Under the pieces are notes generated by a model. That model had not been told where the DNA came from, ran no database searches, and was given only the letters and a program-made list of their open reading frames with translations. DNA of 64,000 nucleotides, from contig NZ_FCNY02000006.1 in NCBI RefSeq assembly GCF_001544575.2, positions 310,001 to 374,000 on the forward strand, in the 5' to 3' direction. Each line of letters opens with the position of its first letter. Within the stretch, counting starts at the first letter, position 1. Below are positions 1 to 64,000 of this stretch, in pieces. The DNA comes from Caballeronia cordobensis. GTDB lineage: Bacteria; Pseudomonadota; Gammaproteobacteria; Burkholderiales; Burkholderiaceae. The position numbers and the translations under genes were made by a program.

Positions 1-888
1 GATCGGATTCGCGAGCCCTTTGCCCATGATGTCGAACGCGGAACCGTGGATCGGCTCGAACATCGATGGATAGCGGCGTTCGGGATCGATGTTGCCCGTC
101 GGCGCGATGCCGAGACTGCCCGCGAGCGCGGCGGCCAGATCGCTGAGGATATCGGCGTGCAGGTTCGTCGCGACGATGGTGTCGAGCGTGGCGGGGCGGT
201 TGACCATGCGCGCGGTGGCGGCATCGACGAGTTCCTTGTCCCACTTCACGTCCGGAAATTCCTTCGAGATCGCCAGCGCGACTTCGTCCCACATGACCAT
301 CGCGTGACGCTGCGCGTTGCTCTTCGTGATGACGGTCAGCAGCTTGCGCGGACGCGACTGCGCGAGTTTGAATGCAAAACGCATAATGCGTTCGACACCG
401 GCGCGCGTCATGATCGACACGTCGGTCGCGGCCTCGATCGGATGGCCCTGATGCACGCGCCCGCCGACGCCGGAGTATTCGCCTTCCGAGTTCTCGCGGA
501 CGATCACCCAGTTCAGGTCTTCGGGCTTGCAGCGCTTGAGCGGCGCGTCGATGCCCGGCAGGATGCGCGTCGGGCGCACGTTGGCGTACTGGTCGAGGCC
601 CTGGCAGATCTTCAGGCGCAGTCCCCACAGCGTGATGTGATCGGGAACGTCCGGGTCGCCGGCCGAGCCGAAGAGAATCGCGTCCTTGTCGCGGATCGCA
701 TCGAGGCCATCGGCGGGCATCATCACGCCGTGCCGGCGGTAATAGTCCGCGCCCCAGTCGAAATTCTCGAATTGGAATTCAAAATTTTGCGTGCTGCGTG
801 CAATCGCTTCGAGGACTTGCTGGCCAGCGGGCACGACTTCCTTGCCGATGCCGTCGCCGGGAATGGTTGCGATGCGATACGTCTTCAT
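1..888 (-). CDS. ttuC: Tartrate/D-malate dehydrogenase (3' end outside window)
   Basis: This is an NAD-dependent beta-decarboxylating dehydrogenase of the isocitrate/isopropylmalate family, expected to oxidise tartrate and/or D-malate in the cytoplasm. The first 296 residues are present and the reading frame runs off position 1. The N-terminus has the family start IPGDGIGKEVVPAG, a mid-region FGSAGDPDVPDH, the substrate-arginine stretch YANVRPTRILPG, RENSEGEYSG, and the metal-binding LHADILSDLAAALAG followed by EPIHGSAFDIMGKG. The start at 888 is supported by GGAGA eight bases upstream. It could be called D-malate dehydrogenase instead; sequence alone does not separate the two. Confidence 0.85.
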   Translation of the reverse strand, partial: MKTYRIATIPGDGIGKEVVPAGQQVLEAIARSTQNFEFQFENFDWGADYYRRHGVMMPADGLDAIRDKDAILFGSAGDPDVPDHITLWGLRLKICQGLDQYANVRPTRILPGIDAPLKRCKPEDLNWVIVRENSEGEYSGVGGRVHQGHPIEAATDVSIMTRAGVERIMRFAFKLAQSRPRKLLTVITKSNAQRHAMVMWDEVALAISKEFPDVKWDKELVDAATARMVNRPATLDTIVATNLHADILSDLAAALAGSLGIAPTGNIDPERRYPSMFEPIHGSAFDIMGKGLANPI

Positions 889-1017
889 GGGGGCGTCTCC
901 GTCGATGTTTGGGGTGTGCCGCGGTGTGATCCCACTGTACCCAACTGGCGGCGTTGTGACCGGCGCGGAACTCAAAGCATCTTTAACTTTGATTCACAAG
1001 TGAGCTGAGCGAGATGT

Positions 1018-1917
1018 TCATCCCGGACTTGCAATTTCGTGCAGGAAGTCGGCTTTTTCCAGTCTGATCACATCGCTTTCGACGCGCGTCTGCACGGGCG
1101 GAACGACGAACAGATCGGCCGACGAGCGCCGGGAGTGCCGATCGACGACCCGGATGCTCCAGCGCGCATCGGCGCGAAATTGCAGACGCTTGAGGTGCTT
1201 CGTGTAGCGTCGCCGAATCAACAGGTCGCGTCCGTTGACATGCTGTCCAACGACATGCCCGAAGCAATAGACGGATGAGGCCATCGGAAACAAAAGCGCG
1301 CTGCACAGAACGTCGGTCAACTGAAGTCCTACGTGGTTGTTGCTGACAGCGAAGGTCGGCAATTCGATCAGACGATCGAACGGGTCGCCTCGCGCACGAT
1401 ACTTCTGCGTGAAAATCGAATGAGCGACCTGATCGTTCAATTGAGTCGTGCGGAAGTCTGCGATCACCATGCCGCTTGCGCGTTTATCAGCGAGAAAGGA
1501 CTGAAATGCGCGGCATGCGTGCTGAACCGATTGGGTATAGATTTCACGCGCCTTGAAAGGGGCGCCAATTCCCTTGATCCAGATCGTCGCAAGCACTCGA
1601 CACTCGAGATGCTCCAGGAGAGCCAGCGTATCGTCAATGAATCGCAGTTGAGTCGTTGCCCGATGTCCGCGTTTTCGGATGGCGCTGCGAAGATCCGAAC
1701 CTTTGATTTCCTGCCGCACGTCATCGAGCGGATGATTCGATGAGAGCGCGCCGGGAAAATAGGTGCGCTTGATTTTCAGGAATTCGCGCGTCAGTGTCGC
1801 GACCGCTTCCCGATGCACGATCAGCCCGGCGATCGCGAGAAGCGGCTGGATGTCGGTGTTCCGGTGGGGCAGGGCTGTACTGCACCCTGCTTCGTCGATA
1901 TAGCAGATGTACGACAC
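1018..1917 (-). CDS. DUF3800 domain protein
   Basis: The 299-residue protein starts at a GTG and begins with MSYICYIDEAG, the hallmark N-terminus of DUF3800. This family is thought to have an RNase H-like fold with acidic residues; here Asp8-Glu9 and the later LQLTDVLCSAL are visible. The biological role is unknown; members occur scattered in accessory DNA. A strong sigma-70-like promoter (2041-2070) and a hairpin (1940-1963) lie upstream in the same orientation, so expression may be attenuated. Base composition is slightly less GC-rich than neighbouring genes, which may mean transfer. Identification as DUF3800 is good; function is not known. Confidence 0.75.
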   Translation of the reverse strand: MSYICYIDEAGCSTALPHRNTDIQPLLAIAGLIVHREAVATLTREFLKIKRTYFPGALSSNHPLDDVRQEIKGSDLRSAIRKRGHRATTQLRFIDDTLALLEHLECRVLATIWIKGIGAPFKAREIYTQSVQHACRAFQSFLADKRASGMVIADFRTTQLNDQVAHSIFTQKYRARGDPFDRLIELPTFAVSNNHVGLQLTDVLCSALLFPMASSVYCFGHVVGQHVNGRDLLIRRRYTKHLKRLQFRADARWSIRVVDRHSRRSSADLFVVPPVQTRVESDVIRLEKADFLHEIASPG

Positions 1918-1933
1918 GCGTTTTCTTCCCTGG

Positions 1934-2034
1934 AAATGAAAACAGCCGCTGGAGCGGCTGTTTGGCGGTCCTGGACCGTATTTGTCGCGCGGTGGATCCC
2001 CGTTCGACGATCGTCTCGTTGTTGCCGAAACGTG
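1934..2034 (-). ncRNA. Candidate small RNA or attenuated leader
   Basis: A sigma-70-like promoter at 2041-2070 points left and predicts a start near 2034. About 70-95 nt downstream lies a perfect hairpin (1940-1963) followed on the minus strand by a T-containing run, as in an intrinsic terminator. The resulting RNA would be about 100 nt. It also contains a smaller palindrome (CGGTCC/GGACCG). Either it is a free-standing sRNA, or it is the 5' leader of the DUF3800 gene, whose GTG is only about 20 nt beyond the hairpin. The sequence matches no RNA family I recognise. Confidence 0.4.
1940..1963 (-). terminator. Intrinsic terminator-like hairpin
   Basis: AAACAGCCGCT and its exact reverse complement AGCGGCTGTTT flank a 2-nt centre, giving about ten pairs with a tetraloop. 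On the minus strand the stem ends in TGTTTTCATTT, a moderate U-tract. It sits between a leftward promoter and the DUF3800 start. Confidence 0.6.
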
Positions 2035-2040
2035 CTTGAA

Positions 2041-2070
2041 ATACTAGTTGCCGCTGAATTGCATTGTCAA
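2041..2070 (-). promoter_or_regulatory. Sigma-70-like promoter, leftward
   Basis: On the minus strand TTGACA (2065-2070) is followed after 18 nt by TAGTAT (2041-2046), a close match to the housekeeping consensus. It would drive the candidate sRNA and possibly DUF3800. Confidence 0.6.
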
Positions 2071-2214
2071 CGCCGGCTTGTCTGATTTCCAGTAACGGGA
2101 GCATCGTCCAAATGGCCAGCGACCGCATATTCCGCGCTCAAACTCCGGCGCTATACTGACGATCCTTTCACCCCTACCCGAATCGCGGAACCTCCCGCGG
2201 CGCAAGCCCAAAAA

Positions 2215-3423
2215 TTGGCTGAACACGATCTGGACAAACTCAAAATCGACCGGGGACCGTCCGCCGCCATGCCAAGGCGCCGGCGAAACTGGCTTCGCTA
2301 CGCCGTCATCGTGGCGCTCCTGCTCGCGCTCCTCGCCGTGGCGTTGCGCATGACCGGCCCGCAGGCGGTGGAAACGGCGACCGTCACGTCCGTCTATCCA
2401 TCGCAAAGCTATACGCTCCTGAACGCGACCGGCTACGTCGTGCCGCAGCGCAAGGCGGCGGTGGCGTCGAAAGGACAGGGGCGCGTCGAATGGCTCGGTG
2501 TGCTGGAAGGCTCGGTGGTGAAGGAAGGGCAGATCATCGCGCGGCTCGAGAGCGACGACGTCGCCGCCTCGCTCGCGCAGGCGCGAGCGCAGGTGAAGGT
2601 CGCGCGGGCGAATCTCGAACTGCAGCGCGCCGAGCTGAAGAACGCGGAAGTCGATCTCAAGCGGTTCAGAATCCTCGCTCCGCAGGGCGCGATTCCGGCG
2701 ACCCAATTCGACGCGGCGCTCGCCCGCTTCGACAAGGCCAAGGCCTCCATCAACAGCGACGAAGCCGCGATCGCCTCCGCGCAGGCCAACGCTCAGGCCG
2801 CGCAAGTGGCCGTCGATCAGACCGTGATCCGCGCGCCTTTCGACGGCGTCGTGCTAGTGAAGCACGCGAACGTGGGCGATAACATCACGCCGTTCTCGTC
2901 GGCATCGGACAGCAAGGGGGCGGTCGTCACGATCGCCGACATGAAAACGCTCGAAGTCGAAGCCGATGTCGCCGAGTCGAACATCTCGCGCATCGCCGTG
3001 GACCAGCCGTGCGAGATTCAGCTCGACGCACTGCCCGATGCGCGCTTCGCGGGCCGCGTGTCGCGCATCGTGCCGACGGTCGATCGCTCGAAAGCCACCG
3101 TGCTCGTGAAAGTGCGCTTCGTCGATCGCGACGCGCGCGTGCTGCCCGACATGTCCGCGAAAGTCGCCTTCCTCTCGAAGCCCGTGCCGCCCGAGGAAAA
3201 AAAGGCGGTCGTGGCCGTGCAGCCTTCGGCGGTCGTCACGCGCGGCGGCAGGAAAGTGGTCTATGTCATCGATCACGACACCGCGCGCGAAACGCCCGTG
3301 ACGACGGGCGAGCGCATCGGCGATCTGCTCGCGGTGCAGGGCGTGAAACCTGGCGACATTCTGGTGCTGTCGCCCGGCGACAAGATCAAGGACGGCGCCA
3401 GCGTCACCGTGGCGAAGAAATAG
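2215..3423 (+). CDS. Periplasmic adaptor (HlyD/MacA-type) of an ABC exporter
   Basis: A membrane-fusion protein that links an inner-membrane ABC exporter to the periplasm. After a short basic tail (PRRRRN) there is one membrane segment at about residues 25-45, a split lipoyl domain (ATGYVVPQRKAAVASKGQG, later TVIRAPFDGVVL), a helical hairpin rich in Ala/Gln (about 110-200) and a beta-barrel. The best start is a TTG at 2215, because no ATG occurs in frame until 2269; that ATG would also keep the membrane anchor. A TATACT -10-like box lies at 2152-2157. The gene ends 1 nt before the ATPase gene, so they form an operon with the two permeases. Confidence 0.85.
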   Translation: MAEHDLDKLKIDRGPSAAMPRRRRNWLRYAVIVALLLALLAVALRMTGPQAVETATVTSVYPSQSYTLLNATGYVVPQRKAAVASKGQGRVEWLGVLEGSVVKEGQIIARLESDDVAASLAQARAQVKVARANLELQRAELKNAEVDLKRFRILAPQGAIPATQFDAALARFDKAKASINSDEAAIASAQANAQAAQVAVDQTVIRAPFDGVVLVKHANVGDNITPFSSASDSKGAVVTIADMKTLEVEADVAESNISRIAVDQPCEIQLDALPDARFAGRVSRIVPTVDRSKATVLVKVRFVDRDARVLPDMSAKVAFLSKPVPPEEKKAVVAVQPSAVVTRGGRKVVYVIDHDTARETPVTTGERIGDLLAVQGVKPGDILVLSPGDKIKDGASVTVAKK

Positions 3424-3424
3424 C

Positions 3425-4117
<693 letters not shown>

Positions 4118-4123
4118 GCCACT

Positions 4124-5278
4124 ATGACCGTGCTCAAGCTGATCCTGCGCAACGCGCTGCGTCACAAGCTGCGCACCACGCTGACGGTGTTCGGTCTCAC
4201 CGTCGCCGTGCTCGCCTACGGCCTGCTGCATACGGTCGTGGATGCGTGGTACGCGGGCGCGGCGGCGGCGTCGAACGCGCGGCTCGTCACGCGCAATGCG
4301 ATCTCGCTCGTGTTTCCCTTGCCGCTCGCCTACGAGAACCGCATACGCGGCGTCGATGGCGTGACGCTCGTCGCGCGCTCGAACTGGTTCGGCGGCGTTT
4401 ATCGCGATCCGAAGAACTTCTTCGCGCAGTTCGCCGTGTCGGACAACTATCTCGATCTGTATCCCGAGTTCATCGTTTCCGAAAAGGCGCGTTCTGATTA
4501 TCAACGGGACCGGAAAGGCTGCCTGATCGGGCGGCAACTCGCGGATCAGTACGGCTTCAAGGTCGGCGACGTCATTCCGCTCAAAGGCACGATCTACCCA
4601 GGCACGTGGGACTTCGTCGTGCGCGGCATCATGGAAGGCCGCGATGAATCGACCATTACGCGGCAACTGATTTTTCACTACGATTACCTGAACGAGACCA
4701 TTCGAAAATCAACGAAACGCAATGTCGATCAGGTCGGCGTGTATGTGGTCGGCATCAAGGACCCGGACGAAGCGGCCGCGGTCTCGCGCAATATCGATGG
4801 CGTCTTCAAGAACTCGCTCGCCGAAACGCTGACCGAGACCGAGCAGGCGTTTCAACTCGGCTTCGTCGCGATGTCGAATCAGATTATCGCGGCGATACGC
4901 GTCGTCTCTTATGTCGTTATCCTGATCATCATGGCGGTGATGGCGAACGCGATGGCGATGAGCGCGCGCGAGCGCATCACCGAATACGCCACGCTGAAGG
5001 CGCTCGGCTTCGGCCCGGCGTTTCTGTGCGCGCTCGTGTTCGGCGAATCGCTCGCGATCTGCGCGATCGGCGGCGGCATCGGCATTCTCGCCACCCCGCC
5101 GATGGCCGAAGTCTTCAAGCGCGCGACGGGCGGCGTGTTCCCGGTCTTCATGGTGTCGCACGAGACGATGCTGCTGCAGGCCGCATGCGCGTTCGTCGTG
5201 GCGCTCGCGGCGGCGATCGTGCCGGCGGTGCAGGCGAGCCGCGTGCGCATCGTCGAAGGCCTGCGGGCGATCGGCTGA
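4124..5278 (+). CDS. ABC transporter permease, FtsX/MacB-like (first)
   Basis: A 384-residue inner-membrane protein of the FtsX/MacB permease superfamily. One membrane segment lies at about residues 17-37, followed by a large periplasmic MacB-type domain (about 40-270) and three C-terminal segments (about 270-375), including the family-typical ERITEYATLKALGF loop. It pairs with the second permease at 5288, and the two probably form a heterodimer on the ATPase at 3425. The cargo is not evident. Confidence 0.88.
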   Translation: MTVLKLILRNALRHKLRTTLTVFGLTVAVLAYGLLHTVVDAWYAGAAAASNARLVTRNAISLVFPLPLAYENRIRGVDGVTLVARSNWFGGVYRDPKNFFAQFAVSDNYLDLYPEFIVSEKARSDYQRDRKGCLIGRQLADQYGFKVGDVIPLKGTIYPGTWDFVVRGIMEGRDESTITRQLIFHYDYLNETIRKSTKRNVDQVGVYVVGIKDPDEAAAVSRNIDGVFKNSLAETLTETEQAFQLGFVAMSNQIIAAIRVVSYVVILIIMAVMANAMAMSARERITEYATLKALGFGPAFLCALVFGESLAICAIGGGIGILATPPMAEVFKRATGGVFPVFMVSHETMLLQAACAFVVALAAAIVPAVQASRVRIVEGLRAIG

Positions 5279-5287
5279 GGGCACGCG

Positions 5288-6454
5288 ATGGCGATTCCCG
5301 TTTCCTACGTCGCACGCAATCTCTGGGCGCGCCGCCTCACGACGATGCTCACCGCGGGCGGGCTCGCGCTCGTCGTGTTCGTGTTCGCGACCGTGCTGAT
5401 GCTCGATGCGGGTCTGAAGAAAACGCTCGTTTCGACGGGCGAGCGCGATAACGTCGTCGTGATCCGCAAGGGCGCGGAGACCGAGATTCAAAGCGCCATC
5501 GACCGCAATCAGGCCAATGTGATGGAGATGCATCCATCGGTCGCGATGAACGGCGACGGCGCGCCGCTCGCCTCGAAGGAAACCGTCGTGCTGATCTCGC
5601 TCACCAAGCTCGGCACGAACACGCCCGCGAACGTGGTGATACGCGGCGTCTCGCCGATGGGCGTGCAATTGCGTCCGCAAGTGCAACTCACGGCGGGTCG
5701 CATGTTCAGGAGCGGATCGTCGGAGATCATCGTCGGCAGCAGCATCGCGAAGGGATTTGGCGGCACGCGCATCGGCGATCACCTGCGTTTCGCGCAGCGC
5801 GACTGGACCGTGGTGGGCCACTTCGACGCAGGCGGCAGCGGTTTCGATTCGGAGATCTGGGGCGATGTCGATCAGTTGATGCAATCGTTCCGGCGCACCA
5901 GTTATTCGTCGATGGTCGTGCGCCTTGCGCGCAGCGACGCGTTCGAGCGCTTTCGCGCCGATATCGACGTGGACCCGCGTCTCGCCGACGAGGCGAAGCG
6001 CGAACAGGTCTTTTACGGCGATCAGTCGAAGGCGCTGTCCTCGTTCATCAATATTCTCGGCATCACGCTCTCGACCATCTTCTCGATCGCGGCGATGATC
6101 GGCGCGATGATCACGATGTACGCGTCGGTGGCGAATCGCGTCGCGGAGATCGGGACCTTGCGGGCGCTCGGCTTCAAGCGCTTCGACGTGCTCGGGGCGT
6201 TTCTGCTCGAAGCCTTGCTGCTCGGCCTCGTCGGCGGCATCGCGGGGCTCGGCTGTGCCGCGCTCATGCAGTTCGCGTCGTTTTCCACGACCAATTTTCA
6301 GACCTTCGCGGATCTTTCGTTCCGATTTATTCTGACGCCTTCGGTGATCGCACGGACACTCGCCTTTTCGCTCGTCATGGGCCTGGTCGGCGGCTTTCTG
6401 CCGGCGCTGCGGGCTTCGCGGATGAATATCGTCGACGCCTTGCGCGCGCGTTGA
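5288..6454 (+). CDS. ABC transporter permease, FtsX/MacB-like (second)
   Basis: A 388-residue paralogue of the permease just upstream, with the same plan: N-terminal membrane segment, periplasmic domain and three C-terminal membrane segments, with the conserved ANRVAEIGTLRALGFKR loop. It starts 9 nt after the upstream stop and closes the adaptor-ATPase-permease-permease operon. Two separate permease genes rather than one MacB fusion suggest a heterodimeric exporter. No outer-membrane TolC-type gene is adjacent, so one encoded elsewhere may be shared. Confidence 0.88.
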   Translation: MAIPVSYVARNLWARRLTTMLTAGGLALVVFVFATVLMLDAGLKKTLVSTGERDNVVVIRKGAETEIQSAIDRNQANVMEMHPSVAMNGDGAPLASKETVVLISLTKLGTNTPANVVIRGVSPMGVQLRPQVQLTAGRMFRSGSSEIIVGSSIAKGFGGTRIGDHLRFAQRDWTVVGHFDAGGSGFDSEIWGDVDQLMQSFRRTSYSSMVVRLARSDAFERFRADIDVDPRLADEAKREQVFYGDQSKALSSFINILGITLSTIFSIAAMIGAMITMYASVANRVAEIGTLRALGFKRFDVLGAFLLEALLLGLVGGIAGLGCAALMQFASFSTTNFQTFADLSFRFILTPSVIARTLAFSLVMGLVGGFLPALRASRMNIVDALRAR

Positions 6455-6568
6455 CGCCGCAACGGTTCGATTTTCTGGAATCGTTCGTGCCGAACTTTCA
6501 AATATTCGGAAGGGGCGGCGCGGCGTAGAGTTGCCTGACCCGAACTTCATTCTGGAAGGAAACGCATC

Positions 6569-6961
6569 ATGCCGCTCGTCAGAATCTCGCTCATCAAAGG
6601 CAAGCCGCGCGATCACATCCGCGCCATTTCCAACAGCGTTCACGAAGCGCTCGTCGAAGCGTTCAAAGTCCCCGCCGACGATCGTTTCCAGTTGATCGAA
6701 CAGCGCGAGCGCGACGATTTCATCTACGATCCAGCCTATCTCGGCGTGGAACGAAGCGACGATCTCGTGTTCATCCACATCACCGCGAGCGACTGGCGCG
6801 ACCTCGCGACCAAGAAGGCGTTCTACAAGACGCTGGTCGCGAAGCTCGAGGCATCGCCCGGCCTGCGACCCGACGACGTGATGATCGCGCTGGCGCCGAA
6901 TCGACGAGAAGACTGGTCGTTCGGCCGCGGCATCGCGCAGTACGTGGAGGACGCGGGCTGA
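6569..6961 (+). CDS. Tautomerase family protein (130 aa)
   Basis: A cytoplasmic protein of the larger tautomerase class related to 4-oxalocrotonate tautomerase and MIF. Pro2 (Pro1 after Met removal) is present, as the catalytic base requires, in MPLVRISLIKGK. The stretch FKVPADDRFQLIEQ and the 130-residue size match the Tautomerase_2 type rather than the roughly 60-residue 4-OT type. GGAAGGAAAC lies just upstream of the ATG. The substrate is unknown. It is followed 28 nt later by the GFA gene and may be co-transcribed with it. Confidence 0.85.
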   Translation: MPLVRISLIKGKPRDHIRAISNSVHEALVEAFKVPADDRFQLIEQRERDDFIYDPAYLGVERSDDLVFIHITASDWRDLATKKAFYKTLVAKLEASPGLRPDDVMIALAPNRREDWSFGRGIAQYVEDAG

Positions 6962-6989
6962 ACACAATCAGGAGGGAGACAAAGCCACG

Positions 6990-7361
6990 ATGAACCCGAC
7001 GACCCTGAAAGGTGCGTGCCATTGCGGCACAGTCACGTTCGAAGCCGATACGCCGGCCGAACCCGCGAAGCGCTGCAATTGCAGCTTGTGCCGGCGGCGC
7101 GGCGCGGTGATGTCGCCGCCGTTCACGCGAGACAGGCTGCGCATTCTGTCGGGCGAGGACGCGCTCGTGCTCTATCAGTTCAACACGCGCGTGGCGAAAC
7201 ATTTCTTCTGCAAGCACTGTGGAATTTACACGTTCCACCAGACGCGTTCGAATCCGCAGGAGTGGCGCGTGAACCTCGGCTGCATCGAAGGCGTGAACGC
7301 CTATGCGCTCGCGTCGTCCGTCGCGGATGGCGCAAGCAGTTCCGTCGTGACGGATGAATAG
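6990..7361 (+). CDS. GFA family zinc protein (glutathione-dependent formaldehyde-activating-like)
   Basis: A 123-residue zinc-binding protein of the GFA/CENP-V fold. The metal ligands are visible as Cys10 and Cys12 in ACHCGTV, the group CNCSLC at about 29-34, and FFCKHCG at about 74-78. Some members capture S-hydroxymethyl-glutathione, but most are uncharacterised, so the enzyme name is only a family label. An AGGAGG-type ribosome site precedes the ATG. It sits between the tautomerase and phosphoesterase genes. Confidence 0.85.
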   Translation: MNPTTLKGACHCGTVTFEADTPAEPAKRCNCSLCRRRGAVMSPPFTRDRLRILSGEDALVLYQFNTRVAKHFFCKHCGIYTFHQTRSNPQEWRVNLGCIEGVNAYALASSVADGASSSVVTDE

Positions 7362-7513
7362 CGCCGCCGCTGTGTGAGAAATAAACGGAATGCGGGGCCG
7401 GGAACGCGATGTGCTATGTCCCGGCACCCCCAAGCCGTTCGCCTTCGCGTTCCGAAGCGCAACCGTTGGCCGACGAACGGCGTTCGACAACAACACTCAC
7501 ACGGAGCGCCGGC

Positions 7514-8977
7514 ATGGCCCGACATTCCTCGAACGAACCCGATGCGGTGCGCCGGCGTCTTCTCGCCGCGCTCGCCAGCACGGCCATGCTGTCCGCGTGC
7601 GGCGGCGGCAGCGACGACGACTCCGGCACCGTCACGCCGACGAGCCCCATCGGCAATATTCCGCCCGATCGCGCGAACCTGCCGCGCCCCGCATTGCCCG
7701 CGCCGGCGACCTCGGGCATCGACCACATCGTGCTCGTGACGATGGAGAACCGCTCGTTCGATCACATGCTCGGCTGGGTGCCGGGCGCGGAAGGCGGGCA
7801 GACGGGCCGGCAGTACACGGATGCCTTCGGCGAGACGCATCCGACTTTCGTGCTTTCGGCCAACGCCGCCTACGGCTTTCAGGGCTGTCAGTTCGCGGAC
7901 CCCGATCACCAGTACGACGCGGGCCGCGCGCATCTCGCCAATGGCGCGATGAACGGCTTTCTGCTCACGCCCGACACGAACAAGACGCGCGGCGACCTCT
8001 TGCCCATCGGCTATTTCACGGACAGCGATCTCGAGTTCTATCGGCAGGCGGTCGCGCAATACACCGTCTGCGATTACTACATGAGCGGGATTCTCGCGGA
8101 CACGTTTCCGAACCGCATCTATCTGCATAGCGGCGAGACGGACCGCCTGAGCGACACGATCGATACCTCGTCGCTCTCGACGATCTGGGACCGGCTCGAT
8201 GCGAAGAACATCTCGTCGAAATACTACTTTCACGACGTGCCGTTCACCGCGCTGTACGGCACGCGTTATGTGGGCCGCTCGAAGCTCTTTTCCGATTTTC
8301 TTTCCGATGCGGCCGGCGGCAATCTGCCGTCCTTCTGCATGGTCGATCCGAGTTTCGGCGGCGAAGCGAACGGCACGTCCAACGACGATCATCCGCATGC
8401 CGACGTGCGCAACGGCCAGGCGCTGCTCGGGCAGATCTACGAAGCGCTGCGCACGAGCCCGAACTGGAGCACGACGCTCTTGATCGTCGTCTACGACGAG
8501 TGGGGCGGCTTCTTCGAGCACGTCGCGCCGCCGGTCAAGTCGCTTTCGGCGGCGGAACAGAAGCTCGGCAACGACGGGCGTCTCGGCTTTCGCGTGCCCT
8601 GCATGCTGCTAGGCCCACGCGTGCCGGCGAATAACGTGGCGCGCTATCCGTTCGATCCGAGCTCGATCCATCAACTGCTCGCATGGCGCTTCGGGCTCGA
8701 TCCGCTGGGCGTGCGGGCAAGCGATCCGACCACGTTCAACATGGCCTATGCGCTCGATCTGAGCGCTGCGCCGCGCGCCGATGCGCCCGCGCTCGCGGTG
8801 CCGCCGGGTCCGTTCGGTCTCGAATGCTCGAACACGCCCTCGGTCGGAACGGGCCTCGGCGCCATCGACAAATCGCGGACCGCGAAGGCTGCCGAAGGCG
8901 CGTCGCAAACGCCGACGCCGGGCGGGCGCTTCACCGATCTGCGCGCCAAGGCGACCGTGCTGGGCTTTCCTTCCTGA
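7514..8977 (+). CDS. Lipoprotein phosphoesterase (phospholipase C / acid phosphatase-like)
   Basis: An exported metal-dependent phosphoesterase of the alkaline phosphatase/phospholipase C superfamily, probably acting on lipid or sugar phosphates at the envelope. The N-terminus has basic residues, a hydrophobic stretch and the lipobox LSAC, so it is likely a lipoprotein. Catalytic motifs include ENRSFDHMLG, DHPHADVRNGQ and YDEWGGFFEHVAPP. The ATG at 7514 was chosen because GGAG lies just upstream and it gives a normal signal peptide; the frame stays open upstream to 7409. The 487-residue length suits the family. The substrate is not determined. Confidence 0.85.
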   Translation: MARHSSNEPDAVRRRLLAALASTAMLSACGGGSDDDSGTVTPTSPIGNIPPDRANLPRPALPAPATSGIDHIVLVTMENRSFDHMLGWVPGAEGGQTGRQYTDAFGETHPTFVLSANAAYGFQGCQFADPDHQYDAGRAHLANGAMNGFLLTPDTNKTRGDLLPIGYFTDSDLEFYRQAVAQYTVCDYYMSGILADTFPNRIYLHSGETDRLSDTIDTSSLSTIWDRLDAKNISSKYYFHDVPFTALYGTRYVGRSKLFSDFLSDAAGGNLPSFCMVDPSFGGEANGTSNDDHPHADVRNGQALLGQIYEALRTSPNWSTTLLIVVYDEWGGFFEHVAPPVKSLSAAEQKLGNDGRLGFRVPCMLLGPRVPANNVARYPFDPSSIHQLLAWRFGLDPLGVRASDPTTFNMAYALDLSAAPRADAPALAVPPGPFGLECSNTPSVGTGLGAIDKSRTAKAAEGASQTPTPGGRFTDLRAKATVLGFPS

Positions 8978-9142
8978 CACGGCGCGCGCTCCCTCTCACA
9001 TCGGCGATTGGAAATAAAGCCCCGCATTAGACGCGCCGCGCGCCTTTACAAAGCCGCGGCATTGCCCTATTGGTGAGGGGGCCTTCGCGTCCAGAGACAC
9101 GAAGACACGAAGGCGTCGCGATACACGATGAGGAAACATGAC

Positions 9143-10228
9143 ATGACCCGACTGGCCCGAAAGCTCGCATGCATCGTCGCCCTCGCACTGCTCTCGACGT
9201 CGCTCGCGCTCGCTTGCACGCGCGCGCTGTACGTCGGCGACAAGGGCCTCGTGATAACGGGCCGCACGATGGACTGGTCCGAAGACATGCGCTCGAATCT
9301 CTGGGTGATGCCCGCGGGGATCGATCGCGACGGTAACGCGGGCCCGCGCTCGATCAAGTGGAAGTCGAAGTACGGCAGTGTCGTGGTATCGGGCTATGAG
9401 ATCGGCACGGTGGACGGCATGAACGAACGCGGGCTCGTCGCCAATGCGCTTTATCTCGCGGAGACCGACTACGGCAAGCCCGATCCCAAGCGCGATCCGA
9501 TGTCGATCAGCCTGTGGGCGCAATACGCGCTCGATAACTTCGCGACCGTCGGGCAAGCGGTCTACGTGATGTCGCGCGAGCCGTTCCAGATCATCGCGCC
9601 GCCGCTGCCCAACGGCAAGCCGCTGACCATTCACCTGTCCTTGTCGGATGCGCGCGGCGATTCCGCGATCTTCGAATACATCAACGGCAAGCTGATCATC
9701 CATCAGGGCAAGAAGTACAAGGTCATGACGAACTCGCCCATCTACGACGAGCAACTCGCGATCGATACGTACTGGAAGAGCGTCGGCGGCCTGGGCTTCC
9801 TGCCGGGCACGAACCGCGCGGCGGACCGCTTCGTGCGCGCGTCCTTTCTGCTCGACGCCATCCCGAAGCAGGCCGATCCGAACTACATGGCGGGCGTGCC
9901 GCAGGGCTCGTATTCGTTTCAGGCCGTGGCGAGCGTGATGAGCGTGATGCGGTCGGTGAGCGTGCCGCTTGGCATCAGCACGCCGGAGCAGCCGAATCTT
10001 TCTTCGACGATATGGCGCACGGTCTCGGATCAGCAGAACATGATCTATTACTTCGATTCGGCGACGCGGCCCGATACGTTCTGGGTCTCGCTCAAGAAGC
10101 TCAACCTGAATCCGGGCGCGCCGGTGATGAAGCTCACGATCGATGCGGGGCAGGTTTTTTCCGGCGAAACAGCGGGCAATTTCGTCGCCACGCCCGCGTT
10201 CGCGTTCATGCCCGCGAAGGCGCCTTGA
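9143..10228 (+). CDS. Exported choloylglycine hydrolase/penicillin V acylase family enzyme
   Basis: A linear-amide C-N hydrolase of the Ntn superfamily. A signal peptide ends in LALA, directly followed by CTRALY, so export would expose Cys as the N-terminal nucleophile. Downstream are GRTMDWSEDM and the Asn/Arg-containing VDGMNERGLVANALYL, typical of the family. Gram-negative members often cleave penicillin V and acyl-homoserine lactones, so a quorum-quenching role is possible. The start at 9143 has AGGAAA at ideal spacing; an in-frame ATG at 9128 lacks a good site. Confidence 0.87.
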   Translation: MTRLARKLACIVALALLSTSLALACTRALYVGDKGLVITGRTMDWSEDMRSNLWVMPAGIDRDGNAGPRSIKWKSKYGSVVVSGYEIGTVDGMNERGLVANALYLAETDYGKPDPKRDPMSISLWAQYALDNFATVGQAVYVMSREPFQIIAPPLPNGKPLTIHLSLSDARGDSAIFEYINGKLIIHQGKKYKVMTNSPIYDEQLAIDTYWKSVGGLGFLPGTNRAADRFVRASFLLDAIPKQADPNYMAGVPQGSYSFQAVASVMSVMRSVSVPLGISTPEQPNLSSTIWRTVSDQQNMIYYFDSATRPDTFWVSLKKLNLNPGAPVMKLTIDAGQVFSGETAGNFVATPAFAFMPAKAP

Positions 10229-10272
10229 AGGGCTATCGAAACGAAACGGGGCATCGACCTCGCCCGCGCAGG

Positions 10273-10278
10273 TAAAAT
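10273..10278 (+). promoter_or_regulatory. Possible -10 box for the motor operon
   Basis: TAAAAT lies 27 nt before the GTG of the DUF3348 gene, with a start expected near 10285. No convincing -35 hexamer is seen, so either an activator is needed or this is coincidence. Confidence 0.3.
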
Positions 10279-10304
10279 AGCGAGCTTTTGCCCCCGGGGA
10301 ACCT

Positions 10305-11000
10305 GTGCAAGGCTCGAAGCGCACGGCATTCAGCGGCCCGGCGCTCGTTCGCCTGCTGGCACATTTTGCCGATCTCGACGTACAAGAACCCGCTCAATCG
10401 CTGTCGGACCGTCTGAGCCAATGGCTCGGCTGGACCGATGCGATCGCGCTCTCGACCGCGCTCGCGACCGATCCGCCCGCCGTCTCCGGCGCGCGATCCG
10501 CCGCGCGCAACGTGGAAGACGAGTGCGCGCGCGTGCGGACATCGCTCGCCGGCGCGCTCGCGCGCGAAGATGCGGCCGCGCGCCGCAGGCATCGCGCCGC
10601 CGTGCAGCCGGCAGCGGATCAGCCTGACGCCGATTTCGCGGACTTCCGTCAGCGCTATGTGTCCCTGCAGCAAGCCATGGACACCGATATCGGCGCGCTG
10701 CGCACGCGTCTCAGATCGATGCTCGCGGCGAGATCGCCCGAGATGGCGCGTCTCGCCGTCGTCGATGCCGTGATGGAACAGGCACTGAGCGCGCGCGAGC
10801 GTGCTCTGCTCGCGAATGTGCCCGCGCTGCTCGGCAAGCATTTCGAGCGCCTGAAGCACGCGCACGCTTCAGCGGAGACATCCGCGCCCGGCGCGTGGCT
10901 CGACGTGTTCCGCAAGGATCTGCAAAGCGTCGTGCTCGCCGAACTGGATGTTCGTTTTCAACCGATCGAAGGCTTGCTCGCGGCTCTTCGCACCCGCTAA
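10305..11000 (+). CDS. DUF3348 family protein, first gene of motor-like operon
   Basis: A 231-residue soluble, mostly helical protein with the DUF3348-type N-terminus (FSGPALVRLLAHFADLDV) and Arg/Ala-rich helices. There is no signal peptide or membrane segment, so it should be cytoplasmic. Its start is a GTG preceded by GGGGA. It opens a four-gene operon with a MotA-like channel protein, a MotB/OmpA-like stator protein and DUF2894. The gene order suggests it is an effector, regulator or tail-binding partner of that complex. The function is not known. Confidence 0.8.
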   Translation: MQGSKRTAFSGPALVRLLAHFADLDVQEPAQSLSDRLSQWLGWTDAIALSTALATDPPAVSGARSAARNVEDECARVRTSLAGALAREDAAARRRHRAAVQPAADQPDADFADFRQRYVSLQQAMDTDIGALRTRLRSMLAARSPEMARLAVVDAVMEQALSARERALLANVPALLGKHFERLKHAHASAETSAPGAWLDVFRKDLQSVVLAELDVRFQPIEGLLAALRTR

Positions 11001-11010
11001 CTGGCTCGCT

Positions 11011-13224
11011 ATGCCCCGAAATCTATTGAACATCGCCGTCTTCTCGATTGGTCTCGCCGCGATCTGCGGCATCGGTATCGCTTATATCGGCTCGAATGCG
11101 GTCGCGTTCGCCGTCAGCGTCGTGATCGCCGCATGCTATCTCGCGGGCGCGGCCGAACTGCGCCGCTTTCACCAGATCACCGGCACGCTGGAGCAGGCCA
11201 TCGCGCAACTCGCGAGCGCGCCGCGCAGCCTCGCCGTGTGGCTCGATACGCTGCATCCGAGCCTGCGCAATGCGGTGCGCCTGCGAATCGAAGGCGAACG
11301 CGCGGCCTTGCCCGGTCCGGCGCTCGCGCCGTATCTCGTCGGCCTGCTGGTGTTGCTGGGCATGCTCGGCACGCTGCTCGGCATGGTCGCGACCTTGCGC
11401 GGCACGGGCACCGCGCTGCAGAGCGCATCGGACCTCACGGCGATCCGCGCATCGCTCGCCGCGCCGGTCACGGGTCTCGGCTTCGCGTTCGGCACGTCGA
11501 TCGCGGGCGTCGCGGGCTCCGCGATGCTCGGCCTCTTGTCCACCTTGTGCCGGCGCGACCGTCTGCATGTAACGCAGCAACTCGACGCGAAAATCGCGGG
11601 CACGCTGCGTGTCTTCACGCAGGCGCATCAGCGCGAAGAGACGTTCAAGATGCTTCGGCTCCAGACGGAACTGATGCCCAAGCTCGTCGATCGCCTTCAG
11701 TCGATGACGCTCGCGATCGAGCAGCAAAGCCTTGCCGCGAACGAGCGGCAACTCGCGAATCAGGATGCGTTCCACGCGAAGACGGAGACGGCTTACCGGC
11801 GGCTCGCGACCTCGGTCGAGTTGTCCCTGAAGCAGAGCGTCGCGGACAGCGCGCGGGCCGCGAGCGCCGCGCTCCAGCCCATCATGCAGACGACGATGGA
11901 CGGCATCGCGCGCGAAGTCAGCGCTTTGCACGGCAACGTCGAACAGGCGGTCACGCAACAACTCGAAGGGCTGTCGAGCGGATTCGAGGCGTCTTCGGCG
12001 AAGGTCGCGGAGATCTGGAACGCATCGGTTGCGGAGCATGCGCAGTCGAACGCGGCGCTCGCCGGCGAGATGGGCGCATCGCTCGATCGTTTCGCGCAGG
12101 CCTTCGATCAGCGTGCGGCGAGTCTCGTCGATGGCGTGTCCGCGCAGATGGAGCGCGTGTCGAGCGGGCTGGAGTCGTCGGTTGCGAAACACGGGCAATC
12201 GAACGATGCGCTCGTCGTGCGCATGGAGGCGTCGCTGGATCGCTTCGCGCAGACTTTCGATGCGCGTTCTTCCGGCCTGATCGATGGCGTCTCGAGCCGT
12301 CTCGAAGCGGCGACGGGCAGCATGTCGCACGCCTGGACCGATGCGCTCGCCCAGCACGTGCGCGCCAGCGAGCAGACAGCCGCGCAGAACCAAGGTGCAC
12401 TGACGGCGGCGGTGGCGAGCTTCGAAGAACACGCGGCAGCGCTCGTGCAATCGGTCGATCAGCGCAGCGAAGCGCGTCTCGATGCATGGAGCGATACGCT
12501 CGACACGATGGCCGCGTCGCTGCGCGAGCACTGGCAGGCAGCGAGCGCGGCGACGGCGGATCGTCAGAAAGAGATCTGCGACGCGCTCGCGCAAACCGCG
12601 CGCGACATGTCCGCGCAATCGCAGGCGCACGCGAGCGCGACCATGGCGGAGATCGGGCGTCTCGTGCAGGCTGCGTCGGAGGCGCCGAAAGCGGCGGCCG
12701 AAGTCGTCGCCGAAATGCGTCAGAAGCTCTCCGATTCGATGGTGCGCGATACCGCGATGCTCGAAGAACGCAGTCGTCTGCTGGCGACGGTCGAAACCCT
12801 GCTCGATGCGGTGAATCACGCATCGAACGAGCAGCGTGCCGCCATCGACGCACTGGTCGAATCTTCCTCGACCGTGCTCGAACGTGTCGGCACTCAGTTC
12901 ACGGGCACGGTCGAATCCGAAGCCGGCAAGCTCAACGCGATGGCCGCGCAGGTGACGGCGAGCGCGGTCGAAACGGCGAGCCTGTCGGATGCGTTTGGCG
13001 CGGCGGTGCAGGCCTTCGGTGAATCGAACGACAAGCTCGTCGCGCATCTGGAGCGCATCGAAAGCGCGCTCGGCAAATCGCTTGCACGCAGCGATGAGCA
13101 ACTCGCGTATTACGTCGCGCAGGCGAAGGAAGTCATCGATCTGAGCATGCTGTCGCAGAAGCAGATCGTCGAGGACTTGCAGCATCTCGCGGGTCAGCGC
13201 GTGGCCGGAGCACGGGCGGCATGA
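11011..13224 (+). CDS. DUF802 protein: MotA/ExbB/ZorA-like channel subunit with long coiled-coil tail
   Basis: A 737-residue inner-membrane protein. Two membrane segments lie at about residues 5-48. Segments at about 106-130 (LLGMLGTLLGMVATL) and 150-178 (APVTGLGFAFGTSIAGVAGS) read like TM3 and TM4 of MotA/TolQ/ExbB, including a Thr where ExbB lines the ion path. From about 185 to the end it is a helical coiled coil with a 51-residue internal repeat. This plan matches ZorA of Zorya anti-phage systems. The ATG at 11011 (11 nt after the DUF3348 stop) was chosen; the frame extends to 10948. It overlaps the OmpA gene by ATGA. Confidence 0.85.
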   Translation: MPRNLLNIAVFSIGLAAICGIGIAYIGSNAVAFAVSVVIAACYLAGAAELRRFHQITGTLEQAIAQLASAPRSLAVWLDTLHPSLRNAVRLRIEGERAALPGPALAPYLVGLLVLLGMLGTLLGMVATLRGTGTALQSASDLTAIRASLAAPVTGLGFAFGTSIAGVAGSAMLGLLSTLCRRDRLHVTQQLDAKIAGTLRVFTQAHQREETFKMLRLQTELMPKLVDRLQSMTLAIEQQSLAANERQLANQDAFHAKTETAYRRLATSVELSLKQSVADSARAASAALQPIMQTTMDGIAREVSALHGNVEQAVTQQLEGLSSGFEASSAKVAEIWNASVAEHAQSNAALAGEMGASLDRFAQAFDQRAASLVDGVSAQMERVSSGLESSVAKHGQSNDALVVRMEASLDRFAQTFDARSSGLIDGVSSRLEAATGSMSHAWTDALAQHVRASEQTAAQNQGALTAAVASFEEHAAALVQSVDQRSEARLDAWSDTLDTMAASLREHWQAASAATADRQKEICDALAQTARDMSAQSQAHASATMAEIGRLVQAASEAPKAAAEVVAEMRQKLSDSMVRDTAMLEERSRLLATVETLLDAVNHASNEQRAAIDALVESSSTVLERVGTQFTGTVESEAGKLNAMAAQVTASAVETASLSDAFGAAVQAFGESNDKLVAHLERIESALGKSLARSDEQLAYYVAQAKEVIDLSMLSQKQIVEDLQHLAGQRVAGARAA
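12031..12306 (+). repeat. Tandem 153-nt coding repeat in the coiled-coil tail
   Basis: Residues starting at 341 and at 392 of the channel protein repeat with a 51-residue period: an A-H-QSN-AL-M-A segment followed by SLDRFAQAFD, then the same pattern with SLDRFAQTFD. The DNA copies at 12079 and 12232 are exactly 153 nt apart and differ mainly at synonymous or conservative positions. The second copy decays after about 12306. Confidence 0.75.
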
Positions 13225-13868
13225 ACGAGGACATCGACGGCGGCACCGAATACGCCGCACCGATCTGGGCCGCATTCGCCGATCTGATGTCGGTGCTGCT
13301 GGGCGCGTTCGTGCTGATCCTCGTCGGCGTCATCGGCGTGCAGTTGCAGCTCGAGACCAAGCTCGACGAAGAAGTGAAGCACCGGCAGGAAGAAACGCAG
13401 CGCCGTCAGACGCTCGAACAGGCGCTCGCGGGGCCGCTCGCATCGGGACGCGTGACGCTCGTCAACGGGCGCATCGGCATCAGCGGCAACGTGCTCTTCG
13501 CGCTCAATTCCGATCAGTTGCAGCCGCAGGGCCGCGACGTGCTGAAGAGCCTGGCCGGACCGCTGTCCACGTATCTTCGCGCGCATGAAGAGATTCTCAT
13601 GGTGAGCGGTTTCGCGGACGATCAGCAGGTCCACGAGAACAACCGCCGTTTCGCGGACAACTGGGAGCTCTCCGCGAAACGCGCATTGACGGTGACGCGC
13701 GCGCTGATCGATGCGGGCGTGCCGTCGCCATCGGTGTTCGCGGCGGCCTTCGGCTCCGAGCAGCCCGTGAGTTCCAACGCGGACGAAGAAGGGCGCGCGA
13801 AGAACCGGCGCGTCGAGATTTCGGCCGTGCCGCGGCCGACGAACGGCGTCGCGAAGGCTCATGAATAA
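13221..13868 (+). CDS. MotB/ZorB-like OmpA-domain stator protein
   Basis: A 215-residue protein with one membrane segment at about residues 15-40 containing Asp21 in AAFADLMSVLLGAF. This aligns by eye with the proton-binding Asp of MotB (YADFMTAMM) and of ZorB. A short linker leads to a C-terminal OmpA peptidoglycan-binding domain (about 80-205) with NSDQLQPQGRDVL, GFADD, LSAKRA and NRRVEI. It would anchor the MotA-like partner encoded upstream to the cell wall. It overlaps both neighbours (4 nt and 8 nt), so translation is coupled. Confidence 0.88.
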   Translation: MNEDIDGGTEYAAPIWAAFADLMSVLLGAFVLILVGVIGVQLQLETKLDEEVKHRQEETQRRQTLEQALAGPLASGRVTLVNGRIGISGNVLFALNSDQLQPQGRDVLKSLAGPLSTYLRAHEEILMVSGFADDQQVHENNRRFADNWELSAKRALTVTRALIDAGVPSPSVFAAAFGSEQPVSSNADEEGRAKNRRVEISAVPRPTNGVAKAHE

Positions 13869-14436
13869 CGCGGCATCCGCGCGCGCGATGCTCGACGCGT
13901 GGCGCGCGAACGGCGACGATCGCGCGAATCCCGTGCGCTTTCATCTCATCGATGCGCTGGACCGGCGCGCGGCGGCGCATGAAGGCGAAGCGCGTCGCAT
14001 GATCGACGAACGGATCGCGCAATTGCTCGATGCGTACCGGCGCGATATCGATGCGATGAACGTGCCTATCGCGACTAAAGAGGTGCCGCGCGGTCCGCTT
14101 GCCGCACTCGTCGACGACATCGCGAAGCAATCGGCGATGAACCCGGCGGCGCATGCGGAATTGCTCGATTACTTTCGCGCGGTGTGGTCGAAGGTCAGCG
14201 CGGAGAAGCAGTGGCGCGATTCGTTCGCGCAGGTGCCGAAGAACGCGGGCCCGCTCAATTCCAGCAGTCTCGTGCATCGTTCGCTCTCGCTCATGCGCGA
14301 GCTATCGCCGGCGTATCTTCAGCAATTCCTCTCGTACATCGATGCGCTTTCATGGATGGAAGCGATGAACGGTCCCGTCACGGCCGTATCGAAAGAGGCG
14401 TCGAACGCGAAGAAGGGCGGACGCAGAAAGAAATAG
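13861..14436 (+). CDS. DUF2894 family protein, last gene of motor-like operon
   Basis: A 191-residue soluble protein of the DUF2894 type, starting inside the last codons of the OmpA gene. The N-terminal half has helices (RFHLIDALDRRAAAHEGEAR), the centre has GPLNSSSLVHRSLSLMRELSPAYLQQFLSYIDALSW split over two helices, and it ends in a basic KKGGRRKK tail that could bind nucleic acid. There is no signal or membrane segment. It always seems to travel with DUF3348, DUF802 and the OmpA protein in my memory of Burkholderia genomes, which implies a joint role. Function unknown. Confidence 0.8.
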   Translation: MNNAASARAMLDAWRANGDDRANPVRFHLIDALDRRAAAHEGEARRMIDERIAQLLDAYRRDIDAMNVPIATKEVPRGPLAALVDDIAKQSAMNPAAHAELLDYFRAVWSKVSAEKQWRDSFAQVPKNAGPLNSSSLVHRSLSLMRELSPAYLQQFLSYIDALSWMEAMNGPVTAVSKEASNAKKGGRRKK

Positions 14437-14439
14437 AAC

Positions 14440-14470
14440 GCGCCGCGCGATGCGTGCCATCGCGCGGCGC
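14440..14470. terminator. Perfect 13-bp hairpin between convergent operons
   Basis: GCGCCGCGCGATG and its exact complement flank a 5-nt loop, just after the DUF2894 stop and just before the stop of the leftward transketolase operon. There is no T-run on either side, so it may act as a transcript-end barrier rather than a classical intrinsic terminator. Confidence 0.55.
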
Positions 14471-14488
14471 AACGGCGCAGTGGCGTTA

Positions 14489-15472
14489 TTACGCCAGCCA
14501 GCCTTTGATCGTGCTCGCCATCACGTTCGTCGAAATGCCATAGCGATCGTGCAAGGTGGGCAGGGCGCCCGCATCGAGGAAGGCATCCGGCAGTGCAATC
14601 TGGCGATACGTCGGCGTGACGCCCGCCGTCAGCAGCGCGGTCGCGACTGCTTCACCCAGCCCGCCGATCGTCGTATGATTTTCCGCCACCACGACGAGAC
14701 GGCCCGAACGCTTCGCCTCGCGGATGATCGTTTCGGTATCGAGCGGCTTGATCGTCGGTGCGTGCAGCACGGCGACATCGACGTTATCGGCCTGCAGCGC
14801 CTTGGCGGTTTCGAGCGCGCGCATCGTCAGGATTCCGGATGAAATGATGAGCACGTCGCGGCCGTCGCGCAGCAGCTTTGCCCGGCCGAGTTCGAACTGG
14901 TAGTCGTATTCGTCGAGCACGGCGGGCACGTTGCCGCGCAACAGGCGCGCATACACCGGGCCCTTATGCGCGGCAATCGCGGGCACCATCTGCTCGATAT
15001 CGAGCGCATCGCACGGATCGATCACCGTCATGTTCGGCATCGCGCGCATCAGCGCGAGGTCTTCCGCGGCCTGATGGCTCGGGCCATAACCGGTCGTGAG
15101 CCCGGGCAACGCCGCGACGATCTTCACATCGAGATTGTCTTCGGCGATCGTCTGATGGATGAAGTCGTACGCGCGTCGCGTCGCGAACACCGCATAGGTC
15201 GTAACGAACGGTTGCGCGCCTTCATGCGCGAAGCCCGCGGCCGCGCCCATCAGCAATTGCTCGGCCATGCCCATCTGATAGTAACGCTCGGGAAATTCCT
15301 TCGCGAAGATATGCAGGTCCGTGTACTTGCCGAGATCGGCCGTCATGCCGATGACGTTGCTCTTCTTACGCGCAAGCTCGACCAGTGCATGGCCGAACGG
15401 CGCGGAACGCGTGACCTGTCCTTCGCTTGCGATCGATGCGATCATCGCCGATGTCTTGAGGCGCGTGCTCAT
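14489..15472 (-). CDS. Transketolase, C-terminal subunit (split enzyme)
   Basis: A 327-residue polypeptide corresponding to the C-terminal half of transketolase (pyrimidine-binding and C-terminal domains). The cofactor-activating Glu lies in RYYQMGMAEQLLMGAAAG, and GPSHQAAEDLALMRA matches the family. The true start is the ATG at 15472, overlapping the upstream N-subunit stop by ATGA. Together the two subunits should transfer two-carbon ketol units with thiamine diphosphate. Split transketolases of this type often sit in peripheral sugar pathways rather than the housekeeping pentose phosphate route. Confidence 0.9.
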   Translation of the reverse strand: MSTRLKTSAMIASIASEGQVTRSAPFGHALVELARKKSNVIGMTADLGKYTDLHIFAKEFPERYYQMGMAEQLLMGAAAGFAHEGAQPFVTTYAVFATRRAYDFIHQTIAEDNLDVKIVAALPGLTTGYGPSHQAAEDLALMRAMPNMTVIDPCDALDIEQMVPAIAAHKGPVYARLLRGNVPAVLDEYDYQFELGRAKLLRDGRDVLIISSGILTMRALETAKALQADNVDVAVLHAPTIKPLDTETIIREAKRSGRLVVVAENHTTIGGLGEAVATALLTAGVTPTYRQIALPDAFLDAGALPTLHDRYGISTNVMASTIKGWLA

Positions 15473-16311
15473 GCTTGTCTCCCTGCTTCGAGTGCTTCGA
15501 GCGCCAGTTGCCATTCGTGGGCATCGACGCGGATGAAATGGTTTTTCTCGCGCTGTTCGAGGAAGGGCACGCCGCAGCCCATCTTCGTATCGCACACGAT
15601 GATGCGCGGCTTCGCTTCCTTCAGATTGCGCGCGTTGTCGAAGGCCTGCTTCACGGCGTCGATATCGTTGCCGTTCACGCGCTGCGTGTACCAGCCGAAG
15701 GCTTCGAGTTTCTCGACGAGCGGCTCGAACGCCATGATCTGCGTCGAAGGGCCATCGGCTTGCTGATTGTTCACGTCGATCATCGCGATGAGGTTATCGA
15801 GCTTCCAGTGCGCCGCCGACATGAGGCCTTCCCAGATCGAGCCTTCGTCGAGCTCGCCATCGGAGAAGAGCGTGTAGACGAAGGACTTCGAACCCTTGCG
15901 CTTGAGGCCGAGACAGCGGCCGACCGCAATCGTGAGACCTTGCCCCAGCGAGCCGCCGGACATTTCCATGCCGGGCGTGTAGCTCGCCATGCCGGACATG
16001 GGCAGGCGGCTGTCGTCGCTGCCGTAGGTTTCGAGTTCTTCCTGCGGCAGGATGCCGGCTTCGAAGAGCGCGGCGTACAGCGCGATTGCGTAGTGGCCGT
16101 TCGAGAGCAGGAAGCGGTCGCGTTCTTCCCATTCGGGATCGTCGGGGCGGTAGTTCATCGCGCCGAAGTACGCGACGGCCAGCACGTCGGCGATATCGAG
16201 CGCCTGGCCGATATAGCCCTGGCCTTGCACTTCGCCCATCAGAAGCGCGTTGCGGCGAATGCGGTAGGCGCGCTCGGCGAGCGTCACCTCCTCGATGACG
16301 GGAGTACTCAT
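15469..16311 (-). CDS. Transketolase, N-terminal subunit (split enzyme)
   Basis: A 280-residue polypeptide matching the thiamine diphosphate-binding half of transketolase. The stretch LSNGHYAIALYAALFEAG, the GGSLGQGLTIAVG loop and the cofactor/Mg motif GDG-equivalent SDGELDEGSIWEGLMSA ending in IDVNNQQ are all visible. It overlaps the C-subunit gene by 4 nt and follows the MFS gene by 29 nt, giving a clear operon. The partner halves must assemble for activity. The donor and acceptor sugars are unknown. Confidence 0.9.
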   Translation of the reverse strand: MSTPVIEEVTLAERAYRIRRNALLMGEVQGQGYIGQALDIADVLAVAYFGAMNYRPDDPEWEERDRFLLSNGHYAIALYAALFEAGILPQEELETYGSDDSRLPMSGMASYTPGMEMSGGSLGQGLTIAVGRCLGLKRKGSKSFVYTLFSDGELDEGSIWEGLMSAAHWKLDNLIAMIDVNNQQADGPSTQIMAFEPLVEKLEAFGWYTQRVNGNDIDAVKQAFDNARNLKEAKPRIIVCDTKMGCGVPFLEQREKNHFIRVDAHEWQLALEALEAGRQA

Positions 16312-16340
16312 GTGTTGTCTCCTTGAGTAGTGGATTGGAT

Positions 16341-17669
16341 TCAGCGATTGACCGTCTTGGCCGGTACGAAGAACACGAGCGCCGCACCCAGTACGACGGC
16401 CAGCGAGATGAAGATCAGACCCGCGGTCGATTTGCCCGTGAAGTCATTGAGCCAGCCGACGATCGCCGGCGAGAAGAAGCCCGCGAGATTGGCGAAGCAG
16501 TTCACCGCCGCGATGCCCGCCGCCGCCGACATGCCGCCGAGCACCGCGGTAGGCAACGACCAGAATTGCGACGACGACGCGAGAATGCCCGCCGCCGCGA
16601 CGCTCACGCAGACAATCGAGGCGCCCACGCTGCCGAGCATCGGCAAGGTGGCGAAGCCGGCTGCGGAGATGAGCATCGGAATCGCGAGATGAAGGCGGCG
16701 TTCGCGGCGCTTGTCCGCGCTTGCGCCGATCAGCGGCAGGGCGACGATGGCGCAGAGATACGGAATCGCGGTGAGAATGCCGACCCACAGCGGGTCCGCT
16801 ACACCAGTGCGGCGGATGATCGTCGGCAGCCAGAAGGTCAGGCCATATTGACCCAGCACGACGCAGAAGTAGATCGCGGCCATCAGCCACAGACGACGAT
16901 CGCCGATGAACGAACGGATCGATACGTGTTCGACCGTCTGCGCGTTGTCTTTCTCGACGTTGCGGGCGAGCAGCGCCTTTTCCGCATCGGTGAGCCACTT
17001 CGCACCCGCGATGCCATTGTCGAGATAGAACAGGATCGCGACGCCGAGAAAGAGCGAGGGCAAGGCTTCGAGCATGAAGAGCCACTTCCATCCGGCGAGC
17101 CCGTGCACGTTCTGGAACGCATGCATGATGTAGCCGGAAAGCGGCCCGCCGACGATGCCCGCGAGCGGAATCGCCATGAAGAAGAGCGAAAGCGCTTTGG
17201 CGCGGCGCGCGGCGGGAAACCAGTACGTGAGATAGAGAATCACGCCGGGCGCGAAGCCCGCTTCGGCGACGCCGAGCAGAAAGCGCAGCACATAGAACAT
17301 CGTGGGCGACTTGACGAACACGAAGCTCGCCGAGATCACGGCCCACGTGAGCATGATGCGTGCGAGCCAGTTGCGTGCGCCGACTTTATGCAGGATCACG
17401 TTGCTGGGCACTTCGAACAGGAAGTAGCCGAGAAAGAAGATGCCTGCGCCGATGCCGTAGACGGTTTCGGAGAAGCGCAGATCGTTGAGCATCTGCAGCT
17501 TGGCGAAGCCGACATTCACGCGGTCGAGATACGCGCCGAGATAGCACAGCATCAGAAAGGGAATGAGCCGGCGTCCGACCTTGGCATAGGTCTTCGATTC
17601 GAAGCTCGTAGCTTCCGCGGACGAGGCGAACTCGGCCGTTGCCGTCGATGCGGCCAACTTGGATTTCAT
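16341..17669 (-). CDS. MFS transporter, ACS (anion:cation symporter) type
   Basis: A 442-residue twelve-segment inner-membrane transporter. The opening RRLIPFLMLCYLGAYLDRVN is the typical ACS/phthalate-permease-family first segment, and a loop at mid-protein separates the two six-helix halves. The ATG at 17669 with a GGAGAC site upstream was chosen; the frame is open further upstream but only with shadow-like basic sequence. It lies between the SDR and split transketolase genes, so it probably imports the substrate of that operon, plausibly a sugar acid. Confidence 0.88.
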   Translation of the reverse strand: MKSKLAASTATAEFASSAEATSFESKTYAKVGRRLIPFLMLCYLGAYLDRVNVGFAKLQMLNDLRFSETVYGIGAGIFFLGYFLFEVPSNVILHKVGARNWLARIMLTWAVISASFVFVKSPTMFYVLRFLLGVAEAGFAPGVILYLTYWFPAARRAKALSLFFMAIPLAGIVGGPLSGYIMHAFQNVHGLAGWKWLFMLEALPSLFLGVAILFYLDNGIAGAKWLTDAEKALLARNVEKDNAQTVEHVSIRSFIGDRRLWLMAAIYFCVVLGQYGLTFWLPTIIRRTGVADPLWVGILTAIPYLCAIVALPLIGASADKRRERRLHLAIPMLISAAGFATLPMLGSVGASIVCVSVAAAGILASSSQFWSLPTAVLGGMSAAAGIAAVNCFANLAGFFSPAIVGWLNDFTGKSTAGLIFISLAVVLGAALVFFVPAKTVNR

Positions 17670-17737
17670 GATTGCTTGTCTCCTGCCATGTCGATGGTGC
17701 GGCGCCCCGGTTTTCCGAGTGCGCCTCGGTGCTGCGA

Positions 17738-18487
17738 TCAGTGAATCAACATGCCGCCGTTGACGTCGAGCGTGACGCCGGTGAGATACGACGACAGCTC
17801 GCTCGAAAGGAAGAGGCATGCATTGGCGATATCCGCGGCATCGCCGAGCCGGGCGAGCGGAATGCCCTTGATGATGTCCGCGCGCATCTCGGGCGTGAGC
17901 TTGTCGCCGGTGATATCGGTTTGAATCAGACCCGGCGTGATGGAATTGACGCGGATGCCGTCGCCGCCGAATTCACGCGCCATGGCTTTGGCGAGACCGA
18001 GTACGCCGGCCTTGGCTGCGCTGTAATGCGGCCCGCCGAAAATCCCGCCGCCGCGCTGCGCCGACACCGACGACATGCACACGATGCTGCCGCGCTTTTG
18101 CTTTTTCATCTGCGGAATGACCGCCTGCGACATATACAGCGTGCCGCGCAGATTCACGCCGATGACGGCATCGAAGTTATCCGCGCCGATTTCCAGCGTC
18201 TTGATGGGCTGCGTGATGCCCGCATTGTTGATGAGCGCATCGATGCGCCCGTACTGTTCGATCGTCGCGTGAGCGGCGGCGACGCATGCGGCTTTATCGG
18301 TCACGTCGCAGGCTAGACCGAGATGGCCTTCGCCCAGATCGTTCGCGGCGGCTTGCGCGTCCGCTTGCTTCAGGTCCAGCACGACGATGCGCGCGCCCTG
18401 GGCGGCAAGCGCTTTTGCCGTTGCCTTGCCGATGCCGCGCGCCGAAGCTGCGCCCGTGACGATCACTACCTGATTCTCGAGCAACAT
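17738..18487 (-). CDS. SDR family oxidoreductase
   Basis: A 249-residue classical short-chain dehydrogenase. The nucleotide motif is TGAASARGIG, NNAG is followed by the catalytic Ser in MSSVSAQRGG, and the catalytic pair is in YSAAK. The start at 18487 has a GGAGAC ribosome site. It is the first metabolic gene after LysR in the leftward operon with MFS and split transketolase, so it probably oxidises or reduces the imported sugar or polyol. Annotation as a fatty-acid reductase would be only by similarity. Confidence 0.88.
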   Translation of the reverse strand: MLLENQVVIVTGAASARGIGKATAKALAAQGARIVVLDLKQADAQAAANDLGEGHLGLACDVTDKAACVAAAHATIEQYGRIDALINNAGITQPIKTLEIGADNFDAVIGVNLRGTLYMSQAVIPQMKKQKRGSIVCMSSVSAQRGGGIFGGPHYSAAKAGVLGLAKAMAREFGGDGIRVNSITPGLIQTDITGDKLTPEMRADIIKGIPLARLGDAADIANACLFLSSELSSYLTGVTLDVNGGMLIH

Positions 18488-18579
18488 CGTTGTCTCCGTT
18501 GGTGTCTGGTGTAGTGGCAGTGTCTTCGCCTTTGACCTGACGATCAACGCAGTTTGGTTCAACTATTGCTGAGAAATTT

Positions 18580-19473
18580 TCAGGTATCGGCGCGGCGCTC
18601 GATTTGCCGGTCCATCCACGCGAGAAACTTCGCCACGCGCGGCAATCCCGCGTTCTGGCTCGGGTAAACCAGATGATGCGCGCCGACTTCGACCGCGTAG
18701 TCCTTGCCGAATACCGGCACCAGCGAACCGCGTTCCAGATGCACCGAGGCGAGCATCGTGCTTTCGAGCGCGATGCCGTGACCGAGCGCCGCCGCTTCGA
18801 GCGACATGTACGAGCGGTCGAATGCAAAGTCGAATGCCTTGCGCTTCACGGCCACGCCGAATTTGCCGAACCATTGCTGCCATTGAACGAGCGGCGATTC
18901 GGAAAAGATCAGGCGGCGTTCGAGAAGATCCTCCGGCGCGGACACGGGACACCGCTCCAGATACGCGCGCGAGGCGAGCGGCGCGATGGTTTCGTGACGC
19001 AGCGTTTTGACTTCGACATCGGTCCAGTGCGCATAGCCGTGACGCACGTCGATGTCGTAATAGCCCGAGGTGAACGACACGTCTTCATACGAGCAGGCGA
19101 GGTTCATCTGAATGTCGCCGTTCGCTTCCTGAAACGCGGCGAGACGCGGCAGCAGCCACATGAGGCCGAAGCTCGGGCTCGAATGAATCCGCAGTATTTC
19201 GATCGATGTTTCGCTCGATGCGCGCTCGGTCGCGCGATTCAGTTCGGCGAGCGCGCCGGTGACATCGGAGAGATATTGCGTGCCGGTCGGCGTGAGCACC
19301 AGGCCGCGGCCGAGCCGCGTGAACAGCGGGCGCCCCACGATGCTTTCCAGATTCGCCAGTTGATGACTGACCGCGGAAGGCGTGAGGCCGAGTTCGTCGG
19401 CGGCGCGATTGACGCTCTTGGTGCGCGCGACGCTTTCGAACGCGATGATGGATTTCAGCGGGGGAAGGCGCAT
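18580..19473 (-). CDS. LysR-type transcriptional regulator (GcvA-like)
   Basis: A 297-residue DNA-binding regulator with the N-terminal winged helix (AADELGLTPSAVSHQLANLE, then FTRLGRGLVLTPTG) and a type 2 periplasmic-binding effector domain. It lies 6 nt downstream of the AhpD-like gene and 92 nt upstream of the SDR, all leftward. This arrangement is unusual for LysR regulators, which are commonly divergent. It probably controls the SDR-MFS-transketolase genes. Confidence 0.88.
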   Translation of the reverse strand: MRLPPLKSIIAFESVARTKSVNRAADELGLTPSAVSHQLANLESIVGRPLFTRLGRGLVLTPTGTQYLSDVTGALAELNRATERASSETSIEILRIHSSPSFGLMWLLPRLAAFQEANGDIQMNLACSYEDVSFTSGYYDIDVRHGYAHWTDVEVKTLRHETIAPLASRAYLERCPVSAPEDLLERRLIFSESPLVQWQQWFGKFGVAVKRKAFDFAFDRSYMSLEAAALGHGIALESTMLASVHLERGSLVPVFGKDYAVEVGAHHLVYPSQNAGLPRVAKFLAWMDRQIERRADT

Positions 19474-19479
19474 GGATGC

Positions 19480-20067
19480 TTACTTCGGCGCCTTCGGCAC
19501 GCGCCCCATCAGGAAGAACTCGTCGTTCGGGCGCATCGAGATCACATTCGCCATGCGGTTCGAGAGCCCGAAGAACGCCGTGATCGCCGCGATATCCCAC
19601 ACGTCTTCATCGCTGAAACCATGCGCATGCAGCGCGGCGAAATCGTCGTCGTTCACGGCGCCCGAGTCGCGGCATACCTTCAGCGCGAAGTCGAGCATGG
19701 CCTTCTGACGCGCCGTGATATCCGCCTTGCGATGATTCACCGCCACCTGATCCGCGATTAGCGCATGCTTTTCGTAGATCCGCAAAATGGCCCCGTGCGC
19801 GACGACGCAATACAGGCAACCGTTCACCGCGCTCGTCGCGACGACGATCATCTCGCGCTCCCCTTTGGAGAGGCCGCCGTCTTTCAGCATCAGCGCATCG
19901 TGATAGGCGAAGAACGCGCGGAACTCGTCGGGCCGATGCGCCAGCGTGAGAAACACGTTCGGCACGAAGCCCGCCTTTTCCTGCACCTCGAGAATGCGCG
20001 CGCGGATATCGTCGGGCCAGTCTTGCGGATCGGGAACGGGATAGCGGCTGATGGGCGGTTGCGTCAT
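19480..20067 (-). CDS. Peroxidase-related protein (AhpD/carboxymuconolactone decarboxylase-like)
   Basis: A 195-residue protein of the AhpD-like superfamily. The redox/proton-relay motif is NGCLYCVVAHGA, with the two Cys three apart and the following His, and the helical flanks (GLSKGEREMIVVATSAVN) fit. Such proteins act as alkylhydroperoxidases or remain uncharacterised. It is the first gene of the leftward run that continues into LysR after 6 nt, so it may belong to the same transcription unit as the split transketolase genes. Confidence 0.85.
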   Translation of the reverse strand: MTQPPISRYPVPDPQDWPDDIRARILEVQEKAGFVPNVFLTLAHRPDEFRAFFAYHDALMLKDGGLSKGEREMIVVATSAVNGCLYCVVAHGAILRIYEKHALIADQVAVNHRKADITARQKAMLDFALKVCRDSGAVNDDDFAALHAHGFSDEDVWDIAAITAFFGLSNRMANVISMRPNDEFFLMGRVPKAPK

Positions 20068-20115
20068 GACGTCCTCGAAGGCGTTGATCGAACGCTCATT
20101 GTAGAGCGCCGGCGT

Positions 20116-22740
20116 TCAGCGCGTGACCGTCAGCGACGATAAGAGCTTGAGCAGGCTGTCCACATTCACCGGCTTCACGAAGTGATAATCGAAGCCCGCC
20201 GATTGCGCGCGCAAGCGGTCTTCGGCTTGTCCGTAGCCGGTGATCGCGATCAATAGCGGCGTGGTATCGCCCTTGCGGCGCAGTCGCCGCGCCAGTTCGT
20301 AGCCGTCGATATCCGGCAGGCCGATATCGAGCAGCGCCACATCCGGTTTCAGCAAAGGCGCGGACTCCAGCGCTTCGGCCGACGAATACGCGACGCGCGC
20401 CACATGGCCTTCCGACTCGCACAGCATCGCGAGCGAATCGGCGGCGTCGCGGTTATCGTCCACGACGAGAATGCGCAGCGCCGTGCGCGCCTCGCGCAGG
20501 CTCGTCTCCGACAGCGCGAGCGCCGAATGCCGTTCATGATGATGCAGACGCGGCAAGCGTACGGTCACGGTCGTGCCGAGACCGGGCCCGGCGCTTTGCA
20601 CGGTGATCGTGCCTTTGTGCATTTCCACGAGCTTTTTCACGAGCGAAAGCCCGATGCCCAGGCCGCCGTTCGAGCGGTCGAGCGTGCGCTCGCCTTGCGA
20701 GAAGAGCTCGAAGACTTTCGGCAGCAGGTCCGCGGAAATGCCGGTGCCCGTATCGGCGATGACGATCGAAACCCATCCGTCGTCCGCCTGCACGCTCACG
20801 GTGATGCGGCCTTCCTCCGGCGTGTACTTGCTCGCGTTGTTGAGCACGTTCACGAGGATCTGCGAGAGCCGCGTGGGATCGCCGCAGACCCAGGTGGTCG
20901 CATCGGATACATCGACCTGGATGTTCTGCGAGCGTGATTCGACCATGCCCGCGATTGCTTCGACCGCGTGATAGACCGCCGTGCCGACGAGTATCGGTTC
21001 CAGTTGCAGCGCAATGCGTCCCTGCGTGATGCGCGACACTTCGAGCAGGTCGTCGACGATGCGCGTCATGTGCTCCACTTGTCTGCGCATCAGATCGATG
21101 AGCTCACGCAGTTGCGTCTCGCCGTCCCCATCCTTCTGCTCCCGGTCCTTCTGCAATAGCGCAATGGCCGTGCGCAGCGGCGCGAGCGGATTGCGCAGCT
21201 CGTGCGCGAGCATGGCGAGGAACTCGTCCTTGCGGCGTCCCGCTTCGCGCAGCACGAGTTCCATGTGCTTGCGCTCGGTGATATCGATCACGCTGCCGAT
21301 GATGCGCAACGGTTCGCCTTCCTTGTTGCGCTGAAGCAGGGCGCTGCCTTGCATCCACTGCTCGCCATGCCGGTTGCGCACGCGGAATTCGAAGTGCCCA
21401 TCCGGGTCGTCGCCATGCGCGAGGCTGCGCACGTAGCGGTCGAGCGTCGCGCTGTCGTCGGGATGCACGCGCGCGAGCGCCGCTTCATAGCTGAGCGTCT
21501 CGGCAATCTGACGCTCGCCGCCGGTTTCGAGCGAGAGCGTCCATGTAGCGAGTTCGAGCGATGCGATGTGAATGTTCGCGGCCTGCATCGCAACGGTCAG
21601 GCGCAGGCTGCGCGCTTCGATCGCGGCCTGGGCTTCATAGCGCGGCGTCACATCGGTCGTCGTGCCGAACCATTCCTGCAGGCAGCCCTTGTCGTCGTAG
21701 AGCGGCGCGGCATGCGCCTCGACCCTGCGATAGACGCCATCGCGCCGGTACATGCGAAAGGTGAGCGTGCGCGCAGTGCCTTCGCGCAATGCCTCGAGCC
21801 ATGCCTGATGGGTGCGCTCGCGATCGTCGGGATGGATGTAGTCGAGCCAGCCCCACCCGGATAACACGTCGGCCGGCGTGCCCGTGAACTGCTCCCATTC
21901 GCCGCCCGAAGGAAGGATCTCGCCGTTCGCATTGGCGGACCAGACGAGCGCGCCCGTCGTCTCGACCAGCGCGCGATAACGCCGTTCAGAAAGGCTCAAA
22001 CGCTCTTCGTCGGCCCGTTGCGCGCTGATATCGAAGCTCACGCCATAGACGCGCGTGAGCACGCCATGCCGGTCGAACTCGGGATGCCCGCGCATGCGCA
22101 GCCAGCGGCGTGTGCCCTGATCGCCTTCGAGCACGAAATCGAATTCGAACGGACCGCCATCGCGCAATGCCTCGGTGAGCTTGCGTTGAAACGGCTCGCG
22201 ATATTCCGGCGCGACGCGGTCCCATAGCTCCGAGAGCAGCACGGCTTCGGTGCCCGATGCAAAGGAATAGAGCGCGGCGGTCTGCGCGGTCATGCGCACG
22301 ACGCGCGTTTTCATGTCCCATTCCCACGCGCCCATGCGTGCGCCCGCGAAAGCCGCCTGCAGACGCCGCTCGCTCGCCTCGTACATCTCCCATGCGTGAC
22401 GGCACTCGTGGATATCGATTGCGACGCCGACCGTATCGGCGATGTTGCCTTCTTCGTCGCGCCGTGCCTGTAGATGCAGCGTATGCCAGCGGAATGCGGC
22501 ATCGTTGCGCAGCAGGCGCACATCGACATTGCGCAGCAGCGTGCCGCCGCTCATCTGGCGCAATGCGTCGAGAACAGGCTGAATATCGTCGGGGTGGACA
22601 AAAGCTTTCCAGTGCTGGCCGACGAGCTCGGGAAAAGGGACGCCGAGATAGCGGCACGCCCAAGGGTTCGCATACTGAATCACGCCGTCGCGCGCCGCGC
22701 GCCACACGAACGATGGCAGGAAATGGGCGGGATCGTGCAT
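20116..22740 (-). CDS. Soluble PAS-rich hybrid histidine kinase
   Basis: An 874-residue sensor kinase with no membrane segment, so it senses a cytoplasmic cue. Four PAS/PAC modules cover about residues 1-510, each ending in the VGVAIDI / VSFDIS / TTTDVT / SVIDIT type motif. HisKA follows with the phospho-acceptor in MLAHELRNPLAPL, then the ATPase domain (N-box LVNVLNNASKYT, GLGIGLSLVKKLVE) and a C-terminal receiver (VVDDNRDAADS, phospho-site in LLDIGLPDIDG, Lys in FVKPVN). No response regulator gene is adjacent, so its output partner is elsewhere. Confidence 0.92.
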   Translation of the reverse strand: MHDPAHFLPSFVWRAARDGVIQYANPWACRYLGVPFPELVGQHWKAFVHPDDIQPVLDALRQMSGGTLLRNVDVRLLRNDAAFRWHTLHLQARRDEEGNIADTVGVAIDIHECRHAWEMYEASERRLQAAFAGARMGAWEWDMKTRVVRMTAQTAALYSFASGTEAVLLSELWDRVAPEYREPFQRKLTEALRDGGPFEFDFVLEGDQGTRRWLRMRGHPEFDRHGVLTRVYGVSFDISAQRADEERLSLSERRYRALVETTGALVWSANANGEILPSGGEWEQFTGTPADVLSGWGWLDYIHPDDRERTHQAWLEALREGTARTLTFRMYRRDGVYRRVEAHAAPLYDDKGCLQEWFGTTTDVTPRYEAQAAIEARSLRLTVAMQAANIHIASLELATWTLSLETGGERQIAETLSYEAALARVHPDDSATLDRYVRSLAHGDDPDGHFEFRVRNRHGEQWMQGSALLQRNKEGEPLRIIGSVIDITERKHMELVLREAGRRKDEFLAMLAHELRNPLAPLRTAIALLQKDREQKDGDGETQLRELIDLMRRQVEHMTRIVDDLLEVSRITQGRIALQLEPILVGTAVYHAVEAIAGMVESRSQNIQVDVSDATTWVCGDPTRLSQILVNVLNNASKYTPEEGRITVSVQADDGWVSIVIADTGTGISADLLPKVFELFSQGERTLDRSNGGLGIGLSLVKKLVEMHKGTITVQSAGPGLGTTVTVRLPRLHHHERHSALALSETSLREARTALRILVVDDNRDAADSLAMLCESEGHVARVAYSSAEALESAPLLKPDVALLDIGLPDIDGYELARRLRRKGDTTPLLIAITGYGQAEDRLRAQSAGFDYHFVKPVNVDSLLKLLSSLTVTR

Positions 22741-22853
22741 GAGCGTCCTTGCTTCCTTATGCGGGCGAGACGCGTCGCCCGGCGCGGCATCGTCGGCTGC
22801 GATAGCTTAGGGATACCATACAACAAAGTGCATCTATAAAACCGCGATACGGC

Positions 22854-22887
22854 ATCGCGATTCGCGTCGTGCGCCGCGAATCGCGAT
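22854..22887. terminator. 13-bp hairpin downstream of small gene
   Basis: ATCGCGATTCGCG and its exact complement flank an 8-nt loop. It lies about 40 nt past the stop of the leftward 61-residue protein and upstream of the leftward kinase, so it could end that transcript. There is a TCTTCT on the plus side but only a weak T-run on the minus side. Confidence 0.45.
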
Positions 22888-22928
22888 TCTTCTAATGAAT
22901 TGCGCGCGTGCTGTTTTGTCTTCTACGA

Positions 22929-23114
22929 TCAGCCCGCTTCGCCAACGTCTTTCGGATCCGGCAACTCGCCCACCTTGCTTTCGTCCTGGCGCTCGGGCGG
23001 CGCGGGCTCGTCCGTCATGGCGCGCTTTTGCTCGTCGGATAATCGCCGGTCCGCAACGTTCGGGTCCTCGGGCGTCTGCTTCGGCGGCGTCGCGCGATCG
23101 GTGGGTTCGCTCAT
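22929..23114 (-). CDS. Small hydrophilic hypothetical protein (61 aa)
   Basis: The ORF has a textbook AGGAG ribosome site eight bases before the ATG at 23114. The product is short, highly charged and Pro-rich (TPPKQTPEDPN, DEPAPPERQDESK), with no signal peptide or membrane segment, and is probably disordered. I do not recognise a family. It lies between the kinase and the divergently oriented epimerase. The good start signal and codon usage support a real gene. Confidence 0.6.
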   Translation of the reverse strand: MSEPTDRATPPKQTPEDPNVADRRLSDEQKRAMTDEPAPPERQDESKVGELPDPKDVGEAG

Positions 23115-23251
23115 GACAAGGCTCCTGGTAGTCGTCATCGATGAAATAGGGATTCGCATCGGACGTGCCCGGTCCGCGATCAGGCATAGCCGATGCTGCA
23201 ACGCCTTCCCGATGTTATCGATGCTGCGACGGATAGCTTTTGAAATCGCGT

Positions 23252-24406
23252 ATGGCAAACACGAACAAGGCGCTCATCGTTTCCGCGGCTTTAGCCTCGG
23301 CAATGTGGATGCCGTTGCGCGCAGCGGCGGCGTCGATTGCTTCCGCGCCGTATGGCGCGACGCAGCAAGGGCAGGCCGTCGTGCAATACACGCTCTCGAA
23401 TGCGCGCGGCGTGACGATGAACTGCATCACGTATGGCGGCATCGTCACGCGGCTCGATGTGCCGGACCGGCGCGGACGTCGCGCGGATATCGTGCTGGGC
23501 TTCGGCTCGCTTGGCGACTATGAGAAGTACAACGGCAAGATTCATTTCGGCGGCTTGGTCGGGCGCTATGCGAACCGCATCGCCGACGGACGCTTCGACC
23601 TCGATGGACACACCTACAAGTTGCCCGTCAACGAGCCGCCGAACACGCTGCACGGCGGCCCGCACGGTTTCGACGAAAAAGTCTGGACCGTGGTCAGGAC
23701 GTTTCAGGGTACACAGGGCGCGGGCGTGCAGCTTCGTTATGTGAGCAAGGACGGCGAAAACGGCTTTCCCGGCACGCTGACCGTCGATGTCACGTACACG
23801 CTCACGGACGACAACGAAGTGCGCATCGACTACCGCGCGAAGACGGATAAGCCGACGGTCGTGAACCTCACGAATCACAGCTACTTCAATCTCGCGGGCG
23901 AGGGCAGCGGCAGTGTCGAAGGACAACTCGTGATGATCGCGGGATCGGGCTATACGCCGACGCGTCCCGATTCGATTCCGACGGGCGAGATCGCGAGTGT
24001 CGAGAACACGCCGCTGGATCTGCGCGCGCTGACGCCGATCGGCGCACGGCTGCGGTCGTCGAACCAGCAGATGCGTTTCGCGCACGGCTACGACCACAAC
24101 TGGAAGCTCAACAAGAATGGCCAGCACAATGGCGAGGCGACCTTTGCGGCGCGCGCCTACGATCCGTCGAGCGGACGCGTGCTGGATGTCTACACGACCC
24201 AGCCCGGCCTGCAGTTCTACACGGGCAATGGTCTCGATGGCAGCGTGATCGGCGCGTCGGGCACGGCGTACCGGCAAACCGATGGCTTCGCGCTCGAAAC
24301 CCAGCATTTCCCCGATTCGCCGAATCATCCGGCGTTTCCCTCGACCGAACTCAGGCCCGGCGACGAGTTTCACGAAGTCACGGTCTGGAAGATCGGCGTG
24401 CGGTGA
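23252..24406 (+). CDS. galM: Aldose 1-epimerase (galactose mutarotase), exported
   Basis: Interconverts alpha and beta anomers of aldoses. The mature domain carries family motifs ITYGGIVTRLDVPD, FGGLVGRYANRIADG, the catalytic His in TNHSYFNLAGEGSG, and YDHNW, with a Glu near the end in ALETQHFPDSPNHP. An N-terminal hydrophobic stretch ending in LRAAAA looks like a signal peptide, so it should act in the periplasm. The ATG at 23252 is preferred; a TTG at 23240 is in frame. It stands alone, not in a gal operon. Confidence 0.88.
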   Translation: MANTNKALIVSAALASAMWMPLRAAAASIASAPYGATQQGQAVVQYTLSNARGVTMNCITYGGIVTRLDVPDRRGRRADIVLGFGSLGDYEKYNGKIHFGGLVGRYANRIADGRFDLDGHTYKLPVNEPPNTLHGGPHGFDEKVWTVVRTFQGTQGAGVQLRYVSKDGENGFPGTLTVDVTYTLTDDNEVRIDYRAKTDKPTVVNLTNHSYFNLAGEGSGSVEGQLVMIAGSGYTPTRPDSIPTGEIASVENTPLDLRALTPIGARLRSSNQQMRFAHGYDHNWKLNKNGQHNGEATFAARAYDPSSGRVLDVYTTQPGLQFYTGNGLDGSVIGASGTAYRQTDGFALETQHFPDSPNHPAFPSTELRPGDEFHEVTVWKIGVR

Positions 24407-24657
24407 GCTTTTGAAGCGGACTCGTGGATGGGCGGGCGCGAAGCTTTCGCGTCCCGCACATGGCCTCACGCGTTGCGCGAGAAACAGGTGCGGGACGCGA
24501 AGCCGCGTCTAATCGCATTTCACGACGCGGCGGGCGCAAAACCGCACGGCCGATCGTGCTCTCTCAGGCTGCCCTCGGTCGGGATTGGCTTGAATGCAAA
24601 ATACAGCATGCAGAATGCCGACTTGTACTTTGCATTTCGCATGCAGGCGGTTGGGGA

Positions 24658-24948
24658 TTACGCGGCGGCCTTGTTCGGGCCGGCGTCCGCGTGATCCTGC
24701 GCGAGAAGGTCGAGCAGCCGCAGCACGCGCGCACGCTGTGTCGATACGAGATCGCTTTCGTCGCCAAGCGCGGCAAGCCGCTTTTTCCAGTAACCGCGAT
24801 CCAGATACGCGAATGTTCCCGGCGCGCCCGATAGCGCGAGCGAGCGGATCATGTGCTCGAGATGATCCAGTTGCGCATCGGCCATGCGGGCCGGCTTGAG
24901 CGCCGCCTGCGCGGTGCGCGCGACTTGCAAGACTTTCGACTTTCCCAT
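24658..24948 (-). CDS. Hypothetical protein (96 aa)
   Basis: A 96-residue basic, mostly helical soluble protein beginning MGKSKVLQVARTAQAALKPAR and ending in LLDLLAQDHADAG. I do not recognise a family. The frame is open upstream to 25254, but the ATG at 24948 gives the most normal protein. The gene is divergent from the AraC gene at 25220. Coding use of GC at third positions is typical of the window. Confidence 0.55.
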   Translation of the reverse strand: MGKSKVLQVARTAQAALKPARMADAQLDHLEHMIRSLALSGAPGTFAYLDRGYWKKRLAALGDESDLVSTQRARVLRLLDLLAQDHADAGPNKAAA

Positions 24949-25219
24949 GTGTGACGCCCCGACGTCGTGTTTTTTTGCGTTGCCTGTGGCTGTGCTCTTG
25001 ATGTGAAGCGGCCGTAAGCCACAGAAAAGCAGGAGGCAGCGCCGTGCCGGCAGCCTGACGGCAGGAATCGCCGACCTGACGTCCGCCACGCGGCACGCGC
25101 TGCTCCCTGTCTCCAAGATATACCGGCATGCCGAATACGCTTTACCATGCGTCTCATTTGCCGGCACATATCGTGCGCCGCGATCCACCCGAAGGACGAA
25201 CCGATACATCGCCGACGCC

Positions 25220-26272
25220 ATGCCCGCCGATTCCGACCCGCCTGTTCTGTTCACGCGTTTTTCGACGCAAGCGTTTGCCCGCGAGCGGCAACTGCTCGCA
25301 TGGCGCGACCGGGTCGGGCATGTCGTGGATGTCCTGCCGGCGAAGGATCAGATCGCGCGGGGCTTTGCGGGCAGCATCGACCTTTATGCGGCGGGCGGGC
25401 TCGTCTTCACCGAGGCGCGCACCGAAGCGCTCGTGCTCGAAAGGTCGATCGCGCGCGTTTCGACCGATACGCGCCGCGATTTCGCGTTTCACGTCTACAT
25501 GCAAGGCGAGACGGGCCATGTCAGCGGCCTGAGCGTCAAGCGCAGTGCGCGCGGTTCGGTGCGGGGCATCATCGCGTTCGATCTGAATCAGCGCTTCGTC
25601 GTCGAGCGCCCGGCGTGCCACGTGTTGACGATGTTCCTGCCGCGCGCGATCGTCGCCGCGCATGTCGACGATTGCGATGCGTTGCACGGGCGCGTCGTGC
25701 CTGAGGACGCGCCGCTCGCGCGATTCCTGTTCGAGCATTTCGATGCGACCGCGCGCGCCTTGCCCGCGCTCGCACGCCCCGATGCGATCGATGCGTTCGA
25801 CGCCGGCGCGCAACTCCTGCTCGCCGCGTTCGCGGACCGGCCGCACGCCTTGCACGAATCGCGCGCGGCGTTACAGACGGCGGTGAAGGGCCAGGTGAAG
25901 CGATATGTCGAGACCCATCTGCACGAGACCGATCTCACGCCGACGAAGATCGTCGAAGCGCTCGCCCTGAAGCGCGCGACGATCTATCGATGGTTCGAGC
26001 AGGAGGGCGGCCTCGCCGCCTACATCCGGCATCGCCGCTTGCGTGAGGCCGCCGATGAAATCGCGCGCTTTCCGAATCTGCAGATTGCGGATATCGCGTT
26101 CGGTCTCGGCTTCAAGAGCGCGTCGGATTTCACGCGCGCGTTTCGCCGCGCCTTCGACGTGAGTCCGCTGGAAATGCGTCTGCGCGCGCTCGAACTGCTG
26201 CGCGCCGCGCAGGACGATCCCCTCACGCGCTCGCGCGCCGCGCACTCGCGGGGCGTTCGGGAAAGCGGCTGA
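25220..26272 (+). CDS. AraC family transcriptional regulator
   Basis: A 350-residue regulator. The N-terminal region (about 1-200) has the AraC-binding-like sensor type, and the C-terminal tandem helix-turn-helix includes KATIYRWFEQEGGL-like (here LKRATIYRWFEQ) and the conserved IADIAFGLGFKSASDFTRAFRRAF. The last 50 nt overlap the 3' end of the convergent MFS gene. It probably controls that transporter or the adjacent leftward small gene; the sequence does not decide. Confidence 0.87.
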   Translation: MPADSDPPVLFTRFSTQAFARERQLLAWRDRVGHVVDVLPAKDQIARGFAGSIDLYAAGGLVFTEARTEALVLERSIARVSTDTRRDFAFHVYMQGETGHVSGLSVKRSARGSVRGIIAFDLNQRFVVERPACHVLTMFLPRAIVAAHVDDCDALHGRVVPEDAPLARFLFEHFDATARALPALARPDAIDAFDAGAQLLLAAFADRPHALHESRAALQTAVKGQVKRYVETHLHETDLTPTKIVEALALKRATIYRWFEQEGGLAAYIRHRRLREAADEIARFPNLQIADIAFGLGFKSASDFTRAFRRAFDVSPLEMRLRALELLRAAQDDPLTRSRAAHSRGVRESG

Positions 26273-27512
26273 GCGCGAGGAGCGTGACGCAGTTGGCCGC
26301 CAGCAGATACCACGCGGGCGTCATCGCGTCGCCGGTCGCGCCGATGAGCCATACGACCGCGAGCGGAGAAAAGCCCCCGAAAATAACGACGCCGAATGTG
26401 TAGATCACGGCGAGGCTCGCCGCGCGCCGGTGCTTCGGAAAGGCTTCGAGCATGAGCACCGAGCCCGCGCCCGCATTGTTGAGCGCGAGCGCGACATAGA
26501 GCAGGATGATGACGAGCGCGAGGTCGTCGGGCGCGCCTTGCGTGAGGGCGTGAAAGGCGGGATAAACCGTGGCGAGCGCCGCCGCGAGCGACGCGTATTG
26601 CAGCGTCTTGCGGCTCCTCAGCCGGTCCGCCGCGAGCGCGACGAGCGGCGTGACGACGAGAATCACGAGACCGGAGAGCGACGCGATCGTCAGGCTGATC
26701 GTCGCGGGCCGATGCAGCGTGTGCGTCAGATAGCTCGGCATGTAGAGCACGGCGATGTAGATGCTCGACGAAGGCGCGGCCATCATCAGAATGCCGCAGA
26801 CGAGTGGCCGCGCGTGCTCGCGCAGCACGATGGCAAGCGGCGCGCGCGGGAGGCGCGCTTTCGAAGCCTGCGCTTCGCCGGGCATGCGCCGCAGGAACCA
26901 GCCGAGCGGCGCGATCAAGCCGCCGATGACGAAGGGCACGCGCCATCCCCATTGCGCGAGTTCGGCGGGCGAGAGCAGCGCGGCCGTGCAGGCGCCGACA
27001 AGGGCCGCCACGCAGGCCGCCGCGCCCTGGCTCGCGCCGCGCCAGCTGACGATGAAGCAGCGCCGCTCGTAAGGCACGGACTCCATCAGCAACGCCGACG
27101 CCGGGCCGATCTCGCCGCCCGCCGCGAGCCCTTGCAGCAGGCGCGCCAGCACGATCAGCACGGTGGCGCTCGCGCCGATCTGCGCATGCGTGGGCAGACA
27201 TGCGATGAGCCAGGTGCCCGCGGCCATCGCGGCGATGGACAGCCGCATGCCGGCCTCGCGGCCGCGCCGGTCGGCGTATCGGCCGATCAGCACCGCGCCG
27301 AGCGGCCGCATCACGAAACCCGCGCCGAATGTCGCGAGCGAAAGCAGCAGCGACGAAGCGCCGTCGTGCGCGGGGAAGAACAGCCGGCCGATGATCGCCG
27401 CGGAAAAGCCGTACACGGTGAAGTCGTAAGCGACGAAGCCGTTGCTGATGACCGTCGCCACGATGATGCGCGTCAGATTCGGCGACGCGTTTCGAGGATC
27501 ACTTTTAGTCAT
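26223..27512 (-). CDS. MFS transporter, metabolite:H+ symporter type
   Basis: A 429-residue, twelve-segment inner-membrane transporter. FVAYDFTVYGF in the first segment, FMRPLGAVLIGRYADRRGR in the second loop and LARLLQGLAAGGEIGPASALL are typical of the MHS group (citrate, ketoglutarate, proline/betaine carriers). The start at 27512 (MTKSDPRN) was chosen over upstream in-frame codons. Its 3' end overlaps the convergent AraC gene by 50 nt. The substrate is probably a small carboxylate. Confidence 0.87.
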   Translation of the reverse strand: MTKSDPRNASPNLTRIIVATVISNGFVAYDFTVYGFSAAIIGRLFFPAHDGASSLLLSLATFGAGFVMRPLGAVLIGRYADRRGREAGMRLSIAAMAAGTWLIACLPTHAQIGASATVLIVLARLLQGLAAGGEIGPASALLMESVPYERRCFIVSWRGASQGAAACVAALVGACTAALLSPAELAQWGWRVPFVIGGLIAPLGWFLRRMPGEAQASKARLPRAPLAIVLREHARPLVCGILMMAAPSSSIYIAVLYMPSYLTHTLHRPATISLTIASLSGLVILVVTPLVALAADRLRSRKTLQYASLAAALATVYPAFHALTQGAPDDLALVIILLYVALALNNAGAGSVLMLEAFPKHRRAASLAVIYTFGVVIFGGFSPLAVVWLIGATGDAMTPAWYLLAANCVTLLALSRFPERPASARRASA

Positions 27513-27609
27513 GAATGAACGAGGATTGAAGCATCTGAGCCTGGCTATCGATATTAACGGCCGCATTGTGCAGATCTTTTGGCGTTTCGTCGCGATCATC
27601 CACCGATAC

Positions 27610-27627
27610 ACGCGCGCGCGTGCGCGC
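27610..27627. repeat. Alternating CG tract in intergenic region
   Basis: An 18-nt alternating purine-pyrimidine palindrome made of CG and one central TG step lies between the divergent MFS and ECF sigma genes. It could form Z-DNA or be an operator; nothing else supports a role. Confidence 0.3.
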
Positions 27628-27703
27628 GTAATATACGTTCACCTTTCGTGGACCCTTCGGATCGATGGCTTACCAACCCGCATACGAACGAGGACTCGTC
27701 TTC

Positions 27704-28588
27704 ATGGATGACGCCACGCGCGAATTCGACCGTTTGCGCCCGCGCTTGCAGGGCATCGCGTATCGCATGCTCGGTTCGGTTGCGGAAGCCGAAGACATCG
27801 TGCAGGACGTCTGGCTGCGCTGGCATGCGGCGGCGCGCGATGCGATCGAAAACGCCGAGGCGTGGCTCGTCGCTGTGACCACGCGCCATTCGATCGACCG
27901 CCTGCGCGCCGCGAAAACGCAGCGCGAACACTACGCCGGCATCTGGCTGCCCGAGCCGCAGATCACCGAGCCGCCCGCCACGCCCGAGGAAGTCACCGAG
28001 CATGCGGACGATGTCTCCGTCGCGTTCCTGATGCTGCTCGAACGCCTGACGCCCGAGGCGCGCGCGGCGTTTCTGCTGCGCGAAGTCTTCGATGCGGATT
28101 ATCCGGAAGTCGCCGATATCATCGGCAAGTCGGAGGCCGCGTGCCGCCAGCTCGTGAGCCGCGCAAAAGCGCAATTGCGCGAGCAACGTCCGCGCCGCTC
28201 GGTGCCGCGCGAGGTCTATCGGCGCTTGTTGCATACTTTCGCGCGCGCGATCGAGGCCGGCGATTTCGCCACGATCAACGCGTTGCTCGCGGATGAAGCG
28301 ACGCTCGTGGGCGACGGCGGCGGGCGCGTGCCCAGCTTCCCGAAACCGCTTCTCGGCGGCAGGCGCATCGCGCAGCTTTTCTACGCGGCGTTCCTGCGCT
28401 ACGGAAAGGGCGTGCGTTTCGAGCTCGTCATGCTCAATGATCAATGGGCGCTCTTGCGCTTCATTGAGGACAAGCTCGAATCCGCGCAGACGTTCGATAT
28501 CGAAGACGAGCGCATCGTGCGCGTTCAGGTGCAGCGCAACCCGGACAAGCTCCGGCGCATCGCGGCCATTCATGGCGGCGGATCATGA
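27704..28588 (+). CDS. ECF41-family RNA polymerase sigma factor with SnoaL-like C-terminal domain
   Basis: A 294-residue sigma-70 factor with regions 2 and 4 (FDRLRPRLQGIAYRMLGSVAEAEDIVQD split across helices; LREVFDADYPEVADIIGKSEAACRQ) plus a fused regulatory domain of about 100 residues. The ECF41 signatures WLPEP, DGGGR and NPDKL are all present. In this group the C-terminal domain controls activity instead of an anti-sigma factor. The carboxymuconolactone-decarboxylase-like gene downstream is the classical partner. The ATG at 27704 has AGGA nine bases upstream; 27665 is a poorer start. Confidence 0.92.
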   Translation: MDDATREFDRLRPRLQGIAYRMLGSVAEAEDIVQDVWLRWHAAARDAIENAEAWLVAVTTRHSIDRLRAAKTQREHYAGIWLPEPQITEPPATPEEVTEHADDVSVAFLMLLERLTPEARAAFLLREVFDADYPEVADIIGKSEAACRQLVSRAKAQLREQRPRRSVPREVYRRLLHTFARAIEAGDFATINALLADEATLVGDGGGRVPSFPKPLLGGRRIAQLFYAAFLRYGKGVRFELVMLNDQWALLRFIEDKLESAQTFDIEDERIVRVQVQRNPDKLRRIAAIHGGGS

Positions 28589-28599
28589 ATCGCCGGCGA

Positions 28600-28670
28600 T
28601 TGATGCGTGCGAGGCAACAGCGTGCGCACGTTCGCGAGGCTACCGGGAGAACGCATCCAAACCTACGATG
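28600..28670 (+). promoter_or_regulatory. Duplicated 71-nt regulatory element, copy 1
   Basis: The copy begins right after the ECF41 sigma gene stop and ends 37 nt before the CMD gene. It shares about 49 of 71 bases, without gaps, with the region at 30719-30789. Conserved blocks are TTGATGC, GGCAACA, CGCGA, GCTACCG and CCTACGATG. A TACGAT within the last block could be a -10 hexamer. Confidence 0.55.
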
Positions 28671-28707
28671 ACATCCATGCCGAACACCCACCACGCATGG
28701 AGCCATC

Positions 28708-29187
28708 ATGACGCAGCGAATCAACTATGTTCAAAAATCGCCCGAACTGTTCAAGAAGTTCTATGAATTCAGCCTGGCGGTGAAGGAGTGCTCGATCGAG
28801 CAGTCGACACGCGACCTCGTGACGCTGCGCGCGTCGCAAATGAATGGCTGCGCCTTCTGCGTCGATATGCACGTGAAGGAAGCGAAGATCCACGGCGAGC
28901 GCGAGTTGCGCACGCATCATGTCGCGATCTGGCGTGAATCGACGCTGTTCTCGCCGCGCGAGCGCGCCGCGCTGGCGTGGACGGAAGTGCTGACGCGCTT
29001 GCCCGAGCACGGCGTGCCCGACGAACTGTACGCACGCGTGCGCGAGCAGTTTCAGGAGAAGGAGTTGTCGGACCTGACTTACATCATCATCGAAATCAAC
29101 GGATGGAATCGCGCGAATGTCGCGTTCCAGACGGTGCCGGGCTCGTCCGACAAGGTCTTCGGGCTGGACAAGGCCAATCTGTCGTAA
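28708..29187 (+). CDS. Carboxymuconolactone decarboxylase (AhpD-like) family protein, ECF41 partner
   Basis: A 159-residue protein with the AhpD-type active motif NGCAFCVDMHVKEA (Cys-X2-Cys plus His) and the SPRERAALAWTEVLT helix. It lies 119 nt downstream of the ECF41 sigma gene; CMD-family genes are one of the three standard ECF41 partners. It may be a peroxide-reducing protein. A cupin gene follows after 39 nt, so the two may be co-transcribed, and the duplicated 71-nt element lies immediately upstream. Confidence 0.9.
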   Translation: MTQRINYVQKSPELFKKFYEFSLAVKECSIEQSTRDLVTLRASQMNGCAFCVDMHVKEAKIHGERELRTHHVAIWRESTLFSPRERAALAWTEVLTRLPEHGVPDELYARVREQFQEKELSDLTYIIIEINGWNRANVAFQTVPGSSDKVFGLDKANLS

Positions 29188-29226
29188 GCGCCTTCGCGCC
29201 GTCATTCGCTCAACGGAGGACCGATC

Positions 29227-29637
29227 ATGCACAGCATCAAACGCGTGGGACTGGCGCTCGTCGTCGGATGTGCGGCATTCGTCGCGAATACGGCGCATGC
29301 CGCGCCGGAGGCCATCGTCAAGGAGCTCATGACGAAGCCGCTTCCCGAGTACCCCGGCAAGGAAGCGCTGATGATCAGCGTGGAATATCCGCCGGGCGCG
29401 GTGGACCCTGTGCATCGTCACGACGCGCACACCTATGTCTACGTGCTCGAAGGCACCATCATCATGCAGCTCAACGGCGGCAAGACCGTGACGCTCAAGC
29501 CGGGCGACACCTTCTACGAAGGCCCTGACGATGTGCACACGGTGGGCCGCAACGCGAGCAAGACGAAACGCGCGAAGTTCATCGTGCTGCTCCTGAAGGA
29601 CACGGGCGCGCCCGTGCTGAAGCCGGTGCAACAATAA
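29227..29637 (+). CDS. Exported cupin-domain protein
   Basis: A 136-residue protein with a signal peptide (cleavage after THAAHA-like AHA at about residue 24) and a single cupin barrel. The metal-binding pattern is DPVHRHDAHTYVYVLEG in the first motif and KPGDTFYEGPDDVHTVG in the second, with the usual His and Glu ligands. It follows the CMD gene with an AACGGAGGA ribosome site. The ligand or reaction is unknown; periplasmic location is inferred from the signal peptide. Confidence 0.85.
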   Translation: MHSIKRVGLALVVGCAAFVANTAHAAPEAIVKELMTKPLPEYPGKEALMISVEYPPGAVDPVHRHDAHTYVYVLEGTIIMQLNGGKTVTLKPGDTFYEGPDDVHTVGRNASKTKRAKFIVLLLKDTGAPVLKPVQQ

Positions 29638-29650
29638 ATCGCGCGTGGCG

Positions 29651-29677
29651 CGTCACAAACCGTGCGGCACGAACGTC
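29651..29677 (+). promoter_or_regulatory. ECF41-type promoter motif
   Basis: CGTCACA (29651-29657) is followed after exactly 16 nt by CGTC (29674-29677). From memory, ECF41 factors recognise TGTCACA-N16-CGTC, so only the first base differs. It lies 34 nt before the LysR start at 29711. Confidence 0.5.
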
Positions 29678-29710
29678 TAGTGGATCAGAGCCACTACGTT
29701 TCGTGCCGCC

Positions 29711-30718
29711 ATGCCATCAGACCTTGCGTTCCATTCCGACGATTCGCTCGCCTATAGCTTCGCGACCAGCTATGCGGGCGTGGTGTCGTTCCTGGCCGTC
29801 GCCAACGAAGGCAGCTTCGCGAAAGCGAGCGATCGCCTCGGCATCGGCCGTTCCGCCGTCAGCCGCAACGTGCAGAAGCTCGAAGCGCAGCTCGACGCGC
29901 GGCTTTTTCTTCGCACCACGCGCAGCACGTCGCTGACGCGCGAGGGCGAGCTCTTCTACAAGAATTGCCAGCCGGGCGTGGAACGCATCGTGCAGGCGCT
30001 CGAAGATATGCGCGAGTTGCGCCACGGGCCGCCACGCGGACACTTGCGCATTGCGTCGACGCCGGGCTTCGGCCGCAAGGTCGTCGCGCCGCTGCTCTCG
30101 GCCTTCAACGCGAAGTATCCCGACATCGCGCTCGAATTGCTGCTGAGCGACCGGGCGTGCGATTTCACGGCGGAGCGCGTCGATGTCGCGTTTCGCGACG
30201 GTCATATGGAAGACAGCGAAGTCGTCGCGAAGCAATTGATCCCGATGCAGATGATCGTGTGCGCCTCGCCGCGCTATGCGCGCGAGCATGGTCTGCCGCG
30301 CCGTATCGACGATCTGGACGGGCATCGCTGCATCAATCTGCGCACGTCGAGCGGGCGCGTCGCGGAGTGGGAATTCAAGGTCGATGGCCTGGTGCAGACC
30401 CGCTCGCCCGCCGCGCGGCAAACGTTCAACGATATCGATCTGATGCTGCAGGCGGTGCTCGACGGGCAGGGCATCGCGCAACTGCCCGCGTATCTCGTGT
30501 GCGATGCCGTGAAGGCGGGGCGGCTCGCGATGTGTCTCGCGCAATATGCGCCCGAGGACGGCGGCCACTATCTCTGCTACCTCAGCCGCAAGCAGTTGCC
30601 CGCGCGTGTGCGCGTCTTCGTCGATTACATGACGGAAGCGACGCGCGCGCTCGATCTGCATTGCTTCACCACGACGATCACGAACGCCAGCGCGCCGGCG
30701 CTGACGCCGGTGGGTTGA
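29711..30718 (+). CDS. LysR-type transcriptional regulator
   Basis: A 335-residue regulator with an N-terminal winged helix (VANEGSFAKASDRLGIGRSAV, then LFLRTTRSTSLTREGE) and an effector domain. The first 20 residues before the helix are longer than usual. It is preceded by a close match to the ECF41 promoter and followed by the second copy of the 71-nt element and the Ohr/OsmC gene. This places it inside an oxidative-stress gene group; it may control the peroxidase downstream. Confidence 0.87.
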   Translation: MPSDLAFHSDDSLAYSFATSYAGVVSFLAVANEGSFAKASDRLGIGRSAVSRNVQKLEAQLDARLFLRTTRSTSLTREGELFYKNCQPGVERIVQALEDMRELRHGPPRGHLRIASTPGFGRKVVAPLLSAFNAKYPDIALELLLSDRACDFTAERVDVAFRDGHMEDSEVVAKQLIPMQMIVCASPRYAREHGLPRRIDDLDGHRCINLRTSSGRVAEWEFKVDGLVQTRSPAARQTFNDIDLMLQAVLDGQGIAQLPAYLVCDAVKAGRLAMCLAQYAPEDGGHYLCYLSRKQLPARVRVFVDYMTEATRALDLHCFTTTITNASAPALTPVG

Positions 30719-30789
30719 TTGATGCATCGAAGGCAACACGGCGTGTCCGCTCGCGACGCTACCGCAGGCATGCGCGCACGCCTACGATG
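30719..30789 (+). promoter_or_regulatory. Duplicated 71-nt regulatory element, copy 2
   Basis: It begins at the base after the LysR stop and ends 70 nt before the OsmC-type gene. The conserved blocks GGCAACA (30732-30738), CGCGA, GCTACCG and CCTACGATG (30781-30789) keep identical spacing with copy 1. Confidence 0.55.
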
Positions 30790-30858
30790 CAAGCCACGAG
30801 CAGACACGAGCGACGCACTGAGCGATCATCGCTGTCATCGCTCGCACAAGAGGTCGTC

Positions 30859-31356
30859 ATGGAGCCACTCGAACCGCCGCCCGTCAGCCTGCTCGACGCC
30901 TATCGAGGCGACGAGGTCCAACCGCTGTATGCGACGACCGTCACCGTCACGGGCGGCGATGCGGGGCATGGCCGCGCTTCGGGCGTAGCCCGCTCCGATG
31001 ACGGCAACCTCGATCTCGAACTGCGCATGCCGCAGGCGCTCGGCGGCCCTGGCGGCGGCACCAATCCGGAACAGTTGTTCGCGGCGGGCTATGCCGCGTG
31101 TTTTCATGGCGCGCTGGTGTTGCTGGCGGCGCGCGCGGGGATCGTCGTGGAGGCGGCGAGCGTCTCCGTCACGATCGAATTCGCGCGCGATCCGATGGAT
31201 GGGCTCTTCCTGCTCACCGCGCACACGCGCGTGCAGATGCAAGGCGTCGAACGCGCGGTGGCGGAGGAGCTCGTGCGCAACACGGAACGCTTCTGCCCGT
31301 ACACGAAGATGACGCGCAAGGGCATCGTCAACATCGTCGCGCTCGACATGCCCTGA
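30859..31356 (+). CDS. Organic hydroperoxide resistance protein (Ohr/OsmC family)
   Basis: A 165-residue thiol peroxidase. The catalytic Cys81 lies in AACFHGAL and the resolving Cys146 in ERFCPYTK, with the family GTNPEQLFAAGYA just before the first. Arg39 in GHGRASGVARSDDG corresponds to the Ohr active-site Arg. The enzyme reduces organic hydroperoxides with lipoyl-type thiols. The ATG at 30859 is chosen; the preceding frame is non-coding-like. Its stop is directly back to back with the stop of the convergent MFS gene. Confidence 0.9.
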   Translation: MEPLEPPPVSLLDAYRGDEVQPLYATTVTVTGGDAGHGRASGVARSDDGNLDLELRMPQALGGPGGGTNPEQLFAAGYAACFHGALVLLAARAGIVVEAASVSVTIEFARDPMDGLFLLTAHTRVQMQGVERAVAEELVRNTERFCPYTKMTRKGIVNIVALDMP

Positions 31357-32739
31357 TCATTCGATCGGCACGCGCGCGGCCTGATCGAGCGTGTGCGCCT
31401 GCGCCGATGCATCGCGCCGGCTCAATGCACCGAGCGCGAACGCGGCGACGAACGCGGGAATCGCGAGCAGCGTGAAGACCGCGCCGAACTGCATGCCCAT
31501 GCTCATGAGCAGGCCGCCCGTCATCGCGCCCGCGACCGCGCCCATGCGCCCGATGCCGAGCATCCAGGCGACGCCCGTCGCGCGGCTCTGCGTGGGATAG
31601 AACGATGCGGCGAGCGATGACATCGACGTGACCGCGCTCGTTACCGCGGTGCCCGTCAGGAAGATCAGCACGGCGAGCCAGAACTGATCCGCCACGCCGC
31701 GCCCGATCGTGAGCACGAGCGCCGCGGCGAGCACGTAGGCGCAGGCATTCACGCGCCGCGGGTTGGCCTTGTCCATCACCCAGCCGAGACACAGGTTGCC
31801 CAGAATGCCGCCGAGCGGAAAGAGCGATGTCGTGAGCGCCGCGCGTTCGGCGGAAAAGCCCGCGTCCTTGAACAGCGTCGGCAACCAGTTCGTCAGCAGA
31901 TAGAAGATCATCAGGCCCATGAAATAGGCGAGCCATAACATCGACGTGCCGAAGCGATAGGGCCGCGAAACGATGAGCGCGAGCGAAGACTTGTCCGCAC
32001 CTTCCGAGCGCGTATCGGCCGTGGTGAACGCGATGGATGCGCCTTGCGCGAGACGCGCGTCGTTCGAGATGCGCCGCAAGACACGCGCGATCTTTTCCGC
32101 GGGGCGCTTTCTCACGACCATGAATTGCGCGGACTCGGGCAGCATGAAGATCAGCAGCGCCGTCAGCACGATCGGACCGACGCCGCCTGCAACTAGCACG
32201 CTCTGCCAGCCGAAATGCGGAATAAGCCATGCCGCGCATAAACCGCCGAGCGAAAGGCCTACGGAAAAGCCGCAGAACATCGTGTTGACGGCGACCGCGC
32301 GGCTGCGCGCGGGCGCGTATTCCGACATCAGCGTGACTGCATTGGGCATGGCGGCGCCCAGCCCTAAGCCCGTGAGAAAACGCCACGCGGTCAGCGCTTC
32401 GACCGATGTTGCCTGCGCCGAGGCGAGACTCCACACGCCGAAGAAGAACACGGAAAGCACGAGCACGGCTTTACGTCCGATGCGATCGGCGGCCGGTCCC
32501 GCCGCGAGCGCGCCGATGCCGAGCCCGACGAGCGCCGCGCTCATCACCGGTCCCAATGCGGCGCGCGCGATGCCCCAGTCGCTCGTCAGTGACGGCGCGA
32601 TGAAGCCGATCGCCGCGGTATCGAAGCCATCGGCGGCCACGACCAGAAAGCACAGGATCAGGATGATCCATTGATACGGCGAGAAGCGCTCGCCGTCGAT
32701 GAAGCTCTGGACCTCGATGGTCCGTATGGTCTTCTCCAT
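31357..32739 (-). CDS. MFS transporter, aromatic acid:H+ symporter type
   Basis: A 460-residue, twelve-segment transporter of the AAHS group. The N-terminal ILILCFLVVAADGFDTAAIG carries the segment-1 Asp-Gly-Phe-Asp motif required for 4-hydroxybenzoate-type carriers, and ADRIGRKAVLVLSV follows in the loop. It is the distal gene of a leftward cluster with NIPSNAP, FAD dehydrogenase and SDR genes, so it probably imports the cluster's substrate, an aromatic or alicyclic acid. Its stop abuts the OsmC-type gene with no spacer. Confidence 0.88.
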   Translation of the reverse strand: MEKTIRTIEVQSFIDGERFSPYQWIILILCFLVVAADGFDTAAIGFIAPSLTSDWGIARAALGPVMSAALVGLGIGALAAGPAADRIGRKAVLVLSVFFFGVWSLASAQATSVEALTAWRFLTGLGLGAAMPNAVTLMSEYAPARSRAVAVNTMFCGFSVGLSLGGLCAAWLIPHFGWQSVLVAGGVGPIVLTALLIFMLPESAQFMVVRKRPAEKIARVLRRISNDARLAQGASIAFTTADTRSEGADKSSLALIVSRPYRFGTSMLWLAYFMGLMIFYLLTNWLPTLFKDAGFSAERAALTTSLFPLGGILGNLCLGWVMDKANPRRVNACAYVLAAALVLTIGRGVADQFWLAVLIFLTGTAVTSAVTSMSSLAASFYPTQSRATGVAWMLGIGRMGAVAGAMTGGLLMSMGMQFGAVFTLLAIPAFVAAFALGALSRRDASAQAHTLDQAARVPIE

Positions 32740-32805
32740 GCCGGTATGTCTCCATTGATTGATAAGAACGATGGCGGCTTTCTTCGTGCCGCTATGCCCT
32801 GCGCT

Positions 32806-33141
32806 TCAACGCACGGCAGGCGAAAGGCTTCTGAATTCCACGCGCCGGATGATGCGGCTCTCCTGCGCGACGATGAGATGCGCCGAGGCGTGCAGATAGG
32901 CGGGCCATTCGGGATCGTTGTCGCGCGCGGTGCGACGCTGGTCGTAATCCGCGATGCTTTCGTAGCCCCAGAGATGCACGACCTGATTCAACGCGCCGAT
33001 ATCGCTCATATAAAAGCCGACGGGCGCGCCGAGATACTTGAGCTGGATCGGCATGGCGAGGCGATCGAATGCATCGATGAATTCGGCCATGCCGCGCGGC
33101 TTGATCGTATAGATGCGGTGATCGATGAAAGGCTTGCTCAT
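32806..33141 (-). CDS. NIPSNAP family protein
   Basis: A 111-residue small protein of the NIPSNAP dimeric alpha/beta-barrel group, with the opening DHRIYTIKPRGMAEFIDAF and the typical HLWGYESIADYDQRRTAR stretch. In bacterial catabolic clusters these proteins accompany dehydrogenases; their chemistry is unclear. The ATG at 33141 overlaps the stop of the FAD-dehydrogenase gene by ATGA, so the two are translationally coupled. Confidence 0.88.
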   Translation of the reverse strand: MSKPFIDHRIYTIKPRGMAEFIDAFDRLAMPIQLKYLGAPVGFYMSDIGALNQVVHLWGYESIADYDQRRTARDNDPEWPAYLHASAHLIVAQESRIIRRVEFRSLSPAVR

Positions 33142-34883
33142 GCCGCGCTCCTCAGTTCGTTCGTGGTGACGCGGGCATCGCTTCGGCCTGCGAGATGCAA
33201 TCCGGTGAGATAGCCGAATGTCATGATCGGGCCGAGCGTAATGCCAGCTCCTGGATAGTTGCCGCCCATGACGCTCGCGCGATCGTTGCCGACGGCATAG
33301 AGGCCGGCAATCGGCTCGCTGCCTTGCAGAACCTGGCCGTACGGATTCGTCGCGATGCCGTCGAAGGTGCCGAGATCGCCCATCACGAGTTTGAGGGCGT
33401 AATAGGGGCCTTCGCCAAGCGGTGCGACGCAAGGATTCGGTTCGTGCGCGGGATCGCCGAGATAGCGATTGAACGAGGTCGCGCCGCGGCCGAATGCGCT
33501 GTCCTTGCCTTGAGTCGCATCTCGGTTGTACTCGCGCACGGTGGGTTCCAGCGCGTTGGCGTCGATGCCCGTGCGCATCGCGAGATCCGACAGCGTGCGG
33601 CCTTTGACGAGGTAACCGCTTTTCAGATGCGGCCCGAGCGGCATCGGCGCGGGCTTCGCAAAGCCGAGACCGTACTTGCGAATCGTCGCGTGATCGCAGA
33701 TCAGCCACATGGCCGTTTCTTTTTCATCGCGGCAGGCTTCGATCATCGCCGCGCCGACATCGTGATAAGAATTCGATTCGTTCGTGAAGCGCACGCCGCC
33801 GCGTGTCACGCCGATCACGCCGGGCTTGTAGCGATCGAGCAAATGAGGAAACACGCCGTATTGGCCGTCTTTCAACGGCACGCGCGAGACCGGCATCCAC
33901 GCGGCGGCCTGCGGATAGCGGATATCGACACGTCCGCCCACGCGTTCGGCCATGCGCGCGCCATCGCCGGTATTGCCCGCGGGCACGGGCGATACGTGTT
34001 CGCCGCCGCGCCGCACATGGGGATAAGCCTTCGCAACGCGGGCGATATCGTGCGAGAAGCCGCCGCAAGCGAGCACGACGCCACGTCGCGCGGCAATGCG
34101 CATCTCGCGGCCATCGGCGATCACGATGGCCCCGGTCACGCGGCCCTTCACCGTGACGAGTTCCTTCGCACCGGTTCGCGTGTGAATCGAAATGCCGAGA
34201 TCGATGGCGGACTTGGCGAGACGCGCCGCAAGCGCGTTGCCGCTCGTGATCTGCACGCCGCGTCGATAAAGCGCGAGTTCGCCGATATGACTCGCAAGAC
34301 GCCTGGCGACATACCACGCGGACGCGAGCGATTTCGTCGCGTTGAAGAAATGCTTGAGATCGGCGCTCGACGAATTGAACATCATGCCGATGAACGTGAT
34401 CGTCTTGAGCGGCGGACGCAGCCGCGCGATATCGCGGCCCAGTTCACGCGCATCGAACGGCTTCGCGACGACGGAGCGCCCCACGTCCACGCCACCCGGC
34501 GCATCGGGATGATAGTCGGGATAGAGCGTCGGCAAGAACTTCACCGATGTCTCGCGCTCGAAGAAATCGATCATGCGCGGGCCGTTGTCGAGAAATGCAT
34601 CGACGGCGGCCGCGTCGTACATCGCGCCGGTTTCGCCGCGCAGATAGCGCACGGCCGCCTCGCGGGTATCGTGAACGCCCGCTTCCTTCGCGTGGCGATT
34701 GCCGGGTATCCACAGCACGCCGCCCGAGAACGCGGTCGTGCCGCCGAAGTAGTCTTCTTTCTCGACGACGATCACGTCGAGCCCTTGCTTCTTCGCTGTA
34801 ATGGCCGTCGAGAGGCCGCCTGCGCCCGAGCCGATTACGAGCACGTCGCAAGCGAGATCGGACGACCGCGTTACGGTAGTCAT
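33138..34883 (-). CDS. FAD-binding dehydrogenase (3-ketosteroid dehydrogenase/fumarate reductase-like)
   Basis: A 581-residue flavoprotein of the FAD_binding_2 group. The Rossmann motif is VLVIGSGAGGLSTAITA, followed by FGGTTAFSGGVLWIPGN, and near the end AVGNDRASVMGGNYPGAGITLGP binds the flavin. The layout resembles 3-ketosteroid-delta-1-dehydrogenases and related enzymes that desaturate ring ketones. The start at 34883 follows a GGAGGA-like site. It is first coupled to NIPSNAP and follows the SDR gene by 20 nt, so a short alicyclic or aromatic catabolic route is likely. The true substrate is unknown. Confidence 0.85.
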   Translation of the reverse strand: MTTVTRSSDLACDVLVIGSGAGGLSTAITAKKQGLDVIVVEKEDYFGGTTAFSGGVLWIPGNRHAKEAGVHDTREAAVRYLRGETGAMYDAAAVDAFLDNGPRMIDFFERETSVKFLPTLYPDYHPDAPGGVDVGRSVVAKPFDARELGRDIARLRPPLKTITFIGMMFNSSSADLKHFFNATKSLASAWYVARRLASHIGELALYRRGVQITSGNALAARLAKSAIDLGISIHTRTGAKELVTVKGRVTGAIVIADGREMRIAARRGVVLACGGFSHDIARVAKAYPHVRRGGEHVSPVPAGNTGDGARMAERVGGRVDIRYPQAAAWMPVSRVPLKDGQYGVFPHLLDRYKPGVIGVTRGGVRFTNESNSYHDVGAAMIEACRDEKETAMWLICDHATIRKYGLGFAKPAPMPLGPHLKSGYLVKGRTLSDLAMRTGIDANALEPTVREYNRDATQGKDSAFGRGATSFNRYLGDPAHEPNPCVAPLGEGPYYALKLVMGDLGTFDGIATNPYGQVLQGSEPIAGLYAVGNDRASVMGGNYPGAGITLGPIMTFGYLTGLHLAGRSDARVTTNELRSAA

Positions 34884-34903
34884 GATGTTGTCCTCCGATT
34901 GAT

Positions 34904-35743
34904 TCAGACAGTGCGCGCGGCTTCGAAGCCCGGACGCGGAACGAGATCCATCAGCATGCATTCGAAGCCGCCGTCCACGGCAAGCTCTGCGCCGTTCACA
35001 TAAGCCGCGCGATGGCTCGCGAGAAAGGCGACGACTTCCGCGATATTGCGCGGTTCGCCGATGCGCCGGCTCGCGGTCATTGCGCTGCGGCGCGTTTCGA
35101 CATCGCCTTGTTCATAGAACGCTTTCGAGAGCGGCGTGCGGATCATGCCGGGGCATATCGCGTTGCTGCGTACGCCGCGCGCGCCCCATTCGGCGGCAAT
35201 CTGACGCGAAAGCATGGCGATGCCGGCCTTGCTCGGGCTATAGGCGCCACTCCATGTCTGCGGATGATGCGCCGCGACCGATGCGATATGCACGATGCTG
35301 CCCGCGCCGCGAGCGAGCATGCGGCGCCCGAATGCCTGCGCGCATAACATATAGCCCGTGAGATTGACGGCGAGCATCGCGTTCCACGCATCGAGTCCGA
35401 TATCTTCGATGCCGCCCGCTCTCAGCAGGCCTGCGTTATTCACGAGCACGTCGGCGTGGCCGAATCGGCGTTCGACCTGATCGCGGGCGCGATTCACGCT
35501 CGCAGGCTCGGCGATATCGCAGGCCACGGCCATCACGTCCGCTCCGTTTGCACGCAGCGCATCGGCGGCTGCATGACAACCTGCTTCATCGCGATCCAGC
35601 AAGGCGATGCGTGCGCCCGCATCGGCGAATGTCGTGGCAATGGCGCGGCCGATGCCGCCCGCGGCGCCCGTCACGACGCACGTGCTCGATTCGAGGCCGA
35701 GCCAATGCGGCGCGGTATGATCCCGCGCGATCTGATTAGTCAT
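34904..35743 (-). CDS. SDR family oxidoreductase
   Basis: A 279-residue classical short-chain dehydrogenase: TGAAGGIGRA binds the cofactor, VLVNNAG is intact, and the catalytic residues are Ser in HIASVAAHH and YSPSK. Asp at the end of strand two (ALLDRDEAG) favours NAD. It is the first gene of the leftward cluster with the FAD dehydrogenase, NIPSNAP and AAHS transporter, and is divergent from the AraC regulator at 35880. It probably oxidises a ring alcohol in the pathway. Confidence 0.88.
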   Translation of the reverse strand: MTNQIARDHTAPHWLGLESSTCVVTGAAGGIGRAIATTFADAGARIALLDRDEAGCHAAADALRANGADVMAVACDIAEPASVNRARDQVERRFGHADVLVNNAGLLRAGGIEDIGLDAWNAMLAVNLTGYMLCAQAFGRRMLARGAGSIVHIASVAAHHPQTWSGAYSPSKAGIAMLSRQIAAEWGARGVRSNAICPGMIRTPLSKAFYEQGDVETRRSAMTASRRIGEPRNIAEVVAFLASHRAAYVNGAELAVDGGFECMLMDLVPRPGFEAARTV

Positions 35744-35879
35744 CCTTGTCTCCTGATTCAGTTCGATGCGAAGGCGCGATAACCTTGCGCCGTGAAAAAA
35801 GTATATTCACGGCCATGCATGAAAGATTGGACAAAGGCGGCAGACGACAGGACAATTTGTGCATCAGGAGATGCACGGC

Positions 35880-36773
35880 ATGAGGAAAATCCCTAACTAC
35901 AACTTATATGGAGAATCGGCGCGTCCGCCGTGGTACGACGCGTTCAACTTCGAATGGATCGTCGAGCGCAGCGCGCCGAACGACTGGCATATCGACGCGC
36001 ACCGGCATGACGCCCTCTTGCAGTTTCTGTACATTCGCGGCGGTGGCGGAGAGGTGCTGATCGAGAACAGCATGATCGAGATCGCGCCGCCTTGCGTCAT
36101 CATGCTGCCCGCGCAAACGGTGCATGGCTTCAATTTCGCGCCGGGCGTCGATGGTCTCGTCGTGACGGTCGCGCAGCGATCCATCGAAGCGCTTGCGTCT
36201 GTCGCCGCGCCCGGACTCATCGCCGTCTTGCAGCGCGCGGGCGTGTTTCGCGTGAGCGCGCAGTCTGTCAAAGAGAGCGCGTTCATGCCGATTCTCGAAT
36301 TGCTGGAGAAAGAGTTTCGCGCGACGGACCGCGGCCACATGGCGGCCGGCATGTCGCTGCTCGTTGCACTTTTCGTGCAGGTGGCGCGCATGTGCGAGAG
36401 CGCGTCGGCGCCGAGCGTCGCCTCGACGGAAAGGCGCGCGCAGCAGATCAAGCGGTTCAGGCAACTGGTGGCCGCGCACTTTCGCGAGCATCGTCCTGTC
36501 GAGTTCTATGCGCACAAGCTCGGCGTGACCGTCACGCAACTCGGGCGCGTGTGTCGCGAAGAACTATCGAGTTCGCCGCTTGCGATGATCAACGAACATC
36601 TGGTGCGTGAAGCGCAACGCGATCTCGTCTATTCGACGATGTCGGTCAAGCAGATCGCGCACGGACTCGGCTTTGCCGATATCGCGTATTTCAGCCGCTA
36701 TTTCCGCAAGCAGACCGGCGTTACGCCGACGCAGTTTCAGGCGCAAGCGCATAAGGCGCTGGCCATTCAATAG
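35880..36773 (+). CDS. AraC family regulator (PobR-like)
   Basis: A 297-residue regulator. A cupin-like N-terminal sensor (DAHRHDALLQFLYIRGGGGE, MLPAQTVHGFNFAPG) resembles PobR-type regulators of aromatic acid catabolism. The C-terminal double helix-turn-helix is intact, ending in MSVKQIAHGLGFADIAYFSRYFRK. The ATG at 35880 is preferred because AGGAG lies nine bases upstream; GTG 35859 and ATG 35871 are in frame but poorly spaced. It is divergent from the SDR-FAD-NIPSNAP-MFS cluster and likely activates it. Confidence 0.88.
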   Translation: MRKIPNYNLYGESARPPWYDAFNFEWIVERSAPNDWHIDAHRHDALLQFLYIRGGGGEVLIENSMIEIAPPCVIMLPAQTVHGFNFAPGVDGLVVTVAQRSIEALASVAAPGLIAVLQRAGVFRVSAQSVKESAFMPILELLEKEFRATDRGHMAAGMSLLVALFVQVARMCESASAPSVASTERRAQQIKRFRQLVAAHFREHRPVEFYAHKLGVTVTQLGRVCREELSSSPLAMINEHLVREAQRDLVYSTMSVKQIAHGLGFADIAYFSRYFRKQTGVTPTQFQAQAHKALAIQ

Positions 36774-36905
36774 CCAACGCGCGCGCCAATCCAGGGTTGC
36801 CATGCGCCTGCAGGCGTGCGAAGCTTCGCCGTGCTGTCAGAACAAGAAGATCGAACGCGCCCGAGCGAGACCAGTCCGGTTCAATCACCCTTCCGAGGAG
36901 GGAGC

Positions 36906-38555
36906 ATGATCGCACTGTCATCGCATCGCGCGGCGCACGAGGCGTCGCGGCGTTTCCGGTTCAAGGCACACCGAATGCTGAGCGCGTGGCTCGTGTTGAG
37001 CGCGGCCGTTCATCTGGCGCATGCCGATACGCAAACGGGTTATACGCTGCCGCCGCCGCCCAGCGAGTTATACGGCGATCTTTTCGTGGCCGTGCAGACA
37101 GGCGGCGTGTATCCCGACCAGAAGACGTTCGTCGATGCGGTGCCCAAGATCGATCCCGCGCAGATCGTGCAGGCTTATCAGCAGCAGAAGCTTGCGCCGG
37201 GCTTCGTGCTCAAGAATTTCGTCGCGCAATATTTCACGCCGCCGACGGATCAGAGCATCACGCCGCCACCGAATCAGAGCTTGCGCGAGCATATCGACTG
37301 GCTGTGGCCAGAACTCACGCGCCTGACCACGACCGCGAACGTGCCGCCCAACAGTTCGCTGATTCCGATGCCGAAGCAATACGTCGTACCGGGCGGACGC
37401 TTTCGCGAAGGTTACTACTGGGACACCTATTTCACGATGCTGGGCCTTCAGGAAGCGGGCCGCGAAGATCTCGTCGACGACATGCTCGATAACTTCGCGT
37501 ATCTGATCGACACCATCGGGCATATTCCAAACGGCAATCGCACCTATTACGTGAGCCGTTCGCAGCCGCCGTTCTTTTCTTATATGGTCGAGCTTGCCGC
37601 GCATAAGGAAGGCGGCCGCGTGTATCAGAAGTATTTGCCGCAATTGCGGCGTGAACACGATTACTGGATGCAGGGTGAAAACACGCTGCAACCGGGCGAT
37701 GCGGTGCGCAACGTCGTGATGCTGCCGGATAAAACGGTGCTGAACCGCTATTGGGATGCGCGCGACACGCCGCGCGACGAGTCGTATCTCGAAGACGTGA
37801 ACACGGCGAAGCAGGTCGCGAACCGCCCGGCGAACGAGGTCTATCGCGACCTGCGCGCGGCTGCCGAAAGCGGCTGGGATTTCAGCTCGCGCTGGTTCGG
37901 CGACAACATGACGCTCGCGACGATACGCACGACATCGATCATTCCCGTCGATCTGAACAGCCTGATGTTCCACCTCGAAACGACGATTGCAATCGGCTGC
38001 GGCGAGGCGCGCGATTTCCGTTGTGTCGGCGAGTATGTCGGACGCGCGGCAAAGCGGGCTATCGGCATCAACCGGTATCTGTGGAACAAGAACGGCTATT
38101 ACGGCGACTACGACTGGAAGCTCGGGCAGCCGCGCAACAACCCGTCGGCGGCGATGCTTTATCCGCTCTTTGCGAATGTTGCGTGGCCGGAGCGCGCGCA
38201 CAAGACCGCCGAGACCGTCGAGGCATTGCTGCTGAAACCGGGCGGTCTCACGACGACCACCTACAACACGACGCAGCAATGGGACGCGCCCAATGGCTGG
38301 GCGCCGCTGCACTGGATCGCGGTGCAGGGCTTGCGGCGATACGGTCGAGGCGATCTCGCGCAGCAGATCGGCACGCGTTTTCTTGCCGATGTGAACAACG
38401 TCTATAAGACGCAGCAAAAGCTCGTGGAGAAGTACATCGTGGAAGGCGAGGGAACGGGCGGCGGCGGAGGCGGTGAATATCCCTTGCAGGATGGTTTCGG
38501 ATGGACGAACGGCGTGACGCTGAAGCTGCTGGATCTCTACGCGCCCGGCCAATGA
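36906..38555 (+). CDS. treA: Periplasmic alpha,alpha-trehalase
   Basis: A glycoside hydrolase of family 37 that splits trehalose into two glucose molecules. Both trehalase signatures are present: [15 protein letters not shown] and [14 protein letters not shown] hydrophobic N-terminal stretch ending in VHLAHA makes a signal peptide, and the 549-residue size equals the periplasmic enzyme. A Gly-rich segment ([19 protein letters not shown]) near the end is typical. The start at 36906 has GAGGAGGGA upstream. The gene is monocistronic, with a hairpin at 38561-38592. Confidence 0.93.
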
Positions 38556-38560
38556 GGATT

Positions 38561-38592
38561 CGACATCGCCGCTGTGCCACGCGGCGATGTCG
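38561..38592. terminator. Bidirectional terminator-like hairpin
   Basis: A perfect 12-bp stem (CGACATCGCCGC and complement) with an 8-nt loop follows the trehalase stop and is followed by TTGAT. It lies between convergent genes, so it can serve both. Confidence 0.6.
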
Positions 38593-38609
38593 TTGATACC
38601 TGCATTGCG

Positions 38610-38846
38610 CTAACTGTCTTTCGCCTGCTTTTGCCGCCGGTACTCCGGCACGGGCAGGCCGCCCCAGCCCCAGTTTTCCAGTTCCACTTCCTGAATGACG
38701 ACGAAGGTCGAATCGAGCGGCTTGTTCAACACATCGCGCAACAACTCGCTCACGCCTTTGATGAGCTGCGCTTTTTCATCGGCGGTGACGGCATTCGTGC
38801 CAGGCGTGTTGCCTTCGCGTGTCACCTGGATGGTAACGATCGGCAT
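38610..38846 (-). CDS. 4-oxalocrotonate tautomerase family protein (78 aa)
   Basis: A small tautomerase with catalytic Pro2 after Met (MPIVTIQVTREG) and the typical helix DEKAQLIKGVSELLRDVLNK followed by the VVIQEVELENWGWGG strand. It is longer than the roughly 62-residue 4-OT core because of a C-terminal tail (VPEYRRQKQAKDS). The substrate is unknown. It lies 71 nt downstream of the SDR at 38918 and probably shares its transcript. Confidence 0.88.
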   Translation of the reverse strand: MPIVTIQVTREGNTPGTNAVTADEKAQLIKGVSELLRDVLNKPLDSTFVVIQEVELENWGWGGLPVPEYRRQKQAKDS

Positions 38847-38917
38847 GACGATCTCCTTGGATTCGGATACGGCGAAGCGCCCCGCGAAGGGCGCGTTCGC
38901 ACACGGCAAACAATCGA

Positions 38918-39628
38918 TCAATGTCCCGCGCTTTGGCCGCCATCGACGTGCAGGATTTCGCCCGTGACGAACGGCGCGGAGTCGAGATACAGCACTGCAT
39001 TGGCGATGTCGCTCATTTCGCCCATGTGTCCGACCGGATGCAGGGCGCCGAGCGCTTCGTGCGTTTCAGGCGCGTGCATCGGCGACTTGATGATACCGGG
39101 CGACACGGCGTTCGCGCGAATGCCGGCCTTCGCATATTCGATCGCGAGCGATTTCGTCGCGGCATTCAGGCCGCCCTTCGTAAGCGATGCCAGCACGGAA
39201 GGCACGCCGCTCACCGCATGATCCACGAGACTCGTCGTGATGCTGACGATATGACCGCTGCCGTTCTTTTCCATCTGCTCGATGGCCAATTGCGTGATAT
39301 GGAAGAAGCCGTTCACATTCACGTTCAGCACCGCGGCGTAGTCCTCCTGCGTGTATTGTGTGAAAGGCTTGGCGACGAAGATGCCGGCGTTGTTGACGAG
39401 CGTATCGATGCGGCCGAACTTGGCGATCGCCGCTTCCACGACGCGCTGTGCGGTGGCGCGATCGCCGATATCGCCCGCCACGGCGATCACATTCGGATCG
39501 TCGGTTTGCTGAATGGAACGGGCGGTCGCGACGATGCGATAACCTTGTGCGCGAAATGCGGCGACGATTGCCGCGCCGATGCCTTGCGATGCACCGGTCA
39601 CGATAGCGACTTTGTTTGCGTTGCTCAT
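38918..39628 (-). CDS. SDR-fold protein lacking the catalytic tyrosine
   Basis: A 236-residue short-chain dehydrogenase-like protein. The cofactor motif TGASQGIGAA, NNAG at about 79-82, the usual Ser region at about 133 and the active-site Lys151 are present. At the Tyr position of the YxxxK motif there is Ala147 (sequence VLASLTKGG). Catalysis by the standard Ser-Tyr-Lys mechanism is therefore doubtful unless another residue substitutes. The start at 39628 was chosen. It lies upstream of the small tautomerase and is divergent from the dehalogenase. Confidence 0.85.
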   Translation of the reverse strand: MSNANKVAIVTGASQGIGAAIVAAFRAQGYRIVATARSIQQTDDPNVIAVAGDIGDRATAQRVVEAAIAKFGRIDTLVNNAGIFVAKPFTQYTQEDYAAVLNVNVNGFFHITQLAIEQMEKNGSGHIVSITTSLVDHAVSGVPSVLASLTKGGLNAATKSLAIEYAKAGIRANAVSPGIIKSPMHAPETHEALGALHPVGHMGEMSDIANAVLYLDSAPFVTGEILHVDGGQSAGH

Positions 39629-39821
39629 GATGAACCTCGATAAATGATGTTTTGGGCCTGTTGCGGATCGGACCGACGGCTCCGATGGGTCGTAATCTAG
39701 GCCTTTCGAGGTGCGTTGCGTACACACGCGGTGGACTATCAGTCTTGCGTGCGAGGAACAAATGCGCGCCGCGCTCGCGGATCGGGCGAATTCGGTTTCA
39801 TCAGATGAACGGAGAACACTC

Positions 39822-40544
39822 TTGGCCTTGATTCAAGTGAAAGCATTCGTATTCGACGTATTCGGCACCGTGGTGGACTGGCGTGGCGGCGTCGCGCGCG
39901 AGGCGGCGCCGTTCCTGCAAAGGCATGGCGCGGCGGACGCACGGCCCGAGGCCTTCGCGGATGCATGGCGCAGCCGCTATGTGCCCGCCATGCGCAAGGT
40001 GATCGGCGGGGAGCGACCTTTCGTGCGGCTCGACGTGCTGCACCGCGAGAATCTCGTGGCTATGCTGCCGGAATTCGGCATCGACCCGAACGAGATTGCT
40101 GCGGAAGAACTCGACGAATTGAATCTCGCGTGGCATCGCCTCGATCCGTGGCCGGATTCGATATCGGGTCTGCAAAGGCTGAAGGCGCGCCATATCATCG
40201 CGCCGCTTTCGAATGGCAATGTCCGACTGATGGTGGATATGGCCAAGCGTGCCGGCTTGCCCTGGGATGCGATTCTCGGCGCGGAGATCGCGCAAATCTA
40301 CAAGCCCGATCCGCAGGCTTATCTGCGCACCGCCGACGTATTGATGCTGAAACCGGAAGAAGTGTGCCTCGTCGCCGCGCATAACGACGATCTCGCCGCC
40401 GCGAGAAAGTGCGGCCTGCGCACTGCGTTCGTCGCGCGTCCGTATGAGCGCGGTCCTGCGCAAACGGTCGATCTGAAAGCCGAAAGCGACTGGGATGTCA
40501 TCGCGAACGACATGAACGAACTGGCCGATGCGGTAGGCGCCTGA
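39822..40544 (+). CDS. Haloacid dehalogenase, type II (HAD superfamily)
   Basis: A 240-residue HAD hydrolase with the nucleophile motif FDVFGTVVDW, SNGN for motif II, the Lys in YKPDPQAY, and AAHNDDLAAARKCG for motif IV. This pattern matches L-2-haloacid dehalogenases, though many members act on other substrates. Start choice: TTG at 39822 with GGAGA upstream and a normal family N-terminus (LIQVKAFVFD). An ATG at 39762 is in frame but would add about 20 unusual residues. It is divergent from the SDR gene. Confidence 0.85.
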   Translation: MALIQVKAFVFDVFGTVVDWRGGVAREAAPFLQRHGAADARPEAFADAWRSRYVPAMRKVIGGERPFVRLDVLHRENLVAMLPEFGIDPNEIAAEELDELNLAWHRLDPWPDSISGLQRLKARHIIAPLSNGNVRLMVDMAKRAGLPWDAILGAEIAQIYKPDPQAYLRTADVLMLKPEEVCLVAAHNDDLAAARKCGLRTAFVARPYERGPAQTVDLKAESDWDVIANDMNELADAVGA

Positions 40545-40572
40545 GCGCCGTTCACATCGGCCGGATCAATCT

Positions 40573-40866
40573 TTATGCGACGCCTTCGACGACGCGGAAA
40601 TCGCGCACCACGGAATCGCCGAGTACTTCCAGTGCATGCTGATATGTCGCGCTGTTATACGCCGCGACAGCCGCGTCGAGCGAGTCGAATTCGATCACGA
40701 CGGTGCGCTCGATGACGCCTTCGTCTTGCGTCAACGAAGCGACGCCGCGAACGAGCGGGCGGCCGCCGGCTTCCGCAATGACCTGCGTCGCAATCTTCGC
40801 GTATTCTGCCGCCTGCTCGGGCTTCATGATCTTCTTGTACACGCTGACCCAGTATCCTTTTGCCAT
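40573..40866 (-). CDS. DUF1330 family protein (97 aa)
   Basis: A small cytoplasmic protein with the DUF1330 ferredoxin-like fold pattern: MAKGYWVSVYKKI, a central GGRPLVRGV, and the typical RTVVIEFDSLDAAVAAYNS. No enzyme activity is established for the family. The ATG at 40866 was chosen. It is convergent with the dehalogenase gene, and its promoter region faces that of the DUF4148 gene. Confidence 0.88.
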   Translation of the reverse strand: MAKGYWVSVYKKIMKPEQAAEYAKIATQVIAEAGGRPLVRGVASLTQDEGVIERTVVIEFDSLDAAVAAYNSATYQHALEVLGDSVVRDFRVVEGVA

Positions 40867-41090
40867 CTGTATCTCCAGTGTTTGACGGGCGCGGTGCGCC
40901 GTGATGTGTCCGGCGGCCAGCATAGCAAATTCTTTTGCGCGGTGAGGGTGCAGCGATTCCTCGCGTTTCCGTGAAAGGTGCTTTCCGGCGCTCGGGGTTA
41001 ACCCGAAAGAATCGGCGTCATAGACTTCGGTCACTGATTCGAACGTCATCGCGTTCGTAGCCAGGCACCTCATAACACTGGAGTTTCATC

Positions 41091-41390
41091 ATGAAGTCGA
41101 TCATCCGCGCCGCAGTCGTCGCAACCGCTCTCGTCGTTCCCGTCGCTTCGTTCGCGCAAAGCCAGATCACGCGCGCCCAAGTGCGTGCAGAGCTCGCGGA
41201 GCTGTCGAGCGTCGGCTATCACGTCGGCGACGGCGATCAGGCGCATTATCCCGAAGCGATTCAGGCCGCCGAAGCCAAGCTCGCCGCGCGCAACGGCGCA
41301 ACGGCTTATGGCGGCGCGGCGGACAGCGCTTCGCAATCGGGCGGAGCGCGCGTCTCGCAATCCGACTGGAACGCGATGTACACGCGTTAA
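41091..41390 (+). CDS. DUF4148 periplasmic small protein
   Basis: A 99-residue exported protein with a signal peptide cleaved after SFA, then QSQITRAQVRAELAELSSVGYHV, the standard DUF4148 start. This family is very common in Burkholderia and its relatives and of unknown function. A CTGGAG site precedes the ATG. The body is Ala/Gln-rich and probably flexible. Confidence 0.88.
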   Translation: MKSIIRAAVVATALVVPVASFAQSQITRAQVRAELAELSSVGYHVGDGDQAHYPEAIQAAEAKLAARNGATAYGGAADSASQSGGARVSQSDWNAMYTR

Positions 41391-41397
41391 AGCGTGA

Positions 41398-42279
41398 TCA
41401 ATCGGCGGCGTATTTCCGGTCGAGCTCGTCGAAAAGCGGTTTGTTGACGAGCCGTTGACGTTCGTTGAACGGCGCGACGACAGCGGGATCTTCATCGAGC
41501 CGGCCTTGCGACTTCAACGCGCCGAGCGCCGTCTGCATGCCGCGCACGGCGCTCTGCAATGCGGCATTCGCGTACAGCACGAGACTGAAGCCGAGGCGTT
41601 CGAGATCGGCGCGATCGGTGACGGGCGTCTTGCCGCCGATCACGATGTTGATGAGTTGCGGCGCGTCGAGCAGCCCCGGCAACGCTGCGATTTGCTCCGG
41701 CGTTTCGATCGCTTCGACGAAGAGAATGTCCGCGCCGGCTTCCACGAATGCACGTGCTCGCTCGATCGCCGCATCGAATCCTTCGACCGCACAGGCGTCG
41801 GTGCGCGCGATGATCTGGAAGTTCTCGTCTTCGCGCGCATCCACGGCCGCGCGAATCTTGCCCACCATTTCGTTGGTCGAGATTACGGCCTTCCCGGCGA
41901 AATGGCCGCATTTCTTCGGCATGACCTGATCTTCGAGTTGAATCGCATCGGCGCCTGCGCGCTCCAGCGTGCGCACCGTGTGACGCACGTTGAGCGCATT
42001 GCCGAAGCCCGTATCCGCATCGACGATGAGCGGAAGATCCACGGCATCGCGAATGCGCGACGTATGTTCCGCGATTTCCGCAAGTCCGACGAAGCCGAGA
42101 TCCGGCATGCCGAGCGACATGTTCGTCACGCCCGCGCCGGTGATATAAAGCGCTTCGAAACCCAGATCGGCGACGATGCGCGCGCTCATGGCGTTGAAGG
42201 CGCCGGGCAACAGCAGCGCGCGGCGCGCGTTGACCCGTTCGCGAAAGGCGGCCCGGCGGCGGGAGGAAGAAGTGGTCAT
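41398..42279 (-). CDS. Isocitrate lyase/PEP mutase family lyase
   Basis: A 293-residue beta-barrel lyase with the Mg-binding DADTGFGN, the flexible loop in EDQVMPKKCGHF and IARTDACAV. The group includes methylisocitrate lyase, oxaloacetate decarboxylase and 2,3-dimethylmalate lyase; the exact substrate cannot be read. The start at 42279 has GGAACC at normal spacing, although an earlier in-frame start remains possible. It is the last gene of a leftward run with an amidohydrolase and an MFS transporter. Confidence 0.85.
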   Translation of the reverse strand: MTTSSSRRRAAFRERVNARRALLLPGAFNAMSARIVADLGFEALYITGAGVTNMSLGMPDLGFVGLAEIAEHTSRIRDAVDLPLIVDADTGFGNALNVRHTVRTLERAGADAIQLEDQVMPKKCGHFAGKAVISTNEMVGKIRAAVDAREDENFQIIARTDACAVEGFDAAIERARAFVEAGADILFVEAIETPEQIAALPGLLDAPQLINIVIGGKTPVTDRADLERLGFSLVLYANAALQSAVRGMQTALGALKSQGRLDEDPAVVAPFNERQRLVNKPLFDELDRKYAAD

Positions 42280-42385
42280 GGCTTCGGTTCCGGAAAAGGG
42301 TTCGTGTTCGTCGTTGACGTGTGCCATGTTAGCGCGGGCCGTTCTTCGGCGCTCATGCAACGATCATGCAGCGTTCATGCACTTT

Positions 42386-43282
42386 TCACGCAAAGCCGAA
42401 CAACGCACGCGGCGAATCGCGCAATACGATGGTTCGCAGTGATGCATCCGGAATCCAGCGCGCAAGCGCATCGCGCGAGGCGTCATAGTCGATCACGCTG
42501 CGATGCTGCGTATGCGGCCAGTCGCTTCCCCATACGAGCCGCGCCGCGCCGAATGAATCCAGCAAGGATTCAGTCAGCGTAGTGCCGAGCGAAACGCCGC
42601 TTTCGCCAATGACGCAGCGATAAGCCGCCGATAACTTCACCCAGACGCGGCCGCTCTTTGCCGTCGTCAAAAGATAGCGAAAGCCCGGATCGTTCGCGCC
42701 GAATTCAGGATCGGGCCGGCCGAAATGATCGATCACGACCGTGCAGTCCTGCTCGACGAGCGGCGTGACGAGCATCGGCAGATCTACCGCATCGCGATGA
42801 ATCTCGACATGCCAGCCGAGCGCGTTGATGCGGGCGAAGAGATCGCGCCATTGCGCCGCGCGCAGATCGGGCAGCGCGAGACCGATAAGATTCAACCGCA
42901 TGCCCACGACGCCGGACGCCGCGAGCCGCTGCAATTCGCTGTCGCTAATGGATGGATCGATGACGGCCACGCCGCGAAAGCGCCGTGGATAACGCAGCAA
43001 TACATCGAGAAAGAAGGCGTTGTCGGTGCCGAGAAAACTGGGCTGCACGAGCACGGCGTGCGACAGGCCTTTCGCGCGCAAGTGGCTGGCATAAGCATCG
43101 AGCGTCGCATCGTAGTCCGGTGCGTGACGCCGATGCGATGCGAGCGGAAGGCCGCGCACGAAGACATGCGCGTGACTGTCGATTGCCTCGATCGATGCGG
43201 GCGTCGCTTCGAGCCATTGCTCGTTGGCGGGCGAAAGCGAATCCACCGCATCGGCAAGGCCGGGTTGAAGTGATTGCGTCAT
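42386..43282 (-). CDS. Amidohydrolase (2-pyrone-4,6-dicarboxylate lactonase-like)
   Basis: A 298-residue TIM-barrel metal-dependent hydrolase. Metal and catalytic motifs are DSHAHVF, VIDHFGRPD and WGSDWPHTQ, matching the amidohydrolase_2 group that includes PDC lactonase and related lactone or decarboxylase enzymes. It starts 3 nt after the MFS stop, so they are co-transcribed, with the PEP-mutase-family lyase about 106 nt downstream. A lactone or diacid intermediate is a reasonable guess for the substrate. Confidence 0.87.
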   Translation of the reverse strand: MTQSLQPGLADAVDSLSPANEQWLEATPASIEAIDSHAHVFVRGLPLASHRRHAPDYDATLDAYASHLRAKGLSHAVLVQPSFLGTDNAFFLDVLLRYPRRFRGVAVIDPSISDSELQRLAASGVVGMRLNLIGLALPDLRAAQWRDLFARINALGWHVEIHRDAVDLPMLVTPLVEQDCTVVIDHFGRPDPEFGANDPGFRYLLTTAKSGRVWVKLSAAYRCVIGESGVSLGTTLTESLLDSFGAARLVWGSDWPHTQHRSVIDYDASRDALARWIPDASLRTIVLRDSPRALFGFA

Positions 43283-43285
43283 GGG

Positions 43286-44575
43286 TTATCCAATGTGCTT
43301 GGGCGAGTGCTCGCTCGAAGCGGCTTGCGCGGGCGCGGCCGCCATGCGGCGCCCCTTGGTTTCGGGCAGCAGCAACGCGGCCACGACGACGAGGCCGTAC
43401 GCAATGCCCGCATCGATGCCGAGCGCCTGTCCGAGCGGCATCGAATTGCCCATATGCCCGACCAGCACCGGGAACACAGCGGAGACGACGCGCCCGAAGT
43501 TGTAGCAGAAGCCCACGCCCGTGCCGCGCACCCCTTGCGGATAAAGCTCGTTGAAAAGCGCACCGAGCGTCGCGGGAATGCCTGCGGAAAAGAGGCCAAG
43601 CGGGAAGCTGAGGATCAGCATCGCGATATCGCCGACAGGCAGGAACACGTAGACGTTGACCGTAACGGCGCAGCAGATCGCGAACAGAATCACGTTCTTG
43701 CGACGGCCGATCTTGTCTTGCAGCCAGGCGCTGACGAAGCAGCCCACGATGAACGCAGTAATCACGACGGCCAGATAGCCGCCCGTGCCGAGCACCGACA
43801 AGTGACGTTCGGTTTTGAGGTAAGTCGGCAGCCAGGTGGTGATGGCGTGATAACCGCCATGCGCGCCGAGTCCGATCAGACCGCCGACGATGGTCGTGCG
43901 CAAGACCGAAGGATGAAAGATGCCCGCGAGAATGGCAAGCGCGCCCGGACGCTCTGTCTGATCGCTGGCTTCGATGCTTTTCGTTTCGCGCGGCGGCTCT
44001 TCGATATTTCGCCGCATATAAACGACCAGCAGCGCGGGAATCAGGCCGACCGCGAACAACACGCGCCAGGCCCAGTCGGGCGACACCCACGAGAACACCA
44101 CGGTATAAAGCAGCACCGCGCCGGCCCAGCCGAAGCCCCATGCGCTTTGCACGATCCCCATGGCCTTGCCGCGATGTTTGGCGCGAATGGTCTCGCTGAG
44201 CAAGACCGCGCCCGCGGTCCATTCGCCGCCGAAACCGAGTCCCTGAAGCGCTTTGAGCACGAGCAATTGCTCGAAATTCTGCGCGAAGGCGCTAAGAAAC
44301 GTGAACAGCGAAAACCACAGAACCGTCACTTGCAAAGCCTTGACGCGGCCGATGCGATCGGAAAGCACGCCGGCAAATAAGCCGCCCAATGCGCCGGCGA
44401 CGAGTGTCGCGCCGCCGATCAGACCCGCTTGTCCCTTGCCGATGCCCCATGTCGCAATGAGCGTTGGAATGACGAGACTGAATAGCTGGGTATCGACGCC
44501 ATCGAGCGCCCAACCTGCAAAACATCCCCATAGCGTGCGTTTTTCCGCCGTGGAAATCTCACGGTACCAATTCAT
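43286..44575 (-). CDS. MFS transporter
   Basis: A 429-residue twelve-segment carrier with the first-loop motif LSDRIGRVKALQ, the segment-1 sequence FAGWALDGVDTQLFSLV and the fifth-segment LQGLGFGGEWTAGAVLL. This pattern is close to carboxylate and aromatic-acid symporters. The ATG at 44575 was chosen; in-frame sequence upstream runs into the LysR gene. It is divergent from the LysR at 44703 and followed directly by the amidohydrolase, so it should import that pathway's substrate. Confidence 0.88.
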   Translation of the reverse strand: MNWYREISTAEKRTLWGCFAGWALDGVDTQLFSLVIPTLIATWGIGKGQAGLIGGATLVAGALGGLFAGVLSDRIGRVKALQVTVLWFSLFTFLSAFAQNFEQLLVLKALQGLGFGGEWTAGAVLLSETIRAKHRGKAMGIVQSAWGFGWAGAVLLYTVVFSWVSPDWAWRVLFAVGLIPALLVVYMRRNIEEPPRETKSIEASDQTERPGALAILAGIFHPSVLRTTIVGGLIGLGAHGGYHAITTWLPTYLKTERHLSVLGTGGYLAVVITAFIVGCFVSAWLQDKIGRRKNVILFAICCAVTVNVYVFLPVGDIAMLILSFPLGLFSAGIPATLGALFNELYPQGVRGTGVGFCYNFGRVVSAVFPVLVGHMGNSMPLGQALGIDAGIAYGLVVVAALLLPETKGRRMAAAPAQAASSEHSPKHIG

Positions 44576-44702
44576 TCTTGCGTCTCCTGTACGGGCCCCG
44601 AACCGATTGTCGTTCGATGTGTGAGTGCATTCTAGAAACGAAAGCGCGCCTCGCATACTATGGATACGTTCGTTTTTCATTGCATTTTGATATGCTCGCG
44701 CC
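44576..44702. promoter_or_regulatory. Divergent LysR-MFS promoter region
   Basis: The 127-nt region between divergent genes holds an inverted AACGAA/TTCGTT pair and the 9-mer TATGGATAC (44659-44667). The reverse complement of that 9-mer recurs in the palindrome at 46805-46830, downstream of the hydrolase in the same cluster. A LysR operator is likely here; the exact site is not determined. Confidence 0.4.
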
Positions 44703-45584
44703 ATGGAGACGCGCAACCTCAAATACTTTCTCGCGGTTGTCGATGCAGGCAGCGTCACGCGCGCGGCCGAAGCGCTCGATATCGCGCAGCCCGCCCTGAG
44801 TCAGGCGCTGTCGCGCATGGAACGCGATCTCGGCGTGAAGCTCTTCGAGCGCACGCGGCGCGGCGCACAACTGACGGCAGCGGGCGAGGCGATCGTCGAG
44901 GACATCCGGCTGAGCGTGGCGCGCATCGACGCCGCCTCGCATCGCGCGCGCGAAATCGGCGCGCAGCGCGGCGGGCGGCTGACCATCGGCTTCGCATCGG
45001 CGGCACTCTTCAGCTTGCTACCGCGCGCCATTGCTGCGCTGCGCGAAGAAGTGCCCAATGTCGAACTCATGCTCAGGGAAATGAGCAATGCGGAGCAGGC
45101 GAGCGCGCTGGAGAAAGGCGTCATCGATATCGGCTTGCTGCATACGCCGGTTGCCGTGGGCGGTCGCATGCGCGAAAAGCTGATCGTGAGAGAGCGCTTG
45201 CTTGCCGTGCTGCCTGTGTCGTTTGCTATCGGCGAGGACGGCAAAGTCGGCCTGAAAGATCTTTCGGATGCGGGCCTCGTCTGGTTTCCGAGCGATCAAT
45301 TGCCCGTGGTTCGCGCCGGCATTCTGAGTGCTTTTCGCAAAGCGGGATGCGAGGCCAATGTCGTGCAGGATGCAAATCGTTCGCTGACGGTTCTTGCGTG
45401 CGTTGCGGCGGGATGCGGCGCATCGCTGCTGCCGCAATCGGTCACGGCGCTGCAATTCGCCGGCGTGCGTTTCTGCGACGTGCGCGACGGCGATAACCTT
45501 CCGCCATTCGAGCTCAGCGCGATCTGGCCGACGCGTTCGCGCCCGACGCTCGCAGATCGCTTCGCGGCCTTGCTCGAAGCATGA
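44703..45584 (+). CDS. LysR-type transcriptional regulator
   Basis: A 293-residue LysR regulator. The DNA-binding helix is AAEALDIAQPALSQALSRME, followed by LFERTRRGAQLTAAGE, and the effector domain includes LTIGFASAALFSLLP. It is transcribed away from the MFS-amidohydrolase-lyase genes and ends just before the epoxide hydrolase gene, so it likely regulates both sides of the cluster. Confidence 0.9.
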   Translation: METRNLKYFLAVVDAGSVTRAAEALDIAQPALSQALSRMERDLGVKLFERTRRGAQLTAAGEAIVEDIRLSVARIDAASHRAREIGAQRGGRLTIGFASAALFSLLPRAIAALREEVPNVELMLREMSNAEQASALEKGVIDIGLLHTPVAVGGRMREKLIVRERLLAVLPVSFAIGEDGKVGLKDLSDAGLVWFPSDQLPVVRAGILSAFRKAGCEANVVQDANRSLTVLACVAAGCGASLLPQSVTALQFAGVRFCDVRDGDNLPPFELSAIWPTRSRPTLADRFAALLEA

Positions 45585-45625
45585 GCGCATCGCATGATGC
45601 TGTCATGGCTCAACCGGAGACGAAC

Positions 45626-46795
45626 ATGAATGCACCGTTGAACGATCTGCCCTTACCCGAGGGCATCCGCGCGCGCATGATCGACAACGGCAACGGCCTT
45701 TCGATGCATGTGCTCGAAGCCGGATTCGAAGCGCCCGGCCGGCCCTGCATCGTGCTTCTGCATGGCTTCCCCGAGCTTGCCTATAGCTGGCGCAAGATCA
45801 TGAAACCCCTTGCGGATGCGGGTTTTCATGTCGTCGCGCCGGACCAGCGCGGTTATGGGCGCACCCTCGGCGGCAACGCTTCGTTCGACGCCGACCTGAA
45901 CGAATTCACCTTTCCCAATCTCGTGCGCGACGTGCTGGGCCTGGTTGCGGCGCTGGGTTATCGCAGGATCGCATCGGTGATCGGTCACGACTTCGGTTCG
46001 CCCGTGGCCGCGTGGTGCGCATTGATTCGTCCCGACGTATTCGCGTCCGTCGTGATGATGAGCGCACCGTTTGCCGGGCCGCCCGCGTTTGCCTTCAACA
46101 CCGCGAAGAACGACGCAAAGCTTGCGCGCGTCGAAACGGCGCCGTCGGTGATGGCGGAGGCAGTGGCCGGGCTCGCGTCGCTCGATCCGCCGCGCAAGCA
46201 CTATCAATGGTATTACTCGGGTGCGCAGGCCAACGACGACATGCGGCACGCGCCGCAAGGGCTCGCCGCGTTTCTGCGCGCGTATTACTACGTGAAGAGC
46301 GCGGACTGGGCGGGGAATCATCCGCATCCGCTGGCGTCCGTCACGACGGATCAGCTCGCGATGCTGCCCACGTACTACGTGATGAACGCCGATGCGACCA
46401 TGCCGCAGACCGTCGCCGAACACATGCCGAAGGACGATGCATGCGCGTGGCTCCCGGATCGCGAACTGGATATCTATGCGAGCGAATACGCGCGCACCGG
46501 ATTTCAGGGCGGATTGAACTGGTATCGCTGCGGCACCGACCCGTGTTATGCGGAGGCATTGCGCCTGTGGTCGGGGCGCACGATCGACGTGCCGTCGTGC
46601 TTCATCGCGGGCGCGAGCGATTGGGGCTATTACCAGCGTCCTGGCGATTTCGAAGCCATGCGCGTTCTGACCTGCACCGACTTTCGCGCCACACATCTGA
46701 TCGAAGGGGCGGGGCATTGGGTGCAACAGGAGCAGCCGAGCACGGTAGCGAGCCGCATCTTGCGCTTTATGCGGCAGGACGCGCCCGCGGTCTGA
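45626..46795 (+). CDS. Alpha/beta hydrolase, epoxide hydrolase-like
   Basis: A 389-residue alpha/beta hydrolase. The oxyanion motif is LLHGFPELAYSWR, the nucleophile Asp lies in GHDFGSPVAAW and the catalytic His in GAGHWVQQEQP. An Asp followed by Phe fits epoxide hydrolases better than haloalkane dehalogenases (Asp-Trp). The ATG at 45626 has GGAGAC at ideal spacing; an in-frame ATG at 45581 would overlap the LysR stop. It probably forms part of the LysR-controlled catabolic cluster. Confidence 0.83.
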   Translation: MNAPLNDLPLPEGIRARMIDNGNGLSMHVLEAGFEAPGRPCIVLLHGFPELAYSWRKIMKPLADAGFHVVAPDQRGYGRTLGGNASFDADLNEFTFPNLVRDVLGLVAALGYRRIASVIGHDFGSPVAAWCALIRPDVFASVVMMSAPFAGPPAFAFNTAKNDAKLARVETAPSVMAEAVAGLASLDPPRKHYQWYYSGAQANDDMRHAPQGLAAFLRAYYYVKSADWAGNHPHPLASVTTDQLAMLPTYYVMNADATMPQTVAEHMPKDDACAWLPDRELDIYASEYARTGFQGGLNWYRCGTDPCYAEALRLWSGRTIDVPSCFIAGASDWGYYQRPGDFEAMRVLTCTDFRATHLIEGAGHWVQQEQPSTVASRILRFMRQDAPAV

Positions 46796-46804
46796 TCGCC
46801 TTGC

Positions 46805-46830
46805 CAGGAAATGTATCCATACGTTTCCTG
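46805..46830. promoter_or_regulatory. 26-nt palindrome
   Basis: CAGGAAA and TTTCCTG flank a T, GTAT, CC, ATAC, G core, giving a near-perfect inverted repeat ten bases after the epoxide hydrolase stop. Without a T-run it is more likely an operator than an intrinsic terminator, but either is possible. Confidence 0.45.
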
Positions 46831-46940
46831 ATGTAAGAGTTGCCTCGCGATCGCGCATCTGACGGAACTTCGCGCGAAGCGCGCTTGTCCACGGGCCTCG
46901 CGGCCTTCGAAGGTCGGCATCAACCGCGAGGAGAGTATCG

Positions 46941-48134
46941 ATGGAAAGAGGACGTGTTGCCGCGCTCGACGCAGGCCGGGCGCTCGCGATCGTCGGGGTG
47001 GTCGCAGTACACCTGTCGTTTCAGTTTCCCAATTTGCCCGGCGCCGTGACGCTCGTGGCGCGCATGGGCCAATACGGCGTGCAGCTATTCTTCGTGATCA
47101 GCGCAATCACGATATTCATGACGCTCGAAATGGATCATGCGCGCTGCGCGGATGCCCGTCATGTCACGTTGCGCTTCTATATCAAGCGCTTTTTTCGCAT
47201 CGCGCCGATGTACTACGCCGCGATTGCGATCTATGGCCTCATCAGTTACGGGGCGATGCGCTCCGGCGTCGAGCGCGCATGGGTGCTCGGCGCGCACGGG
47301 CCGATGGACATTCTGCTCAACATGGTCTTCCTGCATGCGCTCTCACCGACGGCGATCAACAACGTCGTGCCCGGGGGATGGTCGATCGGCGTGGAAATGC
47401 TTTTCTACATGATCGCGCCGCTGCTGTTCTTTCTCGCGATGAACCGCGCGCGTCTGCTGCTGGCGACTGTGCTTCTGCTCGGCATATCGTTCGCCGTGAT
47501 GTCGATGAGCGATTGCAACGGCACGCTCGAATGCAATGTCGCCAACAACACGTTCAGCTATTTCTGGCCGCCCGTGCAAGGGCCATGCTTCATCGTCGGC
47601 ATGTGGGCGTGGTATGCGTTCCGCTCGCATTTGCTTGGTGCGTCCGTGACGAAGCGCGTCTCGTTGCTTTATTTCTCGCTTGCATTGGGTTTCGCATTGA
47701 TGACAGGCGCGCTCGGCGTATGGCTCGACAAGGCGCATGCGCTCGCGCCGGTGTTCGCCGCGTGCAGCGCCGTCGCGTTTCTGCTGTTCGTCTGTTCGCG
47801 GCATGCCCGCAAGCATCGCGACGATGTCCGCGCGACGCCGCGCAACACATTCATCCGGCGCTGCGCCGCCGCGCTCGGCCGCGAAAGTTATGGCATTTAT
47901 CTTTGGCACTTCATCTGCGTCTATGCGACGTTCCATTTCTTCGATCGCTCATTCGGCGAGAAGAATGGCGAAACGTCGCTGGCGCTATTCGGCGCGACGC
48001 TGATCGCCGTGCTCGTCGTTTCTTATGGGCTTTCGCGCGTCTCCGACCGGCTTATTCAGGGACGCGCGACGCGCTTGTCGAGGCGCCTGCTCGCATCGGT
48101 TGATCGACGCTTTCATCTGACGCGCGACGCGTAG
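46941..48134 (+). CDS. Integral membrane acyltransferase (OafA/YrhL type)
   Basis: A 397-residue protein with about ten membrane segments. It begins LDAGRALAIVGVVAVHLSF with the catalytic His, and contains GQYGVQLFFVISA, IKRFFRIAPMYY and GGWSIGVEMLFY, all typical of acyltransferase family 3, which O-acetylates surface glycans or antibiotics. The acceptor is unknown. It is convergent with the MATE gene, stops 2 nt apart. Confidence 0.88.
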   Translation: MERGRVAALDAGRALAIVGVVAVHLSFQFPNLPGAVTLVARMGQYGVQLFFVISAITIFMTLEMDHARCADARHVTLRFYIKRFFRIAPMYYAAIAIYGLISYGAMRSGVERAWVLGAHGPMDILLNMVFLHALSPTAINNVVPGGWSIGVEMLFYMIAPLLFFLAMNRARLLLATVLLLGISFAVMSMSDCNGTLECNVANNTFSYFWPPVQGPCFIVGMWAWYAFRSHLLGASVTKRVSLLYFSLALGFALMTGALGVWLDKAHALAPVFAACSAVAFLLFVCSRHARKHRDDVRATPRNTFIRRCAAALGRESYGIYLWHFICVYATFHFFDRSFGEKNGETSLALFGATLIAVLVVSYGLSRVSDRLIQGRATRLSRRLLASVDRRFHLTRDA

Positions 48135-48136
48135 TG

Positions 48137-49498
48137 TCAGGTCGCATTCGGGGTTGCGGCAACGGGCAGAGCGAGACGCCGCCCCCGCGTGCGATACAAC
48201 ACGATGCTCGCGACGAGCGTCGCCATTTCCGTCACGGCGACAGTCATCCAGAGCCCGCGCGGGCCGAGCCACTCGGTCAGGAACCAGAGCATCGCCAATA
48301 GCAGCAACCAGCTTCGCAGCAGTGCGACGATCATCGAAGCAAGCGGCGCTTCGATGGCGGTGAGATAGCCGCTGATCGCGACATTGATCGCGGCGGGCAG
48401 GAACGCGAGCGCGCACCACGGCAATGCGTCGCGCAAGAGCGCTTGCGCCGCCGGGCTGTCCGGCACGAAGAGCGAACCGAGCGGCGCTGCGAGCGTAAGA
48501 ATCGCGAAGGCGGCGGCCAGCGCGAAACCGGCCGTCACCGTCATGCCGATCGAAAACGCACGCGTCACCGCGTGCCCGTTGCGCGCCCCGCGTTCGAAGC
48601 TCACGATCGGCTGCATGCTTTGCACGAGCGCCACCATCGTGACGGAGGCGATCATCGTCATGTATTCGACGACCGCGAACGCGACGAGCCCGGTATCGCC
48701 GAGCCAGCGCAGCACCGCATGATTGAAGGCGAAGAGCGTGACGCTCGGCGCGATCTCGCCTAAAAACTCCGACGCGCCGTTATAGGCCATGCGCCATGCA
48801 TGATCGAGCCGCGCGAATGCACGCGCAACAGGGCGGACGCGTTGCGCCTTGACGAAGTGATAAGCCAGCATCGGCATGCACGCAAGCGCCTGACTGATGC
48901 CCGATGCGAGCGCTGCGCCACGCATGCCCCATTGCATGTGGCTCACCATCCACCAGGTCAAGGCGACATCGACGATACCGCCCGCGATCAGACAGACGAG
49001 TCCGAACTTCGCCGCGCCCTCGATGCGCAAGAAGAGTTCGAGTGCATAACATGCGGTCGGGAACAGGACGAACGGCGCATAGGCATGCAGGAACGTTACG
49101 GCGAGCGACGCCAGTTCGCCACGCGCGCCGGTCCAGTGCACGAAGGTGTCGGCATAAAGATAGATTGCGAGCGCGAAGGCCACGCCGCACGCGCCGAGCA
49201 GCCATAGCGCCTGCGTGAAGGCTTCGGCGGCATCGCGTTCGCGGCGCTCGCCGAGCAGGCGCGACACGAGCGTCGAGCCGCCGACGCCGATCATCACGCT
49301 GAACGCATAAGGCAGATAGAGCAGCGGCACGAGCAGATTCAAGGCGGCGAGCGCATCGGCGCCGATATAGCGTCCGATGAAGATGCCGCTGATCACGGAA
49401 TGCATGCAGTAGACCCATGCGGCAAGCACGGTGGGCACGGCGTAGTTCGAGAATCGACGAACGAGAGAAGTATTGTTATTGGACATCATGACGGACAA
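48137..49498 (-). CDS. MATE family efflux transporter
   Basis: A 453-residue, twelve-segment multidrug/toxin exporter with internal pseudo-repeats. GRYIGADALAALNLLVPL in the first half and the second-half SMQPIVSFERGARN follow the MATE pattern. It should export cationic compounds by Na+ or H+ antiport. Starts at 49498 and 49486 are both possible; neither has a strong ribosome site. It stands alone. Confidence 0.87.
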   Translation of the reverse strand: MSVMMSNNNTSLVRRFSNYAVPTVLAAWVYCMHSVISGIFIGRYIGADALAALNLLVPLLYLPYAFSVMIGVGGSTLVSRLLGERRERDAAEAFTQALWLLGACGVAFALAIYLYADTFVHWTGARGELASLAVTFLHAYAPFVLFPTACYALELFLRIEGAAKFGLVCLIAGGIVDVALTWWMVSHMQWGMRGAALASGISQALACMPMLAYHFVKAQRVRPVARAFARLDHAWRMAYNGASEFLGEIAPSVTLFAFNHAVLRWLGDTGLVAFAVVEYMTMIASVTMVALVQSMQPIVSFERGARNGHAVTRAFSIGMTVTAGFALAAAFAILTLAAPLGSLFVPDSPAAQALLRDALPWCALAFLPAAINVAISGYLTAIEAPLASMIVALLRSWLLLLAMLWFLTEWLGPRGLWMTVAVTEMATLVASIVLYRTRGRRLALPVAATPNAT

Positions 49499-49848
49499 CC
49501 CGACGTTACTCGCAAGGCACGCCAGCGCGCATCACACGACATCTTTCGATGCGCGAGCAAAGCGATGGCATGGCGCAAAAGCGCGGTATGGGCGCACCGG
49601 AAGACACTCGGGCGAGCCGCATAAGATTGAAACGAGACTGCGTAGCGCGCGGTCTGGCGGCGCGAGAATACGCCAGCGGGCTACGAGAGGAAAGGCGTGA
49701 TGGGGCTAACGGCGCGCGAAGCGCGAATGCCGCTTCAGGCTTTCACGATGCATCGATTGCGATGCGGTGGTTGGAGTGGCGAACGCGATACAAGGTTCCT
49801 CGCCAGGCTTTTAAGCGAATCATGATTCACACGCGGTGCGACCAACCG
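49499..49848. other. 350-nt intergenic region without a gene
   Basis: This lies between the start of the MATE gene and the stop of the sigma-54 activator, both leftward. It holds no ORF with a ribosome site. A perfect 12-nt palindrome GAATCATGATTC is at 49817-49828, about 20 nt beyond the activator stop. The MATE promoter should lie in it but no clear -35/-10 pair was found. Confidence 0.5.
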
Positions 49849-51222
49849 CTATGCCCCCGACGCCTCCAGCGGCCTGTCGGCCTTCGCCCGCAATCCATAC
49901 GCCGTCAGCATGCGATACAGCGTCACGCGCGATACGCCCAGTTCTTCCGCCGCTTCGCCGAGGCGTCCGCGATGCCGCAACAGCGCGACTTCGATTGCCT
50001 GCCGCTCGGCCGCTTCGCGCGCTTGCGCGAGCGTCATCGGCGCGGCTTCGGCATATTCGCCGAGTTCGAGATCGGCGGCGAGAATCTGCCGTCCTTCCGA
50101 CATGACGATGGCGCGGCGCACGCGATTGATCAGCTCGCGTACATTGCCGGGCCAGCCATAGTTATGAATCGCCGCGATCGCACAGGGCGCGAAGCCGCGC
50201 AACCGGCGGCTTGCATCCTTCCTGAAGCGTTCGAGCATGTGATTCGCGAGCAGTTCGATATCCTTGCCGCGCACGCGCAGCGGCGGCTCGTCGATCTGCA
50301 AGACGCACAGGCGATGGTACAAGTCCGCGCGAAAGCGTCCTTCGAGCATCGCCGTTTGCATGTCGACGTGGGTCGCCGAGATGATGCGCACATCGACAGG
50401 CGTCGGGCCTTGTCCGCCAAGGCGTTCGATCTTTCGTTCCTGCAGGAAGCGCAGCAGGCTCGCCTGGCTTTCGAGCGGCAAATCGCCGATTTCATCGAGA
50501 AAGAGCGTGCCGCCGTCGGCGGCTTCCACGCGGCCGATCTTGCGTTGATTCGCGCCGGTGAACGCGCCGCGCTCATAGCCGAAGAGTTCGGATTGCAGCA
50601 GGTGCGGGGGAATCGCGCCGCAGTTGATCGCGACGAACGGATGATCGCGCCGCACCGAGCGCTCGTGGATCGCAACCGCGGTAAGCTCTTTGCCCGTGCC
50701 CGATTCGCCGGAGATGAACACGGGCGCATCGGTCATCGCGACTTTGCGGATCGAGCGGTACAGCGCCTGCATCGCATCGCACGAGCCGACCATGCCGCCT
50801 TCCTTGCAGTCGTCCTTGCGCGGATCGTTGCTGGCCGCATCGTGCAGCGACACCATGCCGTAGGCATGCCCGACCGCATCGACGAGACGGTCCGCGGAAG
50901 AGGGCACGGTCACGAAGTCGAAGCAGAAATCGCGAATCAGGCGGCAGATCTCGGGGCTATCGACATGCTCGGCATCCACCGCCGCAACCCAGCCGATCTG
51001 ATAGCTCGCCAGCATTTCCGTGAGCGTCGCGGCTTCCTTGGCGAAACCTCGACTCGTCAGATCGACGATGCCCGCGGCAGCACGCTTGCCGTGCTTGCTG
51101 GATTTCGGCGGCTTGGCTGGATCGATGCGCTCGATCGTCCATCCGCGCGCATGCAAGCGCTCGGAGAGATCCTCGGAAACCGCGCGCCCAGCGAAATAGA
51201 GTGTTCTGGCTTCCCCGTACAT
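49849..51222 (-). CDS. Sigma-54-dependent transcriptional activator with VpsR-like N-terminal domain
   Basis: A 457-residue bacterial enhancer-binding protein. The N-terminal 125 residues form an atypical receiver-like domain (AGIVDLTSRG, AYGMVS). The AAA+ domain (about 140-370) has Walker A GESGTGKE, the sigma-54-contacting GAFTGA and Walker B GTLFLDEIGDL, and the C-terminal Fis-type helix-turn-helix ends in AAEELGVSRVTLYRML. It should open sigma-54 promoters. Its targets are unknown, but one sigma-54-type promoter lies at 56839-56854. Confidence 0.92.
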   Translation of the reverse strand: MYGEARTLYFAGRAVSEDLSERLHARGWTIERIDPAKPPKSSKHGKRAAAGIVDLTSRGFAKEAATLTEMLASYQIGWVAAVDAEHVDSPEICRLIRDFCFDFVTVPSSADRLVDAVGHAYGMVSLHDAASNDPRKDDCKEGGMVGSCDAMQALYRSIRKVAMTDAPVFISGESGTGKELTAVAIHERSVRRDHPFVAINCGAIPPHLLQSELFGYERGAFTGANQRKIGRVEAADGGTLFLDEIGDLPLESQASLLRFLQERKIERLGGQGPTPVDVRIISATHVDMQTAMLEGRFRADLYHRLCVLQIDEPPLRVRGKDIELLANHMLERFRKDASRRLRGFAPCAIAAIHNYGWPGNVRELINRVRRAIVMSEGRQILAADLELGEYAEAAPMTLAQAREAAERQAIEVALLRHRGRLGEAAEELGVSRVTLYRMLTAYGLRAKADRPLEASGA

Positions 51223-51626
51223 GGCTCTTTCCCGGCTTTTTTAATGTTAGCGACAAGTATGCGCCCGGAACTGTCAGTGCTAAAAGCCTCGCAAACGATA
51301 AGCCGATTTTGAATGTTTACATTGATCGGCGGAATCGATTGAAAACGTCAGAGCATTTTTTGCGAAACGAACGTGCATAATTTGATGCACGCGCGTGCTT
51401 TAATCGCGGAGACGCTTTGGCAGGCGCGCTCGAACGTCAAAACGAACCCAGCACAATTTACTTATCTGCTTATGAATATGTTTTTGTCGCGAATTATCTG
51501 CGTGATCTAAATTGGAGCACGCTGAAATATCAGATAATAAATACCTCGCGAAACTGAATTGCGACGCGCGCGCAGCAAGGGTAGAGTTTGTGCGTGCGTC
51601 TCGTCTGACGAATACCCCGTTCGAAC
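51223..51626. other. AT-rich 404-nt divergent regulatory region
   Basis: The region between the leftward sigma-54 activator and the rightward response regulator is clearly more AT-rich than its surroundings (51440-51560 especially). It contains no credible gene. It carries the promoter at 51512-51540 and possible binding sites for AT-preferring factors such as H-NS-like proteins; nothing further can be assigned. Confidence 0.5.
51512..51540 (+). promoter_or_regulatory. Sigma-70-like promoter of the response regulator gene
   Basis: TTGGAG (51512-51517) and TAATAA (51535-51540) are separated by exactly 17 nt, giving a start near 51547 and an 80-nt leader. Confidence 0.5.
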
Positions 51627-52538
51627 ATGGATAAAGCAGAGAACTCCACTTCAACGCATCAGCCACGACTGCTTCTCGTCGACGACGATCCGGCCATGAT
51701 CCGCGTCATCGGCGAAATGCTCGCGGAATTCCCCGATCAGCGCTTTGCCACCACCGGCGAGGCCGCGCTCGCGCTTGCGCGTGAAGCGACGCCCGATCTC
51801 ATCCTTCTCGACGCCAACTTGCCCAACATGACGGGTTTCGATGTCTGCGAGATTCTCAAGAAAGATGCGAAGCTCGCGCGCGTGCCGGTGATCTTCGTCA
51901 CCAGTCATGACGCGCCCGCCCTCGAAGTCGATGCGTTTCGGATGGGCGCGGCCGATTACGTCATCAAGCCGCTCGTCGCGCCGCGCCTGCAAGCGCGTGT
52001 GCGTGCACAGCTTCGCTTGCGGCGCCGCGTGATGGAAACGCAGGCGCGCTTGCATCGCGAAGGCGCGAAGCCCGTGTCGAAACCTACGGGCGTGCGCGTG
52101 CTCGGCATTCTCGCGAGCGATACCGCCGAGGCGCACCGTCATGCGCTCGCCGCAATCGGCGCGGTGGATGTCGCCGCCGATTGCGAAGCCGCGCTGGGCG
52201 TTGCCGAGCGCAAGGAGCCGGACGTCATCGTGCTCGATACCGCGTGCTGCGATAACCCATGCGCGAGCGTGCGTTCATTGCTGACGCAGTACGCTCACGT
52301 GCCCATCGTCGTGCTCGCCGACGGGCGCGATGTCGAAACCGAGCAATGCACGCTCGATGCGGGCGCCGCGGATGTCATCGCGAAACCGGCCAAGTCCGTC
52401 GTGCTGGAGGCGCGCGTGCAGGGCGCGCTCGATTCCGCGCGCAAGGCGCGCGAGGAAGTGCGCGCATGGCTGGAAGCGTCGGGCGGCGCGAGCGTTCATC
52501 CGTTTCCCGTGTCCGCTCGCGACGTGCGCACCGGCTGA
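51627..52538 (+). CDS. Response regulator with two receiver domains, second degenerate
   Basis: A 303-residue protein made of two receiver domains and no output domain. The first (about 10-130) is canonical: LLVDDDPAMIR, the phospho-site in LLDANLPNMTG, VTSHD and KPL. The second (about 150-280) has LGILASDTAEA in place of the acidic pocket, so it probably cannot be phosphorylated normally, though Asp in VLDTACC and Lys in IAKPAK remain. It converges with the hybrid kinase at 52553, with stops 14 nt apart, and may receive phosphate from its Hpt domain. Confidence 0.87.
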   Translation: MDKAENSTSTHQPRLLLVDDDPAMIRVIGEMLAEFPDQRFATTGEAALALAREATPDLILLDANLPNMTGFDVCEILKKDAKLARVPVIFVTSHDAPALEVDAFRMGAADYVIKPLVAPRLQARVRAQLRLRRRVMETQARLHREGAKPVSKPTGVRVLGILASDTAEAHRHALAAIGAVDVAADCEAALGVAERKEPDVIVLDTACCDNPCASVRSLLTQYAHVPIVVLADGRDVETEQCTLDAGAADVIAKPAKSVVLEARVQGALDSARKAREEVRAWLEASGGASVHPFPVSARDVRTG

Positions 52539-52552
52539 TCGGCCGCTTCGTT

Positions 52553-55500
52553 TCAAGCCTGTTCGAGCATCTCGCGCGCCATCTTCGAGGCGCGCGCGAA
52601 ATCGAGCGCGCGCACACGCGCGAGGAAGTGCTCGAAGTCCTCGCGATAGCCGTTCGGTGCGTGCGGCGAAAGGCTTTCGGATAGCGCGATCGCTTGCAGA
52701 TTCGAGGCATCGAGCAATTCGACGATCGCGTTGAGACGCGCGCGCCAGTCTTCGTTTCGAAGCGGCTGTGCGTTCGTTTCCTGCCTTGCGGAAGAGGCCG
52801 GCGGCCCGAACGTATCGACGAGCCGCTCGACGCTCGCTGCCAGCAACTGCTCCATGCGCGGCAGTTGCGCGCGCGTTTCATCGAGCGCATGCGCATCGTG
52901 GCCGCGATCGAGTAGTTCTTTCTCCAGTGCGCCCGCGAGTTGCGCGAGCGCCGCCGCGCCGACCGTGGCCGCGCTGCCCTTGATCGAATGCAGCACCGAG
53001 GCCGCGCCTTGCGTGTCCTGCGCCGCGAGTCTTTCGACCAGGCCGTTCAGGTGTTTGTGCGCCTGCCCGCCGAAGCCATCGGCCGTGCGCCGAATCAGAT
53101 CGATGTTGCCGCCGAAGCGCGCGATGATCGAATCGCGCGGCTCGATCATCGGCATCGCGTTCGCGTCCGGTGGTTGCGCTTTCATCGGCGCGCGTTCGAT
53201 TTGCGCGCGCAGCACGGCAACGAGACGCTCGACGTCGATCGGCTTGCCGACATGATCGTTCATGCCCGCCTGCAAACACGCATCGCGATCCGCGCCCGAC
53301 GCATTGGCCGTCATCGCGATGATCGGCAGCGCGTCGAAGCGGCTATCCGCGCGAATGAGGCGCGTGGCTTCGAGCCCGTCGAGATCGGGCATCTGCACAT
53401 CCATCAGCACCGCGTCGAATGAACCCTGCGCGGCCATGATGCGATCGACGCCTTCGCGCCCGCTCTCGGCGAGCGTCACGTTCGCGCCTTCCGCGCGAAG
53501 CACGCCTTCGGCGACTTGCCGGTTGAGTGCGTTGTCTTCCACCACGAGCAGGGCGAGCCCTTCGAGGCGCTGCGCACGGGCTGCAACCGGCTGCGTTTCG
53601 TGCGGCGCCGGCGCGGCCTGAGACGGCAGCGCGGCGCGGATCGCCGCGACGAGTTGCTTCGGCGTCACGGGTTTTGTCAGGAAGCCCGCAAAAGGCGCGG
53701 CGCCGTGTTCCTGTGACTCTCGCAACACCTCGCGTCCGAATGCGGTGACGAGCAGCACGAGCGGCGGCGCGACGCGTCCGTTCATCGCGCTGACCTGTTT
53801 CGCGGCGTTGAGGCCGTCGAGGCCGGGCATGCGCCAGTCGAGCAGGGCGATATCGTAGGGCGCTGCGCTGTGGGCGGCGTCGGCGATGCGCGCGACCGCC
53901 TCGGTGCCGCTCGTGACGACGTCCGCGTGCCAGCCGAGCGAGCGCACCGTGCGCGAGAGGATTTCGCCCGCGATGGCGTTATCGTCGGCGATGAGAATGC
54001 GCGCGCCATGATCCGGGAACGCGCGCTGGTTCCGCGCGGGCGCGTCCGCTGTGTCCACGCCGAGCGTGATATCGAACCAGAAGCGGCTTCCTTCACCCAG
54101 CCGGCTTTCGACTTCGAGCTGGCTGCCCATCATCGCGACGAGCCGTTTGCTGATCACGAGCCCGAGGCCGGAGCCGCCATAGCGGCGCGAGGTCGACGCC
54201 TCGGCTTGCGTGAAGCCCTCGAAGATGCGCCCGAGCTGTTCCTCGCTGATGCCGATGCCGCTGTCGCTCACCGCGATGCGCAAGCGCACCGTTTCTTCCG
54301 GCGCGGCGCTCACGGTGTCGAGCCGATGCACGCTCACGACGATCTGCCCCGCGGAGGTGAACTTGAGCGCGTTGCCCGCGAGATTGATGAGCACCTGCTG
54401 AAGGCGGAAGCTATCGCCGACGAGCACGGCCGGCAACGACGGATCGAGATCGAAAAGCACCTCGACGTCTTTCGCCCCCTGATTGCCCGACAGCACGATG
54501 CCGAGCTCTTCCATCAGCTTTTCGGGCTCGAAGGGATGGCTGTCGAGTTGCAGCTTGCCCGCCTCGATCTTCGAATAGTCGAGGATGTCGTTGAGCAGGC
54601 TGAGCAGCGACTTCGCGGCGGTCACCGCCTTGCTCACGTAGTCATGCTGCCGATGATCGAGCGACGTCATCTGCACGAGATGCAGCATGCCGAGCACGGC
54701 GTTCATCGGCGTGCGGATTTCGTGGCTCATGTTCGCGAGAAACGTCGATTTCGCCGCGCTCGCCGCGTCAGCCTGCTCTTTTGCATTGCGCAGATGGTAT
54801 TCGAGCTCGTATTGATCCGTGACGTCGTAGTTCACGCCGGTCATCGCGACGGGCGTGCATTGCGCGTTGCGTTGCGTGCGCTGGCCGCTCTGGATGCGCC
54901 GCGTCGTGCCGTCGGGCAGGACGATGCGAAACGGCGGCAACGACTCGGTTTCGCCCGCGGCCGCGGCGCGCAGGCGCGCCATGATCTCGTCGTGATCGTC
55001 GGGATGAATGCGCCTGCGCCAGTGCTCGATATGCAGGCCGTTGTCCAGCAACGCGGGCGGATACTGATACAGCTCGAACATGCGCGCGTTCCAGTGCAGC
55101 TTGCCCGTGGCGAGATCCCACGACCAGATGCCCAGTTCGGCGATATCGGCGGCGAGCAGCAACTGATCGCGCGCGTGGGCCAGCTCGCTGCGCTCCTTTC
55201 TTTGCCGCGAGATGTCCGTGATGACGGAGACGAAATGCGAGAGGCCATCCAGTCGCATGGCGCCCGTGGTCACGTGCGCCGGGAAAGACGTGCCGTCTTT
55301 ACGCTGGCCCGCGAGTTCGAAGTCGGTTGTCGCAGTGCCATTCGGCCACTTGAATTGCATGACGTATTCGTCATACGCGTGCTGATAGGGCGGCGGCACC
55401 AGCATGCGGATGTTCTGGCCGATAACTTCATTCGCCTTGTAGCCGAACACTTTCTCGCCCGCCGAATTGAACGAGCGGATCGCGCCGCGTTCGTCCACGG

Positions 55501-56518
55501 TGATGATCGGGCTGATCACGGTGTCGAGCACGGTTTGCGTCGTCGCGAGACTGCGCTCCAGTTCCTGTTCGATTCGATTGCGCGCGTTGATCTGGCGCAC
55601 GAGCGTCGAGCCGAACATCGCCAGCACGAACGCGAGCACGGCGGTCACGCACGCGTGCCAGAGCGTGTCGCGCCACCACGGTGCGAGGATTTCATCGCGC
55701 GCGAGCGCCGCCGCGACGAAAAGCGGATAGTCCTGCAGTTCGCGCAGGCTATTGAGCCGCGTCACGCCGTCCTGCGACGAGCTCGTCGTGAACACGCCCG
55801 AACTGTGCTGTTCGAGATGCGCGCGGTACAGCGCCGTGTCGATCACGTTCTTGCCGACGAAGCGGTCTTCGAAAGGGCGGCGCACGACCATCACGCCCGA
55901 GTTCAGCACGAGCACCGCCGCGCCCGATTGCCCGAGGTCGAGGCTATCGTAGAAACGCGAGAAGAAATCGACGTCGATGGTCGCGAGCGCGACGCCCGCG
56001 AAACTGCCATCGGGCGCGTCGATGCGGCGCGACACCGGCACGATCCATTTGCCCGTCGAGCGGCTTTGCACCGGCGGGCCGATGTGCGTGCCCTGATCGG
56101 TATGCGTGCGGTGATATTCGAAATACTCGCGGTCCGAGTTGTTGAAGCGCGAGTCGAGCTTCGGCTGCGAGTTGACGATCCAGGCGCCGTTCTTGTCGTA
56201 GATGAAAAGTCCGTTCAACTGCGGCAAGTGCTGCACGCGCGACACCATCGCGCGATGAATGCGCGCAAGCGAGTCCGGCGACATGCCGTCCTCTTCGACG
56301 CGCTCCACCATGCCGATGAGCGTGGTGTCGGCCTCCTTGAACGTGTCGTTCGCGTGCTGCGCCATCGCGCGCGCGAGGTTGTAGGTCGCCGTCGTCATTT
56401 CGTCGAGCTGCACGCGGCGCGCGGCGAGGCTGCGCCATACGTCGGTTGCGACCAGAAGCAGGCAGACGACGACGATGAACACCGTCATCCTGAAAGTGAG
56501 CGAATGGCGATTGAGCAC
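52553..56518 (-). CDS. Membrane hybrid histidine kinase (Cache-PAS-PAS-HisKA-REC-REC-Hpt)
   Basis: A 1321-residue sensor. A membrane segment at about 10-32, a periplasmic double-Cache-type domain (residues to about 280, with GLFIYDKNGAW and FFSRFYDSLDLG) and a second segment at about 285-307 precede two PAS modules. HisKA has FLANMSHEIRTPMNAVLGML near residue 600, then the ATPase domain (GGSGLGLVISKRLV), two receivers (ILIADDN / LLDWRMPGLDG and VVEDNALNRQ / VLMDVQMPDLDG) and a C-terminal Hpt with LHSIKGSAATVG. This is the complete phosphorelay type (ArcB/BarA plan). It likely senses a small periplasmic ligand. Confidence 0.93.
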   Translation of the reverse strand: MLNRHSLTFRMTVFIVVVCLLLVATDVWRSLAARRVQLDEMTTATYNLARAMAQHANDTFKEADTTLIGMVERVEEDGMSPDSLARIHRAMVSRVQHLPQLNGLFIYDKNGAWIVNSQPKLDSRFNNSDREYFEYHRTHTDQGTHIGPPVQSRSTGKWIVPVSRRIDAPDGSFAGVALATIDVDFFSRFYDSLDLGQSGAAVLVLNSGVMVVRRPFEDRFVGKNVIDTALYRAHLEQHSSGVFTTSSSQDGVTRLNSLRELQDYPLFVAAALARDEILAPWWRDTLWHACVTAVLAFVLAMFGSTLVRQINARNRIEQELERSLATTQTVLDTVISPIITVDERGAIRSFNSAGEKVFGYKANEVIGQNIRMLVPPPYQHAYDEYVMQFKWPNGTATTDFELAGQRKDGTSFPAHVTTGAMRLDGLSHFVSVITDISRQRKERSELAHARDQLLLAADIAELGIWSWDLATGKLHWNARMFELYQYPPALLDNGLHIEHWRRRIHPDDHDEIMARLRAAAAGETESLPPFRIVLPDGTTRRIQSGQRTQRNAQCTPVAMTGVNYDVTDQYELEYHLRNAKEQADAASAAKSTFLANMSHEIRTPMNAVLGMLHLVQMTSLDHRQHDYVSKAVTAAKSLLSLLNDILDYSKIEAGKLQLDSHPFEPEKLMEELGIVLSGNQGAKDVEVLFDLDPSLPAVLVGDSFRLQQVLINLAGNALKFTSAGQIVVSVHRLDTVSAAPEETVRLRIAVSDSGIGISEEQLGRIFEGFTQAEASTSRRYGGSGLGLVISKRLVAMMGSQLEVESRLGEGSRFWFDITLGVDTADAPARNQRAFPDHGARILIADDNAIAGEILSRTVRSLGWHADVVTSGTEAVARIADAAHSAAPYDIALLDWRMPGLDGLNAAKQVSAMNGRVAPPLVLLVTAFGREVLRESQEHGAAPFAGFLTKPVTPKQLVAAIRAALPSQAAPAPHETQPVAARAQRLEGLALLVVEDNALNRQVAEGVLRAEGANVTLAESGREGVDRIMAAQGSFDAVLMDVQMPDLDGLEATRLIRADSRFDALPIIAMTANASGADRDACLQAGMNDHVGKPIDVERLVAVLRAQIERAPMKAQPPDANAMPMIEPRDSIIARFGGNIDLIRRTADGFGGQAHKHLNGLVERLAAQDTQGAASVLHSIKGSAATVGAAALAQLAGALEKELLDRGHDAHALDETRAQLPRMEQLLAASVERLVDTFGPPASSARQETNAQPLRNEDWRARLNAIVELLDASNLQAIALSESLSPHAPNGYREDFEHFLARVRALDFARASKMAREMLEQA

Positions 56519-56961
56519 GCCGGGTCTCCGAATGGGCGAAGTCGAGATTCAACGCTGCCGTATCTTATCGCGCCGTCCGAAAGCAGCCGCCGAAGGGAAG
56601 GCGCGGGCGATCAGACACATTAACGGCACGCTGGCGTATGGACTTGAGCCCCGGCGACGGGAATATTTTCGATGTTTCGCCCGTATGGAAAGCGGAGATC
56701 GTTCGCGGTGAAGCTCAGGCAGGTGTTTGCGCCGCGCCACCGTTCCGGGCCGAAAGCGTTGGTGCGCGCCCGACTTCAGTGTCGCCCGGCGCGGGGTGAA
56801 TGCGCGCTTTGCCTTGCTGCATAAGGGATTCGAATAGCTGGCACGGTGTCTGCATTAGATGCCCGCACCGCCGCCTCAGCGAACCCCGGACTCAATCTCG
56901 CTGCACGATCGCTCAGCCGGCAATGTCATCGAACGACCCGTTGGTGAAGAAGGAGCGAATC
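56519..56961. other. 443-nt region upstream of DUF3563
   Basis: The region lies between the divergent hybrid kinase and the DUF3563 gene. It holds a sigma-54-type promoter (56839-56854) and the kinase promoter, but no gene with a ribosome site; an ORF continues upstream of 56962 without a good start. Confidence 0.5.
56839..56854 (+). promoter_or_regulatory. Sigma-54-type promoter
   Basis: TGGCACG (56839-56845) and TGCA (56851-56854) place the invariant GG (56840-56841) and GC (56852-56853) exactly ten bases apart, as sigma-54 RNA polymerase requires. The start would be near 56865, about 100 nt before the DUF3563 gene. Confidence 0.6.
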
Positions 56962-57135
56962 ATGTTGGGATACCTAATCAATATCGCAAGAGACCTCGTG
57001 CTGCCGATCCTGATGGACCGGACCGAGACGCTGCTGGATCGCGCCGAGCATGGCCGCCGCGATACGTATCTCGCGTCGTCCGCCGATATCGGCGAGCTCG
57101 AACGCCGCATGCGCGAGTGCGATACCGAAGCCTGA
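56962..57135 (+). CDS. DUF3563 family small protein (57 aa)
   Basis: A small protein with a short hydrophobic N-terminus (MLGYLINIARDLVLPILM) and the conserved DUF3563 body RAEHGRRDTYLASSADIG followed by ELERRMRECD. This family is common in Burkholderiaceae and of unknown function. An AAGGAGCGAATC site fixes the start. The stop overlaps a possible start of the hydrolase gene, and a sigma-54-type promoter lies upstream. Confidence 0.85.
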   Translation: MLGYLINIARDLVLPILMDRTETLLDRAEHGRRDTYLASSADIGELERRMRECDTEA

Positions 57136-57158
57136 TGCTCACGAATCGGAAAACAAAC

Positions 57159-57992
57159 ATGATCACTCTGAACGACGAACACGCCGACGCGCCGGTCATC
57201 GCGCTGCATTGTTCGGGCGCGGGCGCGAATCAGTGGCGCACGCTCGGCGACATGCTCGCCGCGCTCGACACGCCAACGTCGCGCTACACGCTGATCGCGC
57301 CGGAGCATTACGGCTGCGACAGTGTCGGTCCCTGGAGCGGTGCGCACGCATTCACGCTCGCGGACGAAGCGGCGCGAACCGTCGAGATCATCGATCGCCA
57401 GCAGGGCAAGGTGCACCTCGTCGGTCATTCGTATGGCGGCGGCGTCGCATTGCGCGCGGCGCTCGAACGGCCGCACGGCGTCGCGAGCATCACGCTCTAT
57501 GAGCCGTCGGCGTTTCATCTGCTCAAGCGCATGGGCGCGCGTGGCGCCGCCGAATTCGCCGAGATTCAGGCGATTGCGGCGCGCACGGCGGAGGGCGTCG
57601 TCGCGGGCGACCTGCGCGGGGCGGCGAGTTCGTTCGTCGATTACTGGAGCGGGCGCGGCGCGTGGTCCGCGCTGCGGCCTTCCGTGCAGGCGATGCTCAC
57701 GCGCTGGGTGCCGAAAGCGCCGCTCGATTTTCGCGCGCTGATTCACGAGCCTACGCCGATGAGCGCCTACGCGAACCTGCGCATTCCCACGCTCGTGATG
57801 CGCGGCGAGCACGCGCCCGCGCCGACGCGCCTGATCGCGGAAACGCTGCCTGATCTGCTGCCGGCCGCGAAGCTCATCGTCGTGCCCGAGGCGGGGCACA
57901 TGGGTCCGCTCACGCACGCGCAGGCGGTGAATGCGGCGATTGCGCGCCATATCGCCGAATGCGACGCGCGCACGGCATGCCTAGCCGAGTAG
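57159..57992 (+). CDS. Alpha/beta hydrolase
   Basis: A 277-residue cytoplasmic alpha/beta hydrolase. The nucleophile elbow is VGHSYGGGVALRAAL with Ser, the catalytic His is in PEAGHMGPLTHAQ, and the early motif is ALHCSGAGANQWR. The preferred start is the ATG at 57159; ATG 57135 overlapping the DUF3563 stop is in frame. The substrate is unknown. It shares a transcript with DUF3563 and overlaps the convergent VC0807-like gene by 12 nt. Confidence 0.85.
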   Translation: MITLNDEHADAPVIALHCSGAGANQWRTLGDMLAALDTPTSRYTLIAPEHYGCDSVGPWSGAHAFTLADEAARTVEIIDRQQGKVHLVGHSYGGGVALRAALERPHGVASITLYEPSAFHLLKRMGARGAAEFAEIQAIAARTAEGVVAGDLRGAASSFVDYWSGRGAWSALRPSVQAMLTRWVPKAPLDFRALIHEPTPMSAYANLRIPTLVMRGEHAPAPTRLIAETLPDLLPAAKLIVVPEAGHMGPLTHAQAVNAAIARHIAECDARTACLAE

Positions 57993-58628
57993 TCCATCGC
58001 GCGACGGGGCGCTTTCGCCCTGACGCTCGATGAGCCGCGCGCGAAACCAGAAGGTCCATGCGAGCAAGCCGCCGTAAATCACGTAGCTCACGACCGGCGA
58101 CACGACGAGGTAGCGCTCCACCGGCCACGTCCACGCGAACCAGAAGCGCAGCATCGTTTCGACCGAAAGCCCGACGCCCCACACGAGCGTCATGAGGCGC
58201 AACGACGCGCGCAGCATCGCGCTGTCGCGCCAGTACGCCTCGAAGCGCTCGGCGCCGTTTTCCTGCTCGCGCGTGACGGTCGCACGTGCGAGATAGAAGA
58301 TGAGCGGACGCTCGAACAGGAGCGAAACGAGAAAAACGATGCCCGTCGCGCCCGCCGCGAGCGATTCGCGCACGAGCAGAATACGCGGGCTGCCGCCCAT
58401 TGCGAGCATCACGATGGACAACGCGATGCCGAACAGCACGAGCGCGGAAAGCGCATCCACGCGCCGCGAGCGCGCGAACTCGGCGATGCTCCACACGAGC
58501 GGCGGCGCGGCCGACGCATAGAGCGCGCCGACATCGCCCCAATAGGGCAGCGCCAACCGGTACGCGAGCCAGGGAAGCAGCAGATTCGCGGCGAGTTCGA
58601 GCACGAGACCGGGCTTGATCTTTTTCAT
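57981..58628 (-). CDS. VC0807-like integral membrane protein
   Basis: A 215-residue protein with about six membrane segments, from LVLELAANLLLPWLAYRLALP to YVIYGGLLAWTFWFRARL. The pattern resembles the VC0807/intracellular septation A-like family, which is uncharacterised. The ATG at 58628 is chosen, with MKKIKPG at the start. Its 3' end overlaps the hydrolase by 12 nt. Confidence 0.75.
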   Translation of the reverse strand: MKKIKPGLVLELAANLLLPWLAYRLALPYWGDVGALYASAAPPLVWSIAEFARSRRVDALSALVLFGIALSIVMLAMGGSPRILLVRESLAAGATGIVFLVSLLFERPLIFYLARATVTREQENGAERFEAYWRDSAMLRASLRLMTLVWGVGLSVETMLRFWFAWTWPVERYLVVSPVVSYVIYGGLLAWTFWFRARLIERQGESAPSRDGLLG

Positions 58629-58740
58629 GGACTCAGAAGTGTGCGCCTGCGCGCTGTGCCTGGTTCCAAGTATAAAAGATCGCACGTGCGCGAATGTGCG
58701 CATGCGCGCGGCGAATCCCCCAAAGTCTGCAAAGAAAGCG

Positions 58741-58772
58741 ACGCCGCTGCTCGTGGTGTCGAGCAGCGGCGT
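58741..58772 (-). terminator. Intrinsic terminator for the secreted-protein gene
   Basis: A perfect 13-bp stem (ACGCCGCTGCTCG and complement) with a 6-nt loop lies 24 nt past the stop of the gene at 58796. On the minus strand it is followed by CGCTTTCTTTG, an adequate T-rich end. Confidence 0.7.
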
Positions 58773-58795
58773 GAAAGGCGCGAACAGATCGAGCG

Positions 58796-59158
58796 TTACT
58801 TTTTCGGCGGCGGCGCGCCGGGAATCGCGTTGACGCGCGCGGCATTCGCGGCGTTGGCAGCATTCGCCGCGTTGATCGCGTTCGTGTTGTAGGTTGGCGC
58901 GGCGTTGTAGTTCGGACTGACGTTATAGCTCGGGTTCGGCGTGGTGGCGTTCGGCGTGTTCGAATAGCTGGGGGCGGGCGCCGCGGGGTTCGGCAGCGGC
59001 TTCGGCTGCAACGTCTGATTGATGACGCCCATTTGCCCCAGCTTCTTCGCCGCCTGACTGTCCGCGCTGGCTGCCGTGGCGAAGCACAGGCCGGCCGCGC
59101 CGGCGATCAACGCAATGTGCATGACGCGCCCTTGCGTGCGATTGCGGATTTTCTTCAT
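58796..59158 (-). CDS. Secreted Asn/Pro-rich low-complexity protein (120 aa)
   Basis: A small exported protein with a signal peptide ending at about ASA (residue 32), then a Pro/Asn/Tyr-rich body (YNVSPNYNAAPTYNTNA) and a short tandem NAANAANAAN run before the Pro-Lys end. I do not recognise a family. Function may be structural in the envelope. A well-formed terminator follows it. Confidence 0.7.
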   Translation of the reverse strand: MKKIRNRTQGRVMHIALIAGAAGLCFATAASADSQAAKKLGQMGVINQTLQPKPLPNPAAPAPSYSNTPNATTPNPSYNVSPNYNAAPTYNTNAINAANAANAANAARVNAIPGAPPPKK

Positions 59159-59380
59159 GACGGCCTCCTTGGTCGTGCCGGCCCGCGCGGATGCGCGCCC
59201 AGCACTTACATTGTGTGCAACGACGATGCCCGCGTGGAGCAGGGTTTAGCCTAGGTTCACTCAGCGCGATCTGGCGTTACCACCTTACGAATCTTTGATA
59301 TTCGTCTAACAAAAAGGCGGTATCGGCCGGTAACATGTAATTCGAACTGCCAAATATCAATCGCCTGGAGGACCACCCGC

Positions 59381-59602
59381 ATGTTTCCCGAATATCGCGA
59401 CCTGATCTCGCGCCTCAAGACCGAAGACGGCCATTTTTCGCGTCTGTTCGAGCGTCACAACGAACTCGATCATCAGATTCACAACATGGAGACGGGCGTG
59501 ACGCCCGCCGACACCTTCGCCATCGAAGCATTGAAAAAAGAAAAGCTCTTGCTTAAAGACAAGCTTTACGCGGTTCTGAAGAAAGCGCACGAAGCCGCCT
59601 GA
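59381..59602 (+). CDS. DUF465/YdcH family protein (73 aa)
   Basis: A short helical-hairpin protein of the YdcH/DUF465 type: MFPEYRDLISRLKTEDGHF, then FERHNELDHQIHNMETG and an EALKKEKLLLKDKLY coiled coil. Its role is unknown. A CTGGAGG site precedes the ATG. It lies 49 nt before PPK2 and may share its promoter; the upstream AT-rich stretch holds an inverted ACGAAT/ATTCGT pair. Confidence 0.9.
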   Translation: MFPEYRDLISRLKTEDGHFSRLFERHNELDHQIHNMETGVTPADTFAIEALKKEKLLLKDKLYAVLKKAHEAA

Positions 59603-59651
59603 GCAGAATGAGCGCAGAGGTAGCCGCACGCGCAACAACCAAGAGGAACCG

Positions 59652-60743
59652 ATGAAGCTGATAACACCGGACGATGCCGCCGAAGCGAAAAACGACAATC
59701 TCGCCGCTCGCACGGCGGCGGCCGACATCGAACGTGAAGAAACGCGTCGCGCGTTCGAGGCGGCGCACGGCCTGCTGACGAACAGCGTCGATCACATACT
59801 CGGCCGGCTCGACGCGCGGGAGCAGGAAGGCGCGGAATCGATCGTCGATAGCGTGAAAACGCTGATCGGCGGTATGTCGCCTGACGAAATCGCCGTGCTG
59901 CGCGCCCATCTTTTCGATGGCGACACCGTGCTGCGCTCGGCCAGCGGCGCGCTCGACCCCGACGACGAGCTATCGCCGTCCTGGCGCGAAGGCGGCTATC
60001 CGTATCGTCATCTGATGTCGCGGCGCGCGTACGAGAAACAGAAATATCGTCTTCAGGTCGAGTTGCTGAAGCTGCAGGCGTGGGTGCGAGACACCGGCCA
60101 GCGTGTGGTGATTGTTTTCGAAGGACGTGACGCGGCGGGCAAGGGCGGCGCCATCAAACGCTTCATGGAGCACCTGAATCCGCGTGGTGCGCGCGTGGTC
60201 GCGCTCGAAAAGCCGAGCGAGCGCGAGCGCGGCCAGTGGTATTTCCAGCGCTACGTCGAACACCTGCCGACCGCGGGCGAGATCGTTCTCTTCGATCGTT
60301 CGTGGTACAACCGCGCCGGCGTGGAGCGCGTGATGGGCTTCTGCACCCCGGGCGAGTACGACCATTTCATGCAGCAGGTGCCCGCGTTCGAACGGCATCT
60401 GTCCACGAGCGGCACGCACGTCATCAAGCTATGGTTTTCGGTTAGCCGCGCCGAACAGCGGCGCCGCTTCAAGGAGCGCGAGATTCATCCGCTCAAGCAG
60501 TGGAAGCTGAGCCCGGTCGATCTGGCCTCGCTCGACAAGTGGGACGCCTACACCGAAGCCAAGGAAGCGATGTTCGCGCATACCGACAGCGCCGACACAC
60601 CCTGGACCGTCGTGCGCTCCGATTGCAAGAAGCGCGCGCGTCTGAACGCCATGCGCTACGTGCTGCACCGGCTGCCCTACGCGAATCGCGATCTGAAGTC
60701 GGTTGGCGCGGTCGATCCGTTTATCGTCGGACGGCCGTTTTAG
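59652..60743 (+). CDS. ppk2: Polyphosphate kinase 2
   Basis: A 363-residue enzyme transferring phosphate between polyphosphate and nucleotides. The Walker A-type loop is FEGRDAAGKGGAIKRF, the lid/Walker B sequence is LFDRSWYNRAGVERVMGF, and the nucleotide region includes KLWFSVSRAEQRRRFKERE. The extra N-terminal 120 residues give the usual length for class I PPK2. It likely generates GTP or ATP from polyphosphate under stress. The last codons overlap the convergent LysR gene by 4 nt. Confidence 0.93.
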   Translation: MKLITPDDAAEAKNDNLAARTAAADIEREETRRAFEAAHGLLTNSVDHILGRLDAREQEGAESIVDSVKTLIGGMSPDEIAVLRAHLFDGDTVLRSASGALDPDDELSPSWREGGYPYRHLMSRRAYEKQKYRLQVELLKLQAWVRDTGQRVVIVFEGRDAAGKGGAIKRFMEHLNPRGARVVALEKPSERERGQWYFQRYVEHLPTAGEIVLFDRSWYNRAGVERVMGFCTPGEYDHFMQQVPAFERHLSTSGTHVIKLWFSVSRAEQRRRFKEREIHPLKQWKLSPVDLASLDKWDAYTEAKEAMFAHTDSADTPWTVVRSDCKKRARLNAMRYVLHRLPYANRDLKSVGAVDPFIVGRPF

Positions 60744-61630
60744 GCGGCGCTCACGCCTTCGGTCAACGCGTGAGCGAGCAGGCGCGCGTGCGGCGTCAGC
60801 GCGTCGAAATCGCGTGCGCACAGATGCAGACGGCGCATCGCCCACGGCTCGGAGAGCGGCAGGATCGCCAGTTCCGGCCGTTCGAGCATGCGCGCCGACG
60901 CTTCCGACAAGATCACGAGCCCGATGCCCGCTTCCACCAGCATGCCGAGATTGTCGATGCTGCGCATTCGGATTCGATAGCCGATCTGCCTGCCAAGCCG
61001 CGACGCGCGCTCGGCCAGATGCATTTCGAGCGCGGCATCCGATAACCCGACGAACGCCTCGCCCAGAATATCCGCGAACGCTACCGCGCTTTGCCCCGCG
61101 ATCCGATGGGCGCGGTTCGCCACGACCACGAGCTGATCCTGGGCGAGCAGATGCGTCTGAAGCCGTCCGAGGTCCGCCGTGTCCGACACCACGCCCAGAT
61201 CCGCGCGGCCCTCGGCGATCGCCTGCACGATCTCCACGCTCGGGCGCTCGTCGAGATCGATCGAAAGATCCGGAAAAGCCGCGAGAAATTGCGTGAGTCT
61301 CGGCGGCAGAAAAGCGGCGAGCGCGGCCGTGTTCGACATCAGCCGGATGCGGCCTTTGAGGCCGGTCGCGAAGGAGCGCAGTTCGCCGCGCATCTGCTCG
61401 ACCTGGCCGAGTATCGCGCGCGCGTGGCGCACGAAGGCGTCGCCCGCGGCGGTCGCCTGCACGCCGCGCCGGTTGCGCTCCAGGAGGGGCGCGCCGAGCG
61501 CGGCTTCCATCCCCGCAATGCGTTCGCTCGCGGAGGCCAGCGCGAGATGCATCGCCTGCGCGCCCGCCGTGATGCTGCCGCGCTCGACCACGGTCAGGAA
61601 GAGGCGCATGTCGGTGAGATCGAATCGCAT
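60740..61630 (-). CDS. LysR-type transcriptional regulator
   Basis: A 296-residue LysR regulator with LFLTVVERGSITAGAQAMHLAL as the helix-turn-helix and an effector domain (LIRL-type MSNTAALAAFLPPRL). The ATG at 61630 is chosen from the family N-terminus MRFDLTDMRLF; upstream in-frame codons are in the divergent promoter region. It is divergent from the TauE/SafE gene at 61713 and likely regulates it. Confidence 0.9.
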   Translation of the reverse strand: MRFDLTDMRLFLTVVERGSITAGAQAMHLALASASERIAGMEAALGAPLLERNRRGVQATAAGDAFVRHARAILGQVEQMRGELRSFATGLKGRIRLMSNTAALAAFLPPRLTQFLAAFPDLSIDLDERPSVEIVQAIAEGRADLGVVSDTADLGRLQTHLLAQDQLVVVANRAHRIAGQSAVAFADILGEAFVGLSDAALEMHLAERASRLGRQIGYRIRMRSIDNLGMLVEAGIGLVILSEASARMLERPELAILPLSEPWAMRRLHLCARDFDALTPHARLLAHALTEGVSAA

Positions 61631-61712
61631 GCCGCTTCTTTCGGTTTTCCCGAAGCCTCGCATTGGAAATGCCAGATTGTAAGCGGCAGGCCGCGTCGTT
61701 AGCATCTGTCGC

Positions 61713-62480
61713 ATGGAACCCCTTATTCTGGTCACAGGCGCGGGATTTCTCGCGGGCGCGATGAACGCGCTGGCGGGCGGCGGCTCGTTCGTGAGCCTGC
61801 CCGCGATGATCGCCGCCGGCTTGCCACCGGTTCAGGCGAACGCTTCGAGCACCGTCGCGCTGTTTCCCGGCGGCGTGGTGAGCGCGTGGGCGTATCGCGA
61901 CGGGCTCGGTCCGGTCGGCTCCGTGTCGATCCGCAAGATGCTCGTTACGACGCTCGTCGGCGGGTTCGTCGGCGCGGCGCTCTTGCTGTCTACCTCGTCG
62001 AAAACATTTTCCTTCGTGCTGCCGTGGCTGCTGCTGTGCGCGAGTTTCACCCTTGCATTCGGCCGCAAACTGGGCGAGGCGCTGCGGCGGCGCTGGCGTA
62101 TCGGCGCGGGAGCCGTCCTGTCGATCCAGTTCGCGCTCGGGGTGTACGGCGGCTACTTCGGCGGCGCGGTGGGCATCATGATGATGGCCGTCTGGGGCCT
62201 GCTCGACGCGCGCGACCTGAAAAGCCTGAACGCGCCACGCACGCTGCTCGTGAGCGCGGCCAACTCGGTCGCGGTGCTGACCTTCGCGGCGGCGCAGGCG
62301 GTGCGCTGGCCGGAAACGATCGCGATGCTCGTCGCGGCCATCGCGGGTGGATATGGCGGGGCGCAAATCGGCCGGCGCGCGCCGCCGCAGTGGATACGCG
62401 CGGGCACGTTGGTTGTCAGCGCCGGCATTACGGTCGCTTTTTTCGTGAAGACTTACGGGCCGATGCTGTCGCATCGATGA
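61713..62480 (+). CDS. TauE/SafE family sulfite/anion exporter
   Basis: A 255-residue, about eight-segment inner-membrane protein. The first repeat begins GAGFLAGAMNALAGGGSFVSLPAM and the second GVYGGYFGGAVGIMMMAVWG, matching the TauE/SafE/YfcA pattern. It is thought to export sulfite or related sulfonate/anion products. It is divergent from a LysR regulator with an 82-nt gap. Confidence 0.9.
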   Translation: MEPLILVTGAGFLAGAMNALAGGGSFVSLPAMIAAGLPPVQANASSTVALFPGGVVSAWAYRDGLGPVGSVSIRKMLVTTLVGGFVGAALLLSTSSKTFSFVLPWLLLCASFTLAFGRKLGEALRRRWRIGAGAVLSIQFALGVYGGYFGGAVGIMMMAVWGLLDARDLKSLNAPRTLLVSAANSVAVLTFAAAQAVRWPETIAMLVAAIAGGYGGAQIGRRAPPQWIRAGTLVVSAGITVAFFVKTYGPMLSHR

Positions 62481-62510
62481 CGCGCGTATCGACGTTCAGG
62501 GAGACCCTCA

Positions 62511-62755
62511 TGTTTCCGGCCTTGCTCGAAACCCTTGGCGCGCTGTCGCTGCTCGCGAGCGTCGTGGCGAAGATCATGCTGTTGCGCGAGCCGCACGAGA
62601 CTGGCGCGGAGGAGGCGCCTGTCGCGCCCGGGCGCGTGGCGTGTTTTCGCCGATGCGTGCATCGCGAGCGTCGCGTGCGCGCGGCGTTCAGTGCGCGGTG
62701 CGTTCGAGCGGCGGCAGGCCGAGCGGCTTTCGCGCGGACTCGTAAGCACGGATGA
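62511..62755 (+). CDS. Possible small protein (81 aa)
   Basis: An ORF starting with an AGGGAGA ribosome site and a hydrophobic N-terminus (LLETLGALSLLASVVAKIMLL) followed by a basic tail. The C-terminal part overlaps the leftward hypothetical gene by 68 nt and has shadow-like composition (Arg/Ala-rich), so the real protein may be shorter or a relic. Confidence 0.35.
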
Positions 62756-63233
62756 AGCGCGGGTCGTCGTCGATCTCGCGCGCCATCCACTTCGACAGAT
62801 CTTCGCCGCAAGCCGGATCGCCGATGTCGTGGAAGCACGGCGAACTGGCGGGCATCATGCTCGCCGCCCAGTAAAAGCCGAAGAGCACCTGTTTCTCGGC
62901 GGCTTCCATGACGAGCGCCTGCGGATCGGTGCCCGAAAACCAGCGGCCGAGCTTGTTCGAGAGGGACGCTTCGGTTTCGTGGCTGTCGTAGGAAAAGACA
63001 TAACCTCCACCCGCCTGCGCCGTGTGAAAGTCGTTCATGACGACGTCGGTGACGAAGCGCGCCGCTTTGGTGTTGACCGCAAACGATTGCGCATGCGCCT
63101 CGCAACCGAGAAACCAGAGCGAGACGAGCAATGCTTTTGTTTTTTGCCGGACCAATGCGCGGCATTTTTTCCGATTGCTAGCCGGGTTCACACGAATAAG
63201 AGGAAATATTTGCGTGCGCAAACAGAGCGGCAT
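62688..63233 (-). CDS. Hypothetical exported protein
   Basis: An exported protein of about 150-180 residues. A hydrophobic segment ALLVSLWFLGCEAHA gives a signal peptide. The mature part has FVTDVVMNDFHTAQAGGG and two Cys (in CFHDIG and ACGED) that could form a disulphide. No family is recognised. The ATG at 63233 gives a long N-terminus before the signal; a TTG nearer 63155 would give a standard one, so the start is uncertain. Confidence 0.6.
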   Translation of the reverse strand: MPLCLRTQIFPLIRVNPASNRKKCRALVRQKTKALLVSLWFLGCEAHAQSFAVNTKAARFVTDVVMNDFHTAQAGGGYVFSYDSHETEASLSNKLGRWFSGTDPQALVMEAAEKQVLFGFYWAASMMPASSPCFHDIGDPACGEDLSKWMAREIDDDPRFIRAYESARKPLGLPPLERTAH

Positions 63234-63335
63234 TGAATAAGCTCTGGAGTGTATCGATTACTTAAAACGCCGATCCGCAGCAAAAAAGCTATCGGAAAAA
63301 CGAATTCACGTTTTGCCTTTTTATCGCAGCAATGC

Positions 63336-63358
63336 AAAACGGCCCATTCGGGCCGTTT
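63336..63358 (-). terminator. Intrinsic terminator of the cold-shock gene
   Basis: AAACGGCCC and GGGCCGTTT flank a 4-nt loop, with GTTTTGCATT following on the minus strand, about 25 nt past the stop of the cold-shock gene. Confidence 0.75.
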
Positions 63359-63383
63359 CGTGCCATAGGCGAGTGCGCCTGAC

Positions 63384-63587
63384 TTACAGCGGCTGGATCG
63401 TCGAAGCTTGCTTGCCCTTCGGGCCTTGCTTGACTTCGAAGCTCACCTTCTGGTTCTCCTGGAGCGACTTGAAACCCTTGGACTGGATTTCGGAGAAATG
63501 TGCAAACAGGTCTTCACCGCCGTCGTCCGGCGTGATGAAACCAAAACCCTTTGCATCGTTGAACCACTTGACCGTACCTGTTGCCAT
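63384..63587 (-). CDS. cspA: Cold-shock domain protein
   Basis: A 67-residue RNA/DNA-binding protein of the CspA family: [21 protein letters not shown] with the RNP1 motif, then [17 protein letters not shown] as RNP2 and the GPKGKQAS end. It binds single-stranded nucleic acid to melt structures. The start is exact from the family N-terminus. A promoter with TTGAAC-N17-TAAAAC and a terminator flank it, so it is monocistronic. Confidence 0.95.
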
Positions 63588-63651
63588 TTTTTCCAAACCC
63601 TTTGAGCCGAATTTCGTTGAAGTTGCGCTTCGAATTGTCGAGCGGCATAGA

Positions 63652-63680
63652 GTTTTACCATGCCAGAACGCCGAGTTCAA
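63652..63680 (-). promoter_or_regulatory. Promoter of the cold-shock gene
   Basis: On the minus strand TTGAAC (63675-63680) and TAAAAC (63652-63657) are 17 nt apart, with a start near 63645 and a leader of about 58 nt. Confidence 0.5.
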
Positions 63681-63835
63681 ATAAGCGTTTTTGCTAAGAG
63701 ACGAGACATAAGCACGTCATACTCGCGAGCTCGAATGCCCGACCGCGCGGAATGTTTTTTGATCGGACTTACTTCGCCTGGCCGATCGATTATCCTCGAC
63801 AAATCAGTCAGCCAAACGACAAAAGGCATCCTAAC

Positions 63836-64000
63836 ATGGCACATACGCTTTCCAGCGCCCGGCAACGCATGACATCCGAACCCGTGCGGCTCGACACGCC
63901 GGAGATCGCGCAAACGCGCCGCGAACTTGCGGCCTGTTTTCGGCTCGCGTCGCTTTACGGTTACGAGGAGGGCGTCTGCAATCATTTCTCGGCCGTGGTG
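63836..64000 (+). CDS. Class II aldolase/adducin family protein (5' part)
   Basis: The first 55 residues of a class II aldolase-type protein are present and the frame continues past the window. The segment ETRRELAACFRLASLYGYEEG-like (here QTRRELAACFRLASLYG) followed by VCNHFSAVV matches the conserved start of this zinc-dependent family (fuculose-phosphate aldolase and related). AAGG lies ten bases upstream of the ATG. The substrate cannot be read from the fragment. Confidence 0.8.
   Translation, partial: MAHTLSSARQRMTSEPVRLDTPEIAQTRRELAACFRLASLYGYEEGVCNHFSAVV

Follow-up and report, generated by a model that had tools for sequence, protein, structure and literature searches.

Anatomy, distribution and probable exchange of a predicted Zorya type III operon from Caballeronia cordobensis

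In this paper we describe four adjoining genes in a 64,000-nucleotide stretch of the Caballeronia cordobensis genome (hereafter the window; positions 310001-374000 of contig NZ_FCNY02000006.1, within an 8.2-Mb genome). Their open reading frames lie at 10305-11000, 10948-13224, 13221-13868 and 13861-14436, all on the forward strand like every feature given below, which is where the initial annotation had placed them. They encode a DUF3348 protein, ZorA, ZorB and a DUF2894 protein, in this order. All four proteins match the type III models of PADLOC, with E-values from 3.9e-75 to 0, and from these matches the genes almost certainly represent a complete Zorya type III operon. Chance can be excluded because of these E-values and because the order is kept in 135 of the 135 family genomes where it can be tested. 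The nearest named relatives of the window's ZorB are from Caballeronia, with 98% to C. catudaia.

The operon is, judged by these matches, an already known system; the observation of it was correct, and the novelty that the initial annotation implied is contradicted by the type III matches of all four genes. Zorya type III was described in 2021 in the PADLOC paper, where 6,401 Zorya gene pairs (zorBC in the text) flanked by genes for DUF3348 and DUF2894 proteins are named as this type (PMC8565338). The same paper reports that a four-gene type III system from Stenotrophomonas nitritireducens lowers plaquing in E. coli BL21-AI, and suggests regulation of ZorAB as the role of the two additional proteins. 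The pair which had been called uncharacterised soluble partners is the defining ZorF and ZorG of this published type (PMC8565338). Since DUF3348 and DUF2894 beside ZorAB are the published definition of type III, the missing ZorC, ZorD and ZorE are expected. The names of the pair need care. In the text of two papers, PMC8565338 among them, the DUF3348 protein is ZorF and the DUF2894 protein ZorG, and the labels of PADLOC-DB 2.0.0 are the opposite. We use the database labels here, with DUF3348 as ZorG and DUF2894 as ZorF.

The zorB3 gene (13221..13868; PDLC00651, E=1.2e-116) encodes a MotB-like protein with one transmembrane helix, in which Asp21 is found (codon 13281..13283, from sequence and alignment), and an OmpA/peptidoglycan-binding domain at residues 92-196 (13494..13808; PF00691, 2.4e-17). 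The MotB-like character, the membrane Asp21 and the OmpA domain had been recognised in the initial annotation. Asp21 is invariant in 16 aligned sequences, the window's included, and the type II ZorB of S. kujiense likewise has D21 (PMC11890865). From the presence of the OmpA domain, ZorB3 is predicted to bind peptidoglycan. The protein aligns with chain B of 8VVN over residues 9-206 (E=1.6e-6), and MotB and OmpA-family PDB chains score higher than 8VVN_B through the OmpA domain. In NCBIfam it matches NF006547 (hypothetical protein) at 4.6e-117. Among the best 25 of the 40 NCBIfam models matched, only PRK09040 (hypothetical protein) is over its cut-off and the MotB equivalogs stay far under theirs, which does not identify ZorB3 as a flagellar MotB.

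The longest open reading frame of zorA3, a MotA/ExbB/TolQ-like motor protein with a long cytoplasmic tail, begins at 10948, and the gene itself more likely spans 11011..13224. Position 1 of the PADLOC ZorA3 model PDLC00650 (E=0, 1169.5 bits) corresponds to residue 22 of the frame, the ATG at 11011, and this Met22 is invariant in 17 aligned ZorA proteins including the window's. The start is therefore probably 11011 and not 10948, and the apparent 53-bp overlap with the DUF3348 gene a start-codon artefact, which would leave a 10-nt gap between the DUF3348 stop and ZorA. Of the earlier description of these genes as overlapping or tightly spaced, the 4-bp overlap of ZorA and ZorB stands, and it is found in 74/80 related loci; the overlap of the first two genes does not. 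From the likely start ZorA has 737 amino acids, of which about 520 form the tail, somewhat fewer than the approximately 550 first proposed.

The identity of ZorA as a channel protein depends chiefly on the type III models of PADLOC, because the Pfam MotA/ExbB models are silent (no match at E<=0.1) and the best PDB match of the motor, chain C of 8VVN (type I ZorA), is weak (E=5e-4; residues 109-195 of the 239 queried). The two proteins do follow the ZorA/ZorB plan as was suggested, with the nearest PDB chain for the motor coming from a Zorya protein; their likeness to MotA and MotB is above background for ZorB against MotB, but weak for ZorA outside the Zorya models. From conservation, the 8VVN_C match and hydropathy we place the motor core, with its two hydrophobic segments, at residues 121-210 of the frame (11308..11577). 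Its mean majority-residue frequency is 0.90-0.95 (30-residue blocks, 17 aligned sequences). At the other end of the protein, residues 571-750 (12658..13197) form a conserved tail tip with frequencies of 0.80-0.93 on the same measure, highest in residues 571-630 and 661-750 (0.82 or above). In the middle of the protein, at residues 391-450, the frequency is only 0.27-0.37.

Between motor and tip lies a rod, in which Pfam finds DUF802 in three stretches (11971-12129, 12175-12282 and 12289-12447; 9e-29). Across 103 distinct, related ZorA tails the hydrophobic residues recur with a period of 3.66 residues (power 15.4, against 1.03 in shuffled tails and 0.25 at the heptad period of 3.5). By this periodicity the rod is predicted to be a hendecad coiled coil, with an 11-residue repeat (period 11/3). 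Hendecad coiled coils form nearly straight rods, and a helix rises 1.5 angstrom per residue. If the tail were one continuous helix, the approximately 520 residues of the window's ZorA would reach about 78 nm and the longest tail about 150 nm, both as upper bounds. In 135 loci, the end of the DUF3348 match and the start of the ZorB match are 637 to 1226 codons apart (median 816). When the 32 distinct tail lengths are ranked, 7 of the 31 consecutive differences can be divided by 11, where the null gives 2.2 (P=0.005), and congruence modulo 11 is seen in 64 of 496 pairs, against 44.6 under the null (P=0.0085). An excess of congruent pairs is also seen at moduli 9 and 17, and a Rayleigh test is not significant at period 11 (p=0.13), with p=0.009 at 11/3 and p=0.05 at 3.6. 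That the rod changes its length in steps of 11 is thus suggestive only, the tails being related and hence non-independent.

The two small proteins flank the motor genes. The DUF3348 gene (ZorG3 in PADLOC-DB; 10305..11000) encodes 231 amino acids that are predicted to be all-helical and match PF11828 (2.2e-87) and PDLC00658 (2.3e-94). The DUF2894 gene (ZorF3; 13861..14436) encodes a helical protein of 191 amino acids with matches to PF11445 (6.7e-53) and PDLC00652 (3.9e-75), so that both proteins are present as first reported. The AF2 model of ZorG has 8 helices (pLDDT 80, pTM 0.75). That of ZorF is helical but poor (pLDDT 63, pTM 0.37), and its Lys/Arg-rich C-terminus is modelled at low confidence. 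A PDB sequence search at E<=1 gave no convincing relative for either protein, the best being 0.018 for ZorG (a scaffolding-myosin fusion) and 0.37 for ZorF. A Foldseek search with the ZorG model gave no match at E<=0.001, NCBIfam gave none for either protein, and beyond the two DUFs Pfam gave sub-threshold matches only (Mst1_SARAH 0.046, Barstar 0.067). No enzyme fold was recognised by Pfam, NCBIfam and PDB sequence searches of ZorF and ZorG or by Foldseek for ZorG, which does not prove the absence of an enzyme. The lack of convincing PDB relatives for both proteins, and of a significant Foldseek match for ZorG, could also point to a new, unrelated motor system which merely resembles Zorya. 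This is hardly credible, given that the published type III models recognise each of the four genes.

The neighbourhood of the operon consists of ABC transporter genes, a phosphoesterase, a choloylglycine-hydrolase-family gene, a split transketolase, an MFS transporter, an SDR, a LysR regulator, a carboxymuconolactone-decarboxylase-family gene and a sensor kinase. PADLOC matches among the 10 neighbouring genes scanned are at the level of domains only (kinase, receiver and permease parts). We rejected a defence island at this site: the neighbours are metabolic, and none of those examined is recognisably defensive. In agreement with the initial annotation, PADLOC found no ZorC, ZorD or ZorE in the operon or these 10 neighbours, a scan that did not extend to the small open reading frames at 6569-7361, 19480-20067 and 22929-23258. 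Zorya type I was rejected by the absence of zorC and zorD from the operon and the 10 neighbours and of any NF033914 match at E<=0.001 in the window's genome, and type II by the absence of a ZorE match in the same genes. As a control for type I we searched the 200 sampled genomes of the family with NF033914. There were matches in 54 at E<=0.001 and none over the 190-bit cut-off; the best scores, in two genomes (G094 and G114), are 120-123 bits, and many of the weak matches fall at the type III loci themselves. Type I Zorya as drawn by NF033914 is absent from this sample, and the control says only that.

Of the 15 closest named loci (L004-L018), 13 have the operon between the choloylglycine-hydrolase-family gene and the split transketolase. 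Leaving out 12 genomes which were taken as the window's own clade, it adjoins the same transketolase in 14 of 45 other genomes of the genus (for 11 of these 14 the arrangement was observed directly, in a set of 30 loci). A search for an empty site gave no clean case: in the 30 genus loci, with the operon elsewhere, the stretch after the transketolase is without the choloylglycine-hydrolase gene.

DUF3348 is found in 48 of 57 genomes of the genus, one copy each (that of G055 in two frame-broken pieces), and none of the nine that lack it exceeds 5.1 Mb. In the family, DUF3348, DUF2894 and strong ZorB3 matches are found in an identical set of 137 of the 200 sampled genomes. In every unsplit locus (135/135) DUF3348, ZorB and DUF2894 follow each other in this order on the same strand of a single contig, and a gap of the size of ZorA separates the first two; in the other two genomes (G147, G188) the operon is divided between contigs. 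No match to DUF3348 or DUF2894 over the curated cut-offs lies away from the channel genes in the 200 genomes, three second matches elsewhere (G105; G037, G149) being all under them. A Corynebacterium glutamicum control genome has one DUF2894 match over the cut-off. By a hand count on rounded genome sizes, the operon is present in 126 of the 137 family genomes of at least 5.0 Mb, leaving 11 without it, versus 11 of the 63 below this size. Few genomes outside the family have it: DUF3348 was found in 7 of 369 genomes of the class, where the other three genes follow in order, some as partial matches. All four genes are ordered in 35 of 35 extracted loci (28 from the family and 7 from outside, again with some partial matches), which were picked for holding DUF3348. 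Among 72,556 plasmid records 27 contain ZorG, seven of them typed mobilizable; none of 50,697 phage records does. The 25 listed of these 27 plasmid records are as large as secondary chromosomes or megaplasmids (0.59-3.5 Mb).

Conservation of type III inside one species has already been published, as type III Zorya is described as a highly conserved defence system of Ralstonia solanacearum (PMC13064858). Family-wide counts of type III were not seen in the published papers searched, a search that did not extend to supplementary files. What the present analysis adds is these counts, the anatomy of ZorA with its motor, rod and tip, the contrast in dN/dS, the evidence of exchange and the all-helical model of ZorG.

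The near-core, single-copy status and the metabolic neighbourhood are not typical of defence systems and count against a defence role. They raise the question whether the operon encodes a housekeeping Tol/Exb-like envelope motor of Burkholderiaceae, whose anti-phage effect in E. coli would be a by-product of over-expression. In favour of such a motor stand the single copy in 48/57 genus and 137/200 family genomes and in nearly all large ones (126/137 at 5 Mb or more), the small size (5.1 Mb at most) of the nine genus genomes that lack it, and the absence of recognised defence genes among the 10 scanned neighbours beyond generic domain matches. However, the 11 genomes of at least 5 Mb without the operon argue against it, as does the published reduction of plaquing by another type III system (PMC8565338), and its flanks differ in other genera, as seen in loci from Paraburkholderia and Achromobacter.

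The inheritance of the operon also speaks against a purely housekeeping motor. Built from 28 genomes and 1305 columns, the tree of the concatenated operon has 7 of 25 splits in common with the tree of rpoB, the one marker used as species reference, where shuffled labels share 0.27 on average and 3 at most. A quick operon tree had four strongly supported conflicts with rpoB, of which only the grouping of g10 (G085, G190) with g3 keeps high dual support (100/99) in a careful tree. In the careful tree, holding the rpoB clade g3+g24 together is rejected by the AU test (p=0.0002), whereas holding the five genomes of the genus together is not (p=0.065). The test on g3+g24 rejects a strictly vertical core operon for the family as a whole. 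Trees of the single parts (G, A, B+F) agree with each other in 9-10 of 25 splits and with rpoB in 5-7. They are poorly supported: of the 6 strong splits in the A tree 1 is in strong conflict with rpoB, and of the 3 in the G tree and the 6 in the B+F tree none is. We read these trees as a sign that the operon has passed between genera as one unit, on at least one occasion, amid near-universal retention in large genomes. Since the single-part trees are weak and only one conflict is robust, this reading depends on the concatenation and chiefly on a single clade.

The rates of change within the operon differ between its parts. In pairwise Nei-Gojobori comparisons with 15 Caballeronia loci, median dN/dS is 0.268 for ZorF, 0.245 for ZorG and 0.221 for the ZorA middle, and 0.166 for the motor stretch, 0.105 for the tip stretch (12658-13221) and 0.080 for ZorB. 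Five flanking genes, each of which could be compared in 11-15 loci, have 0.047-0.072 at similar dS; a sixth, the MFS transporter, is excluded for being out of frame. ZorF, ZorG and the rod thus have about four times the dN/dS of the flanking genes, and ZorB and the tip much less of an excess. This is a further point against a housekeeping motor, which we consider improbable overall. As all values are below 1, they indicate faster change under constraint and are no proof of positive selection. The same values (0.08-0.27 across the parts of the window's operon), being all well below 1, argue against a decayed or inactive copy. Some relatives may be damaged: at 2 of the 80 related loci (L047, L067) motor and tip of ZorA do not share one frame, and ZorG and ZorB are frame-broken in G055, through decay or assembly error. 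The window's copy has four intact frames and has kept Asp21 and the motor residues, and we regard its decay as very improbable.

We are quite confident, by analogy, that the operon as a whole is best explained as a Zorya type III anti-phage motor working like types I and II, whose motor structure has been solved (PMC11890865; review PMC12904381). Five ZorA and two ZorB would assemble in the inner membrane into a rotary motor powered by ions. When injection of phage DNA disturbs the envelope, the OmpA domain of ZorB would grip the peptidoglycan, ions would pass via the Asp21 site and the motor would turn the long straight rod of ZorA. The conserved tip of the rod might then engage the two small helical proteins, which would execute or relay a block on the phage. 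For type III, the 5:2 assembly, the sensing and the rotation are inferred from the other types. The tip as a dock for the DUF3348 and DUF2894 proteins is suggested by its conservation, and we give this somewhat less than an even chance.

An anti-phage role in the Caballeronia host itself seems probable. The rarity outside the family, the exchange inside it and the faster-changing partners fit such a role. Against our preferred explanation of an anti-phage motor stand the poor model of ZorF, the failure of the Pfam MotA/ExbB models to see ZorA, the small proteins without a recognised enzyme fold and expression data from Burkholderia cenocepacia K56-2. On infection of that strain, expression changed only in the first one or two genes of its Zorya I and Zorya III operons, and neither is among the systems that the authors term transcriptionally active (PMC12584637). 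In the literature searched, we found no tested mechanism for the small type III proteins, only a proposal, and (supplements not covered) no phage test of any Burkholderiaceae Zorya III copy.

A more far-reaching version of the anti-phage reading is speculative, and we think it rather doubtful. Type III would be an immune motor without nuclease or helicase, which persists in large-genome Burkholderiaceae and is renewed by horizontal transfer. Its straight rod would have drifted twofold in length, often by whole 11s, with motor and tip fixed, and the tip would present or move ZorF and ZorG at the injection site and halt the phage without cutting DNA. If this were true, rod length would be a tunable reach and ZorF and ZorG a new non-nucleolytic Zorya output. 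Type III is the least described Zorya, and its anatomy of motor, rod, tip and partners shows where to look. As the operon is near-core, a single natural copy is available for deletion in many members of the family. Together, distribution and anatomy make the role of the two small proteins easier to attack.

Compared with known systems, the operon is closest to the Zorya type III of S. nitritireducens, which has the same four proteins in the same arrangement around zorAB (PMC8565338). No tested feature differs between the two, only host and sequence, and ZorA length varies among members of the type. With flagellar stators (MotAB, PomAB) and TolQR/ExbBD the likeness is more distant: ZorB is homologous to MotB mostly via the OmpA domain. 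Unlike in these systems, ZorA has a tail of about 520 residues, and ZorB3 falls far under the MotB cut-offs (best 25 of 40 models). With Zorya types I (ZorABCD) and II (ZorABE) the operon shares the MotA/MotB-like ZorAB core, which is ZorA5B2 in those types, the OmpA-type domain of ZorB and the long ZorA tail. The membrane Asp of the solved complexes is D24 in type I and D21 in type II, and D21 in the window's ZorB3; types I and II require this Asp, the peptidoglycan-binding site and the ZorA tail (PMC11890865). In contrast to both types, the window's operon has two small helical proteins in place of ZorC and ZorD or the ZorE nickase. And while the size of the components is well conserved within each of the families of types I and II (PMC11890865), the length of ZorA in type III varies about twofold.

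The operon is adjoined by a gene of the choloylglycine hydrolase family (window 9128-10228). The same gene is also found near Zorya type III in other loci, upstream of the system in locus L020 and downstream of it in L047, L051 and L082. The window furthermore contains a transketolase (14489-16311), which is split into two separate overlapping ORFs for its N-terminal and C-terminal parts, and a large hybrid sensor kinase (20116-22740) in which a kinase and a receiver domain accompany several PAS domains.

In the related loci L047 and L067 the ZorA motor is read in a different frame from the tip; either the tail has undergone a frameshift or its repeats were misassembled. Two-piece matches were found for ZorG, and likewise for ZorB, in the sampled genome G055. 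The rpoB marker of G143, the genome carrying L120 and L121, was matched in two overlapping pieces with one internal TGA.

In the control genome of Corynebacterium glutamicum DUF2894 gave a match above the cut-off and DUF3348 did not; this match is possibly an unrelated DUF2894-like protein.

The names of the two small proteins (window 10305-11000 and 13861-14436) are interchanged between the literature and the database: DUF3348 (10305-11000) is ZorF in the text of two papers, one of them the PADLOC paper (PMC8565338), but is labelled ZorG in PADLOC-DB 2.0.0.
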